64,000 nucleotides of DNA. It comes from Panaeolus papilionaceus (Eukaryota; Basidiomycota; Agaricomycetes; Agaricales). Every line of letters begins with the position of its first letter. Within the stretch, counting starts at the first letter, position 1. Under the pieces are notes generated by a model, which saw only the letters and a program-made list of their open reading frames with translations, was not told the DNA's origin and made no database searches. Below, one piece after another: positions 1-64,000 of this stretch. Made by a program: the position numbers and the translations under genes. Location: NCBI GenBank assembly GCA_015501605.1, contig JADNRZ010000001.1, forward strand, positions 310,001 to 374,000, in the 5' to 3' direction.

Positions 1-493
1 ATACCTGAGCCTGGAGGATATGACGTAAGGCGAGGAGAGCGACGTGAAATGTCAGCGGTTTCTTCACTAAAGGTTTGCCACGGACGTAATTGGTTCGATG
101 GTCCTGTGAGTGCCGGAGTGGGAGAGCTTGAATCATTTTTTTCTAACAGGGTAAGATAAGAAGTTAGCACCCTTCGTCGTGGTTCTGCTATCCAGTTCCT
201 TACTTTTAGCGTTGGGGTCATATGGTCGACTGGCGCGAGAGCGTGCTTCACGACGTCGCGCTTAAGATTTAGAAAAATCAGAGACTCGGCCACATCGACT
301 GATTTCACTAACCTCGGCGCGATTGATGTACGTCTGACGACGCACGAGGGGAAGCCGTTGGAGAAGTCGCTGTTAGTAAATAACCAAAGTCAGCAATCTG
401 GCGTGTGGGCCCAATTTAGCCAGGAAAACATCCGATCCGCGACTTACTAGATGTGGGTCCTGAAGGCATTGGGGCCGGATGTGCTCGAGCTGA
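1..493 (-). CDS. Partial gene, product not recognised (runs off left edge)
   Basis: On the minus strand three consecutive exons can be joined with good splice sites: about 448-493, 214-369 and 1-142. The donors read GTAAGT and GTAAGG, and the acceptors end in CTAACAG and TGTTAG. The joined frame stays open and contains the stretches FRTHIYDFSNGFPSC and VVRRTSIAPRLVKSVDVAES, then a basic segment ending at the window edge. The frame through the 448-493 exon was chosen because it carries into the longest open frame of the next exon. I do not recognise the family. The C-terminus lies outside the window. The 5' end may extend into the Pro/Ser-rich minus-strand reading frame at 547-1,022, but I could not find a clean splice that keeps phase. 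Confidence 0.45.
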
Positions 494-546
494 AAACAGT
501 TCGTATCTCAATAGATTGTAAATGAATCATGATAGCAACGACTGAC

Positions 547-1022
547 AAACATGAGTCGAGCGGCCTCTCAAGCTGCCCTCTCCTCCATCTTCTGGGAGAT
601 GGTGCCCGCCGCCGCTCGATTGAGGCCTCTGAATATCATGGAGGCCGGAAGCTGTTTCAACCAAGTAGTAAGCATTTCGAACGACTCGGGGGGTTTCTTA
701 TACACTTACCGCTGGTAGCAAGTGAAGAGGGGATGTGGGGTGGTCGCGACAACGCGGGGATTGGCCTTGCCATTGCCATTGGTGTCTGGGCGCGAGGTAT
801 GGCTGCAGTCCATGGCGAAGGGAGCACAATCTTCCCATCTCGTGTTCTCGGAAAAAGTTCGTTCTTGAGATGGCATGCTGGGCAACGGCATTCTGGATCG
901 CCTGGTTGGTGTGGATGCTGCTGTACTGAGCTGCTGGGGACTGTAGATTGTGATCTACCTGGCTGGGGGTATCGGGGATGTGGTGATGAGGGCATTCGAG
1001 CATCGTATGAGTCTCTATTCAT
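547..1022 (-). CDS. Possible 5' exons of a low-complexity protein
   Basis: A minus-strand ATG at 1,022 opens a Pro/Ser/His-rich frame. It meets a GTAAGT donor near 709 and, after an acceptor TTGAAACAG near 652, continues in phase as a Ser/Gly/Pro-rich segment to a GTTTGT donor near 549. Composition is that of a disordered region and no domain is visible. It may be the N-terminal part of the gene that runs off the left edge, or a separate short gene. Two other minus-strand frames are also open here, so the reading frame itself is uncertain. Confidence 0.25.
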
Positions 1023-1075
1023 AGCATTCGTCGGAGGAAATTTGAGAGTGTGTAGAGAGTGTGTGTCGTGTTAAA

Positions 1076-2927
1076 ACGCGCAAAAGTTACGATTGGATAA
1101 AGGAGTGTATGCTAATCGCAAAGAGGAAAGAGAGGTGTTGGAGAAGGAAACAAAAAGGGAAAAGGAAGAGGGAGGAACAGAATGACAGGACGAGGTTTTT
1201 CAATTCCGATCGAGAGAAACGGAAGGGCTAAAAACGCTCTAGAGCGCCTACTTTAAAAGGCGGCTTAAAATATCTTAAGTACCCTCCTACTACGAAGCTT
1301 TTTCACACCCCCAGTCCCTCGTTTCTTTTCCCAATTGAATCGACCCCGCCTCCGTTTTTTTCTTGGTTGCTCGAAAATGGGGTTCGGACTTGTCTCATCG
1401 ATTCCATTAGGACAATGTTTCAGTTGGTCGTGCAGTTCTGCGTAGCGTAAGTAAGGGGTATGCTCAGCGCCTTCGCTGTTATCCACGTTTTCATGGAAAC
1501 TGGGCACTATGGACGACCTGCAGGCAGCAATCGACTATGCGGGATTTCATAGTGCACTCAGTGGGACATAATCGACAGAATAGTATGCGATGGGCAATGG
1601 GTGCATACGTAGCGGTATCCCTATTACGGAACTTCAGATTAATACAGGACATTGGCCCAAGGCCGCACAGTGGGATTGATACCCGACCAAGGATCTGGAA
1701 AAAGGAAGGGGGTGGTGTATTGAAAGGGCTTGCGATTTGCGGAAAGGTTGACGTCTGCGGGTGTAGTGGGTCCTTCTTCCGTACTGTTCACGCGAGCAAT
1801 TGTAGATAAAAAAACGTGGTTCTCGCGTGGCAGCAAGAGGCTGTACTTAAGCTACTTGAGCCCGATTTCAGGGCGATTGTTGTGCAATTTTTGACAGGAA
1901 GGCAACATCAACCTCGGCTAGATAAAGTCTCCCCCAATTCAGGCCATACTCCGTTACATATCTATTACTAATTGTAACGGAACCGACCAAAATAATCGGC
2001 CTGGTCTCTGGTGCAGTGTTTTCCTTATGAGCTGTTGTCAACGAACAAAGTAGCCACCGTAGAAACGTGGGGATGGTCGATGTAGACATTAGAATGGGTG
2101 AGGTCGTGGTAAAAGGCAAAAGTATCCCACATATGTTTTACGACCCGCACATCATGTCTGAAAATTTGACGGTTGTTAAAATGTTGACGTCAAGAGGGCC
2201 AGGCACGGTTTGAGTATGAATAACCTTGGATGAGATAGTCATCATGGTTGGATAAATATTTTACTATTTGAATACAAACGAATCGATTGACAGATTCCGA
2301 ATACACTACGGGCTTCAAATTGTGAACAACCCGGAAAGTACAAAAAGACAAGGCGATTAAACGAAGATAAGGGGAAAGAGTAGCATTTGGAAATGAAAGT
2401 GCGTTGTGTAATGACTAAATTTTAAATGTAACTAGTGGATACCAATTTGTATTTTCATTCGCAGAGTTGGGGTGCTGTAAAATGCGAAATTGACGGAACT
2501 GATGAAAGAGGCAGGATGGGATAGAATGCGAATGAGTGTAGATGTAGAGCGACCTCAAAGAATCGCATGGCGGGGAAACCACTGTTCTCCGTAACGAGGC
2601 TTTGGGTCTGAAGAAGAGAGAAATGACGACGAGGAGAATCGAAAGAGAGGAAAAATAGCGAATTCAAGAGAAAGTGGAAGGTTCAAAAGAAATTAGAAAC
2701 CACCATGGTGATCCTTTTTTTCCTCCATCGCTGTTCAACTGCGGTTCAAAAGATAAGTATGACCGTTTCTAGCACGGTTTTTATCTATAGGGGTAGAATC
2801 ATCGATAAAATCAGAGATCACCAACGAATCCATTTATAGTAGAATACTCACAGTACCCAATTCACTTGTAACCAACCGAGACCACCGATTTTCAACAGCA
2901 CTTAATCGTTGAAATGGCAAGGCCCGT
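1076..2927. other. No confident gene
   Basis: About 1.85 kb between the left-edge gene and the bZIP gene. A minus-strand open frame at 1,265-1,507 (80 codons) has a basic PRKKRRRGRF patch that could be a nuclear-localisation signal or chance, and I see no splice partners that extend it. Nothing else is supportable. Confidence 0.4.
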
Positions 2928-5204
2928 TTATAGCTTTTTTCCCAAGGTCAGGCTACGCATGCTCTCCTCCAAGATGTCGGTGAGCGCACTCGCACAGCAT
3001 TTCTCTTTCTCCTGGGTAGTCGACAACATCGACGGTCTCGAGGAAACGGCTGCAGGCCTCGGCTTCGGAGTCATGGGTGGCGTTGTAGGTTCCAAATCTA
3101 CGACACGTAAAACGGCTTTACCCTCAAGTACTCGCTTGACTTTATCAGCATCAAGATTGCCTGAGGCTACCGACGAGGTGGATGAAGAAGAACCACCCGT
3201 GAATGCCTCCCAGAAGGCACCACCAAGCTTGCGGAAGATGGTCTGGCTCGCCACCGCAGCGAGCATAGCCTGCTGCTGTTCCTTCTCCCGCTGCACTTGC
3301 TGTTCTCGTTCCTTTGGTGATGTAATCGTCTTGGTGTGGGGTTGAGGAGAGGTAGGTGGAGTAGGATATGAAGAAACGGCCGACTTTCCAGAAAGAAGAG
3401 CGGAAAGAGTGCCACTGGAGGCGAGAGTCGTGGGGAGATTGGTTCTTGAGGGGGAGACGAGGAAGTGAGGACGCATCGCAGCCAAGTTGCTGGTAGGTTG
3501 AGTCGAGTGGGTTGTCGGATGATGTGGCTGGTGTTGGCTCGCCATCTTGCCCCATAGATGCATGCGATAACTAAGCAAGAATATTACGTCATCAATTTGA
3601 CGAAAACAATTGAGATAATTATAAAAAGATAACATACGCGTCGAGCGTCTTCATGGTGAAGGGGTTCATGTCTGCGAAACCATCGAAACCGTGAAGTGTA
3701 GGTTTCTGTGGCAGGTTGGTGTTGTTGTCGAGCCCAACACGAGCATTCAAGGCTGGGTTCATGTTCTCCTGCAGGCCTTTGCGAACAATTGTGCTGATAT
3801 CGGGGACTAACGCCGTGTGCACGGGGGTAATTCCACCTCCCATGCCAACACCACCCCAGAAACGATTACCGAGACGTGGTGAAGTTGGCAAGTCTTTCTG
3901 AGTATTGGGGGTGAGAAGAGGTGAACTTGGGTGTGAAGGAGCAGCGGCTGCTGCGTTGGCACTAGCAGCCAAGGCCTCTGCCGCACTCTGTTCTGGAAGC
4001 GGAGCGGGTGGAGGAAGATTAACCGCGCCACCGCGGCCTTCCAGCAAAGCTTTCTTCAAAGCAGCTATCTCTTGTCGAAGAGCGAGATTCTCCGACTCCT
4101 GGGAACCAAGTTTCATCTTGAAGTGATCCAACAAACGATCACGTTCCGCAATATCACCCTCCAGCGTTGAAATGTACTCTGTGTGCGAATTTAAAAAAGA
4201 TAATCAGTACACGCCTATAGAGTCAAGCTGGACCAATAGTTAGAGGACAAACCTTTTCGGCGGACTCGGAAATTACGCGCACTGATCTTGTTTCTCAGCT
4301 GGCGTTTCTCCTTGCTCGTCATCTTGGCAAAGACCTCAGGCGATGGACGCCAATCGTGTGGAAGATCATCGTCGTTATCGCCAGCCTCGCTTTCGGCCAC
4401 AGATGGAGATTCGGTGAGGAAAGGCCCAGGTGTTGATGTCAGGTGAACAGGGCTGGGTGCTGGCTTGCTCTTAGCGGCGGGTTTCTTTGATGAAGTGGCC
4501 ACCGAAATTGTCGCGTTCTCCTTCTCTCTTGACACAGCAGAGGGCGCTGACCTCTTCACCACGCCGCCACTGTGAACAGTACCCTTACGCGCTCGCATAG
4601 CCTTGAGGGGCGTAATGGTCAAAGTGAGCTTTTCTGACTCGACGGGGGAGGGTGCTGGTGCTAGTTCCAATTCCTCTTCCTTCTCTTCGTCGTCTCCGTT
4701 ATCGCTAATAGCGGAAGGCGTGTCGACGAGCTGAGGATCGATACCTTGGGCCGCGGAATCTGGAACAGCCGATGGCATTGAGAGAGACATAGCAGACATT
4801 GAATCATTGGGGATTCCGTAACCGCCTACACCCATTGGCAGTCCAAAGCCACCCGTTAGCGGTGCAAAACCTCCATTGCTGGGTAAAAATGATGCAGGTG
4901 ATGGATTTGAGATCTCCATTCCTTTCATATCGTCGTCAAAGAGTTGGAAGAGACTGCTCATGCCATTTTCCCCATCGTGAATTTCAGGAAAGCTGGGCAG
5001 CGGGTCGTTGGGAGGAGTGAGGAGTGTCTGGGGAGATGAGCCTCGGGACTCCGAGTGAGATCCCGACCCGGAGTTGCTAATAGCGAAGCTATTGTTGTAG
5101 AGCTCCGTATCAAAAATATCACTGATTTCTGTAGGATACTCTGGGAAAGATGGGAGATGGGCGAGATATGGTTGGAATTGTGTGTTGTCAGTCATCATGG
5201 ACAT
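2928..5204 (-). CDS. bZIP transcription factor
   Basis: Three exons join in phase: 5,204-4,253, 4,178-3,638 and 3,570-2,928, giving about 711 residues. The basic region KEKRQLRNKISARNFRVRRK lies at about residues 298-317. It contains the N-x-x-S-A-R-N-F-R-x-R-R bZIP signature and is followed across the first intron by a heptad-like leucine zipper (about 318-360, EYISTLEGDIAERDRLL then further Leu and Ala-Leu heptads). The N-terminal 290 residues are acidic and Ser/Pro-rich, typical of an activation region; the C-terminal half is Pro/Ser/Ala-rich. It would act in the nucleus as a dimeric DNA-binding regulator. The exon boundary splits the basic region from the zipper. Which pathway it controls cannot be told from sequence. 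The start MSMMTDN is the first in-frame ATG. Confidence 0.85.
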
Positions 5205-6282
5205 GGCTGCAACGTTGATGATGTTGGCGAGAACTGCAGTAAAGCGGCGTGATTATCTAGAAAGCAGACAGAAGTACCGTTGTTCGTCGTTGTCTTCAGC
5301 TATAAAAGGGGCTTTAAGGACGTCGACGACGACGATGAAAGAAAAATAAGGGACGATTGTGGTGGTTCAGGACAAAGAGGACAGGTTACTCGATCCGATG
5401 GGGCACTGCGCGAGGACTGGGTGCTTATGTCAGCTTCACACGAACGGCACCACTGGTTTGGAATGACTGCGGGCTTGCGTATGCGCGGCAATTCGGCTCT
5501 GTCATCCTCATTTTCTATTGGTTTCTATGACGTTCTGCTCGACTAATAAAATATTTAAACGCCCACAACAACATCGTAGATGACCTTGAATGAAGGAAGT
5601 ATTCGAGAATTCAAAAAATCACCGAAATCCCTTGTATTTTAAATTGTGATGTGGGCAGTCTTGGTTGGCTGGTAAGAATGGCCTGATTAATTTGTTATGT
5701 ATGAAAAAAAACTTGTGCCTTGTTATCAATAGATTAAGAATTAATAAGTAACGAAAAGACCATTTTATCTTTTGATCTTCCATTCCGTAGTCGTAGAGTT
5801 TTGCCACTCTGTTCTATATGAATCGATGGATTAGATAGATGATCGAGCATTGTGGGGTACATTTAAATTAGTAAGAATACCACTGTGTAAGGTCCCCACC
5901 AGTCGATCTGCATCGATGGATCGAAGAGATTATGTCGTTCGAGAATATGGCTTGACTGAATTGACCCAATCCAAGCACTACTTCATACCATAGTTGGTGC
6001 TCACATGTCCATCTTCTGCAACCTACGACATGCAGCGTGTCCTGACACGCTCTGACATTTAGGCCAGCTGGATATCTCCAAAGATACAAGAACATGTGCT
6101 GTGTGCGTTTCTTCAATGTGGCGCCAAGGAGGGGCATTGTCGAATGTTTCATGGCGTTGATAGAGTGGATCTAGTGGACACCAGTGGACACCGTACCCAC
6201 AAAAATCAATCGTAACTTGGAATTTTTACAAACTTCTTGTATTTGTTGACCATCCCTATCTAGTAGGTCGTACCCACCATCA
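5205..6282. other. Intergenic; bZIP promoter side
   Basis: The upstream region of the bZIP gene and the 3' flank of the F-box gene lie here. A TATA-like string CTATAAAAGGGG occurs at 5,299-5,310 but on the plus strand, so it does not fit the minus-strand bZIP start. Short open frames in both directions look random. No gene is supported. Confidence 0.4.
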
Positions 6283-7791
6283 TTATCTCGCCAACCCCTC
6301 TGCTATGGTAATGTGAATATGCACCGCTGGCTTAGGGCCGCTCTGTACCAATCTAATCTTCTGCTCCAATTCCTCCCAAGCATTCACAACCCATTTCAAA
6401 ACGATGAATTCTCCAAATGTAAACCGGAGCTCCACTTCTAACGGTTTCTCCCGTTTGAGGCCCTCAAACTCCCCAATCATATCGCTTATACGGCGCAGCA
6501 ATTGACTGTCGCTTTCATCGTTGACAGTGCGAGGAGAACAAAAACCGAATGAGATGTTGGTTAAATAGGGTGCCCATTCGAAAATATCGCAAGGTTTATG
6601 GAAAGGCGGGTTCTGAGCCAACCAGCGATCTGTCGATCAAGAATCATTTTATGTAAATTAGTCTGGTGCGACGAAGCATATAGGCATAAAAAGGTCCTCA
6701 CCCAGTCTGGGATCGTCAATTCGGAGCACCCTCAACGAATTCTTTGCCTTTTCCACTATATAAGCAATCTCCTCCATGCCAATCATCGACGAAGGCGGGG
6801 CCTCAACAGTTGCCCCACCAGCTGATTCATATGCAAAGCATCCTACAGTACGAATGCTGAGTTTTGTCAGTGCACTCAAGTCAAAAACATCTTTTTGTCG
6901 AGCAATCCAGCCAAAAAATGACTCCCTCGGGGAATAGTACGGTGACAAAAGCTCCACGTCGAGATCCTTAAGTTTCGACGCACATCCAGCCTTGTTCCCT
7001 TCAGGCGATGCATCTAAGGAGGGGGAAAACACGACACCCTTGAGACGTAAAACCTCCAAATTTACTGAGCCACGCAGCAAATCAAACGGAACCATCCTGA
7101 CATGTTCCAACTCCAAACCCCTCAGCGTCCCCGTGGCCAAGCGACCTGCGAGCGCATCCTTCATATCATCACGGAAATCCGACCACGCGAGTGGCTGTCC
7201 CCGCAGATTGCCAATAATACACACAGTTTCGAGGTTAGGTAGCAGCCTATGGCTTTGAAGGGTACCGTGACCCAGAGTGTGGGTGCTCGCATTGTGCTCC
7301 TCCGGATCCTCGGGATTGGAAATCGCCTTCTCATTATCATGATGAAGAGCCGAAGAAGCTGGATGGATCAAAGGAGCGAGGTAAATGGCGCTGTTGTCTG
7401 TGATGATCCAACTCTCAGATGCTCTGTAAAATGCCATGGTTCGATCATCTCGGATTTCCAGCCGTTTGACATAACTCGCGATGTGGTGGGGTTTTGGGGA
7501 GACGTTTTGGGGATTATCATTGCTGCTATCATCCCCTCCGGCGATGAGTTCGTAAAACATCTTCGCGAAGGATAGGCGCTTGAATCGATTCTCTTTTTGT
7601 TGGGTTATGAATGGACGTTTGATGATGACCGTATGAAATAGTAATTTTTGAGCGAGATGGCGGTAATCATGATTGGTCTGAGAGAGTGAGCTAAGTGCTC
7701 TTCTATCCTCGCGCATAGCGGGGTCAAAGAAGGAGAAGATGTGCTCCGTGAGCTCGACAGGCATTGTTGACAATGTTGCTGCGCTTGTCAT
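6283..7791 (-). CDS. F-box-like protein
   Basis: Exons 7,791-6,702 and 6,629-6,283 join in phase (split Gly/Asp codon) for about 478 residues. Residues 9-45 (STMPVELTEHIFSFF and onward, with SLSQTNHDYRHLAQ) match the N-terminal F-box helix pattern (P-x-E-L-x-x-x-I-F). The body has weak LRR-like stretches (LPNLETVCIIG, LRGLELEHVRM, LEVLRLKGVVF). The start is the ATG just before the F-box; a longer in-frame ATG at 7,977 would add 62 residues of unrelated character. F-box proteins of this layout usually present substrates to an SCF ubiquitin ligase or are orphan family members. The substrate cannot be inferred. Such families are large in Agaricomycetes. Confidence 0.75.
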
Positions 7792-9131
7792 GATTCTTTC
7801 TGAGGTTTTGAAGTGCTGGAAATTTCTCTCTGATCTGTGTAGGAGCTCTTTGCTCACGATGCACTGCAAGCAATTTAGTCGTAGAGAATGGTTGGGTGTG
7901 TCGTTGCCAATGACTCGAATGACCCCGAGGATGGCATGTGTGCCTTCACTGCCCAATGCTCCCGCGCCACGGCGCACCGCTTGCGCGGGCCATGATTCCC
8001 GGCGGTCCGCCCCCCATCTTATCTATCCCTTGGCTCAGGGCTGTCATCCTTCGGCTTCCAGCCCAGTATACCTCTACCGAATAAATGAATGGCGAATCAT
8101 GCAAAGTTGTCCAATTCCAAGTCAAGTGCGCTAATATAAGCTGCAGTTGAAATGAACCATTCATCTCCGTTCTAGGTAATCATGTCGATCATAAGAACCA
8201 CCATGAGCGCTTCCAAGGATTACACAATGAACGCTGCGTTGAACGCCCAGTTATAATAAATGCATTAGACGCGCATCCGTTTTTGCTAATTGTCGAAAGC
8301 GTATCTACTTGAAAAGGCAGGTATATCATAAGCAGATCTGACGAAAAATACATCACTGTGATTCAGATAAGGTGAATACGAATCGAGGTCACGTCGCGTA
8401 GCGAGATCCGTCGACGCACCACTGTTCGTAAACGACGATAATTTGTATCACAAATCTCGTCAGGTGTTGTGTTCCGGCATATTGGTAGTACGTCCGCAGT
8501 GTTAATATACGAGGTACATAGGAGCGGTGGACAGCCTGGACAGTCTACGGCAGCGCATGAGGACGGAAGGTGTCGACATGTTTCATCACTTGACTCTCCG
8601 CAAGACACGATCACAGTACCACGGTCCACTCTTATTGTTAATACTCTGTTCTCGTGAGGTCAGCACCATTAAGCTAACTGTAAATAATTCCCAGACATTC
8701 GGGGGCCGTTGCGATTACATTCAACTGGACTTTATAATAACTATGTCATCACTAGTTCGAACGTTTCAATAGATAACTGACACAGGTGAGAGTATCTCAA
8801 ACGCACCATTCGAAGTTCAATCTCAATAAGTATATATCCTATTCACTATCTTATCAGTATCAATTAAATACGATCATCTATTCTAGTCTGGTATTTCCCA
8901 AGAAGCCGCAAACACTCAAATTAACGCAATGGGAGTAGTCATCAACGGCCGAAAATGAAAGGTGCAAAAGGGCTGCGGCAGGGTGTACTAGATTAATCGC
9001 GCAATAGTTAGTATTCCAACGAGCCCTTCTTTACTGAGGCCCCTTATATTAATAAGGTCCGTCGCCGCTTTCTTGAGTACCCTTCCCCACTCGTCCCCGC
9101 TTCATCCTTCGCTCACTCATAATCGAAAAAA
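7792..9131. other. Intergenic, no gene seen
   Basis: Shared upstream region of the F-box gene (-) and the GST gene (+). Open frames at 7,946-8,164 and 8,363-8,772 are short, overlap on both strands and have no family features. The last 80 bases before the GST start are pyrimidine-rich with CCCCACTCGTCCCCGC-type tracts, common upstream of basidiomycete starts. Confidence 0.4.
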
Positions 9132-10079
9132 ATGGCTATCAAAATCTACGGTGCGCTCACTGCAATGATATGGCTCGTCGTGATGGTCTTAAAAGAGAAG
9201 AATGTACCATACGAGCTCATCAACGTCGACCTAGCTGCTGCTGAGCACAAGTCCCCTGCATTCCTCGAAAAGCAGCCGTTCGGACAGACTCCTTATATCG
9301 TAAGTGTGCATTGCTCCATACTCATGCTAAAAGAGTGCGCTCATAAACCACAAATTAAATACATAACAATACACTAACCTGATAGGACGACGACGGCTTC
9401 ATTCTTTACGAGTCCCGCGCTATTTGCATGTACATTGTTCTCAAGTATGGAGGACAGGGTACACAGGGTCTCGTCCCCCCTTCTAGCGACCTTGCGGCCG
9501 CCTCCCTATTCCAGCAAGCTGTGATGGTCGAATCGCATAACTTCCACCCCTACGCTCAGCCAGCTGTGAAAGAGCGCATTTATAACCCGTAAGCCCCGAA
9601 CCACGTCAGACGCTCCTCAGGCTCGTATGATTCTAAAAACATGGCGTTGAGTAGATTCTACTACGCAACTAAATGCAATAACCAGCTTTATAATGGCTAT
9701 ATTGCCAACCTCGATGAGAGGCTCAAAGCATACGACGCGATCCTAGGTCGGCAGAAGTATCTCGCCGGAAATGTGAGTGCCAAATGAAATCGACACGACT
9801 ACCTTGAAGCTAACCTTCGCATACCCGACGTAGACATTAACTCTCGCAGACCTGTTCCATCTCCCCTACGGATACTTGTTGGATCAGATTCCGGGGTGTG
9901 ATGTCATGCGCAAGTATCCGAATGTAGCAAAGTACGTCTTGCCATCCTTCTATGAAGCCGGGCTAATTCAGTCATCTATCAACGGTACTAGATGGTTCAA
10001 TGAGATTTCGTCGAGGCCATCATGGAAGGAGATTGAAGTTTTGATTACAGGGATGTACGACACTGTTCTCAAGGCGTAA
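9132..10079 (+). CDS. Glutathione S-transferase, phi-like
   Basis: Four exons (9,132-9,299; 9,386-9,588; 9,655-9,772; 9,834-10,079) give 244 residues, a normal cytosolic GST length. The N-terminal thioredoxin-fold half shows [19 protein letters not shown] followed by [17 protein letters not shown], which carry the cis-Pro and the glutathione-binding E-S pair. The C-terminal half has [17 protein letters not shown], the usual N-capping/helix motif. GSTs conjugate glutathione to electrophiles in the cytosol. Odd: where phi-class fungal members have a Ser-Thr-Cys-x-R-R segment after the first strand, this one reads [10 protein letters not shown], so the usual catalytic Ser and the Arg pair appear to be missing. 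It may use glutathione differently or be a non-catalytic variant. Confidence 0.85.
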
Positions 10080-10166
10080 AGGGAGATGTGCAGCATGATT
10101 TTGAATCTCATTATTGATACATCGTTACATATATGACCCTTCGTATCCTCGTCATGACATTTCCCT

Positions 10167-11140
10167 TTACTTTCTCTTCCAAATAACCAGCCTCTCTTTC
10201 CCCTCATGACTAGGAGAACTCTTCTCGGGCACCTTATCCAAAACCCAATCAAAGTTTCCGCCCAATGGTTCGACATAGTGTTCGGGGCGAAGGTAATAAG
10301 GTGGTCCTGTCTCGACATAGGGTAACATGGGATACACGATGGTGATCAGGTATCCCCCTGGTTTGAGCAGGCGAACCATCTTCTGCCCCCAGTCATTCCG
10401 AAGTGCGGGTGGAATGGCGCAGAAGAACCTATAGAGTATACGTAGAGAGATGATGAGCACATTTTGCGTGAGATAGGGGACCTTCCTATGAAGTAAACAA
10501 GGCCTCACGTATGGTCATAGATTAGATCGAACCTCTCTGCCTCTGATGGCTCCCATTTAAAGAAATCGGTTTGGATGATAGACGCTTTGAGGTCAGGATT
10601 GTCGGTCTTCTTCTTATAGTTCTCGATCAGCCTATCAACGCATAGTTAACAGGACTCGATGGAACAAAACTTCGTTCTGGATGTGGCTCTAAAGTACAAT
10701 GCAACTCACTCGTTTGCCCGATTAATAGCTGTATCTGCGATATCAGCACCAATAACTTCGTATCCTAATTTGGAGGCAAGATAGACGAGATCATATCCCT
10801 GTCACCGGCAAAGGTACGCGAATTAGTGTGAGAGTCAACCGAGTGGTATAAATAGCTCACCGTTCCACATCCTGGAACCAATGCACGTCCATTGGGGCGG
10901 AATTCCAGCCCACTTTTCTCAATAGCTTCAATTAATGAAGGCTGAACGTCTCCAGCATCCCATGGCGTGATGCCTTGCGCCCTATAAAAACATCACGAAC
11001 ATTAGCAGCCCATCAGCACATTCTACGTCATGATACCAGCAGGTCTTATCTACCCACCATGCGAGTTCCCATGTTGTGTGATCATCAGGTTTAACAATGT
11101 CCTTGGGCAGAAGTCCAGAGGGATGTGGTGGAGCGGCCAT
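10167..11140 (-). CDS. Small-molecule S-methyltransferase (TPMT/thiol methyltransferase-like)
   Basis: Five exons on the minus strand can be joined in phase: 11,140-11,037, 10,981-10,861, 10,798-about 10,712, about 10,632-10,509 and about 10,430-10,167. The order of motifs is that of the TPMT family: GITPWDAGDVQPSLIEAIE, the SAM-binding ALVPGCGTGYDLVYLAS (motif I, G-C-G-x-G-Y-D), the acidic ribose-binding strand VIGADIADTAINRANE, then DFFKWEP, FDLIYDHTFFCAIPP and LLKPGGYLITIVYPM. Such enzymes transfer a methyl group from SAM to thiols or halides in detoxification. The start ATG at 11,140 (MAAPPHPSG) is preferred over an upstream in-frame one because it matches the usual N-terminal length. It is convergent with the GST gene (87-base gap); both fit xenobiotic handling. 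Confidence 0.85.
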
Positions 11141-13342
11141 TGCTGTTGAGGGCGAGGAGCAGTATGAGGTGATAGGGGGGAGAAGACAACCGTGTCTGTC
11201 CTCGGTTCTGCTTTCCACTTTCGCTTATGTGTGTTGTGGTCTGGTGATCGCGCACGCGCATCCGGGTTACTGACTAAGGCGGAACGGAGCTAGGCGACTA
11301 AGACTCTTTAAAGGCAACTCAGTAGGGACTCCGAGGGAGGCATTACAGAGTCTAGAAGATGTAATTATATACAATACTTGGTTAAGTACTTAAAAATCGG
11401 AAATCGTGCTTGCCCTGCCATTATGGCTTTCGTAGGAAATGCGGCATGTCCAAATATCATCAGTTCTTCTTGCACTCTCAAGGACTGGTTGTCTAGTTAT
11501 TAGAGTACGCTTTTGACGGGGGTGTTCCAGTCTAGCGTTAGATGGCTTTCTTTTCGTAACTGTGTTACAGTGTCGACAATCCCGGTAACTAATGACGGCG
11601 GAGTGTAAGCCCGGTGAAAAATTACTTCAATACTTGGTGTGTAACTAATTTGAGGCATCAAAAAGTACTATTAGAATTTCAGCATCTCAAACGTCGAACC
11701 CCGAATGAAGGAGGTGGTACTACAGATAATGTCGCAACCATGTCAATGATTATTGTTGACAGTCACCGCCTCTTGCAAAACCTGTTTATACACTCGAAGT
11801 TATATCAGATAGTACAAGTAAATATATGTATCTCACTAACGCCTTTGACTCAACAGAAATTCCAATGATCTTTCTGATATAGATGTCGGTTTTGACACAT
11901 GTACTCTCCCAGATGGCTCGAGGATTCATGGCGGTGGATAGCCTACCCATCAGCTTTTGATATCTAGTGTGCTATTTCGCGAATACTTCGCGCCATCCCA
12001 CTCTGAAACTGCATTAACACCAGTACTGGGAGTATTTGGGCTATTTTCCTCCAGTAAATCAAATACCCCCCCTTGAGCTAAAATTATCCTCTTGTTGAGG
12101 TGTATTTCCACCCTCTTGTTAAAGTATTATATGTAACCATGCGATCGATAAAGAAAGCATCGATTCTACCAAAAAATAGCAGTTGCATCACTCTGCTCCG
12201 TTGTACACTGACATTGAACGCTGTCTTACGGTCTCCAAACGACTCACAAGCAGCAGATAACGCAGCGAATGGATGTGTCAATGTTTGCCCCTATCCCGCT
12301 TAATGGAAGCTGATGGTCTCTTGAATCGGCAAACACCGAGCCCGCATCAGTGGACGTCACTCGGATGTAAAAAACCTTACATCCCTGATATAACCTTGAC
12401 AATCCGGGAACACATGTCCAGAAGCGGCGCCAAATTGCCACCTATCGCGACAACTGTTGACCACCATTCCCACTGAATCCCATGGCTTTTCTGCGTATTT
12501 GCATTCATTCTGAGCCTGCATGTATCATTTGGGCAAACTAGGCGAATAAATGGCATGTTAAGCATCTCTTGCGCGGGTCCCGTTACGATTGAATTGTTGA
12601 ATCATGGCAGAATTCTTATAGGTTTGTTGAAGCCTACGTTGTCGTTGAGACGGAGACGGAAGGAGACGGCAAAATCTGGCGAGAAGCCGCATCGCTTCTC
12701 AAGCAGCAACCAACAAATGGGAATGGGAACGTAAATCTGTCGATGTGACCCACCGTTCCCCTAATACATGACAGTTGACCAACCCATCTGGGCCCTTTCA
12801 CTGTTATTGTCACCCTCTTGATCTGGGATTCTGAGTGGAGTCTGTGCACACCCCGTGGTATCGCAATCCAAGACCTCGCTTGTGCAGAATTGGAGATCTT
12901 CACACCTTTGAGCTTCTTCCTTTCTTTAGATTTTGATTTCTTGCTGGGTTAATTGGGCTGGCCGGTTGACTGACGGACGACTTGAAGTCGAATTGAAGCG
13001 CCTAGACGGCTTTTCCTTTTAACCTTCATCTGTTTCACTTTGGAATTGGGTTGACAGGTAGATTATCCCTCGTTGATTGATTACTTCAGGTGAGTAGTGC
13101 CATTGGATCCCCTCTGCCCAATACTCATGCTGAAGTTGCTGGTCTTCATCGATATTGTTCATAGTCCCCAGCACTGGAACGGCCGGCACGCTTCCTCCTT
13201 CCATTCGTTTAACGTCCAGATTTATGACAACACATTGAACCTTGTATCCCTTTCTTCGTCGACCTCAAACCCAACCTAAGGTTCCGTAATACAGACATAA
13301 CACACCACCCTCTCTTGCCTACAACCCTCGTTTTAAATTGTC
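11141..13342. other. Intergenic, no gene seen
   Basis: A 2.2 kb stretch upstream of the methyltransferase (-) and the 7TM gene (+). Several 60-90 codon frames overlap on both strands (12,084-12,903) without any domain pattern or consistent splicing. The last 250 bases hold pyrimidine tracts before the 13,343 start. Confidence 0.4.
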
Positions 13343-15116
13343 ATGCCCCCAACGGCGCATGTGTTTGGGCAGAATGCAGAGTTTTATAAGCAGAATGGAC
13401 AGACAGCTGGTGTCGTGGTGAGTATCTACTTTTGTCTCTACGTGACGCAAGGGCTAATGTTCTCTTCTATCGCAGGTCGTTGCGATGAGCAGCTTGATCT
13501 CACTCACCTCTCTTGTGTATCTCTTCGCTGTTCGTGGTCTCTTGAACGTTATCTTGGCTGATTAAGCTGACAACATACGGAAATTGTAGATGAAACACCA
13601 CTCCCTCAAGGTCTTCAGCTCCTTCAATTTGCTGCCCTTCATTTTATCCCTCCTCGCTTCCAACTTCATGAAGTCAGTGGGCATAGCCATTGATTTCCAC
13701 TGGGTTGATCACGGAGGCGTTACCACCAGCAAAACATGCACTGGGCAAGGTAAGCATTCCTATATGTCCCTCTCATGACATGAACACGGGGACCTGATTA
13801 TTTCGCATTCCTAGCGGTGATTCTGCAGCTGAGCAACCTTGGAATTGCTATCTGGTATCTACACATTCCTTGCTACAATTCAATAAAGTTAAGCAATAAC
13901 CTATGAATTCTCAGGACCCCGATCATCGGACTGGCCCTTCTCAACATCGCCTACCTGCGTATTCGTCTCAACCGCACCTCTTCATACGCGATCCTAATCT
14001 TAGGATGGTTATTCGCCATTTTCCTTGTGATACTCGGGCCTGTCGCGGTGGAGACTAAGAAAAGAGGCCCATTTTTTGGCGTTTCAGGTCCATGGTGAGT
14101 GGTTGTTCGAATTTAGAGCCTAATTATAATGTTGCGACGATCACTGACAATACACCCTCCTTTGTGCAGGTGTGGAATCACGGACAAGTACCCAATGGAA
14201 CACATCTTTTTGGAATATTTCTTCGTCAGTCTTTCATCCTTTCTCCGCTCACTACGTCCAACATGTTGACTCTGGATATAGCTACTTCTTTCTGCCCTCG
14301 TTTGCATGGCCATCGTCATGGCACTCAGGATGCATAAGGCAAAGCAGTCTTCTCTCTCTGTGAGCGCCACAAATTACCTGGGTGCATCTGTATTTGTTGC
14401 TAACTCGTAGCCGACCGTTAATTTAGCATCTCGTTGAGAACCCAGAGCAGATGGACGACGAAACCATGCGAAGGATGACTTGGTGCGTTATTACCCTCTT
14501 GGAAATGCTGTGCGACAATCTGCTAAGTGATTGAGCTTGCCTTTCTCTAACTTCTCAGGATACCAGTAAGTGCTCCTGACTTGTTACTCTAAACGAGGAC
14601 ATAACTGATGTTTTGTCTGGATACACTATAGATTTTGTATATTGTTACCGTTCTCATGTTCACCATTTCGCGAATGGTTGAGGCTGGTGGTGTGAAAATA
14701 TCGTTTGGGTTTGTCGCGTTCACGACGATTTTGTTCAATTTATCTGGTTTGTTATTTTCCCTTGCATGTTCTTGACATTCTCGTTGCTCACCCTTTCCTT
14801 TTTTTTTACTGTAGGTCTTTTCAACGTCATCGCCATCTTGTATATTGCACGCCATCAAAGTCCTTCAACGACCTACCAATGGCCCGCCTCCTTGTCTCAG
14901 TTTATGACCAAGAAGCCAACGCAGAAATTCTCCCTGGGATCCCTCAACAGTAACCCCAAAGCTAATAACATGACAACCAGGACGTTCCACATTGACATTA
15001 ATAATGCCAATTCAGCTTCCAAGGAGGATGAAAGTGACGCTGAGGAGATAAAGGGAAATGTGTTCATCGCTCCTGACTCATGGAAGACTTCAGCGCCCAA
15101 GGGTAGAAGGTATTAG
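13343..15116 (+). CDS. Seven-transmembrane GPCR-like protein
   Basis: A multi-exon gene, with exons recognisable at 13,343-13,416, 13,476-about 13,560, 13,590-13,749, 13,816-13,857, 13,915-14,095, 14,169-14,224, 14,291-14,358, 14,428-14,481, about 14,562, 14,632-14,746 and 14,815-15,116. Hydrophobic segments appear in order: SLISLTSLVYLFAVRG, LLPFILSLLASNF, VILQLSNLGIAIW, IIGLALLNIAYL, AILILGWLFAIFLVILGPV, LLLSALVCMAIVMALRM, ILYIVTVLMFTIS and LFNVIAILYIA. Between them lie a GPWCGITDKYPMEHIFLEYFF loop and a basic MHKAK cytoplasmic turn. This layout resembles fungal orphan GPCR-like receptors. The C-tail of about 90 residues is polar and acidic. Ligand unknown. Exact exon borders in the middle are approximate. 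Confidence 0.7.
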
Positions 15117-16185
15117 ATGGGGATTAGGATGTTGCACTACTATTGGACACTTGTGATCTACTTGTGATACTGATGTTTACATACACAGAACAAAGATGGG
15201 TGACGATGAAGACAAGAACATTGACTCTGGGTTCTTTTGTTTGGTTATACAGTCTACTGTGTATTTGTCCCTACGCTTAATTAACTTGATGTTAGAAACT
15301 CTGTTCCGCCGAAAGCGTTTGGCAGTTTGCATCTGTTCACCGATCGTGACCTATCCATTGCTCGTGAGGCGACCTGAGCCATTACGAACCTCCCGCTCAG
15401 TCGATCATTGTAAATGTCGCGTCACATCTTTTTTTTTTTTCGATCTCCCTTACAAATTGAAATTTGAGTTGATATTATGATAAGTCATAAAGCAGGTCAA
15501 CGTACAACCATATTTTTAATACTCAGCAGTCGATGAATAATAGATACAGGAGTGCTTAATAAAGCGAAACCACTGATACCGACAACATATAAAAGCAGCG
15601 CTTTATCTGTAATTTTACTGTCCTTCAATCAAATTCCCCCTTTTTTTCTGAATACTCCTGCAAAGAGAGACACCCGTCTTTTATCCCTATGTCTATAATC
15701 CCTATCTTTGTTTTTATATACCTAAAATCCCAAGTATAAGGTGTGCTCAGGGTGCTGCATCTCGACCTCTTCCTGACGAGGCTTTCAAAGGATACGCGTA
15801 TGTTGTCTTTTTCTTCATTTTTTATGAGTAGCATACCTATAGTGTTCATGATACCTCCAAGTGGGATGAATTCAAAATCTATTAGATAATTAATTATATT
15901 TCTTGTTATCTACTTCACCGACGTCCCTATTGTCGGTGATCTTTCTACTTCATTTATGCTCGCGCCCCAGTATGTTTGACACTACATGTACTTAGTTAGT
16001 GGCTTTGTATTCAACATACAAAGCCGTCTCGATCTCTCGCCTTTTACATACTCTCGGTATTCTCATTATTTACCTGCTCATGTATTTAAGCAGATGTTGT
16101 CTACCTAATACATCATCTTGTTCACTACCCAGTTCACCCGCTCTACCTCTCGCTTTGGAACTCATACCTTCACAAAATCATCAAT
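15117..16185. other. Intergenic, no gene seen
   Basis: AT-rich 3' flank of the 7TM gene and the 5' flank of the dehydrogenase remnant. A T-run of 12 occurs near 15,430. No coding frame with splice support is visible. Confidence 0.4.
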
Positions 16186-17839
16186 GTGAAACCCAAGCCT
16201 CCCGGACCTCATGATATCGATATCAAAACTCACTATGTGGTGTTTGTGGAAGTGATGTGCGTGTCAACCTCGGGCGTCAAAAGAACCAGAGAGAATCCTG
16301 ATGCGGTTTGTAGGTCCATACTATCACCGGTGGATGGGGAAAGCCCAAGTTGGTGGGTTTATTCATTTTTTCTGACTATTGCTGATTAATCTTTCCCCAT
16401 GGCCTGTTATCGTCGACCACGGAATCGTCGGTGTTGTCGCACACCTCAGATCTGCAGTTACAACAGCTAAAGTAGGAGACAGGGTCGGTGTTGGGTACGT
16501 CCAAAAATTAACCACATGCGTTGCTTTTGATTATGCCCATGCTATTCAGCGCTCAAGTCGGCTCATGCCTCGACTGCTACAAGTGCAAGAACGGAAACGA
16601 GCAGCAGTAAGCACATCACCCCATCTTCTCTCAATCTCACCCCAACTCCAACTCCACCCTCCTTTATTGTCAGTTGCAACGAAGTCGTCTACACCTACAA
16701 CTTCACCTGTCCCGACGGGACGATCACCTATGGCGGTTATTCCACTGCCATCCACGTACATGAGCTCTTTGCGTTCCCCGTCCCTGATAATATGAAACTG
16801 GGGGACGCCGCCTCGCTCTTCTGCGCCGGTTTGGCTGTGTTTTCACCTCTTAAGAGATATGGTGCTGGGTGAGTCAATTAAGTTTGGCGATTTGAATTGT
16901 TGTGCTTAATCTGAGTTCTTATCGTGTCATAGACCTGGAAAGCGTGTTGGTCTAGTTGGACTTGGAGGACTTGGGTGTGAATATGTCATGCCTCACCCTG
17001 AATTTTAAGGTCAACGACGCATTAAAAGACACTTCACCGTCCAATTCGCCCGCGCACTCGGATGCGAAGAAGTCGTCGTCTTCTCGCATTCATCTCGCAA
17101 GAAGGTAGGTTAAAATTATTACCCAATTCAGGACAATGTCATTGAGGAGACTGATACACCTTCAAGGACGACGCCATGAAGCTCGGCGCAACACGGTTCA
17201 ACGAAACCAGCAAAGAAGGATTTGAAACGTCCCTCCGGGGAACATTGAACCTCATCATCGTAAGCATCAGCTCTTCAAACACTCTCTCCTCAGTGTTTAC
17301 TAAGACCTATCCATTGTCGCCCAAGGCACCGCAAACGTCTCCGCTGGCCTTCCCCTCAACGAACTCTGCACGACTCTCGACGTCGGAGGCAAGATGATTA
17401 TTGTCGGGTTACCTGACGATGCTCTGCCTCCTATTAAATCTGTCAGTAAGTATATGTTGCAAGGCACTTCGAATACATATGCATGTGGGTGGGTTACTTA
17501 CTGATGTCGCTTTTAGCGCTCGTGGCTAGTGGAATTTTGATTGGTGGAAGCAGTCTGTATGTCATTTTTCCAGTTCTCAACTGCAAAAAAATCCATACTG
17601 ACTTCAGATCCTTTTAAATGATGCAGTGGAAGTCGCGCTGAGTGCCTTGAAATGCTCGAAGTCGCGTCCAAGCACAAAGTGAAACCATGAATCCAGCTGC
17701 TGTGCGTACGTCTACCTTGTAGTCTTCTTTCTAAAGGCAGCGGGAGACTGATACGGGTTGACTTGTAGTGAAAGACGCGTCATAAGCTGTAAATGATCTC
17801 CACAATGGGCATGTTCGTTATCGCCAGGTGCTGCAGTGA
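16186..17839 (+). pseudogene. Zinc-type alcohol dehydrogenase (ADH6/CAD-like), broken
   Basis: Joined pieces follow the family from end to end: PKPPGPHDIDIK, then Cys-Gly-Val-Cys-Gly-Ser-Asp, ITGGWGKPK, PVIVDHGIVGVVAHL, the structural-zinc region GSCLDCYKCKNGNE, DGTITYGGYSTAI, the Rossmann GLVGLGGLG then HFTVQFARALGCEE, LDVGGKMIIVGLP, and LVASGILIGGSSL. At least four lesions are visible. A frameshift at about 16,234-16,236 falls immediately before the catalytic-zinc Cys codon. The G-H-E motif is changed to D-H-G (16,415-16,423). A Trp codon has become TGA at 17,688-17,690 in the K-P-W-I motif. A Lys codon has become TAA at 17,783-17,785. Beyond these stops the ancestral tail is still legible (NGHVRYRQVLQ, to 17,839). 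The N-terminal 20 or so residues typical of the family are also missing. Intact members reduce aldehydes with NADPH. Confidence 0.85.
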
Positions 17840-18140
17840 GTGTTTCTTTTTCTCTGGGTGAGTGGAGATGGGGAAGGCTGAAGGGTGACCATAGGCAAGA
17901 TATTGATCCTGTTGAGAAATTATGAATGAAATGAATGTCCGGTGAAAGGCAGGATAGGGGCTTCAAAGTTAAGAATAGAGATTAAAAGGTAAGCTCTATT
18001 CAATACCCTCCGCCCAGTAAAAACGTGTACCCAACATCCACAGCATATAACCGATATACATACATGAGTTCAATAGAAGCATGGAGTTCGAATGTATAGA
18101 GTACATACACAATTCGCATATAACCAATTTCTTAATTAGC

Positions 18141-19170
18141 TCACATCCACAACGCTGCATTTGCCTTGACGTACTCCTTAACCGTCGTCCTCCCGATGTA
18201 CTTGACCTGGTTTGGGTCAAGGAACACCTTCTCCTCCGTACGATTTTTGGACGAGTTAATCTCAGCGTCAGCAATGGCTTTTGCATCTGCTTTAGACATC
18301 CCATAGGACTCGTAGATCTGCGCACGCCGTTCAGCGGATATGCGCTTGTAGAAGATGGAGCGACCGAGGACGCTTGAAAGAACTTGGGCGACCTACAAGA
18401 CAAAGTCGATGAACCATGTTAATTGATCACCATAAAGCCCACAGGTGAGTGAATCAAACGAACCTCGTCGAATGAAAGTAGCTGAGGTCCGAAGATGAAT
18501 GGTGCTTGTCGTGAGAATTTGGGGGTTAGGAGAGCCTCGAAGGCAGCTTGCGCGATGTCGTCTGATGAAATGGGGGCCGTCTTGCATGTTGCGTCGCATG
18601 CGGTGTAGAAGTAATTTTCTTCCTTGAGGGACTTGAGGTATTCAATACGGAAGTTTTCTAGTGAGTCGTGTGTGTGAGAGAGGAGGAATAAGCTTGATGA
18701 TAGATAGTGCATCAGCGACAAGGTCACTCACGCATGAACCACGTGGGACGCAATACGGTGTAGTCCAAAGGACCATCGATGAAGTACTTCAAGATATCGC
18801 CACAAAAATATTTACCCCCTGGAGTCGTAACCGAAGCAGCCAACATCACGAACTTCTTAACACCCCTCTTGACGGCCTGGTCGAGGAAGGGCCTTACGAT
18901 ACCCAGCGTGCCGTCCGCTGATGGTGGGATGAAATACACCTTTTCGATTTTCACCGACGAATCAGCTGCGAATCGGAATGGATTGAGGAATGTAGAGGGC
19001 TTGGTCCAGTCGAACGCGACAGCGCCAATGTAGGGCTTGAACTCTGAGTTGCATGGCTCGGGGACGACTCCGGATCTGGATGTGAGGATGACAGGGTGTC
19101 CTGCCCTGCACATGAGCTTGGCCAGTGCGCAGCCAGTGTTTCCTGTAGCCCCAATGATGAGAGTAGTCAT
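18141..19170 (-). CDS. NmrA-like NAD(P)-binding protein
   Basis: Three exons on the minus strand: 19,170 to about 18,733, about 18,662 to 18,464, and about 18,391 to 18,141. The N-terminus MTTLIIGATGNTGCALAKLM carries the Rossmann motif G-A-T-G-N-T-G. It is followed by VILTSRSG, AVAFDWTKPSTF, VYFIPPSADG, VKKFVMLAAS, LDYTVLRPTWFM and ISSDDIAQAAFEALL, the typical order of NmrA/ergot-alkaloid (EasG-like) short-chain proteins. The C-terminus ends in ALWM. Family members are redox sensors or oxidoreductases of secondary metabolites; which applies is unclear. It sits next to the broken dehydrogenase, with no other sign of a metabolite cluster. Confidence 0.85.
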
Positions 19171-21002
19171 GAGAGATGAGAATTGACCTTGAAGTTGTTG
19201 AAGTGGAGCTAAAGGGGGGAGTTGGGTTGGCGTCGAGAATGTTATGGGGGACTGGTTTAAGTATTCTTCAATGCATCATTGGAGGTTCTTATAAAGTCGC
19301 CCTTAGCTATTCGGAAGCCATATCGAACTACCATTGTTTCGTAATTATATTGATAACTTACCTCGACCGCGGAGCCATGAGATCTCTCTATTAGACTTTG
19401 CTCCTGTTCTGCTTCTTTACGATAAGTACGAGCCAAACGCCCAGGTTTGATAGCATGGGCCTTTAACTGCTCGTCGAGGTACTTTGGGCTTGTTAGTGAC
19501 GAGGACCTACATAGTGAGTGCTGTTAACCCTGACCCTTTTCGCATCCCGAACCCGAAATGAATGGAGTTTCAAATTTCAACTTTCAATGGATTCGGAGTT
19601 TGCCTTCGAAGGATGGGAAGGGACCATCCTGGTATCGTCGCAGCATCGCTTCTACTGTAACTACTAGTGCGATTTCTCACCACAACTACCAGTCAACGCC
19701 ATCAAGAGTTTGTTTTACACTTGCCACCATATCCCACTTGATACAAGCATACGGTGGCAAGGTATGTAAGGCAGAGTCAATACGAGTCGAGTTCCATTCT
19801 CTTGGATGGGGAGCCGAAGTCATCAACCTTGTGAACAAACAATGCCATCACCGTTGCAAACGTGCCACCAAGCAACTGACGTTTTCCCTTTCGTTTTTTC
19901 AACTTGCGTTCAGCTGTTTTCAGCCTCTACAGCAATGACATGGCAATGCGTGTTCAGATTTCTGTCCTCTCGAATTACCAAATTGAAGTTTGTCTGTCAT
20001 ATTCTCATTGAATTGAGGATCTCCCCAAACTATCAAAAAATGGCTGCACTTTTGGTATGAAACAGGGCGCTGCTTCAGCTCAACAAATCCCAACGTTTAC
20101 GGACATAATGCAGTTCGACATAACTGTCAACAATATCCTATGACGTTTGTCAGACGTCACTCTATGTATCTTGTCGCTTTGACGTTGGTGGGGCATTGAG
20201 CGCCCAGGGCTCGTCGGGGGGCGAAAAAGGTGTGGAATTCAACAATTCATGGAGTGCTTTTAGAAATGGGATTGATACGACAGATTTTCAGACTCAGAAA
20301 TTCCCATTTTTGACCTGCACTCTCGACTTTCTCAAGGAAGAACATGAGCGATGGGGGCTTTGGCTTCCTACAGGTACTGTTTGTATTGTTTTCAAATTCC
20401 GAGCATCCCGGATGTTCTAGAGAGTGGTCTATCTATCCAGCAATTTTTTCTGCAATATCTACAAGCGAGAAGGTAGTGTGTCATCAAGTTTCTGAGCACC
20501 GCTCGTCATCGACGTCGCAAAGCGCCCCCAAGAACCTTCAGAAGCAGGCAAACTTAGCAATCCACGCATCCGCTATCTGATGTCTGAGTAATCTCCTCTG
20601 CCTTTGGTGATCTGCGCTACACACTTAGTCATACTCCACTTTCCAGAATGGTGTGCTCCAAGATGCATGCAACGGAGAAGTCACGGCCTGAAACATATGC
20701 TGGCCCCTATATCATTCCCGCAACTTTTAAGTGGAGGGTTTTGTTAGACAGGCACCCTTTTGAAATCTTTCGTGCGGCATGCACCGGCTGCCCAAAAGTC
20801 ATGTGAGTATTGCGTAATTTGGCTATTATGGTAACCGTTTGCGCGTTTTCTTTCCTGCGCGCGAGTTCTGTTTGAGCGGTGTTTTATGCCTGATGAAACG
20901 TTTCACTTTTTTATCTCTTTATTTGTCAATTCGTTAGACAGTTGTAATTTTCTCTCTTCCCCTTAGCGTTATCATATTACGACGTCTCTTTGCAGTAACA
21001 AA
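19171..21002. other. Intergenic; probable left junction of the mobile block
   Basis: About 1.8 kb between the NmrA-like start and the Helitron first exon. Open frames at 19,558-19,938 and 20,196-20,580 show no family features. A weak GC-rich inverted repeat lies near 20,772-20,792 (GGCA and TGCC arms). The 5' end of the Helitron-type element must lie somewhere here, but the expected short terminal signal (TC after a host A) is too short to place by eye. Confidence 0.35.
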
Positions 21003-24000
21003 ATGGAGTTTTTCATTGGTGGTTTTCCTTCTCGCGTTTCCATCGTATCGGAGTCGGCTACGCCCGTTCTTGCTTTGCATTTTGCTAAGCGTTTCTCGCC
21101 TGCTGTTCAAGAAAGCTTGTATATGCCCCTTGAGGTTGAGATGAAGAGTGGTCGAGCGTCGTATTCTGAGATCGTCTGTTTTCAGGTGCGCGATCTGCAT
21201 TCCGCTATAGATGCACTTTTGCTTTGTGATGTTGTCGATCGGTGTCCTTTCTACACTGAATGTAATCTCGCGTCGCAACCTTCTTCTTCTTTAGGTGTGT
21301 GTGTGATTTTATATAGGCACTATATACTGACAAGTTGCTTTCTGCCCTAAGACCCGCTTCCTTTGGACAACGTGATGTCCTCCTTACACCCGAACGGACG
21401 TTTGGGTTGTTGTACTCGTTGCATGTCTGAATATTGTCGATGTCATTCCCCCTTTCAAGTAGAATGTGCTTCTTCTCCTCCTTCTTGCCCTGCAGAGCCC
21501 CCAAGCGACAACGCCTTGCGATCTGGGAAGGAATGTCTGTCTTTATCATTGTTTGGTCATAAAATTACTGGTGTATACGCTACGCCTTTCGTCAATGATG
21601 TGGTGGTCCTCAGACGATTGTGTTCTTACCATGGTATTTCTATGGAAACTGGTAACGTGTTCGAATGTCGTGCTGTGTATTTGCGCCATCTTTTGCTTGG
21701 ATGTTGTGTTGACGGGGCTCTGACAAGGGACAATGTTGGATGTGTTGCGTTTAGTAGGACTTATATAGACTCGTACTCAATGTCCGCCGATGCTTTATGT
21801 TTGCTCTCATCGGCTAAATCGTCTGAGTTAAGTACTGACGATCTTCGTCGTGCGGCTGCAGCCTTGAACTTGAAAATTGAGTCACATCCATCGGCGTTTC
21901 GTGCGCGTTTACAAAGCGTTATTTTCCGAGAACGGGCGGCTATTTTTAATCGATCAAGAACTTCGTTAACGGAGAGTGTTGAAGTCGATTACAGTGTATT
22001 TTTAAAGGACATTTTCCGCGCTAGCGATGATCTTATGATGAAAGTACTGGTTTCTCATGGATATGATTTGTTTCAGTTGAATAACCTGGTCGGTGAAGAC
22101 AGTAAGCGCCGAGAATTTATTAATCACATATCTCGTGCAGATTGTAAGGTTTCGCCGACTTTTCCAGAATGTGTAAGAGATGGCTGTCTGTCTTTTTCAC
22201 GTGCGGTTATGTCTTTCAATCAGTTTAATTCATCTGACTTTGTTAGGTTGAAAACTGTCGATTACCCTTCAGACTGTTATGTCATTAAGTTGTGTGCATT
22301 TGTGAAGAAGCATTTCCGTTTGTTGCCGATGTTGACCTTCATGAAAATCCGAGGGATCGTGAACGAAGATTATACATCTACAAAAGTTCGTGAGGTTCAA
22401 CGAATTCTTAATGCCGAATTACAGCGCTTGGTTGCTGTGATAAGAACCAATTCTCGTGGACCCCGTGGTAGCGTGCAATGCGACAATGCGTCTTCGGCTG
22501 CTAATGTATCTGATGAACATCTGTCGTTATCTACTCCTTCTTGGCCTCCGATTATTTCTGAGGAAGTTAATCAATCGTGCATAAATGATTTTCGAAAGGC
22601 CACGTCAAGTGATACTTTACGTCAGCGCGTTTGCGCATCGTGTTCGAGACGGTTATTCGCAAGGGAAATGGTGGAGTGCAATCTTCCGGATGTTAATTTG
22701 AATAGCTTTGTGCCGCCATCTCATAGAGTGCAATCTCAGTCTGATGACGTTGTCGATTCTTCCTACCCATATTTGCGTGAACGATGCTCATCTTTTTTTC
22801 CAATATCTCATGCTCCAATGGCGATGTTGCATCCTCGAGGTGTTCATCATCAGTCCAACGGGGATATGTCGTTGATTTTGTGTCGAGACTGTTTCCAGAG
22901 CGCGCGCTCAGACCGTGTTCCTGCATTGTCTCTGGCTAATCATAATTTTGTTGGGGACGTTCCGGATGTTCTGCAGAATCTTACAATGGTGGAAGAAGCC
23001 ATGATATCTCGATGTAGAGCTAAAATGACGATTATTCAGATGACTGAATGTGACGTTGGACAAGGGGGGTTCCTTTCTCAAAAGGGATTAAAAGGCAATG
23101 TCATTTTGTTTCCTCAGGATGTGACACCTGTTGCGCAGACTTTACCGCCGTCTTTAAACGAGCTTTCTGCTCCTGTATGTATCATTTTTGTTGGTTCTCA
23201 CAAGCCGTCTGACGATTGGTTATTGCATAAGGCTAAACCATTAACCATTAGACCTTACGTCGTTAGAAGGGCGCTCGAATGGTTAAAGATTAACAACGAG
23301 CTTTATCGTCATGTCACGATCGATCATGACATGTTAGACGCCTTACCTCCGTGTTCTCATTTGACAGTGCCCATTCATCGTTACGGGGGAATTGAGAATA
23401 TGTCTAGTTTGTCCTCACGATACGATACCTACCATGATCAACGTTCTAATGCGGTTTTCCCAGAAGAGGACTTGGTATTTGAGAAAACGTGTGTTCCAGA
23501 AGCGGTTGATGTGACCTCTCCGTCCGCTTTGCGAGCGGCTGCAGCTGAACACTTGAAAAATGGTGGCCATTATCTACAGATCCCGCACCGTGATAGTCCT
23601 TGTAATGAATTTAAAGACCCTACCCTTATGCCTATGGCGTATCCCACCCTTTTTCCTTATGGAATAGGGGGGTTCGAACATCAGTCTCGATCTGTGCCGT
23701 TGTCCTTCGAACGTCAAGTTCAGCTTTTGTTAGATATTGCAGATACGCGATTTCAGACTCACATATCTTTTATATTTGTCGTTTTCAATATTTTTCAGCG
23801 TCGACGGGTCTTATTAAATACGCATCACAAGGTCCAGAACCGCAATTTTCGTGACTTTGCTGCGAAGTTTTCTTCGGTTCCTGCAACGGCGATAAAAAAC
23901 TACTCGCACAAAAAGGATGAAAATCCACAATGCACACCTTCTGATGAAAATGAGCGTTTAATTGAACGTCTCTTGCATGAAATTCATGTCGTTCATGGTA

Positions 24001-27000
24001 ATGTGTTGGGGTCGTCTTCCATGAAATCAAGGATGCGGAATGAGATACGATCGTTAATTATATCTAGAGGCAATCCCTCCTTCTTTATTACCATTAATCC
24101 TGCCGACGTGTATTCTCCCATCTTACGACTAGTCGCTGGTGATGAGTTTGATATCGATAATATGCTACCTGAAGATTTTGTGGATTATGTACCTCAGGCG
24201 CACAGAATTGCCTCTAATCCAGTGATGGCTTCAAAATTTTTCGATATATATATGGAAGCATTCTTTCAGTGCTTGCTCCAATGTACACCTTCTTCGACAT
24301 CTTCTGATTATGGTGTATTGGGTAAGACGAGCGCTTATTATGGGTGTATTGAGGCGCAAGGTCGCGGTTCCTTGCATTGTCATATGTTGGTGTGGTTGGA
24401 GGATAGCTTGAATCCTGATGAGTTAAAGCAAAGGCTTACTACAGACGACGATTTTCAAAGCCGATTCTTAAGTTATTTGTCTTCCGTTATATCGACAGAG
24501 GTTCCTCTTGATCCTTTCAACAGTGTTTCTACTCCGATATCTGAACGTCATCCCTGTAAGAGTAGAGGCGTTCCAATTGGTAACGACGAGTCAAATTCGC
24601 TTCATCGACAACATGATATGCATTATCTAGCAGAATCGTGTCAACGTCATACTCACAGTGCTACTTGTTATAAGTATTGGAAAGGTGTAGGTCATGACAA
24701 AATATGTAGGTTTCATTTAGACGCTGCTAATGTCGTTCCACACACCACTGTTGATCCTGATTCAGGTGAAATTGAGCTTGAGAGTAAGGATGGCTTAGTG
24801 AATAATTATTGTAAACCTATTTTGGAAGCTCTGCGTTGTAATATGGACGTCGAATTTATAGGTTCGGGAACTGCTAGCAAGGCCATTCTTTATTACATAA
24901 CCGATTACATCACAAAGTCTCCGTTGAAAACTCATGTAGGGTACGCTGCATTGGAGACCGCGGTTAATAAGTTGGGATCGTTCGACGTGACTAATCAAGA
25001 CATAAATGCGTACACAAAGGATTTAATAAACAAGTGTGCATTTGGGATGATAAGTCGTCAGGAATTTTCAGCTCAAGAGGTAGGATCATTCTTAAGGGGC
25101 GGAACAGGGTCAAAATGCAACCGCAAGTTTCGCTCTTTTTCGTTAGATGCTTCTAATCTTGTTAATTTATCCATTCATACAAGTGATCAAGTAGACGCAG
25201 AAGACGCCGGGGAAGATGATGCATTGGTAGATCTCGAATCAGACGACGCGGGTGGTGTTACCAAAAAATGTACCGTTCTTGATGACTATATGAACCGACC
25301 GCCTCCTTTACATGCTGTGTCTCTTTGGGATTTCATGTCCCAATTTCAGAAATATCACGTTTCAAAGAGTACGCCTTTCGACTTAATGTCAGGCGCACAA
25401 AAAGAAAAGTTATGTCAACCTGACGTGCGAACCTTTCCATTCCTGTCAGGTCATCCTCGCGCAAAAACTTATCGCCTTAAAAAATTAGATGAAGCTGATT
25501 TCTTGATACCATGTCCTGTCGGTAAAAAACTACCTCGTCGTGATCAGCTCCAGTCTTATGCGGTATATTGTATGTCCATGTTAACATTATTTGAACCATG
25601 GCACGACCCCCTTACGTTAAACTTGTGGGAAGCTTCCGAAGTATGTAGTTTGTTCGAAGCGGCTAGATTGACATGGGCGCCAAATGTGATAAAAATTTTA
25701 GATAATATTCAATTTTTACATGAATGTAAAGACAGTAGCAGAGATGATCACTATTCCCGTCGCAGGCAACAATTGCGAATCTCTCTTAGAAACGCTGAGA
25801 TGATAAATGGTTGTGGCTCGACGTCTTCCGACGATGAACTGACTTTGGACGACATCGAACAGGAGTTGGTACTTGAACATTTCCAGAAAATGGCTAACCT
25901 GACATCCAGATATCAACAATCCCGTAAGAACGACTGTGACGATGTTTTTAACTCTTTGGATTCCGCGCACATTTATGTGACCTCGGGCAACTGTCATTCT
26001 GAAGGACCTGATCACGCAATCCATGCGTCTGATGCTACAGCAGAGAATATATGGAATGACTATTATCATAAGCGTCGAAAGGACGTGCGTATGGGAATCT
26101 CGCAAGACACAGAATCCGAACCAGTACCTGCTGTGGATGCATACGCCGCTGCGTTTGCTGCTAACGTACAAACCCTTCCTACCCATGCTGTTGCGGCCGT
26201 GCAGAATCTTCCGAGTACCACAATCAACCGATCAGCTGACACCTATCATGAACAATGTGCGCTTGTCGCAGACGAAATAGTGACCGCTTGCCAATTCGGT
26301 AGAGAACAAGAACGCGCATTTAGAATTATTGTCGATGCACATACGCGTTCGATAGAGTCTCAGTCCCTTCTACCTCTTCGTATGAATATTTCGGGGTCAG
26401 GCGGAACAGGCAAGTCAACCGTCATTCATGCTGTGAAAGATTATTTCAGGCGCGTAGGACAAAGCGATAAACTGAAAATGTGTTCCTTTACGGGTGTTGC
26501 CAGCAAAAATGTGGATGGAAATACATTGCATTCTGCGCTGAGTCTTCGCTGCGACTTAAATTCTTCTAAGAACAGGACGGAACTTAGAAACAGATGGGAA
26601 AAAGTTCAGTATCTCTTTGTCGATGAGGTTTCCATGATTGGCTGTAGATTATTGGCTCGTGTCGGTGAAGCTCTATGTATAGCTAAGTCTTCTTCTCAGC
26701 CTTTCGGAGGTATTAATGTTATTTTCGCCGGCGATTTCGCTCAGTTGACACCCATCGGTGAGCCTACTTTGTATGCTAAAATTAACAGTAAAAATGTATC
26801 CAATCGTGATGGCCAGAACGATGTGTTGGGAAAGCTCTTGTGGTATTCGGTCACGACAGTTGTAATATTAACCACTGTCTATCGACAAAACTGTAGCACA
26901 CAGACAAGATTTTCCGCTCTTCTACAGCGCTTACGATTTGGAAGATGCACTAAGGAGGATTACGAACTGTTAAAATCAAGAGTTGTGACTAGACTGTCTC

Positions 27001-28250
27001 GAGATGATTTGCCTACCGGATTTGAAACAACATCACTAGTAGCAAAAAATGACATGAAAGATGACTTGAACATCCGAGCTACTCACGCATTTGCCGAAGC
27101 TACAGGAAGGTCTCTTCATTGGTACTACGCCTACGATATGAAAAATAAAAGTCACATTTCCATCAACTCGGTCATTCATCCTTATTTGCGTAACTTGCAC
27201 GGATCGTCATGTGCGTATAGATCTACCATGTTACCGATGGTAATTGGCATGCCTATCATGTTAGTTTCAAACGTGGATGTCGACGGCGGTGCTACTAATG
27301 GAGCAATAGGCACACTCAAGAGTATCAGATATAAATGTGACGAAGACGGAAATCGCTACATGAAGTCATGCGTGATTAATACGGGAATGACTACACCTTT
27401 CACACCACCTAACCTTGATCCTGGAGACATAGCTGTCGTAGCCGATACTCAGTCATTTAAAATTGTCCACAAGCCTACGGGTAAAAGGTTGTCGATATCA
27501 CGTACACAGGTGCCTATCTCTCCCGCCTTTGCATTGACGGTTCACAAAGCCCAGGGATGTACACTAAACAGTGCCTTGGTCGACCTCGCAGGAGTTTCCG
27601 GAACCGCAATGCCTTACGTAATGTTATCTCGCGTTCGTTCTCTAGAAAAACTGTACATCATAAGAGATTTTGACATACAAAAAATCCAGTGTAAACCATC
27701 CGAGGATTTGCGAATCGAGTTCAAACGGCTTGACATGTTCGATAGTGCAACAAAAGCGCAATTTGATGAGGCCCATCAACGACAGACCGTTATTTCGTTA
27801 AATACGAATCGCTTTTCTAACAGCATGCCAACCTCAGATCGAACTGGCGTTTCATTTAGTTTAATTGACCAAGGCAACAACGGTTCAAACAATGCCGCAA
27901 TATTAGATGATCTCGAGCTTGAATTTCATCGAATGATCGAAGACGCTATGGACAATGATAACCGTCGTGACGCTTGCTCCGTGTCGCAGTCGACGTCTTC
28001 TTTTTTGGCAACCTTCGTTCGAAGACCCAAACGTATATTAACCAACGCGAACCCGCACGAACTTCACTGTCAACCAACGAATAATAATATTACCTCTGAA
28101 GTGAGCGAACATGGGATGCCCATCGAGACAACGCACATAAGCCGAAAACGACCCAGGTCCACTTCCATTGACGAGACACCTACTCTTCCAGGTAACGTAA
28201 CCGACCATTCAGCAAAGAGAGTGCGTCTTACCCCTTCTACTTCATCATGA
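21003..28250 (+). CDS. Helitron Rep/helicase transposase
   Basis: Two exons, 21,003-21,294 and 21,352-28,250, joined across a 57-base intron (GTGTGT...CTAAG) in phase, give 2,396 residues. Order of parts: N-terminal region with CCTRCMSEYCRCHS; a Cys-rich module starting CASCSRRL (about 525) with LCRDCF and ALSLANHNFVGDVPDVLQNL, as in the DUF6570-type region of fungal Helitrons; a Helitron N-like domain with SLIISRGNPSFFITINPAD; the HUH site GRGSLHCHMLVW (about 1,105); the two-tyrosine motif LYYITDYITK (about 1,277); then a Pif1-like helicase with Walker A GSGGTGKS (about 1,780), VDEVSMIG, GDFAQLTPIG, TVHKAQGCTL and YVMLSRVRS. HUH nuclease plus SF1 helicase nick and unwind DNA for rolling-circle transposition. 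All catalytic motifs look intact with no stop or frameshift, so it may be active. The long frame's own first in-frame ATG is 21,375; the spliced start at 21,003 is favoured because the first exon is open and phase-compatible. Confidence 0.93.
21295..21351 (+). other. Intron of the Rep/helicase gene
   Basis: Donor GTGTGT directly after TTAG, acceptor CCCTAAG, length 57. It splits a GAC codon (G|AC), and the frames on either side match after removal. A stop-free read-through is not possible in this frame. Confidence 0.7.
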
Positions 28251-28751
28251 ACCGCGCGAGTCTTCGTCAATAGTAATCAGCATCAGGTTTGTTCGCAGTG
28301 TTCCGGGGACGGGGGCACCCCGACCTTGTTTCTCCTCCTTCCGCTATCTATTTATTATTTCCTTATTTACAACATCCGCAGCTATGATATTATCCTTACC
28401 TCACAACCATACACTGTTTCCACATCGACGTGAAAAGGCTGTTCGTTATCGCTCCTATGCAGGTATGTACTGTCATTTCTGTAACGACAATGGCCCCCTA
28501 ATAAAGAAACAGGGAATGATTATTCTTATACGACAATTCTACTCCCATCGCAACTATTCTTCACGTATAACATCTCCGATGTGTTGAAACGCAGTCGTAA
28601 GAAATATTCATCAACACGTTCAATTTTTCAACTAATCGTGCATGATTCGCCTTCAGATCAATCCCTTTCTATGTTTAGGTCCTTATCGCAATCATCGTGT
28701 TCGACGTTTTCATTTGCTACAGATCCTTGCTTCTATATATATATCTTTTCT
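28251..28751. other. Gap between transposase and cargo; GC-rich hairpin
   Basis: A GC-rich inverted repeat CGGGG (28,304-28,308) / CCCCG (28,318-28,322) with a 9-base loop lies 54 bases after the transposase stop. It could be a terminator-like or terminal structure; no CTRR follows it closely. Small open frames (28,384-28,587 and 28,581-28,817) are not convincing. Confidence 0.4.
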
Positions 28752-29969
28752 TTAATCATACTCGTCTTGCCATGTATTTGCCCCCGCAGAATCAATTACG
28801 GTTATCGTTTGCGCTAAAAACCGAAACTTCTGTAAAGCCATAAATAAAAGTAATAGATTCTTGATGAAACTTCCGTACCTGTTTCTCGTCATATCGCCCG
28901 CGTAGATTAAAAGAACCTTCCACTAAAAGAAGAGTCCCTTCCGTCAAAACGTCTTTCAACTGCCAAGGTTTGACCAATTTGTTGTTGGCGTCGTAAATCT
29001 CAGGTTGCCGAAGGACTGAGCTCGTGAGATTGATGGCAGGTAGTCCTGTAAAATCAGGTAGTCTACTGACGGCGTATTCCGCTTTTAACTGATGCACGTT
29101 CGCTATAGCAAATTCCCCTTCAATACGCAGAGAAACATGCAATCAACAGTGCTACCAACCATACTGGTTCCCACCTCTCAAATTTTCAAACGTGTCATTT
29201 CCATACTGCCACGATTTATCAATGTCGGGTCGCATTACGGACGTTACACGTCTACCCGTTCTCTCAGCGTGCTGTAATACGGTATTAGCGGATGCTCAAC
29301 GTCTGCAAACTTCTAAGAGACTCACTCTGTAGATAGGTGTACCCCAAGCTGTGATGACTGTCTCTTCGGGATCAACGAATGTTTGTAAAGGTGTGTCCGT
29401 CAACTCGTTCTACAGATAAAATTAATGATAGAACTTGATCGCAAGGGAAAAGAAAATTATACTCCTCTACATCGCTCAATGACGTTCGTTACGTTACAGA
29501 TTCGAGCAATTTGATTATTGTACGCATTATAAATAGGTATGGTCGGTAGCGTCGGCATGGCTAGGGCGTATGCATTACGACACGTAGTTTTATCCGTCAC
29601 AACCTTAAGAGAATTGAGCATTCGATAAGAAAATTAAAAGAAAATGAAATAAAAATAGGACTACGATACCGCTTCAGCGTTTAAACCCAACGAATCTCCT
29701 TTCGCACTAATTCGCGTGCCCTGGTTCCGCCCTCCTAATTCACCAAATATCGTAATGGCGAACACATCCGAATCCGAATATGAGGAGCTTTTGGACACAT
29801 CGAAATTGTTCCAGTTCAGAAACGCCGGATGGCGCGATGTCGGAAGACGAAAATCGGCTTCGAATGATGATGTATTGCTGCCTAGGAAATGTTGAGAAAT
29901 TAAGGGGTCTTGTAAGCATGCATGCAAGTTGTTATACACTCCTCGACGAAATTCTGGTGAAGAATGCAT
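28752..29969 (-). CDS. Cargo paralogue A1, possible OB-fold protein
   Basis: Six exons (29,969-29,670; 29,603-29,463; 29,409-29,326; 29,271-29,175; 29,117-28,879; 28,829-28,752) join in phase to 312 residues. I do not recognise the N-terminal half. The C-terminal part has QPEIYDANNKLVKPWQLKDV, then LTEGTLLLVEGSFNLRG, an intron, and FRFLAQTITVID. This alternation of short strands around P-W and E-G-x-F suggests a small beta-barrel such as an OB fold (inference only). Exon 2 (141 nt) and exon 3 (84 nt) have the same length and phase as in A4 (36,985-37,993), and nearly the same as in A3. It is head to head with the ribonucleotide reductase gene, 223 bases apart. Role unknown; single-stranded DNA or RNA binding is one possibility. 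Confidence 0.75.
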
Positions 29970-30192
29970 GATTTGATACGGGATAAGGATAAAAGAAAGA
30001 CCATTCTGCTGCCCTCCTTTTAGAGCGGTAACCGTTTAAACTGGCTGCGACATTGTTATGACATCATTAAAGACTATAAATAGCTTTAGTCTATCATTAG
30101 AATTGTGGTTTATTCATAAACTTACCGATCATTTCTCGCCTCTCGGATCTCACCATATCGACTTCAATTCTTTCATACCACAAATTACAATA
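29970..30192. promoter_or_regulatory. Divergent promoter region between A1 and the R2 gene
   Basis: Two genes start outward from this 223-base gap. On the plus strand TATAAATA at 30,075-30,082 lies about 110 bases before the R2 start codon. The region also contains GGTAACCGTTTAAAC near 30,027-30,041. A shared bidirectional promoter is inferred. Confidence 0.5.
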
Positions 30193-31402
30193 ATGGACAT
30201 CCCGTCACTGACTATAACATCGCCCGGATGTACGAGTCCAAACGAATTAGGTATGTTTGGCGATTCTCTTAACGAGATTAAAAGTGTATTAACAGTTGTC
30301 AATTAACAAATTTGAATATAGTCACAGAACCACTGCTAGTGACGAGTCCTGACCGCTTCGTGCTCTATCCTATAAAACATTCAGAAGTCAGTAAATAAAT
30401 TATACGCTTTTGGTACCATACTCTAATAAGTTGTAGATATGGCAATTTTATAAGCAGGCTCAGGCTTCCTTTTGGACAACGGAAGAAGTGGACCTTTCGC
30501 ATGATATTTCCCATTGGAACGCTCTTTCCGATGACGAAAGACATTTTTTAGCGTATGTTTTAGCGTTTTTCGCCGCCTCTGACGGTATCGTAAACGAGAA
30601 TTTGCTTTCGCGGTTTTCGCAAGAGGTCCAAATTCCCGAAGCGCGTTGTTTCTACGGCTTCCAAATCATGATTGAGAACGTTCACGCCGAAATGTACGCA
30701 TTGCTGCTGCAGACTTATATCCGAGAAGAATCACATCGTCTTCAGCTATTCCGCTCCATGAACACCATTCCATGCATTAAGCGAAAGGCCGATTGGGCCT
30801 TGAGATGGACGACAGACAAGAACGCAACGTTTCCGCAACGCTTGGTCGCTTTTGCTGCGGTGGAGGGCATATTCTTCTCTGGCTCTTTCTGCGCTATCTT
30901 CTGGCTTAAAAAACGAGGACTAATGCCCGGGTTAACGTTTTCCAATGATCTCATATCCCGAGATGAGGGTCTACATACCGATTTCGCTTGTCATCTGTAC
31001 TCCTTATTGGAAAGCAAACCTTCAACTGCAACGGTCGTCCAAATCATCGAAGAGGCCGTCGTAATTGAAAAGCAATTTGTGTGTGGTGAGTTTATTCTCT
31101 TATCCTCGCTGTGAATCGCTTACAAATTATGTTGCTTTGAAGATGCTCTGAAGGTGAAATTAATTGGCATGAACGACCAGCTCATGAAGCAGTATATCGA
31201 ATTTATTGCCGACCGGTTATTGGTAGCGTTGGGGTTGGACAAACGCTGGAATGCATCTAATCCATTTGATTTTATGGAACTTATATCGCTTCAGGCAAAG
31301 TCAAACTTCTTCGAGAGACGTGTCCCGGAATATCAAAAGGCGTCAGTAAGAGCCACCAACCTTTCCAATTCGGAGGGTCAGCCGACGTCGCACATATTGT
31401 AA
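30193..31402 (+). CDS. Ribonucleotide reductase small subunit (R2), cargo gene
   Basis: Exons 30,193-30,250, 30,322-30,386, 30,437-31,085 and 31,143-31,402 give 343 residues. Class I R2 landmarks are present: [34 protein letters not shown] (metal-ligand Asp), [17 protein letters not shown] (Glu, His and the radical Tyr), [12 protein letters not shown] (Glu), [14 protein letters not shown] (Glu, His), [20 protein letters not shown] and [20 protein letters not shown]2 makes the tyrosyl radical used by R1 to reduce ribonucleotides to dNTPs. Odd points: the N-terminal extension is very short (about 20 residues before the conserved core), and the C-terminus ends QPTSHIL instead of the acidic, Phe-terminated tail that normally docks to R1. 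The stop overlaps a GTAAGA donor-like string, so a further 3' exon is possible, although the first readable candidate does not restore that tail. Introns argue against capture as a retrocopy. Confidence 0.92.
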
Positions 31403-31560
31403 GACTATGCCGTTTAAAATCTAGTTATATCACTGAACTCATGCATTGCTATTTTCCTTCCGCATCCTCATTTCAACCACCTCTTACTCCACGCCGATGT
31501 CCATGCCTACCCCCATCCTGCTTCGCACAATAAAGCACTACGTCTGACGACTTCTGACTA

Positions 31561-32587
31561 TCACGATTCGGTTTCGATATGGCGTGCAATATACAGCATT
31601 TCAAACTATGGATAACATATTTGTCAAATCATCTTGCCTTTCAATATAGATTCTCGTACCTTATCGTCTACGCAATTATACATAAATGCGAAGTAACCAC
31701 CGAATTTGGTGATCCTACGGTGTTGAAATACGTCTCGCATCTCCCATGGTCGCACTACTACCGTGCCGTTGATGGTAATATCGCGTTGTATAAGAAGCGA
31801 GGCTGTGTGACGGAGACTGTACTTCTCGTAATCAAACATGAGATCAGGATGGAAGTGTATCAAATGCTTCTTATATTCGCAAAGGCCTAAATGCATTCAT
31901 TAGGTATAGACGACATACGTTGCCAAAGTACTAACTAGATATGCCAATGTTGCTATGCATCGAGTGCAACTTTTCAGCATTGGGGCGGTAGACTGATGAA
32001 CTTCGCTGAATGGTGTATAATCGATGTGAGTCGTCTAATGACGAAAAAATTAATAATTAATAACCATACTTCGTAAAGCGGTTCTCCTTTCAAGAACAAA
32101 CGATTTTCGTCCCCGATTATCTTGTTGACTACGCGACCCTACGAAAAGTCAGAGAGTAGCATAACATGTGTGGCCCCACTTACATTCGTCACAGCCTGCG
32201 CACGATCATACACTCTTTTTATGAAATTAATTTGCTTTTCGCTCGTTGATTGAACAGCAAACAAAGGGCGGCAGACTGTCGCGTCTGTAATGGACTAAAA
32301 ATAAAGATTATTTACTGGAAATTCGAACAATGGGCAAAACTTACATTAGCAGGACAATTCAAGAAGAGTGCTCGATCGCCAGCAGCATCTAACAAGCTCC
32401 CTTCGCCATGTGGAAGTACTTCACCGTAAAAACTAAAAGCAACTTCCGTATCGCGACTATGACAGTATGCCAATATCATCTTGGCAGGCCGAGGCGATTG
32501 ACGAGTCTTGGAGAGATATCGGATATCAAATTGCTTCCCAAGTTGCTCTTCTTCAGGTAATTCATAAAAGATGGTCGAGATCGACAT
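31561..32587 (-). CDS. Cargo paralogue A2, possible OB-fold protein
   Basis: Six exons (32,587-32,345; 32,294-32,184; 32,138-32,070; 32,034-31,936; 31,869-31,660; 31,605-31,561) join in phase to 258 residues. The C-terminal signature is DITINGTVVVRPWEMRDVF, GGYFAF, an intron, then FEMLYIARHIETES. The last two exons (210 and 45 nt) have exactly the lengths of the last two exons of A4. The N-terminal half has FSFYGEVLPHGEGS and SITDATVCRPLFAV, which line up with IFGELGGRNQGT and VVTDKTTCRNAYAL of A1. It is tail to tail with R2 (158-base gap) and head to head with the chromodomain gene. It is the most divergent of the four copies. Confidence 0.7.
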
Positions 32588-32866
32588 GATTGCTAGCAGT
32601 ACTATTGAGAAAAGCAGAATGAACGACAAAAAATCTCGACATAACACGGCGAGCAAATTAATAACCCACCTTCAAAACGCGTTAAGAACTGAAATTAAAC
32701 ATGCAACACGACGTCACCATGGTTAACAGTCTTCTCGATTCCGAGACTGTCTAATCAGTACAAGTAAAACAATTCGTACTCACAAGAAAATGAGACCGTA
32801 CCATTTTTTTTATCTATTGAACGCCAGCTGATAGGTCCATTGTCCTCCTTCTAACGCAAATACCAT
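32588..32866. promoter_or_regulatory. Divergent promoter region between A2 and the chromodomain gene
   Basis: A second head-to-head gap in the block, 279 bases long. I see no clear TATA box. The inference of a shared promoter rests on gene orientation only. Confidence 0.35.
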
Positions 32867-33262
32867 ATGCCAATCAAATCAGAATATTCGGCTCGCAGTG
32901 CATCATCCGATGATGAACCCCAATACGTCTTTACCAGAAAACCCCCCCTCGATTTCTACACGCGAGAATGGACAATAAAAAAGATCGTCGATGAAGCTAA
33001 GCATGGTAATCGAAAATGGTACAAAGTCAGATGGTCGAACTTCAAGGCTTGCGACGACACCTGGGAACCTGCGGCATCTTTACAAAATTGCGCTGCTCTG
33101 GACGAGTGGAAGGAGTTGAGAGCAATTGAACGAGACATCCTATTAACCGCGGTGAGTGATCTTAAGGACGCCTACTGCATACAACATGCCTGATTCGCAT
33201 TATGGTGGGCAGTTTACCAAATACAGATAAATAATGCGACGTGGCATTACAGTCTTCCTTGA
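32867..33262 (+). CDS. Small chromodomain protein, cargo gene
   Basis: Exon 32,867-33,151 followed by 33,227-33,262 gives 106 residues. Residues about 34-82 read WTIKKIVDEAKHGNRKWYKV, RWSNFKACDDTWEPAASLQ, then DEW. This matches a chromodomain: the strand Y/W-x-V/I-x-x-I, the K-W-Y-K-V-R-W strand, and D-D-T-W-E-P. Chromodomains usually read methylated histone lysines. The aromatic cage would use W34 and the W of KWYKVRW, with the third position near D-T-W. The N-terminal 33 residues are Ser-rich. Chromodomains are often found in retrotransposon integrases, but there is no integrase core here, so this is a stand-alone reader. A role in targeting or protecting the element in chromatin is inferred from context only. 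Confidence 0.8.
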
Positions 33263-33596
33263 CTCCGGCCCCGCTTCCCCAACTTGCATTCCTTTCTCTC
33301 TCGTAGTAATACAACACTTGTACAATATGAACTCGCAATAACGTGTTCAATACGATCTTTATTGTCTCGTTTTTGAAAACAACCGCCTTCCACTCCTATA
33401 CTTATCTGATTCGTGGGTGTTTCAACATGACGTCCAGGAACCTCTTGTTCCATTTCGCAAATGCTATTTTTCATGCACTTGAGCCTAATTTTTCTTCTAA
33501 TCGAAATCGCGTACCAACACCACCTTGTTCAATTCAACCATCACTATTCACTGCACATCCGAAATGCCTGGGGTTCATTCTTCACTACAAGGCAAT
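33263..33596 (+). other. Gap before the F-box/nucleotidyltransferase gene
   Basis: Holds an open frame from an ATG at 33,427 that stops at 33,603, overlapping the start of the next gene in another frame. It has no family features and I treat it as chance or 5' leader. Confidence 0.35.
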
Positions 33597-35032
33597 ATGG
33601 TGATTGCCCTCAGAAATCACAAACGCATTATCTTGTAAGCCCATCTTATAAACCATTGACGCATCTGATATACTGTTCATCAGACCTTTTGACATTGTCG
33701 ACCTTATTTGCGATAATCTTCAAGGAAAAGACCTGATAAACTACGCTGCCACTTGCCAAAGCATGCGTACCGCTGTCAGATTACACATCCGCCATAAGTG
33801 TTCCTTTAGCAAATATGTGCACCCGTTTTTTCCTGTCAATTCGCGCGACTCTATTCGTCAAGCTATGATAGACTACGACATGATTATCTCGGGGTCTGTC
33901 GCTTTGGCTTTTTTTACACGACAACCTCCCCCCAGTACGAACATTGACCTCCTATTACCATGTTCCAATCTCGGTCAAGCACTAAAATGGTTCCGACATC
34001 ATTTCTCACAAAAAGGACATTTAATGGAATCTGTGCCACATACCAAACGTCCTAACGAGGACGAAAACGGGGTTGTTTATGCAATGAGATTGGATATTCA
34101 ACCTAATTTTCACGATTTCTCTATAGCAAAGGTTATCACTTTCGTTTTCAACGGCCTAAACGTCAACCTCGTGGCTTGCGTGGTCTCTCCTGCAGAAACA
34201 GTAGCCCGATTCCAATGCAGTGCGTATATCCCTTTGCCTTTCAAATTTCCAGAAAATACCTATTAATTGTAACGAATAGCGATTATGATGGTCACTATAA
34301 CCGCTTACGCCGCCTACTGCTGGTACCCTCTCCCTACACTTAATCTCAAATTAGGCATGATTAATGAACGGCGCAACATGGATTCTATTGATATACTGCA
34401 AAAATACGTTCTACGCGGCTATCGTATGATCAGGGGACTTCGGCGACCGTCGGAGAGGAAACGTCCTTCTTCGCTCTTTAATGAATATCGCAGATTCGTA
34501 GGGGACATCAAAACGTGGACAATTCCTCTGAATGTCGACAACGAATCGTATAAGAAAGACCCATTCCAACTTAATTCATGGGAATTATGGTTCAATAAGG
34601 ACCTTGGGTGGAAAGGTGAAATGTCGTATTCTTTGATATCTTCACCGTTCCTTAAATCAACGATCATCGTCGCGGACGACATCGCCGTGGATCACATAAA
34701 AACAACTCTACTTGCATTACCAGTGGTGGAAGAATACATCGACGACAACCCTGAAAGTTTCTTTTGCGACGACTCCTCCGCGTGCTCAAGCGAGAAATCA
34801 AGCACCTCCGAGCAGACTAACAACGACTCGACAATTTCCTCAACTTTCTCTGACATTGATGAATCGTTGGCATCCATGTACGCGCCTTTAAAAATAATGT
34901 ACGTCTTCGTCCTGAACTAAACGCAGGCTACTTATACGAATCTCTAGACCCGTCAACACCTTCGTGGATAACGAGTTGGTGGAAGCTATAATGTCGCAAT
35001 TTACATCGCATTTCCCAAAAACAAATGTATGA
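33597..35032 (+). CDS. F-box / nucleotidyltransferase-like protein, cargo gene
   Basis: Exons 33,597-33,634, 33,684-34,219, 34,280-34,898 and 34,927-35,032 join in phase to 432 residues. Residues 13-45 (LPFDIVDLICDNL, then LINYAATCQSMRTAV) have the helix pattern of an F-box. From about residue 81, IISGSVALAFF with NIDLLLP about 15 residues later resembles the G-S-x(n)-D-x-D/L motif at the start of nucleotidyltransferase-fold proteins. Only one acidic residue of the usual pair is visible (N-I-D), so catalysis is doubtful. A later FQCTIMMVTITAYAAYCWYP segment is typical of a basidiomycete multi-copy family that I recognise only by pattern. The C-terminal part is acidic and Ser-rich. As cargo, an F-box protein could redirect host ubiquitin ligase (inference). 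Confidence 0.65.
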
Positions 35033-35297
35033 TATTAAATATTGTACGATATAAATTATGATAAGTGCACTCCACGTAAAATTTCTTTGAACACTTCTCG
35101 CCTACATCTAAACCAGTCTCAACTAAACCGCGGCTAACAACTCCGATTTGCGTCTTCCCCCCTCTTATTATTTAGGACCAGACGGTATCAAAACAATAGG
35201 AGGTTATAAATATTTGTCGGTATAAAAATTGAAACCCTCAGACTGTTTGGACTTAACAACGCTCTCCCTCATAAACACTTTCTACAACGTATAACAA
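35033..35297 (+). promoter_or_regulatory. Promoter region of paralogue A3
   Basis: TATAAAT at 35,205-35,211 is 87 bases before the start codon, with a second TATAAAA at 35,221-35,227. The transcript leader is rich in C and A (CTCTCCCTCATAAACACTTT), usual for fungal starts. Confidence 0.5.
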
Positions 35298-36744
35298 ATG
35301 GCTCCCTCAACCGTCCACTCTGTTCCCGATGTCGCTTTGCCCTGCGATCAGTACGAAATCCGCAAGGCACCAGGTGGCGTTTACGAGAAGCTAGGCGACA
35401 ACATTTGCAATCCTTTAAACGAACGTGCCTACCTTGGAACCGGATCTGTCACAATAAATGAAGAGTACTGCGCCGTGCATCGTGCATCAACCCGGGACGA
35501 TGGATGGAAGTCCATATCTTTCCACTTCAACGACGACGAAAAGACGCCTTTCTCTACCATTCTATTCGGTCAATGCGAAGGCAAAAACGCAGGTTCTCGC
35601 TTCGGCCCAATTGGTAGTTATTACCCGAAGGATAACGAGGTACGTACCGCAATCGACATTAGCTTTCAATACTGACGAACACAGCCTATGAACGACGGAT
35701 CATCCGCTAGGAACATAATCTCAATCGCATGTCCATCCTCGGCAACCAACACCATCGAAGTCGCTTGGGAGAACCAAACCCAAGAAATCGCGCGTTTACA
35801 AGAAGTCGTTCAACAAAAACTCGACGTACGTATCTAGCATTATCATTGATTCTTAAATTAACAGAATTATTTCAGTCTCCGGATATGAAAGGCATCTTAA
35901 CAACAACGTCCGCATGCGAAGTCAGCATAAGAGTGGCTACAAGGCCAATCTACGTCGTATGTCTATTTCAGTCACATTTAAATGCATTTTCCTCTTGAGC
36001 TAATGACTGTTTTACCGATGCTCATTAGCGAAACCGCAACAACGATATGGCGACACCTTCTACACAAAAACCTCGCGCGACCGGAAAGGTAAAATTAACT
36101 AAAGAAAATCAACACACGGTAGAAATAAAGGACTTGACCTCTATACCTACGGCATCTAACACCCAAGGTATGATCGTTCTGCTTTAACAAACATCAGCTA
36201 ACCACCCCTCAGAACCGAAAATTGGCCCTGGAAAATTGTACAACGTCAAACATTTCCCGACATACAAAGGAGATTTCTTTCAACACACGAATTCGAAAAT
36301 TCTTCAACACGACGTCTACGATCTCAATGGCAACCTGGTCCCCCCTTGGCGCGTGCATGAGGTTTTAAAGCCAGGCGTATTGGCTTTATTCGAAGGCGTA
36401 TTCACAGTTTGGTGCCCACCCGGTCGACAACCTGTAAGTAATTTTTATATCGTAACCTTGCATACGCTGACCATAACATATAGTCACTCCAGTTCATAGC
36501 CGACTCAATCAAAGTTATCGGCGACAGCAATAACGATTTCGAGCTCCCGATGACGCCCGATGACTATAAGAAGGACACGACGCGTCAGCAAGTATTGGAT
36601 ACGCCCAAGAGAAGCCGAGCATTTGATACCTTCGAGAACAACGACTCCACCAACCACGACAATGTCGACTCGCCCTCACCCACCAAAAAAGCAAAAACTT
36701 CAAACACTAGAAGTTCGAAAGGAAAAGAAAAAGAAATCAATTAG
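35298..36744 (+). CDS. Cargo paralogue A3, possible OB-fold protein
   Basis: Exons 35,298-35,639, 35,685-35,825, 35,876-35,956, 36,029-36,167, 36,213-36,433 and 36,484-36,744 join in phase to 394 residues, the longest copy. Exon 2 is 141 nt as in A1 and A4, and exon 3 ends in RPIYV where A1 ends in TPIYR. The shared core reads HDVYDLNGNLVPPWRVHEV, LKPGVLALFEGVFTVW, an intron, then FIADSIKVIG. The extra C-terminal tail is Ser/Thr/Lys-rich and ends in a basic patch (KKAKTSNTRSSKGKEKEIN), a plausible nuclear-localisation or nucleic-acid-binding tail. N-terminal residues 1-114 are Gly/charged with no recognised fold. Function unknown. Confidence 0.75.
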
Positions 36745-36984
36745 ATTGGTATCTACTTTTCTATAGCGGACGTCAACTATCTCATCCTCCACCCAAAAAA
36801 AAAAAAATCATTTACTTTATGTCTCGTTGTAAAATTAAAATTTGCGTTGCATTCGACAAAAAATGAAAGTTAAACGCCGATAATCTTAAACAAGCGCTGC
36901 TCATGTCTAACACAAATGACGTCAAACAGTCCGCCCTTATAAATTGCTGTAACCTGGATAAACGGCTGAAACAATCAACTTATA
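36745..36984 (+). promoter_or_regulatory. Promoter region of paralogue A4 with CRE-like site
   Basis: The palindrome TGACGTCA (36,917-36,924), the standard CRE/ATF bZIP site, stands 14 bases before TATAAAT (36,938-36,944), which is 41 bases before the start codon at 36,985. An A-run of 12 is at about 36,796-36,807. Confidence 0.5.
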
Positions 36985-37993
36985 ATGAATCCTCCCGCCC
37001 CGACAGATGAAGCCATCATGCGCCTAGCAATTTTCCTCAAAGACCGCAAAACGTCCCCGCAATCATACGCTCGACTATTGCCGTTGTTCTTAAACCCTAC
37101 AGGCGCGCCTCTAACCTTAGCGCCTGGAAGTTTAGGTGCAACAACCTCTCCTTTTATGAACCTCTCCGTAACGAGCTGTAAGGGGCCGGGCGTTGACGTA
37201 CGCCTTCATGACATAACAACCAACTGCGAGTTCGAGTTTATGCTATTCGGATCACTCGTACCACTCAGCAGTCTGCCTGCTCTCGCTACCCAAGTATCAG
37301 AGGTTGATAAAATGGTGAGATTGCACGATGGTCTGACTTGATGTTTAACCAATTATCCATAGGCTGTCCTCGACGAAAACGTTCTAAGACACCCTTTCGA
37401 ACTACGCGAACCTACAAACCCTAACCGTTTAATGAAGGCAGCTTTCAATGAACAAACCAGTCGCGTACGAACCTTTGTACGGACTATTGGGAATTTATTG
37501 GCAGTAAGACCTTCTCTCATCGCTCTTTTCAATGTAACTTAAACTACGCATAGGACATCTCCGACAATGCCAACTCATCAAGCTTTAAGGGGTCACGGAA
37601 CATCGACGTAAAGAAATACGGTCCACCTTTATTAAAAGTACGCACGTTTCACGCCTGGGATCAAGCAAATGTCTAATCATTAACAGTGGAATGTTGCTTC
37701 TGAACCTGAGAAACGTCGTTTTTGCGATGCCCCAATCATAAACGACAACGATGACGAATGGTACCCATGCGACGTATTACGCGATTTAAACAACGATCGT
37801 CAAAAATCTTGGAAAATGTACGAGGTAACCACTATAAGCGACCTGCTATTTTTTAAAGGAATTATGAGGTTCGATTATGACCGCTCAATCGGAACGGTAA
37901 ACAAATAACTTTAATATGATCGTATCAACTTGCTAATTCATTACACAGGTCTGCCGTTTCCTCGCAAATAATGTGGACATAATAGCACAGTAG
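36985..37993 (+). CDS. Cargo paralogue A4, possible OB-fold protein
   Basis: Exons 36,985-37,314, 37,363-37,503, 37,554-37,637, 37,687-37,896 and 37,949-37,993 join in phase to 269 residues. Exon lengths 141 and 84 match A1, and 210 and 45 match A2, so this copy links the family together. The core is a worn version of the signature: CDAPIINDNDDEWYPCDV, SWKMYEV, DLLFFKGIMRFD, an intron, then FLANNVDIIAQ. The N-terminus has LAIFLKDRKTSPQSYARLLP and FEFMLFGSLVPLSS. Alternative splicing at an internal GTAACC after MYE would drop the strand that aligns with the other copies, so the longer exon is preferred. Confidence 0.72.
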
Positions 37994-38040
37994 ATTAAAA
38001 ATTTGTACATACTACACGTCGGTGATACGTTAAACAAAGT

Positions 38041-38067
38041 TGCGGGCTTCGCCATGCGCAGCGTGGC
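38041..38067 (+). repeat. GC-rich hairpin, candidate element 3' end
   Basis: GCCATGC (38,051-38,057) pairs with GCGTGGC (38,061-38,067) around GCA, with one G-T wobble. An overlapping alternative stem is TGCGGGC (38,041-38,047) with GCC (38,051-38,053) and CGCA (38,057-38,060). It stands out in AT-rich sequence, 48 bases after the A4 stop. Helitrons usually end 10-12 bases past such a hairpin in CTRR; no CTRR is seen, so the identification is tentative. Confidence 0.4.
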
Positions 38068-38181
38068 CTTACCTTCAATTATAGTATATGAGTAGCCGTT
38101 CAGAACTTCGGCGTGCAATCCTTTCCCCCCTCAGCCTTAGTCGCAATCGTCTTACATACCCCACCTACATTGAATCGCAAC

Positions 38182-39632
38182 ATGCCGCTCCCAACAAGAA
38201 AGATAGGAAATGACAATGTAACCGCTATTGGCTTTGGCCTTATGGGTCTTTCAGCTTTCTACGGCACAAAATTTGACAGCGACGAAGAACGCTTCAAGGT
38301 ATTGTTTCCTCTCGAACTTGGAGCATGACAAAGATACTCATAATGCATGGGTAGGTTCTTGATGCAGCTCTCGAAGAAGGGTGCACCAACTGGGACTCTG
38401 CAGATATATACGGCGATAGTGAAGATCTCGTTGGAAAATGGTATGATGAGATGCAGTCGCTCACTTGTACAATATACTCACAAGAAAGCATGTTCACAGG
38501 TTTAAACGTACTGGGAAACGAGATCAAATCTTCCTTGCAACCAAGTTCGGTATCACGCCCACTGGAACAGACGGACGACCTGAATATGTCAGGGCTTCGA
38601 TTGAGAAGAGTCTGAAACGTCTCGGTGTCGAAACGATTGACCTCTATTATCTTCATGTACGATTGATCTTCTCTCCATTCAGTTTAGGTCACTAAACTTT
38701 CGAATAGCGTGCTGATCAGAAAACGCCAATCGAGGTATGTGATAAGAAATATTGGCCCACCTGTATATACGCTTATCTTCATTCCTTGGTTTACAGAAAA
38801 CCGTTGGTGCTATGGCAGAGCTTGTCAAGTACGTGCATCTCGATCAACGCATCTCCTAGTACTCATCAAAATACTCGACTTCTAGGGAGGGTAAAGTTCG
38901 CTATCTCGGGCTTTCCGAAGTCTCGGCCGAGACGCTTCGAAGGGCACATGCTGTTCATCCCATCTCTGCCGTTCAAATCGAATATTCTCCTTTCTTCCTC
39001 GACATCGAGGATGAGAAGATTGGCTTGCTGAAAGCCTGTCGGGAGCTTGGGATCACGGTCGTTGCATACTCACCTCTTGGTCGGGGGATGCTGACTGGCA
39101 CATACGTACGAGATTCTCATCAGTGAGCTATTTGACGGTTTCTCATCTTTTCATAGAAATCCAATGACGACATACCCGACGACGATTGGAGGAAGACAAT
39201 TCCGAAGTCAGTAGTTCATTGTCCATGCCTTGACCACATCCACTAACGTCCTGCTCAAATCCTAGGTTCAGCAACGAGAACTTCCCTAATATCCTCAAAA
39301 TCGTCCACGGTCTCGAAGAGCTGGGCAAGAAGCACAACGCAAGGCCAGGTCAAGTAACCCTTGCATGGCTGCTTGGCCAAGGCAACGATATCATCCCCAT
39401 CCCAGGCACCAAGAGGATAAAGGTGTGCACCGTCCTTCTACAGTGGCTCAAAAAATGGAACTCATTTCTGGCGTAGTATCTGAAAGAGAATCTGGACGCT
39501 TTGAAGATCAAACTTATTGCAGAAGAGGTGCAACAAGTTCGCTCGATTGCAGAGAACGCCGATGCTCATTCTGGGGACCGATATCCACCTGGAAGTATGG
39601 AGCTATTGTTCGCCAACACCCCACCGTTGTAA
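38182..39632 (+). CDS. Aldo/keto reductase
   Basis: At least eight short exons from ATG 38,182 to TAA 39,630-39,632. The frame reads [20 protein letters not shown], then [20 protein letters not shown] (catalytic Asp and Tyr), FLATKFG (Lys), IDLYYLHRAD (His), [70 protein letters not shown] and [21 protein letters not shown] (NADPH-binding). All four catalytic residues of the family are present. It resembles the YakC/AKR13 branch and reduces carbonyls with NADPH. The cargo-bearing block ends about 110 bases upstream of its start, so its original promoter may have been displaced. Confidence 0.9.
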
Positions 39633-40069
39633 TATGGGCTGTATTGTCTGTATATTTGTAAATCTAGCGTTTCAGAGTGATACGACCTTCGGCCTTCTTA
39701 TATCAACCTTCAAAGGACAATGTTCAACGCCTCGCTAAAGATCATGGATGTGGATAAATCGCGCTGCTGTTAACACCCTTATCTTAAAGTTATCAATGTG
39801 AAGCTTACTATGACATCAGCATGCACACACACAGCATCGGCCCTGGAGTTGGTGACTGAACGCTGTCGACATGTCACTGGAAAATCCAGATCTATTCTGG
39901 ACCCTGAGAAACCAACCAACCATTCGTGCTGTCAACGATGTGTTCAATCTCAACTGCCTGGTATCTCCCTCGCCTCACGAGCTTTCATAACCCACAAATA
40001 AGACTTTCCACTGCTATCTGCGATCGACGGCTTTGAACTTCAACCCAGGAGGCTTCTCTTCTTGTTGCC
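39633..40069. other. Intergenic, no gene seen
   Basis: 3' flank of the aldo/keto reductase and 5' flank of the kinase-like gene, with no supported feature. Confidence 0.4.
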
Positions 40070-41741
40070 ATGTTCGATTTCTCAGTTTACGACGCCTCTG
40101 AGTCTGCTTCTGCTATCCTCCAAGGCGTCGATTCGTCGTACAACGCCCCGATCGCATTTGTAGCCAATACGATCATATTCGTCATCATCAACTACAGCAG
40201 TCTTCTAGGTGTCAAACGCAGGCTCGGTGCTCATGAAAGTGAGGACGAGGACGCGGAATGGGGGGCGCAAGATCACGAACTTAGAGGCGTTAACGTACTT
40301 CCTCGGTCGCAGGTGCACCTGGGCTTATAGTGATTTTTCTGGAAATGAATTTTGCTAATTTCAGCGAGAACAGTTACCTAGCTCTTTGCAAGAATGGCGC
40401 ATTCTTGTCGCCTCGTTGCTCTCCAGCCAGAGCGCTGTTAAGCCTGTAGCGGGCAACCCTTGGTCACACTTGTCAGACTTCTTCGCTAAGAAAGGCGGAC
40501 TGCAGCTGTCACTGCCACGGCAGCGTGCGCTAAGTGTTTGGAACTCGAAACAGGTATGCTTTTTTGGGGTAATTAATTCCTCACTCGATGACTGACTGCC
40601 TACCTCAAGCCTCACGCGGGGTCATCAAGCTCATCTACAGCGATAACCGCAATGCCCGTACCGGTCTCAGGTCAAGAAGAACACAGAAACACGAACAAAA
40701 CGGGACTCACATGCTACGCACGAACTACCCAAGGAAAAGAAGTCGTAGTTCGCCTCGTAAAGTGTAAATCCGAAGGAAAGCAGCACTTGAAGATCCTGCG
40801 ACATCTCCGGAAAGACTCCCTCCGCCTACACGAGATACATCATCACCAAAATGCCCAGTCGCATCATCATTCCCATTCCTCCGCGTTCGAGGATGAACAC
40901 ATTCTAGAGCACGCACACGTTCTTCCCATGTTGTTTGAACTCGTCTTTCACGACCTCGTATTTGGTGTTTTTCCCCGCGTCGATACAACCCTGGTTCATG
41001 TCCTTGGAAAGGACGTCACAGAGAGCTCTCTCAGTGTCGGCGATGCTCTTGATGTTCTTATTCAAGCACTTGAAGCTATTGTCTACATTCACAGAGAACG
41101 AATCGCGCACCAGGCATGTGTCTTCATGTTCATTCATCAAGTTTAACCCTCCATTCACGCTTGATTCCTTAATGGCAGAACCTATTCCTCTCCAATTTCC
41201 TCTTGGAATGGCAGCCGACCGCTGAATCTCTTCATTCTACATCTGCAACAAAGCCTACAAAGCCTCGGGTCTACCTCACCGGTTTCGACGATGCAGTCAT
41301 ATTTCCAGGGGACATGAGAGCACAAGATATGCGAATTCCTAAACACTCTGAGCCAGCCCCCGCCGAAGGTCAACCGCTCGCTCCTGAGCTGGACGAGGGC
41401 GATGTCGAGTCGAATGATGACACGGAGTATGACGAAGACGAGCCTGGGCTCTCGTCGTATTGTCCTTTTACCATGGACGTTTGGCAATTCGGTCAAGACC
41501 TGGCAGATTTCGACGTAAGCTTTCTTCCTCACTAGATCGATTTTGAAATTCTAATCTTACATTACCTTTCACACAGTGTGGGATCCCCGAGGTTGCGTCT
41601 ATATTCAAAGCGATGGGGCGCCGCTCCACCAGTCATCGCATATTTGCTATCGAAGCTCTGGAAAGGGTGCAAAAAATCATAAAATCTCAGTATCAAGAGG
41701 TATTGCTGCGACCTCTTTTGCCTGCCCTTTTGGATAATTAA
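40070..41741 (+). CDS. Degenerate protein kinase-like protein with N-terminal membrane segment
   Basis: A multi-exon gene from ATG 40,070 to TAA 41,739-41,741. An N-terminal hydrophobic stretch (APIAFVANTIIFVIINYSSLL, about residues 25-45) could anchor it in a membrane. The kinase-like part has GKEVVVRLVK (lysine strand), HEIHHHQNAQSHHH, HVLPMLFELVF, VLIQALEAIVYIHRERIAHQ, then across a probable GC-AG intron (CAG|GCATGT...GGCAG) NLFLSNFLLEWQP, and PRVYLTGFDDAVIFPGD. The usual H-R-D catalytic loop reads H-Q-N and the D-F-G position reads G-F-D, so both catalytic acidic residues are replaced: a likely pseudokinase. C-terminal DVWQFGQDL matches the helix F region. Confidence 0.7.
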
Positions 41742-43014
41742 GTTGTGGATATAATATGAATTGATAAATTGTCTATTATACACACACACTACACCGTACT
41801 ATTTCTAATACCAACCTGACGTTCGACGCGTCACAACAAGGTCACCAGTGCACAAGAGAAATCTGAAGTCGGAAACCGTCGAACTGGGTAGCATCGTCTG
41901 AAGTTGTTGTTACTTGCGCCCTGAGTTGCCGTTGATGACTTGGCGTCGGCATCCTCATCACGGCGTGACAAGAGGGTGAAAACGTATCTTCGTAAAATGG
42001 AGCTTTTTTGACGCGGAAAAAGCTGGAACCATCTTTCTAACCATTTTAAAGCCGATCGAAACAAGAAACACAAAAATTGAGGCAGACATGAGGAAGATAT
42101 CAAATTTTCGTTGAATTACAGCATGCGTCGAGCATCAGGTTGGTATTAAATAATAGTCTAGACAGACGGGAGACAATCGAAGATAAATTGTCCCACTTGC
42201 TCTAAGTAGTGAATGCGCAGCCATCGCTGTGCGGTGTCTTTATTAAACGGCGATTATTATGACTCATGATCGTTGATTGTGGGTGGTGACATGGGAGGTA
42301 GTAGGGTCTCAATACACATACATGCGCTGGAATACCCGAATAACTGAAGTCCATCTGAAAACCCAAAATTAAACTCAATTTCAAATGACAGGGGTTGAAG
42401 GGTCGGTAAAATTGTACGGTACGACTCAAATATCACCTCAAGGCGAGCGCAAGATCCGTGTTTCTTCCCGGTCATGAGAAGCAGAAGATGAGAGTGAGGC
42501 CCCGAATGGATCCAACCGCACTGAATTTGCGCCATTGCCAAAAAAACAAGCCAGATGGATTTACGAAGCTGACATGCAGATAACTCAAGTCTCAAGCCAC
42601 AGGTTTACGAGACGCTTTAGACCAGACTGTCAAAATAGCGCCAAAGTCTTGGTACCAGTCCCTTTTTACCAATCAAGCCATAGAATAGACATTGCATTGA
42701 AGGACGAAATGGGTGTCCTTCTATGTCCTGGCCTCAATACTGACGGGATTCATATGGACCATAGTAACTCAGGCCGGAAGAAGTGGTAAAATTCATTGGT
42801 GTGGGGCAGCCCGGCGAGAACGTCTTACGCAACGGGGCTTTAGGATGTATCATAGCACCTGGCGTGGGGTGCGGGTATGACTTTTGCAGGACAAAGAGAA
42901 AAGCTCAGAATCCTCTCCTTTGTTTGAATCTACCAAGAGTATCATGTACATTGCATTACAGGAGGAAACCACAATCATAATCTAAATGTCATTTACAGGC
43001 GCTTGCTTGATATG
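41742..43014. other. Gene-free; 3' flank of small-protein copy 1
   Basis: About 42,355-42,475 and 42,783-43,014 are recognisably related to 46,211-46,325 and 47,080-47,346, so the two minus-strand small genes sit in duplicated segments. No other gene is supported. Confidence 0.45.
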
Positions 43015-43418
43015 TCAGGCATATGGGGGTCTATGCTGCAGCGTGGGGCGGCTGGGGTGGCGGCTGGGGTGGCTGCCAGGGTTGTGTTGAGGGGGGACTG
43101 CGGCATGACCTGGGAGATTGGGGTTGTTGTTGACAGTCAGCTGGTTGACCATGCCGTTTGTCGTCATATTCACAACATGGCCCAAGATGATCAGGCCATT
43201 GTATGCGGCGAAGATGGAAATAGAAGGTTGCTCTCTTATCAGTGTTGGCGACGGCAAAGGAGAAGTGCTGGATTGATCTCGAGTCGGTCCAGTGTTTTCA
43301 CGCCGATAATTTCGACCTCGCTAGTGAGCAGTGTCGGTTGATTAGCCGGGAGTTAAGATACATATAAATGCATTAAAAAATGCACTGCACGATGTCCGTG
43401 TCGGTTATTAGCGTGCAT
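43015..43418 (-). CDS. Small-protein family copy 1 (unrecognised)
   Basis: Exon 1 43,418-43,386 (11 codons, MHANNRHGHRA) and exon 2 43,320-43,015 give 112 residues. Exon 2 starts RGRNYRRENTG, then a Ser/Pro/Thr-rich linker, then the family core GHVVNMTTNGMVNQLTVNN with NPNLPG, then a Pro/His/Arg-rich tail. The pattern G-x-V-x-N-M-T-T-x-G-x-V-x-x-L-x-V-N is shared with the copies at 47.3, 54.5 and 60.3 kb. There is no signal peptide. The N-terminus is strongly basic, which would suit nucleic-acid binding or nuclear import (inference). I do not recognise the family. Confidence 0.6.
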
Positions 43419-46400
43419 TGGAGCTGATATTGGGTCTGAATCTGTACGGATCAAGATTTAGACAAAGACTCATGAGGACTCAATGAACGACCCAATGATG
43501 ATGCATGGATGACTGCACATTTTGTCGTGTAGTCTGGGTTCTTTTGTTTTCGAGTGAGATTTGAAAATTAGCGTACTATTTGAACTTTGTTGTACTAGGT
43601 TGATTTCCAGTGCTTCGAGCTCACCTGAACGACCCTCAGGTTGGCCTGAGCTGAACTCGGTGCGTGAGGGGACCCGAACAATCCAACTCAGTCAAAAACC
43701 CAAGTTCGCACGAAGGGTTCGTCAAAACTGCAATTTAGAACACGCACGACCGAGGCCTAGAAAACTTACCGAAATCCACTATCGTATGAATGACCTGTGC
43801 GTCGATTAGCTGCGGGAGGCCTGATTAGGAAAGCCTTGTTGCTAGACGTTGAATGATGGTTCATATCGCGTTCCGGCCAAAGCAGTATTCAAAAGTTTAG
43901 TTTTACACAGCAGGCTTTCGACGCGAAGATGTTCGAGGGCTCACATATATACAAGTATACACTTTCGAGATTGCTGGAATATTCATTTATGACCATATGG
44001 GGGGAGGCTTGAGGCCTCTTATTAAATTCCAGGGATTACAAAAGGGACAGGGAGACCCCCTTTCATCACTAGCTTCCTGCAGTCACCAAGTTTAGCCAGG
44101 AAATTCAAAATTTAACCATTGTTATTGTATCTGTCATCGATAATACTGCGCTTCCATGCCGGCATTGGTCCTCCAAAGGCTGCAATTGATCGACTCTATG
44201 TGCAAGGCTTACAGTCGCCCAAACCTGACGGACATCCGCTGAAAATGGATTTCCGCTCGTCCCGGAAGCCCTGTCTGTGGGTAATTCTGCTGCGAAGCCC
44301 CCATTTTTTAAACTTATTGTGCAGAGAGGTGAATGACACGTTCGACGCTAAGTAAAACAATTAATGAGCCTTATCATCAGTGTTTTTCGAAGAATCCATA
44401 ACTCCGGATTAGCTCGTTTTCTCCAGGTGATAGCTTCCAAGGGCAGAAGGTATTTCCAAAAAGGTAGTTGCTTGTATGTAGAAGTAGAGTCACACTGTTT
44501 TGGGTGGACTCGCACCTGAAAGGAAGGGTTATCGATTAAAATGAATTTGGTCCTTTAGAGAGATACCATTAGTTGACTTTACGAGGCTCATCGAAGTTTT
44601 GAACGCCCCTACCCACCAATGAACATTGGAGCCGGAAATGACTGTGACTCTCGCACAGTGGGTGTTCGGTTTTGAGGTGCCATTGCTCAATTATCCATTG
44701 GCTCAGACGCTGTCCACATCCCTCTGAGTCCCATGCCGCATGGAAAAACAGGCAGAACAAATCTGAGCTCAACGACGCCTGACTACTTTTCTTGCTCTAT
44801 GACAGGTGACTTATTCCGTCTTTCCTACAACGACCTACGAATTGCTCTGACTGATATATATTCTTGTGTCTTGCTGTTGCTAGACCATTGAACTATGGAG
44901 TAGTAGTAGTGGGGGATGGGAGAGGTGACGACTAGAAGCTGAAACCCAACCCAGAGCGAGAGCCGAGGATTGTGGACAGATGCGCTCCCCAAAAGCCTCG
45001 ACTCTCTCTACCCACATACATCAGTAGTCCAACGCGAGCGTGACGGTTAGTGAGTGAGCTGTGGATCTTAAATAAATCACAGCGTAAAATGTAAAAAGAA
45101 AGGGATTCTATTCAAATGGGGAGTGGAGGCTGGGCAAAGAAGAACTGAGGAAAACGAATCACGAGCGCTAGACGATGCCAAGGTGCCGTGGTGAGAGTAC
45201 AGGAATAGGGGTAGTATGTAAGTATGAATGAGAATTCGAAAGAGCAGAGCGAGAAAACAAACTATTCAAGTGCCCAGATGTGATTGATGTCTCTTCCTTA
45301 CAAGATTGGGCGAGCTTCCAAAGACTTATATCGAAGGTCGAACAGTGCTCAAACGCGGTCAGGTTCTTTTGGGAAGGTTATTTGATCCAAGTGTTATTGA
45401 TTCTGTCCATGGAGGTGCGCTCTGCTGCGATTCGTCGATATTACAAGCTTCACAAATGTCATTCGGACGGCCATCTCCGAAACCTGGCAGATTCAGATGC
45501 CGCTTCCGTTTTGCCGAACACTCTTTTGGGGGGTGATTCAATACAACCACCAACTGATTGAATTGTGAAACCCACGTTTCGTTGAAAAAAGGGTGACATC
45601 TTAGTTTTAGTTCATCCATGAGAAACTCTCGAGAATTGTTGCGAACCCCCTTTTCTGATTAAACTACTGGGTCCCTCCCGTTACACCCTCGATGCATGTT
45701 CTTACTTATGTTGTATAGCTCTCACACGACAGGTATGTCACAGAGATCCGTGCTAGAAAATGGGTGTCTCTACCCCTGTCACATGGGAAAGAGAATTCTT
45801 CGGTTTCCCGATAAATTACAATTCTCGATGGCTCGTGCCCAACACCTGTTACCATCGAGGTTCGAGGTCTCTTCCGTTACATGCCTTTGGAGAAACTGGC
45901 CCGAGATATAACGCCCGAGGCCTTAATTAGGAATCAAAACCATTTCTGACGAGATGCGCTCCAAGGAGTTGCTTGAAAGACAGCCCCACGACAACCTTCG
46001 AAAGCTCGAGTCTCGAGCACTTGATGCGAACAAGCAATGATCCTTCGTTGATCACTGTTATGCGAAGCCTTACCCTCCACCCAAAAAAGAAAAATAACTG
46101 AATTTTGAATGTTTTTTCGTCAATCCACGGGACTTGTAATGCTTGATCAATAGAAGTGTTTTCAAACACGAATGGACAACACCACCACCACCCGAATGAA
46201 TGGAGTCTAGCGAATAATAGAAACTCAAACTCAATTACAAGCGTTTAGGGACGAGCGAGATTGGAAGGTACGACCCAAGCATCAACTCAAGGCAAACGCA
46301 AGATTCAAGTTCCGCACTCCTTTGCGGCAGTGAGCATTGACAATAGAGGAATGGTCTTGGTTCTTACGCTCGAGTCCCCGTAGCCGGAGTACTCGCGTAT

Positions 46401-47346
46401 GGGGAGAGGGAGAGGTCATCGAACGAACCCCTCCCAGTGTGAGAGCCGAGGGCGGTGGACGGATGAGCCCCCACACCGACCACGGCTCCCCTACCCCAAC
46501 TACGGAGGTCGGGAGAATAATATATATATTGTCTAAACTTGTGAAAATGAAGGTATGCAAGTAGGTAACCAATCAGAAGGAAGCAATCTAAGGTTTGACG
46601 AAAAGGGAAGCGGTGGGTGGGTAAAGAAAAACGGGCCACGAGCCGAGATACAGCAGGCGGCGTGGAGAGTGTTAGGAATAGAATAGGATTAAAGATAGAG
46701 TACAAGAAGGAAAGGAAGCGAGAGGCACGACGTAGGATGTCCTCTTCACGTGACCAAGAAGGCGGATCTGTGCGAGCACAGATCCTTCCATTTTATCTGC
46801 GGAAGGCTGGTGAACGGCACACTTGTTAATTCCTGGAAGATAAGTTCGCTCTAGATGATGGCGCACGGAAACCACGCTGGAATAACGGCAGGCTTAAAAT
46901 TTATTTTGCGCCAGATTGTCGGAAATTCGGAATAGAACCAAAATCTTGGTAGCGCCAGCCGCCTGTTAATCGAGCCGTTGGGTACAACCTTGATATATGA
47001 AATAGACCTCACTATTCTCTTATATTCATGTATGCAGAGCTTATGTTGAATGTAGTGTAATCACCGCTTCCACAACATGTGGTGGGGATTAATGGGGGTG
47101 TGGGCAACCCAGCGATAACGCCCTGAATCCGCTTTTTCATACCACACAATAAGACGATAGCATCCGTCGTGGCTTCTGCTAGATGAGAGTTGGACATTGA
47201 AATCAAATTTCAGAATCCTGTCCTTAGTTCAAACCACCGAGATCATCATTGCACATATATGTATCCAGTACAAGAGAAAAAAAATCCAATATCATATCTA
47301 AACGTTATTCAGAGGCGCTTGTTCGATGTATATGTCATTCGAAAGC
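43419..47346. other. Gene-free, duplicated segments
   Basis: No gene is supported. About 45,620-46,075 is present again, inverted and diverged, at about 53,230-53,660. About 44,930-45,215 is related to about 46,400-46,700. Open frames here are short and overlap on both strands. Confidence 0.45.
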
Positions 47347-47690
47347 CTATGCCGCCGTCGGCGGGGTGGCTGCTGTAGGGTTTTGAGGGGACGCCGTGGT
47401 TTGATCAGGCAGGCGGGAGTTGTCGTTGACGACGAGGTTGTCGACACTGCCGCTGGTCACCAAATTCACGACACCGCCTGAGATAGAACATCCGGTGCAG
47501 CTTGCAAATATGGTAGCAGATGGCGTCGATGTTGGAGACACCGGCGGGAAACCGGCCGTTTGGCTCGGTGTGTTGTGTGGGCGTCGACGGTTTCGGCCTC
47601 CCTAAGCATCGCGGGGTGATTAGTTCGATATCAAAGGGCGAATAGATGAAAAAGACGGACTGGGTAATGTCTGTATCTGATGGTGGGCAT
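47347..47690 (-). CDS. Small-protein family copy 2 (unrecognised)
   Basis: Exon 1 47,690-47,661 (10 codons, MPTIRYRHYP) and exon 2 47,601-47,347 give 94 residues. Exon 2 begins GGRNRRRPHNTPSQ, then a Pro/Ser/Thr linker, then SISGGVVNLVTSGSVDNLVV, ND-NSRLP and an Ala/Pro/Thr tail. Both splice sites are conventional (GTCCGT, GCTTAG). Compared with copies 1, 3 and 4 the N-M-T-T core is N-L-V-T. A minus-strand TATA-like CTATATA at 47,866-47,872 lies about 180 bases upstream of the start. Confidence 0.6.
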
Positions 47691-49926
47691 TGATGGTGTT
47701 GCTGAGGATGCAAATGTGTTGTTCGTTCTGGATGTACTTTTCCTTTCAACGATCTGATTTTAAAGAATTTTCGACACCAGGGACGTCAAGGGGAAGCTTA
47801 ATTATTCAGGGTCGGTACTGTCAGTGTCAGCCTCTTGTCAGCCTCTGAGGCTGACCTACGATAGGTATATAGACCCGTGGACACGGTCCTGTATCCCTAT
47901 CGTAGACCTGGGCATCTATCGATCATACCTTCGTCTCCTCCCTCGGGTCTCTCTCCTGACAGGTATGGATCTGAGACCCTGAGCTGCATTGTGCGGCGTG
48001 TGTAAGACGGGGAGGCAACGTGTTGAAGGTGGTATACCTAATCCGAGCAAAAGGTATGATGAAACACGGCGGATGACTCAACGATGAAAGACGCAAAGCC
48101 TTTTCTTGCTTTGAATTACTCCAAGATATGTTCAGGGCGGCCTCGTTGCCGAGCGTTGAATGATCCTTGATACCGCAAAGGTATTGGACATAGCTGAATT
48201 CGAATGCTACTTTTCCGGGATAAACCACTTTGGAAACCCCCCTTTCCCGGAAACCCTCAACATCAACAATAAATCGTCATTACAATGTTTGTCTGTATTA
48301 GTTTCCAGCGCCGGGGCGGTGTCATTCACCTCCGGATGGTCAATAACTCTGCTCATAGACACGAGGAGACGCGCGATGCACCATTTTATCCAGTTTCGAG
48401 CACATTTGATTCATATTACCCACGTTGCCTACGGGATGACAAGCCTGACAGAGGGTGGTCCTCCACGGGGAGTTGGGAAAAATTTGGAGGTGATAAATTA
48501 TAATAGTGGGCACCGTTGAACCGTTTGTTGCGAGGTCGGACACGGCTGATTTCAGTGCCTCATTGACAGCCAGGTTCGTTCAAGTAGTATGTCATTGTTA
48601 AAGTCGTATTTGAGCTTCGATTATCAATAGCAGTTAAATTATACCCAAGTATCCTAATTCTGGGCTAAACTCGTTACATTTAGACACAGACGTGTATGTC
48701 TGTATTGGCGAGATGGTCGGTGTATTCGAATCTAAGCGTCTTGCATGGCTTGGATGAGGTTGCCTGGTTAAGACCTTGTCACAAACCACCTTTCTGTTCT
48801 CCCGGACTGGCACTGCTAATATATTTTTTAAATAAATTTCCGAAGAACACATCTACACCAAAAAATATTTCTTTCCTGTATATTAGTGCTATTCTAGATG
48901 TAACTACGCTCCACATTGAGCTTGAACGCTCTCTCCACCCTTCGGGAGCGCATCAATATTTGGTCATTGATCTCCGGTGTCGGTGGCACTTGACCGGCGC
49001 TGTGCAATGGAAAACAATGGTTTCCCAACTATCTCTTGAGAAACCCCATGATAACCCTGGGTTATCATTGAAAAGGGGGGGTTCCAAAGTGGTTTATCCA
49101 CTTTTCCGCTATAGACGTATGTACGTATGTCTCGAAGTGAGGACAGTCGCTGTCAGGAGCCAGGGGTAATCTAAAATATGAAAGAGAAGTGAATGAAAGA
49201 CAAAGGAAGTACCCTCTCCCAGTTTATTAGTGCCGTACCATGCTCACAATGTGTCGGCATGTGTAGGTTGCCGCTACATGTACTTCGGACCATATGGGGT
49301 GAATAAGAAATAATCGCCGTTCCTTCGTGCTATCGTGGATCGATGAGTCTTCGCCACATCGTCAAACAGGGATTGTGCGTTGATTTTTTCTTTCACCTGT
49401 CCCTCACTCAGTCCTAGTCCACCTTACCACGTTAAATCGAATGTCGGGGTGGGCTGCTGGCGTTCGCCCTTCTAATCCTCGATCCGGTTGTTGTATGATT
49501 GAGCGGCTTCTTCGGCTCAACATCCTGAGAAACATACGGACCTGGCCCAACGACCGTGGCTCGAACCGCGCCTGAGCACCGCACCCCACGCCAACATGCG
49601 CACGAACCAAACACTCGACGCGAGGGTGAATTATTATTACCTTACATAGATTTCTTCAAGACAAAATCAGAATTAAAAGATCCAAAATGAAAAAGTTAAA
49701 ACACAAACATAATCAACATCACTGCCTAACTAATTAATTAATCGTTACCATTAGCGAGAGTAACGGAGTATCCATCCATTCATCCATCCACCCAAGTATA
49801 ATCTGTATCAACTGAAGTATCAACCCCAAGTATGTATCCCACCTCCTGTGACCGTATAGGCACCCTCCAATGCAACCCACAAATTCACCCTCCAATTCAA
49901 TCCGCAACACCACCCAACTTCCACAC
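47691..49926. other. Gene-free; contains an inverted repeat pair
   Basis: AAACCACTTTGGAAACCCCCC at 48,222 onward recurs inverted at about 49,075-49,095, 0.85 kb apart, which could be the ends of a foldback or MITE-like element. About 48,125-48,180 resembles about 43,830-43,880, the upstream side of copy 1. No gene is supported. Confidence 0.4.
48222..49095. repeat. Imperfect inverted repeat pair, possible foldback element
   Basis: The left arm from 48,222 and the right arm ending 49,095 share AAACCACTTTGGAA then a C-run and TTT on opposite strands, with one base different in about 22. The inside has no coding capacity that I can support. Target-site duplication is unclear. Confidence 0.35.
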
Positions 49927-52825
49927 CTAAATCCACGATTTCGTCCCCCATCCCAACAAATCAAACATAAGCGGAATAACTTCCGCAGCTAGGATAGCGA
50001 TGCCTGCATAGACGACGAATTTGGTGAGGACTAGAGGGGAGAGCAGGGATCAGCGTTTATTGATCGTGGAAGAGCAAGACAGAGATGAGAGTAAGAGAGA
50101 GCAAAAGACGAAAGTGAGAGAATAAAAGACGAGAGTAAAGAAAAAGAAGACGATAAACAGATAGGAAACAATAAAGTGCTAAAACGGGCCCGAAACCCCA
50201 ACCAAAAAAAAAAAAATAAAGAAAGAAAAAAATGAGAAAAACGAAAATGGAAACGAAAAACTCACCATCTGCATCATAATGCTTAATCTCCTTCCTCTCA
50301 TCTTTCGCTCCCTTCTCTTCATCCTTACCCTTACTCGTGCTCAACAGCTTCTCATCATCCGAACTCGCCCCTGAAGGCGTCCCAGTGCCACTCCCATTCA
50401 CACTGGCACTCCCACTTCCCCCAGAGGACGCCGAAGACGCCGATCCAGCACCCCTCAATTTCAAATCACCCTTCACCTTCCCCACAGGCTGCCTCTTCAC
50501 CGACACACTCTCAACCCCCGATCCAATCCCTCCCACCTCTTCCCTGATCGAATTAGACCCCACAAGGTCAATAACACTCGGAATAGGATGCAACCCCGCG
50601 CTGTGCACATTATCGTCAATGGAGCCTGTAACACCACTGGCATTTGTACCCCCAGAGGACGAGGAGGACATGGGTACAGAGTGGTATTCTGTAGCGGGGG
50701 TGTAGAAGCGGCGATTGGGGAGGGCACCAGTGATCTTGGCAACTGCTCTGAAGATGGGTGGAAGGATGAGGTGCAGGAGGGATTTGGCGAGGATACGCCA
50801 TATGAAGATGATGAGGATGCCTAGAAAAGAGGGGGAGGGAAGGGGGTTAGGTTTATTTGCGCGTTTAATTTAATTATATCGATGAAAAGGCGAGGAATAG
50901 CAGGAATAACACATGGATTTGTGCTACAAGGTCCACTGCAGGTAGAAATGTTTTGTAGCATGTTGAAATTTCTCCAAGGATTCATCTCGTCGAAAAACGA
51001 ACCTCGGGCTTGCCATATTTGGCAAGTCCCAGGGTGTTTCTCGACTGACTGATAAACGCACTGGAAGAATTTAAACGCAATACAAAGCATGTTCATCACT
51101 GAGAAATAGACCATGCCAATACGCAGTGGGATAACAAAATAAACAAGACAAGAAATTTAGACAATACTCACCAACAACCATTTTCAAAGTCGCCATTCCC
51201 CACCACACAACCACATCCTCCCACCCCCTCTCAACTCTCACCCACCCCGTGCCTCCTAATCCTCCCTCTTCACCCAACCCACCAATATACTTCAAACCAC
51301 TCCCTGACATCACCACAACAGGCCTCTCCACACCCGCCTGCCCATACCCCCAACTAATTGCCCACCGTGACACCAACGCGCCCAGCACAACACTCACAAA
51401 CGCAATCGCATCTTCAAAACACGGACAGTCATCCACTGGCTGCGGGTGCACATGGATCGCGAAGAGTGTGAGCGGGACGAGGATCAGTGGAACCTCTACT
51501 CCACCCGTTTGGATCCACGCTTCAACGCGTGCGCCGAGGCTGAGACCTGTGCCGAGGTGCACCAGTCGTGTTACGGATTCAGCACTCGCTGATAGGATGC
51601 TCCCAAGATCCAGGTATGAAAACACGTAGTTCAGGGGATTTGACACAGAAAGCACAAATTGGAGTGGGATCCCCGCGAATGAGGAGTGGGCCCACCATAT
51701 AGCTGTACCAAGCGTAATACCCATGGCCACATCCGTGAACGAATGCATCGCAGTATACAGTCTCCCAAAGACGATAGAACACGCGTATACGCCTAGGACG
51801 GCACTGAGGGTGTGATATGTGCCCGGTGAGATGGCTGCTAGGCCTGTGATTGGGTCAGGCTGGGATAGAGAGTAGACTTGGGAGTAGAAGAAGAGTGCTA
51901 TTGAGACGCTGTTGGTGGAGTGGGTAGAGGGGAAGCCGTACTCGAGGTGGTGCGAGCCGATTGCTAGGGTTGGATGAGTGAGGTTGGGAATTAGAGGGGT
52001 AAGAAATGGGATAGAGACATACTTAGGCGTGTTACGGGTGGTGCAAAGGGCCGAGGAGAGCACAAGAGGTCTTTGATCACTGAGGAGAAGTACACGCCAA
52101 GAGCTAGGACGATGAGTAGTCTGTTGGTTGAATTTGATGAGCGTGTTGTTGTTCATAGATTGTTGGATTATTGACTCACCCTCTGCCCATTTCGTCGTGT
52201 CCAAAGAAGAAGAGACTGGGTAGGATAATCATGAAGAAGGTGTGGGTGCCGAGTGAAGAGGTATAAACGAAGTAGGCGTCCAACCACGGTGTACGGATGA
52301 TTTTCTGTCGAACAGTGGTTATTAATCAAAATCTTTGAGATAATTTAAAGAGAAAAACGGGTTATGCAGATAATTGACCATTTGAACATCGTATAAGATA
52401 TTCAAGAGTGGGTGTTGCAAGGTAGGCACACGACGGAAACCTATTTCTGTCCCTGTCACAACATCTCCTAAAACATCAACGACCCAAATCGGCAATGCAT
52501 ACCCAACCATCCTATGAAATACGACTCCTAAAAATCAAAATAAGACAGCAAAAAAACTAACCTGCATCCTAGCAATAATCTCAGACTCACTACGCACCGC
52601 CCTCACCAGTCTCCTCCGAATAGCAGCTCTCCACCACGGCAAGGTCGTGTCATACACATCCTTCCCCGCGGCGCCATCCGCACCAAGTGCGCCAAGTTTA
52701 GATTTCAAGTCATGCACACCATCAATAGCAGTTGGTGTAGGTAATGGAGACGCAGAGCGAGATGACGCCTCTGAGGGTGGGATGGAAAGGGTGAAGTGCA
52801 CCCTGTTGTTGCGGTCCATGGACAT
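49927..52825 (-). CDS. Sphingosine-1-phosphate phosphatase (Lcb3-like, PAP2 family)
   Basis: A multi-exon minus-strand gene from ATG 52,825 to TAG 49,927-49,929. Motif order is that of PAP2 long-chain-base phosphatases: WLDAYFVYTSSLGTHTFF, then KDLLCSPRPFAPPVTRL (K-x6-R-P), EYGFPSTHSTNSVSIALFF (P-S-T-H in place of P-S-G-H, usual for this subfamily) and GRLYTAMHSFTDVAMG (R-x5-H). About eight hydrophobic segments follow or surround these. After the membrane domain come a Ser/Gly-rich region (about 130 residues) and a final hydrophobic segment KFVVYAGIAILAAEVIPLMF. It dephosphorylates phosphorylated sphingoid bases in the ER membrane. The C-terminal extension and the extra terminal membrane segment are longer than in yeast Lcb3, as is common in basidiomycetes. 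Confidence 0.87.
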
Positions 52826-54539
52826 GGTGCGAGGTGTGGTTGTCGTCGTGCTTTGGCTCGTCAGTCAGTAATTTTGTTTTTTTTCCCGTTCCAGGTCGTT
52901 GTTGGGGTATCTGAGTTTCGTGATGTCGTCGTACTGAGCAAGAAGAAGCAGGGAATGAAGGCGGGTAGGAGGTTACTAATACTTTGCCGGATGATGCGGG
53001 GTTTATTTGAGGATTTTGATGTGATCCAAAGCTTTTTCTCGTGAGGGGCTGTGGAAGAGAAGAAATGGACAGTCTCTGTGGTAATTCCAAGTGTGGATCC
53101 CAAGTAACTCCAAGCGCCAGTTATTCCACTACTTGTGTTCTCCAGACGATGAGCAAGTACACTCCAACTTCAAGTCGCATGGATTGTCGAAAAATATCCC
53201 ATGTATTATTTCCTTTTTTGGATGGAGGGCAAGGCTTTGAACAACAGTGATCAATAAAGGTTCATACCGCCCTCTGTGCTCTGTTCGCTGCGAGCGCCTG
53301 AGGTTCGAGCTTTCGAGAGTTATCGGTGGGCTACCATCTGAGAAATCAATAGATAAGCGTCAGGTCAGAAATGACTTTTATCCCTACTCAAGGCCTCGAG
53401 CGTCATATTTCGAGCCAACTGTCTAATATGTATGTCACGAAAAACCACTCGATGGCAACGGCAGGGTGCTCAAGTTCGATTGGCTCTCCTTCTGCTCTTT
53501 GCATCCATAAGGACCTTTAAGGGTGACTCTATGGACAAACTGCTGGTTTTCCCCCAGGTCTTTCTACAAAGTGTGGCTTTGTGCGACCCTCGATAATTGT
53601 TGGGAAACCGAAACCCCCGTTCCCATCACAGGGGTTCCCCAAGTGCTAACCTCATTGTAGGTATGTGAGTAACGGAGTTTTGCATTAGAATTACCTATTT
53701 TACAGCAAGGACCCATGTGGTACGCCCGCCTTCAATCGAGATACTTGCAATTCATCTGAAAGTGAAAAATAACGACATGCATCGAGGGTAGAATTGGTGG
53801 ACCAAGGTATTTATTTAATCAGAAGAGGGGAGATCACAGCATGTTCACAGCAGTTCTTAGAAGTCTCTCTAATTGACAGAAACTAAAAAAGAAGGAAGTC
53901 GCCGTTTAAAAAAAGACGGTTTGGCAATAGAATCATTGCCCAGGGGCAGTGCTTCTGGCTGTGCAAAAGTGTATGTAAAGCGGCGTGCATCATGATTAAA
54001 GTATTGTGGTCAGATAGACATCCGATAAACCTTGTAAAGTCTACAAATCTAGGCCCTCTGGAGGGCCATATTCAGTGCTTTTCACGGAGAAGTCTCAAAG
54101 CGCAGCCCATTATTGTCCTTCGTTGACAGGAAAACTCGGAATTGGGTCAATCGGCATTCAAAAAGACCATAGTCTATGAGCTGGCGAAGAGATTTTTCCT
54201 AAGAAGTCTTCCCTGATGTCGTCCTAAAGACTGGGATAATGGTTCTCGTTTGCAAACTCGGATACCCCAGACTTTGAGATTTGGTTAAACACCCATGATA
54301 TACCTTCGGAGATATTTGATTAATCATGTTTTATGAACGCTGTTACCTCGATTTGTACAACGCCATCCACAACACGTTGCACACTACACGCTGTCCGATT
54401 CACACGCATTCCAGTCCTGAAATTTGAAAACGCAAAAAATCTTATCTCGAAGCTGACAGATGGTGACGTTATGGGCTGCTTAAAAGGAGGTCGAAACGAC
54501 AGCTACATCCATACTCAATACACCCCAACAATATCAATC
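52826..54539. other. Gene-free; inverted duplicate of 45.6-46.1 kb
   Basis: About 53,230-53,660 matches the reverse complement of about 45,620-46,075 in blocks (for example AACAGTGATCAA, GAGCTTTCGA, GGCCTCG...ATAT, CTCGATGG). It therefore forms the upstream flank of copy 3 as the other does for copy 1. No gene is supported. Confidence 0.45.
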
Positions 54540-54882
54540 ATGTCAGCGCAGCAATCTAGAAACGCAAGGGTTTGTGTCTTTCTCTGATATATCCCATCTC
54601 AACTCAGCATCCTGCGTCGCTTAGGGAGGCCGAAACCGTCGGCGCCAAAACGTTAACAACGCGCCGAGTCATACTACCAGTTCGCCGTCAGCGTCATCAA
54701 CAGTGACGGCATCCATATTCTCAGGATGCTGTGGTGTAGTCATCTCCAGCCAGAGTGTGAATATGACGACGTGTGGCAATGTGCATCAGTTGATTGTTAA
54801 CCCCAACTCGAATCTGCCAGGTCCTGCTGCAGCCCCCACCCCAAACCCAACGACAGCTACCCCAGCGACCAGTGCCGCATAG
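54540..54882 (+). CDS. Small-protein family copy 3 (unrecognised)
   Basis: Exon 1 54,540-54,569 (10 codons, MSAQQSRNAR) and exon 2 54,625-54,882 give 95 residues. Exon 2 begins GGRNRRRQNVNNAPSHTTS, then SIFSGCCGVVISSQSVNMTT, CGNVHQLIVNPNSNLPG and an Ala/Pro/Thr tail ending SAA. It is on the strand opposite to copies 1 and 2. Splice sites are GTTTGT and CGCTTAG, and both copies with an Ala/Pro/Thr tail (2 and 3) begin exon 2 with the same GGAGGCCGAAACCGTCG bases. Confidence 0.62.
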
Positions 54883-55806
54883 TTTCTCAAATACCACACC
54901 CACCGATCCTCTAGATTTATCAAGTTGGATTTATTCTCTTGTACTGCAATGAATATGTGTGATATGATACTATTGGTAGTTCCAACGAAGGAACAAGATT
55001 GTGAGAATCAACTTGCGCCACACCTTCCTGGACCCTTCTCACTTTCCTTCAACCCTTCTAGTTGAGATTAGGTTTTGATTACAGCCTTACCCCGGGTACT
55101 TCGATCAAATTGTGTATTAAAAATGCTTTCGCCACATGCCTAGGGAGCCGGGTCAAGGGACCTGCTTGCCAGATCACTTACTATCCTGACACATTATGCC
55201 ATTTGTTAGGGACGCCTGTCGGATCAACTAAACGACGACCCTTCGGGATTAGGTTAACGTTGAGGTACAATGGCCATTGCGGGTTGAACAACATTGTATT
55301 TTATTTGCATAAAGCTACTTATAAATTGATGAAAACGAGAACAAAGTGGGCACGAATTCAAAGCTGTTTGCGATATGCTCAGCCTCTGTTCATTAAATTT
55401 AGAGTTCGCCAATCCCGCAGTGAAGCTGCCAAGGCTTCAGTTTCGCGATCTCGGGTTTCCGAGTGGAGAATTAGAATGGGTCACAGAACCCTGTGGCTTT
55501 GCTTCGTCTCAATGTAGTATGTCTAAGTCATGATCGAGATCATATTTCCTTGCGTTCGTCCAAAAAGAGTGGGTAGGAAGGCCGCGGGCCCTTGCAAAAT
55601 AAACTATCATCGCACGTTGCGTTATGCACGCATATTTTTGTCAATCTATCGCTTTACCTCAGCGCGATGCTCGGAAAGATTTGATAAGCCCTTGAGCAGT
55701 TTAAGAATTTTTCCTGCTCCTCATTATAAAAGGGACATTGAATCGATTGGGTAGTGTCCCAGAAACAATATCGTCTCTTTCACCCTCTATCCCAACAATA
55801 TTCCCA
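54883..55806. other. Gene-free
   Basis: Contains a 151-codon plus-strand open frame at 55,062-55,517 that begins without a fitting context and has no family features; judged chance. A plus-strand TATAAAA at 55,725-55,731 is 76 bases before the start of copy 4. Confidence 0.4.
55725..55731 (+). promoter_or_regulatory. TATA box of small-protein copy 4
   Basis: TATAAAA followed by GGGA, 76 bases before the start codon at 55,807. Its spacing is unremarkable for a fungal TATA promoter. Confidence 0.45.
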
Positions 55807-55990
55807 ATGCAGGCCAATAGACACAGGCAGAACACAGTCAGTTTCAAATCCTATATTCTCGAGAATGTTCTTCACTTCCCAACTAACTTATCTACAGGCA
55901 GGTAGATACCGTTGGCGTCCAAACGGCTCATCGAACCAAACCCGGCAACAGATGTTTCATAGGCAATGTCATGAACATGTCGACGGATAA
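55807..55990 (+). pseudogene. Small-protein family copy 4, broken
   Basis: Exon 1 55,807-55,836 (MQANRHRQNT) and the start of exon 2 at 55,898 (AGRYRWRPNGSSNQT) are family-like, with the same GTCAGT donor type and CTACAG acceptor. Compared with copy 5 the linker is shortened by several tens of bases and the frame changes before the core: CFIGNVMNM is still legible in another frame, but the reading frame ends at TAA 55,988-55,990. A second deletion removes the segment after the core. Confidence 0.6.
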
Positions 55991-58313
55991 GTCCAACTAT
56001 CACTCTTCGCCGTCGAGTCAAGGAAGGCCACCTGCACTAAAAACCAAATGATCGGTGACGAATCAAACCGAGAGGACACAGTTAAAAGCCCGAAGAACAG
56101 CAAGAATGTGTGGACGAGGGCAAGGATGCGAGGTGCGCAACCACACACAAACGAATTCGCGTCATCTCTATAATATATGAGGAATATATTCCCCAGCAGC
56201 ACAAAACAAAGGAACAGAAAAAAAGGAAGAAAAGGACAGAGGTGAGGTGGCAGCTGCATAGGGAATACACCTTAGGGTGGGCTCTCGTAGTGAGCATGAG
56301 GTTGTGGGGGTGTTTACCCTCCGTTCTTTTGCGGAACCTTCAGGTAACGGGTGACAGGTTACGATAGGTTATTGGACTGATCAGACAGGGGCGTTCATGT
56401 CTTTTAGAATTCCAACGTCCGCTGGGTTGAAAAAGAGTGACAGTCGCAAAAGGAGATACAAGCTCTGGTTTGACCATCTAATTAAATAAGTCACCTGCTT
56501 TCTCACTTGCCCAAGGTCTTTTTTCGACTAGCAACACCTGGGCAAGAGGCTGCTTCCACGAGGCGCTGATCATGAATTTGAAGGGACTTTGTAGTATCAA
56601 AGGGCGATGTCCACTTCTCATCGTCGATTACTGTACTACTATACGATTTTATTCCAAGTCATAGATTATACTGGGAAGGCATTGTGATAGCGCTTTGACA
56701 GCCAGTACTATAGAAAGTGTGTCGTTGACATCGGGTATTTTACCTCCCAACAAAGGCCATTCGGTTCCTAATAGGTTAAACGAGCTCCCGCGACACAAAA
56801 CCACCCCTCTGTTGAATGTTAATGAGTTGTGACAGTCATGCAAAAGAATAATACCCCGCCTATCTACCAGCCAGGAACCGCAAGGTTACTCGTGGAATCC
56901 CATACCATGAGCCTCAGGATAGCTGCTCAGTTCTCTATTCATGAAACTTTTTTCCATTTTTGATACGGTGTCAGAGGTGTGCGAACATGCTTTCATTTTG
57001 ACGATCGAGGTTGCCTTTATGGGTAAAATTTTCGATGGGTTCAAGAACTCGGCTGATGGTAGCGCCAACTGACAGCTCCGACCTTGTAAATGAATATGAT
57101 ATATACTGTATACTTACCTCACTTTGACCTGTACATATATCCCAGGACCCAACACAAGGCTGATGATGATGATCCAGTGTATTCAGATGCCGGTGGTACA
57201 TAAACAAGAGCATGCAGTGGGGAAAAACCGCACAAAAGGGTCCAAAGTCGACGTCGGTGACATAAAACGAGACCCTAGGGAGCCCATTACTGATTCCGGA
57301 GTGTGTGCAGTATGGTTGCGCAGTGATCATCATTTCCTGTTGCTGTAGGTTATGAGGCCCCTTTGGGACTTGTTCTTCAGGACCTTATCCTCCCTGTTTT
57401 AGTGCAAATCGTCCCCATTGCATGCTCTTTTGATCATGCCATTCCCCTGCTACTTGATACCTCTTTTCCGGCTGGAGGGCTTTGAGTCCAGGGATTCCGA
57501 TATCCCGACATCATAGGCTCTGCGTAATAAGCCCAGCCTCAGCCACCAATAGGAGCATCGGATCCGGGCGGATGCCAACATTTGAAGGGGCCTCGGAATA
57601 TGCCCAAATTGCTCTGCTGATCATGGTGAGGGGTGTACTAGCGATGTACCGTTCTGAAAATCGGCTTGGACAAGATATGAGTATGTGTGCGGAACGCTAT
57701 AAGTTTGATTGATGCAACTGTCACCTCCCATCCAATGTGGTGCATATCGGGCAACCTGCAAATATCTATTTTACTTGACCTTTGGACTGGAAGTCTACTC
57801 AGGTGGTTGCATACAAATGGCCCTCCACAAGGTTAATTGCCAACTTTTCTCTAGGCTCGTAGGAATTCATCTAGTAGATGTTTGAAAACTGTATACCTTG
57901 GTAGTACCCCCAGGGTCTGGTTGACATCCTTGGACATACCCCGAAACTGGCACATAGAACCTCATGCATTCTATATCACACCTGCTACGACATTTGTATG
58001 AGGCCCCGATATACATCGCGCTCCTGAAAGCAGCCGAAGCGTCTAGTGCCTCAGAGTTCACTATCAATGCCCCAAGCAGCATTGTGGTGAGTGTGTCTTC
58101 CATTGGAAAATGTTATAAAAACAACGGACACGCAGGGATTGTCTCATTCCGTTCTAATGTCACAATTTAATATTCTGCAATTTCATCCCCGTGAGTGTTG
58201 AGAAAAGAGAAGCGGTGTCATCACGTTACATTCTTCCTAGTGGGCTATTGAAAAGGTCACCTTGCTCCTTTTCATCTACTTGCAACTTCATGGATAACAT
58301 TATTTTTGACATC

Positions 58314-58353
58314 CATGAGAACATGATTCATGAAAACATGATCCATGAGAACG
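58314..58353 (+). repeat. Short tandem repeat, about 15-base unit
   Basis: Three tandem units of the type CATGAGAACATGATT, diverging slightly (CATGAAAACATGATC, CATGAGAACGTGGCC). Confidence 0.6.
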
Positions 58354-58465
58354 TGGCCTTAAGTTGCACAGCCATTGGCCACTCCATGATATCGCTCACC
58401 GCTCTTAACGGAGGCATAACACAATCAATGGATACCCTCGAACAAGGGCCTCCATCGGGGATTCC

Positions 58466-58514
58466 CGAGAAACCAACCTTCCTGAGAAACCAACCTTCCC
58501 GAGAAACCAACCCT
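58466..58514 (+). repeat. Short tandem repeat, about 17-base unit
   Basis: Three units of GAGAAACCAACCTTCC(T/C) in a row, the last one diverged to GAGAAACCAACCCTCCC. Confidence 0.65.
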
Positions 58515-59565
58515 CCCTCACTCCTCAAGATCAGTCGACGTGGGATCCTGCCACATATCTGGGGTCCATTACCCACATCAAGGAAGTAAAATGATGCAAG
58601 TAGTCTCCCGTAGTGAGTCAGCTGCACTGGCTATCGACTACTCCTTAACACTGGGATGGCAGATCAACCAACACTGCGACTCACAAGGGCAAGTGCGCTC
58701 AGTGCCATCTTGACATCCAACCATGGTGAGAGCCCTTTGTCACCATTTGTCACCCTCATTTCCAGAAGCATCACCCCCTGATTCTCCCTCGTTTGACCCT
58801 AAAGTACATACCTACGAGGGTACAATGCGAGTTCTGCTGGGGTTACTAGATTAAGGCCGAATCAGATTGAGGATTGATCATAGTGACCCTGCATGTACAC
58901 GTTTTATGCAGTAAATATGTTGCCTCGAGGAAGTGAGGTTTATCCAGGGTTGATGATACACCAGCCATATAAGTTGTTGAGCCTAATTGCACCAATAATC
59001 ACATCATGATCCCTGTCACGTCCCTGTGGCAATACTGACTCAAACTAAGAGCCATCGCCAATAAGTACATACTTAAATTCTACACACTCTGGAATCTCTC
59101 GTTCTTGCCCAGCCGCTAACCTGGTGTGAAGAAAAGGCAATTCGAGGCGCACTGGGCCAGATACCACCTCGTGCGGTCACAAATTTGGCGGGCAGGCGTG
59201 ACGAAATTTCCACGACCGTGACAAGTTCCCCGCCAAAAACGTAACGCGCACGAGGTAGTGGTGTGCACGAGGTGTGGGTTGAAGATAGTATTGTAGGTTA
59301 CCCTATCATCAGGACCCCTGGCAATCCCGCTGAAGGGCGGATCCCATTCCAGACAAATTCGGAGGCTTAGGCCATTTTGCCTGACCCAGATCCGGAGATC
59401 CAGACAAAATGAGGTGTTGGGAGTGATGTGACTTGATACCAGTGTCGGATAAAAGTTGAGTGTTGGAGGTAAAGTCATCAAGCATCTCCCGATTTCTTGT
59501 TGAAATCCCAGATGAGTCCTCGGGATCGGGCTAGCTTGAAGCTCTTCGACGCCCATCGCATGTTA

Positions 59566-59982
59566 CAGTGCTTTGCATTGAGTCTTGCGCGATGAATTTC
59601 ACAAAATCTATGTGGTTGTATTTGAAATGAAAGCTGCGTGACGACAAATCACGCCCGGAACCTGGTGACAACGACCGACCCCTTGCAGGGTGGTGCAGGG
59701 TCGGGATTCAATTATTCTCGATGCTCCATGATGACATGATAGGCAAGTTGAATGTACTGAGTTTGGAACTGCAACCTATGAGAGCTGCAATGCTCTGATT
59801 ATCGATCGAATTGGGTCCCTAACTGCAGTCAACAAACGTGCACTCTTAATCCAAATCTTCGACTCCATCCAGAGTCGGGATAGACCCTTGAGCGACCCTC
59901 AGAGTAATATTTCTGTGACAGACAAGCACAAGCAACCAGTTTTTCGCGAAATTCATTGCGCAAGACTCAATGCAAAGCACTG
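59566..59982. mobile_element. MITE, Tc1/mariner-like (TA target duplication)
   Basis: Terminal inverted repeats of about 44 bases start CAGTGCTTTGCATTGAGTCT and differ at only a few positions. The left begins at 59,566 and the right ends at 59,982. Each is flanked directly by TA (59,564-59,565 and 59,983-59,984), giving a 417-base element with a TA duplication and no coding capacity. The CAG start plus TA target fits the pogo/Fot1 side of Tc1/mariner. Nearly identical ends suggest a fairly recent insertion. The inside includes a second palindromic stretch, CGACCCCTTGCAGGGT and onward. Confidence 0.82.
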
Positions 59983-60337
59983 TAAACCTTATCTCCTTTG
60001 CCACTCATTCACGCAGACAATCAACCCACAACCCACAGGGACCTGTGTGATATTTTAACCTTCTAAATAAGGATGTTTCTGTGAACCCTGCACTGCGGGG
60101 GTGAAGGATATAAAGCTGCTGCTCAAGTACCTCATATGCGGGGTCTATATCCTGGCATCCAACCATTACCTTCGGTATATATTCAGCACACAGGTATCTT
60201 TCAATGTTATTCCATCTATTATATGAATCTCCGGCACCCTGTGTCTACTCACCTTTCGTTCTTTAAAGGGGCACCAAATTGCTTCGAAACTTGCACCAGA
60301 CTAAGCATCGTCCCTTTCGCCCTCGACAACAACACCA
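59983..60337 (+). promoter_or_regulatory. Upstream region of small-protein copy 5
   Basis: TATAAAG at 60,109-60,115 is about 220 bases before the start codon. The leader between them contains CTATATC and GTATATA strings. The MITE right end directly abuts the region. Confidence 0.4.
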
Positions 60338-60663
60338 ATGCCAAATAACAGACGTGGGCAGCACACAGTTAGTTCTATATCTTATATATGCACGGGCTTT
60401 ATTCTGGAGCTCAAACTAAAAAAATCTACACTGTGTAGGCAGGTCGAAACCGTCGACGGCCGAACGGCACCCCAAATACTCAATCAACGTCATCATCAAC
60501 ACCCACGGGCCAGCCCTCAAATGCCACATTCGTAGGATGTAGCAACATGTGCTTCATAGGTAATGTCATGAATATGACAACGAACGGGGCTGTGGATAAG
60601 TTCATTATCAATTGTCCTTCTCCGCCGTTGAGTCAAACAACGCCATCCCCAGCAATGTCTTGA
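60338..60663 (+). CDS. Small-protein family copy 5 (unrecognised)
   Basis: Exon 1 60,338-60,367 (MPNNRRGQHT) and exon 2 60,439-60,663 give 84 residues. Exon 2 begins AGRNRRRPNGTPNTQ, then a Ser/Thr linker, CFIGNVMNMTTNGAVDKFI and INCPSPPLSQTTPSPAMS. The tail is shorter and Ser/Thr/Pro-rich rather than Ala-rich. Exon 1 and the first residues of exon 2 are the parts best conserved with copy 4, its nearest neighbour and sister. Confidence 0.62.
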
Positions 60664-61490
60664 AGACCCGATGGCGCCACCGCCTCCGCTGCAATTACCT
60701 TCAAACGCCCATTTTATTGCACTGCCTCTTGGCATTGTGCACCTTTCTGCTATGCTGGCATTCTCCTTCTTTTTGTTACAAACATCCATATTACAACCCT
60801 TTTTTAAAATGTTTCTGGCTTCTCTCCAGCACCACGAATCTCCCATCCCCACCTCCACTGTCATTATCAACCATGCGCGACCATACTCAAACTTGCTCTT
60901 TTTTTTTTCTGTCTCATCTCGTAACCTAAATAAATTCAAATGTAGTTGGATTAAGCCGGTGAATGGTATAAGCTTCAACTTGCACATGTGCTGATAATAG
61001 AGTACTTTCGGGCAAAAATATTGATACCTCGTGGACTACCAAGTCTTTCACAAATCGCCTGGGGGGGTGGAGCTCCAAAATGGGGAAAGCATTAAATGCA
61101 ATGAGGCTCAATCTCAAGCGTAAGTCATACTTGAAATGTATATTGAAGCACAACGATGTTGATCTCCAGCTTCAAAAAGGACAAAAGTAGAAGGAAGAGG
61201 AAAAACACACGGTGAGGCAGTGTCGGAATGCACTTAAACGTGAGCTCTCATAACGAGAGCGCGAGATGCACATTAGGAGCGCCATAAAATAGACAGTTGT
61301 TATGATTCTCCCGACATCCATAAACATTGTAGCATATAGATCGTAGCTACAGGTCGTGTAAAAGGAGCTACACGAGCAAGTTGAGTTCACATCGTTCGAC
61401 GTTCGTTGTTCGAAAGGCATCAAGCAGATAAAGACGGAGCCGTGGGACCGAGCGCAGGCTACGGACGTTATCGATGCTGGATTAATTCGT
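60664..61490. other. Gene-free
   Basis: T/C-rich 3' flank of copy 5 and a stretch with no supportable gene, although the open frame of the next entry extends back to about 61,380. Confidence 0.35.
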
Positions 61491-61913
61491 ATGTCACGAG
61501 GCCTGAATCTTTTGCACCATTCGAGGTTTTACAACCCCATGGAGATGGACGATGATATGATCCCGTGGTGGCGACGCTGTCCTTGTCCTTGCATACGGTT
61601 GTCCACCACAAAGAAAGATACGGAACGGTACTGGAAGATCCATCGGACAGTCATTAGCTATTTCGCTGCTCTTGGAAGCTCGCAGCCTCGTAATCGTGTC
61701 TGGGAAATGTATACAACACACCTCCGGCCGCACCGGTCAGTGATCTTTGGCGATGTCAACCTTTGTTGATCAATTGTCATTCTTTTTCACAGGATAGCTT
61801 CCTTAGAAGAAGATATTGACACTGTCGATGTCTCAAAAATCCGGTTGACAGCGTCGTTGAGTAACTTTAATCAGCTAGCTGACCAGGAATTGAAAGATGT
61901 TACATGTACTTGA
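61491..61913 (+). CDS. Hypothetical two-exon gene
   Basis: A plus-strand frame from ATG 61,491 (open upstream to about 61,380) runs to a GTCAGT donor near 61,738 and, after a CACAG acceptor near 61,791, continues in phase with IASLEEDIDTVDVSKIRLTA to TGA 61,911-61,913. It has SRFYNPMEMDDDMIPWWRR and CPCPCIRLSTTKKD, and no known domain. The good splice pair is the main support. It could be a gene fragment. Confidence 0.3.
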
Positions 61914-64000
61914 GAGATGGAGCCTCTCAAAAGGTCCGTGCAATATAGTCTTACCTGCGGCGATGTGCTCATGTGTCCAATTTTTATAGATGATATTTAT
62001 TCAATTTTTAATTAACTTTTATTATCACGCAAACCTTTCTTACCGAGAAGGCATTGTAGGAAAACCGGAAATAGTGTATGAATTTTATATCAACAAGAGT
62101 AAAGTTCAGTTCGAAGACACCCAGCCAGGACATTCCATCCTCTGCTCTACGTTCCCATGTATATGAAGCAGCACATATGCAAATGGGACTGAAACCCGGA
62201 TATGTCACGGTAATCGTTGGGTAGGATGACGAGTATGCTGCAATCCCATTGGTAACTCACGCTCTGCGTGGCAGGGTGATCGGAACATGATCGATACCTT
62301 TTCGAGTGCTTGTCCTATGGCGGCTCCTGTCGAAGTTTCGGAGGACATCCCGATGTTGGAAAGTCTCTAGTCTCTGATCGTGAGACTGGAGACTGTGGCA
62401 GTGCTAGGTACATTTCAACGTCACTGTTACCTCACCGTTTTTCCTTCTTTCGATAGAAAATGTATATTGTGAGGGTACGGGAAACGAAATGCGCCTATGG
62501 TAGTCATGGTATAACAATATTCGAGCAGCAATAGGACTTGACTCAAAACTTATCGTTGCACAGATAGGGGTCACAAACTGTCACATATCACATTTATCCT
62601 CGATTTTCAGATCACACTGCTTTTCGAATGGCCCTCCTGTATTAATGGGCCATTTCTGACCGGATATCACTAAAAATTGTATTGAAAGCACTCTACAGGA
62701 GTATAAGATAACATGTCAATAAGCAGAAAGTTAGGGTATAGTCATCAAATGGCCAATTTATTGGAAGGCGGCGATGCTGCAATGATAATACCAAGAAGAG
62801 GCAGTGGTGAAATGACAACCATTGAGTGGAATTCCTCATAACTAGATCATATTTTAAGAGTATTGCTGGGAGTCAGTGCTTTTGAGGAGGCGAACGAGGC
62901 CAGATAATGTGATTAAGTAAGACACTGGAGACTGTCTCTGTGATCGGAGACTGGAGACTTTCCAATCCCAGGATTTTCTGAAGTTTCGAGTGGGACATAA
63001 GTGATCAGAGATCTCGGAATATCCTATCTATAATCTAATCCTGAACAACGCCTCACCGAAAAAGGATATATCAAAACCAACAGAATCTTGAACGGGATTA
63101 AACCCGATTCTCGTAGATATGCAGGACGAGAGAGCGAGGCAAAACACAGTCCTTGAAATCCGTTCAGGAACAGCCATTGGCACGAGGTTCCATATGACTA
63201 TCACTTGAGGCTCGAGGCTCGAGGCAAATGGATATGCACATACTAATACAGATAAGATGTTCAATCTTACGAGCCCGCAGACAGCCCAATCCTTCTCCAG
63301 GGACCTGTATAATGAGGTTTTTGACGGAAGGTTTGAACGTAACTGTCAATTCGAGTCCGTATGGAATCCGAGTCCGGTTTCCACTCCTCACACTAGAACG
63401 ACATGACTGCTGATGGATTGAATAGACTTACCGTTTTCATTATCTTTATGCGTTAGATCTTGGTGGTTGGAGAGCAATAAGAAGCTTTCCACAAAAACAA
63501 AAATTTAAAAAACCGAATCATTCAAAGCGATAAACAGCAAAATAGTTACTTAGTTTACGAATACAACATCGAGACATCAATATCAATATCAAAGTACAAA
63601 AATGGAGCGAAAAAAGTAGGATGAAAAGTAGTATCCCAAGTAGTAAAGTAGTAAGGTGGACGACGGACAGTCGAAGTTGGTGTTGGCGTTAATGTTAATG
63701 TTAAAATCACGATTGGCGTGCTAGGATTGCGTGGTATGGGATGATATGGGGAGCGAGGTGGTGATTGAGGTGGTATCATCGCAGATGAATGCATATGCGT
63801 GGTATACAATTTTGAGCCCAATTCCAAAGAGGGGCATTCGCAAGTCGATGGGGTATGAAGGAAAGAAGTAGAAGAAAAGGAATAAGTAAAATAAACCATA
63901 AAGGCAAGGCAACTCGCGCGCGTTTTGAGTTGGATATTGACCATGTTACGATGCGCCTACGCCTGCATCACCAACCCGCCCATCCCATGTCCAGGCGGCG
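61914..64000. other. Gene-free, repeat-bearing right end
   Basis: No gene is supported. It contains an inverted pair at 62,356-62,400 and 62,922-62,965, an AGGCTCGAGGCTCGAGGC triplet near 63,208-63,225 and AT-rich simple repeats near 63,570-63,700. A Pro/Thr-rich minus-strand open frame at 63,555-63,944 is probably a low-complexity artefact. Confidence 0.4.
62356..62965. repeat. Self-complementary inverted pair, possible foldback element
   Basis: GGAAAGTCTCTAGTCTCTGATC at the left recurs inverted at the right as GATCGGAGACTGGAGACTTTCC, with two mismatches. Each end is also internally palindromic (AGTCTC with GAGACT). The 0.6 kb between them has no coding capacity. Target duplication is not clear. 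Confidence 0.45.

Follow-up and report, generated by a model that had tools for sequence, protein, structure and literature searches.

Results

A Helitron with a large gene cargo in Panaeolus papilionaceus

The window analysed here is a stretch of 64,000 nucleotides (C1:310001-374000) in the 50.9-Mb, 71-contig assembly of Panaeolus papilionaceus (Agaricales), which also served as the searched genome. It contains one Helitron in which a Rep/Pif1-helicase gene and a series of cargo genes, among them paralogue C, lie between two placed ends. Labels such as C1, C5, C8, or C14 denote contigs of this assembly and the copies found on them. The features are listed below with positions counted within the window:

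20715-38081 (or both ends one base further right), plus strand: whole Helitron element, 17,367 bp, both ends placed
20715-20738, plus strand: 5' end, TTCCCGCAACTTTTAAGTGGAGGG, common to the copies with both ends
21003-28250, plus strand: Rep/Pif1-helicase gene, exons 21003-21294 and 21352-28250, from Pfam, gene model, and motifs
28795-29969, minus strand: paralogue A (gene model), two conserved parts like paralogue C, place and direction as in C5 and C8
30193-31557, plus strand: small subunit (R2) of ribonucleotide reductase, 349 aa, five exons, tail FTTSDDF, from Pfam and gene model
31627-32593, minus strand: paralogue B (gene model, exon limits approximate), same place in C5 and C8
32868-33193, plus strand: chromodomain ORF, this copy only (PF00385, 4.5e-10)
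33564-35032, plus strand: F protein, 436 aa, weak N-terminal F-box, present in C5 and C8 and partly in C14
35298-36744, plus strand: paralogue C, 394 aa, modelled as an OB-fold single-stranded DNA (ssDNA)-binding protein
36985-37985, plus strand: gene D, tentative model
38036-38081, plus strand: 3' end, with AAAGTTGCGGG, the hairpin GCCATGC-gca-GCGTGGC, and terminal CTTACCTTCAATTA

The original prediction had described a Helitron block at 21003-38070 with an unplaced left end. That it forms one Helitron is confirmed, while its true limits are 20715-38081, with the left end deduced from short copies in which both ends are preserved. As predicted, the element is richer in AT than each of its flanks (GC 0.432 versus 0.469 and 0.466).

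The Rep/Pif1 gene is intact as proposed, comprising 2,397 codons including the stop, with a single open frame at 21352-28250 and Pfam matches above cut-off to DUF6570, Helitron_like_N, and PIF1. The HUH, two-Tyr, and P-loop motifs are found in the Reps of the window, C5, and C8; as in Helitrons, a Rep with HUH and two Tyr is fused to a Pif1 helicase. The AP-type endonuclease domain that marks Helentrons is absent among the seven Pfam families matched at E 0.05. Genome-wide, at least 18 Rep-domain matches above cut-off occur at 17 places, and the nearest by DNA are those of C5, C8, and C20 (each with an R2) together with a short match in C18, at whose Rep locus no R2 was found.

Shared ends and precise insertion

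A search for other copies of the whole block, as suggested with the original prediction, yielded two with both ends, in C5 (18.6 kb) and C8 (21.5 kb). The Reps of these two copies and of the window are 50-57% identical in pairwise comparison. We scanned for the ends in 12 sequences, i.e., the window plus 11 regions chosen because they already matched, and found both ends in order in seven (window, C5, C8, C50, C56, C13, and C11), the 3' end alone in two (C14 and C45), and neither in three. Four short copies of 0.3-1.1 kb retain little besides the ends. A 5'-end-like match in C45 lies on the strand opposite to the 3' end of C45 and was not counted. Within the window, the only 5'-end-like site is 20715-20738, and sequence around 38036-38082 recurred at the right edge of further loci when the block was used for searching. 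Genome-wide, there were five matches to the 3' pattern versus zero for the reversed control; the 5' pattern, whose spacing fits neither the window (+1 base) nor C8 (-1), gave zero matches and was disregarded. The original prediction had named cargo-free Reps with ends near 28.3 kb as evidence against a single block; none was seen among the readable copies, and the 3'-end motif occurs just once in the window, at 38039.

The ends carry an asymmetric terminal inverted repeat, a feature of Helitron2, with the left arm CCCGCAACTTT at the extreme 5' end and the right arm AAAGTTGCGGG 35 bp internal to the 3' end, followed by the hairpin. When folded with RNA energy parameters, this hairpin has a common shape in five of seven copies, with C11 and C13 folding differently. 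The termini read TTCCCGC (or TCCCGC) and CAATTA(T) or GATTG(T) and do not fit the canonical 5'-TC/3'-CTRR ends of Helitron1.

When joined, the two C8 flanks align to three other places with 95-97% identity across 217-220 bases, and to a fourth place at 78%. All three empty-site junctions at the 95-97% places read CGTCGCAAATAAATGTCATTTGA, and therefore the C8 block (21.5 kb including a later insertion) entered AAAT/AAAT without duplication. The proposed search for empty sites was thus successful for this copy, whose insertion was precise and without target-site duplication in the manner of Helitrons. Canonical Helitron1 elements insert between A and T; the AAAT/AAAT target is compatible with a cut at A^T or T^A and hence ambiguous by one base, and the last base of the window element was assigned in analogy to the empty sites of C8. 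The joined flanks of the short C50 copy have at least eight unbroken, more diverged relatives (84-89%). This one genome yielded no empty site for the window copy, whose unoccupied site would presumably read CCCTATATCAT^AGTATATGAG.

Five cargo genes are shared in identical order

Behind Rep, the window, C5, and C8 carry A(-), R2(+), B(-), F(+), and C(+) in the same order. Of the seven cargo genes originally proposed, the shared set thus comprises these five, while the chromodomain gene and D are not shared. The chromodomain itself, part of that proposal, is real, but neither C5 nor C8 contains a match to the ORF. At the position of D, C5 and C14 carry a different, inverted paralogue that is kin to A, and window D has no match to its positional counterpart in C5, C8, or C14 (best E 0.26). 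An earlier D gene model was unreliable. Four cargo genes had been described as paralogues, of which A and C show sequence kinship in either direction (E 1.6e-4) and B is linked by a weaker match (window C versus C5 B, tblastx 2e-5); window D is a putative paralogue at most.

The original prediction had raised the question whether Rep and cargo always travel together. This is the case in C5 and C8, but relatives of C, R2, or F without a listed Rep nearby occur in C14, C22, C23, C45, and, weakly, C17. C14 has part of F, paralogue C, and the 3' end, and the 26 kb examined gave no Rep match; C22 has a relative of paralogue C and relatives of F with no Rep among the matches listed on the contig, and C17 has a weak match to paralogue A. 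R2 and paralogue pieces are found in C20 and C23 with Rep 11-17 kb (C20) or about 39 kb (C23) away, and in C38 a paralogue lies 4 kb from a Rep. As a caveat on the Rep-less relatives, C14 still retains a 3' end, and C23 is decayed, with stops in its R2. At least four of the 17 Rep places have an R2 match within 20 kb, so Helitrons in general do without R2; all locus counts for Rep, R2, F, and paralogue relatives are lower bounds.

Between these long-diverged copies, coding sequence is conserved and non-coding similarity is lost. In blastn comparisons with the window, 42% of coding but 3% of interior non-coding bases align for C5, and 36% versus 1.5% for C8; for the partial C14 copy, the counts are 398/13082 coding and 50/4118 interior non-coding bases (this split uses approximate exon limits for B and D).

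A ribonucleotide reductase R2 that groups with cellular R2s

The proposed R2 subunit is confirmed by its Pfam match (Ribonuc_red_sm, 3.5e-89), and the closest solved structure is mouse R2 (3.8e-142). The iron ligands and radical tyrosine (D64, E121, H124, Y128, E184, E218, and H221) are present, and with the R1-docking tail the protein has the features of a class I R2. This tail is encoded by a small final exon after the last intron, which was placed by eye. It reads FTTSDDF in the window, FTTTEHF in C5, and FSVNEDF in C8, i.e., its first and last Phe are invariant and position 5 is variable; Thr is found in the window and C5. Positions 1, 5, and 7 of the R2 tail are described as the most important ones in PMC2900304. 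The R2 of C8 is interrupted by a 3.9-kb insertion, and its gene model is unreliable. No R1 turned up in the ORF scans, and at C1:2.85 Mb the host keeps an R2 pair of its own.

For the R2 tree, 60 long viral rows (70 loci) were thinned to 18, and the pieces from C8 and C23 were excluded. Three element R2s form one group (86/80) alongside host and animal R2s, and these are all separated from viral R2s (98/96); C20 sits on a long branch. This grouping suggests that a cellular R2 gene was taken up once, early on, and a viral origin of the element R2 is unsupported. Synonymous differences are saturated, with a pN of 0.20.

Paralogue C and the F protein

The full-length models of paralogue C and F are identical to the annotated BJ165DRAFT_1520501 and BJ165DRAFT_1520500, respectively. 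Paralogue C was predicted with single-exon pieces at a mean pLDDT of 55.6, a value of 70 or more being reached by 121 of the 394 residues; a first structure from five sequences was unusable (mean pLDDT 30.3). The best structural matches of this weak model are ssDNA-binding proteins (SSBs), chiefly of giant-virus/T7 type and nearest to giant-virus proteins, though none of the matches in the PDB reaches E 0.001. By sequence, neither a profile search of solved structures nor Pfam scans found an SSB. Based on the model, paralogues A, B, and C may be SSB-like, which would strengthen the replication theme that had been proposed for the cargo. Protein searches, which need shared short words, found the paralogue C family only in Panaeolus (four and five proteins, its own included), and 37 pattern matches in viral contigs left 0 confirmed.

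F had been proposed to be F-box-like, and its N-terminus does match weakly, but at 18.0 bits, below the Pfam cut-off of 20.5. The ubiquitin and nucleotidyltransferase roles put forward for F are hypothetical. Besides F, protein searches of the same kind returned a single distant protein, from Exidia. In C56, C41, and C20, weak F matches (E 1e-5 to 1.5e-4) are found at a distance of 6-11 kb on the downstream side of other Reps, and the strongest distant relatives (C22 and C45) have no Rep close by.

Discussion

The element at this locus shares its ends with two further whole copies, one of which inserted precisely, and encodes an R2 with both catalytic and docking residues. We think it probable that this is a complete, probably autonomous Helitron whose lineage has turned acquired genes into a retained replication kit. 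The original interpretation is partly supported. In such an element, Rep would nick the 5' end at TTCCCGC, the helicase would strip off the 17-kb strand, and copying would halt at the 3' hairpin, while SSB-like A, B, and C would coat the long single strand. The element R2 would pair with host R1 and raise dNTPs, a step for which poxviruses offer a tested precedent (PMC2900304). As the least certain step, the F-box-like protein may target host proteins via ubiquitin ligase. The beneficiary of such a kit would be the element, not the host.

It is also conceivable that the cargo consists of passenger genes, captured once in an ancestor from host or virus and kept by host benefit or inertia rather than for transposition. 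The R2 does group with cellular R2s, and C5 and C8 share neither the chromodomain gene nor the D of the window, so gene gain or exchange continues; moreover, the HELPO1 Helitrons of Pleurotus bear expressed genes with no role assigned in the available text (PMC4289320). Against this stand five genes in one order in three copies with Reps so far diverged, coding sequence conserved where non-coding similarity is lost, a replication theme, and a host that retains its own R2 pair. We regard this explanation as unlikely.

Quite improbable is a composite island in which a Helitron lies beside or inside a second mobile element, virus-derived or a DNA transposon, to which the SSB-like, R2, and F genes belong. 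The giant-virus proteins nearest to the paralogue C model would fit it, as would C and F relatives where no Rep is listed (C22). Yet Helitron-type ends enclose the entire set at three places, empty sites exist that lack the whole C8 block, and no inverted repeats were found that bracket the cargo alone, nor any second bracket around it. R2 is a common host gene, but an ordinary host gene cluster that adjoins a Helitron by chance is scarcely credible, being already contradicted by the repetition of the set at three separate places with shared ends and by the precise empty sites.

Helitron accessory functions are already known singly, i.e., RPA, OTU/VTD deubiquitinases (PMC9741609), TET/JBP, and cap genes. 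HELPO1 of Pleurotus ostreatus, likewise a basidiomycete Helitron, carries whole genes downstream of RepHel, with capB reported alongside RepHel in several species, but it spans 1.5 to 13.7 kb, has one to four cap genes, CTRR-type 3' ends, and a RepHel ORF without RPA, and the main text mentions neither F-box nor reductase (PMC4289320). The Helitron2/FoHeli elements of Fusarium share the asymmetric terminal inverted repeat with a 3' arm internal to the end, the ambiguous TC-or-TTC start, and the lack of CTRR; they differ in their termini and in size (FoHeli1 and 2 span about 5-6 kb), and RPA-like genes were not found there according to the available text (PMC5148889). Plant Helitrons also have an extra single-strand-binding-protein gene beside Rep/helicase, though theirs is an RPA homologue, whereas the paralogues here are divergent and their model is nearest to giant-virus/T7-type SSBs (PMC4683698). 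TET/JBP Helitrons are likewise fungal, including one Helitron2 in Agaricus bisporus, and carry a whole accessory enzyme; this is, however, a single gene proposed to counter silencing, and the text available mentions no ribonucleotide or RPA (PMC12730594). The closest parallel to the R2 comes from poxviruses that have R2 without R1, a conserved docking tail, and a viral R2 that complexes with host R1 (PMC2900304), but these are viruses, while here a transposon carries the gene, and its R2 groups with those of fungi and animals. Our literature search, which covered few subscription papers, found no description of a conserved multi-gene Helitron replication kit with R2.

Beyond a retained replication kit, we consider it possible, if rather doubtful, that several SSBs of giant-virus type, the cellular R2 borrowing host R1, and the F-box-like protein make up a virus-like replication module, with SSBs perhaps from giant viruses, in a semi-independent replicon between transposon and DNA virus. 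Five whole genes have travelled with Rep for long enough to saturate synonymous sites. Were the kit to serve replication, this would be a eukaryotic transposon in control of part of its own supply of dNTPs and ssDNA-binding proteins, as large DNA viruses do, and the copying of long strands by Helitrons would become testable in a mushroom genus.

Neighbouring gene, other copies and insertion sites

On its right-hand side, the Helitron in the window is followed by a gene that, read by eye, resembles an aldo-keto reductase (window 38183-39000) and that has a similar stretch at C1:1623258 (76%). This gene starts ca. 100 bp from the end of the element, which therefore lies within its upstream region.

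Among the further copies, the short one at C50:18813-19149 (0.33 kb) still has its two ends. Read by eye, it also retains the opening codons of Rep, directly ahead of the 3' end; it is an internal deletion derivative. The 3' flank of the both-ended copy on C5 (C5:992197-992306) is a dispersed repeat whose matches elsewhere start at the insertion junction or right beside it. A piece related to this repeat is present in reverse orientation in the flank of the C50 copy, together hinting at a preferred target.

R2 genes and other Rep genes

In the both-ended copy on C8, the R2 cargo gene is interrupted by 3.9 kb of inserted DNA (C8:457952-461872), whose two ends are inverted and nearly identical to each other. 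The host itself has two R2 genes, arranged head to head at C1:2850865-2854190, which share 77% identity and both terminate in EDF.

The top-scoring Helitron Rep domain of the genome (C8:34967-35518, 211.9 bits) sits in a 1,476-aa frame and is perhaps of another type. Long Rep genes are also found at C56:1030454, C41:49222 and C20:416377, each followed 6-11 kb downstream by weak matches to the cargo protein F, and these may carry other gene sets.
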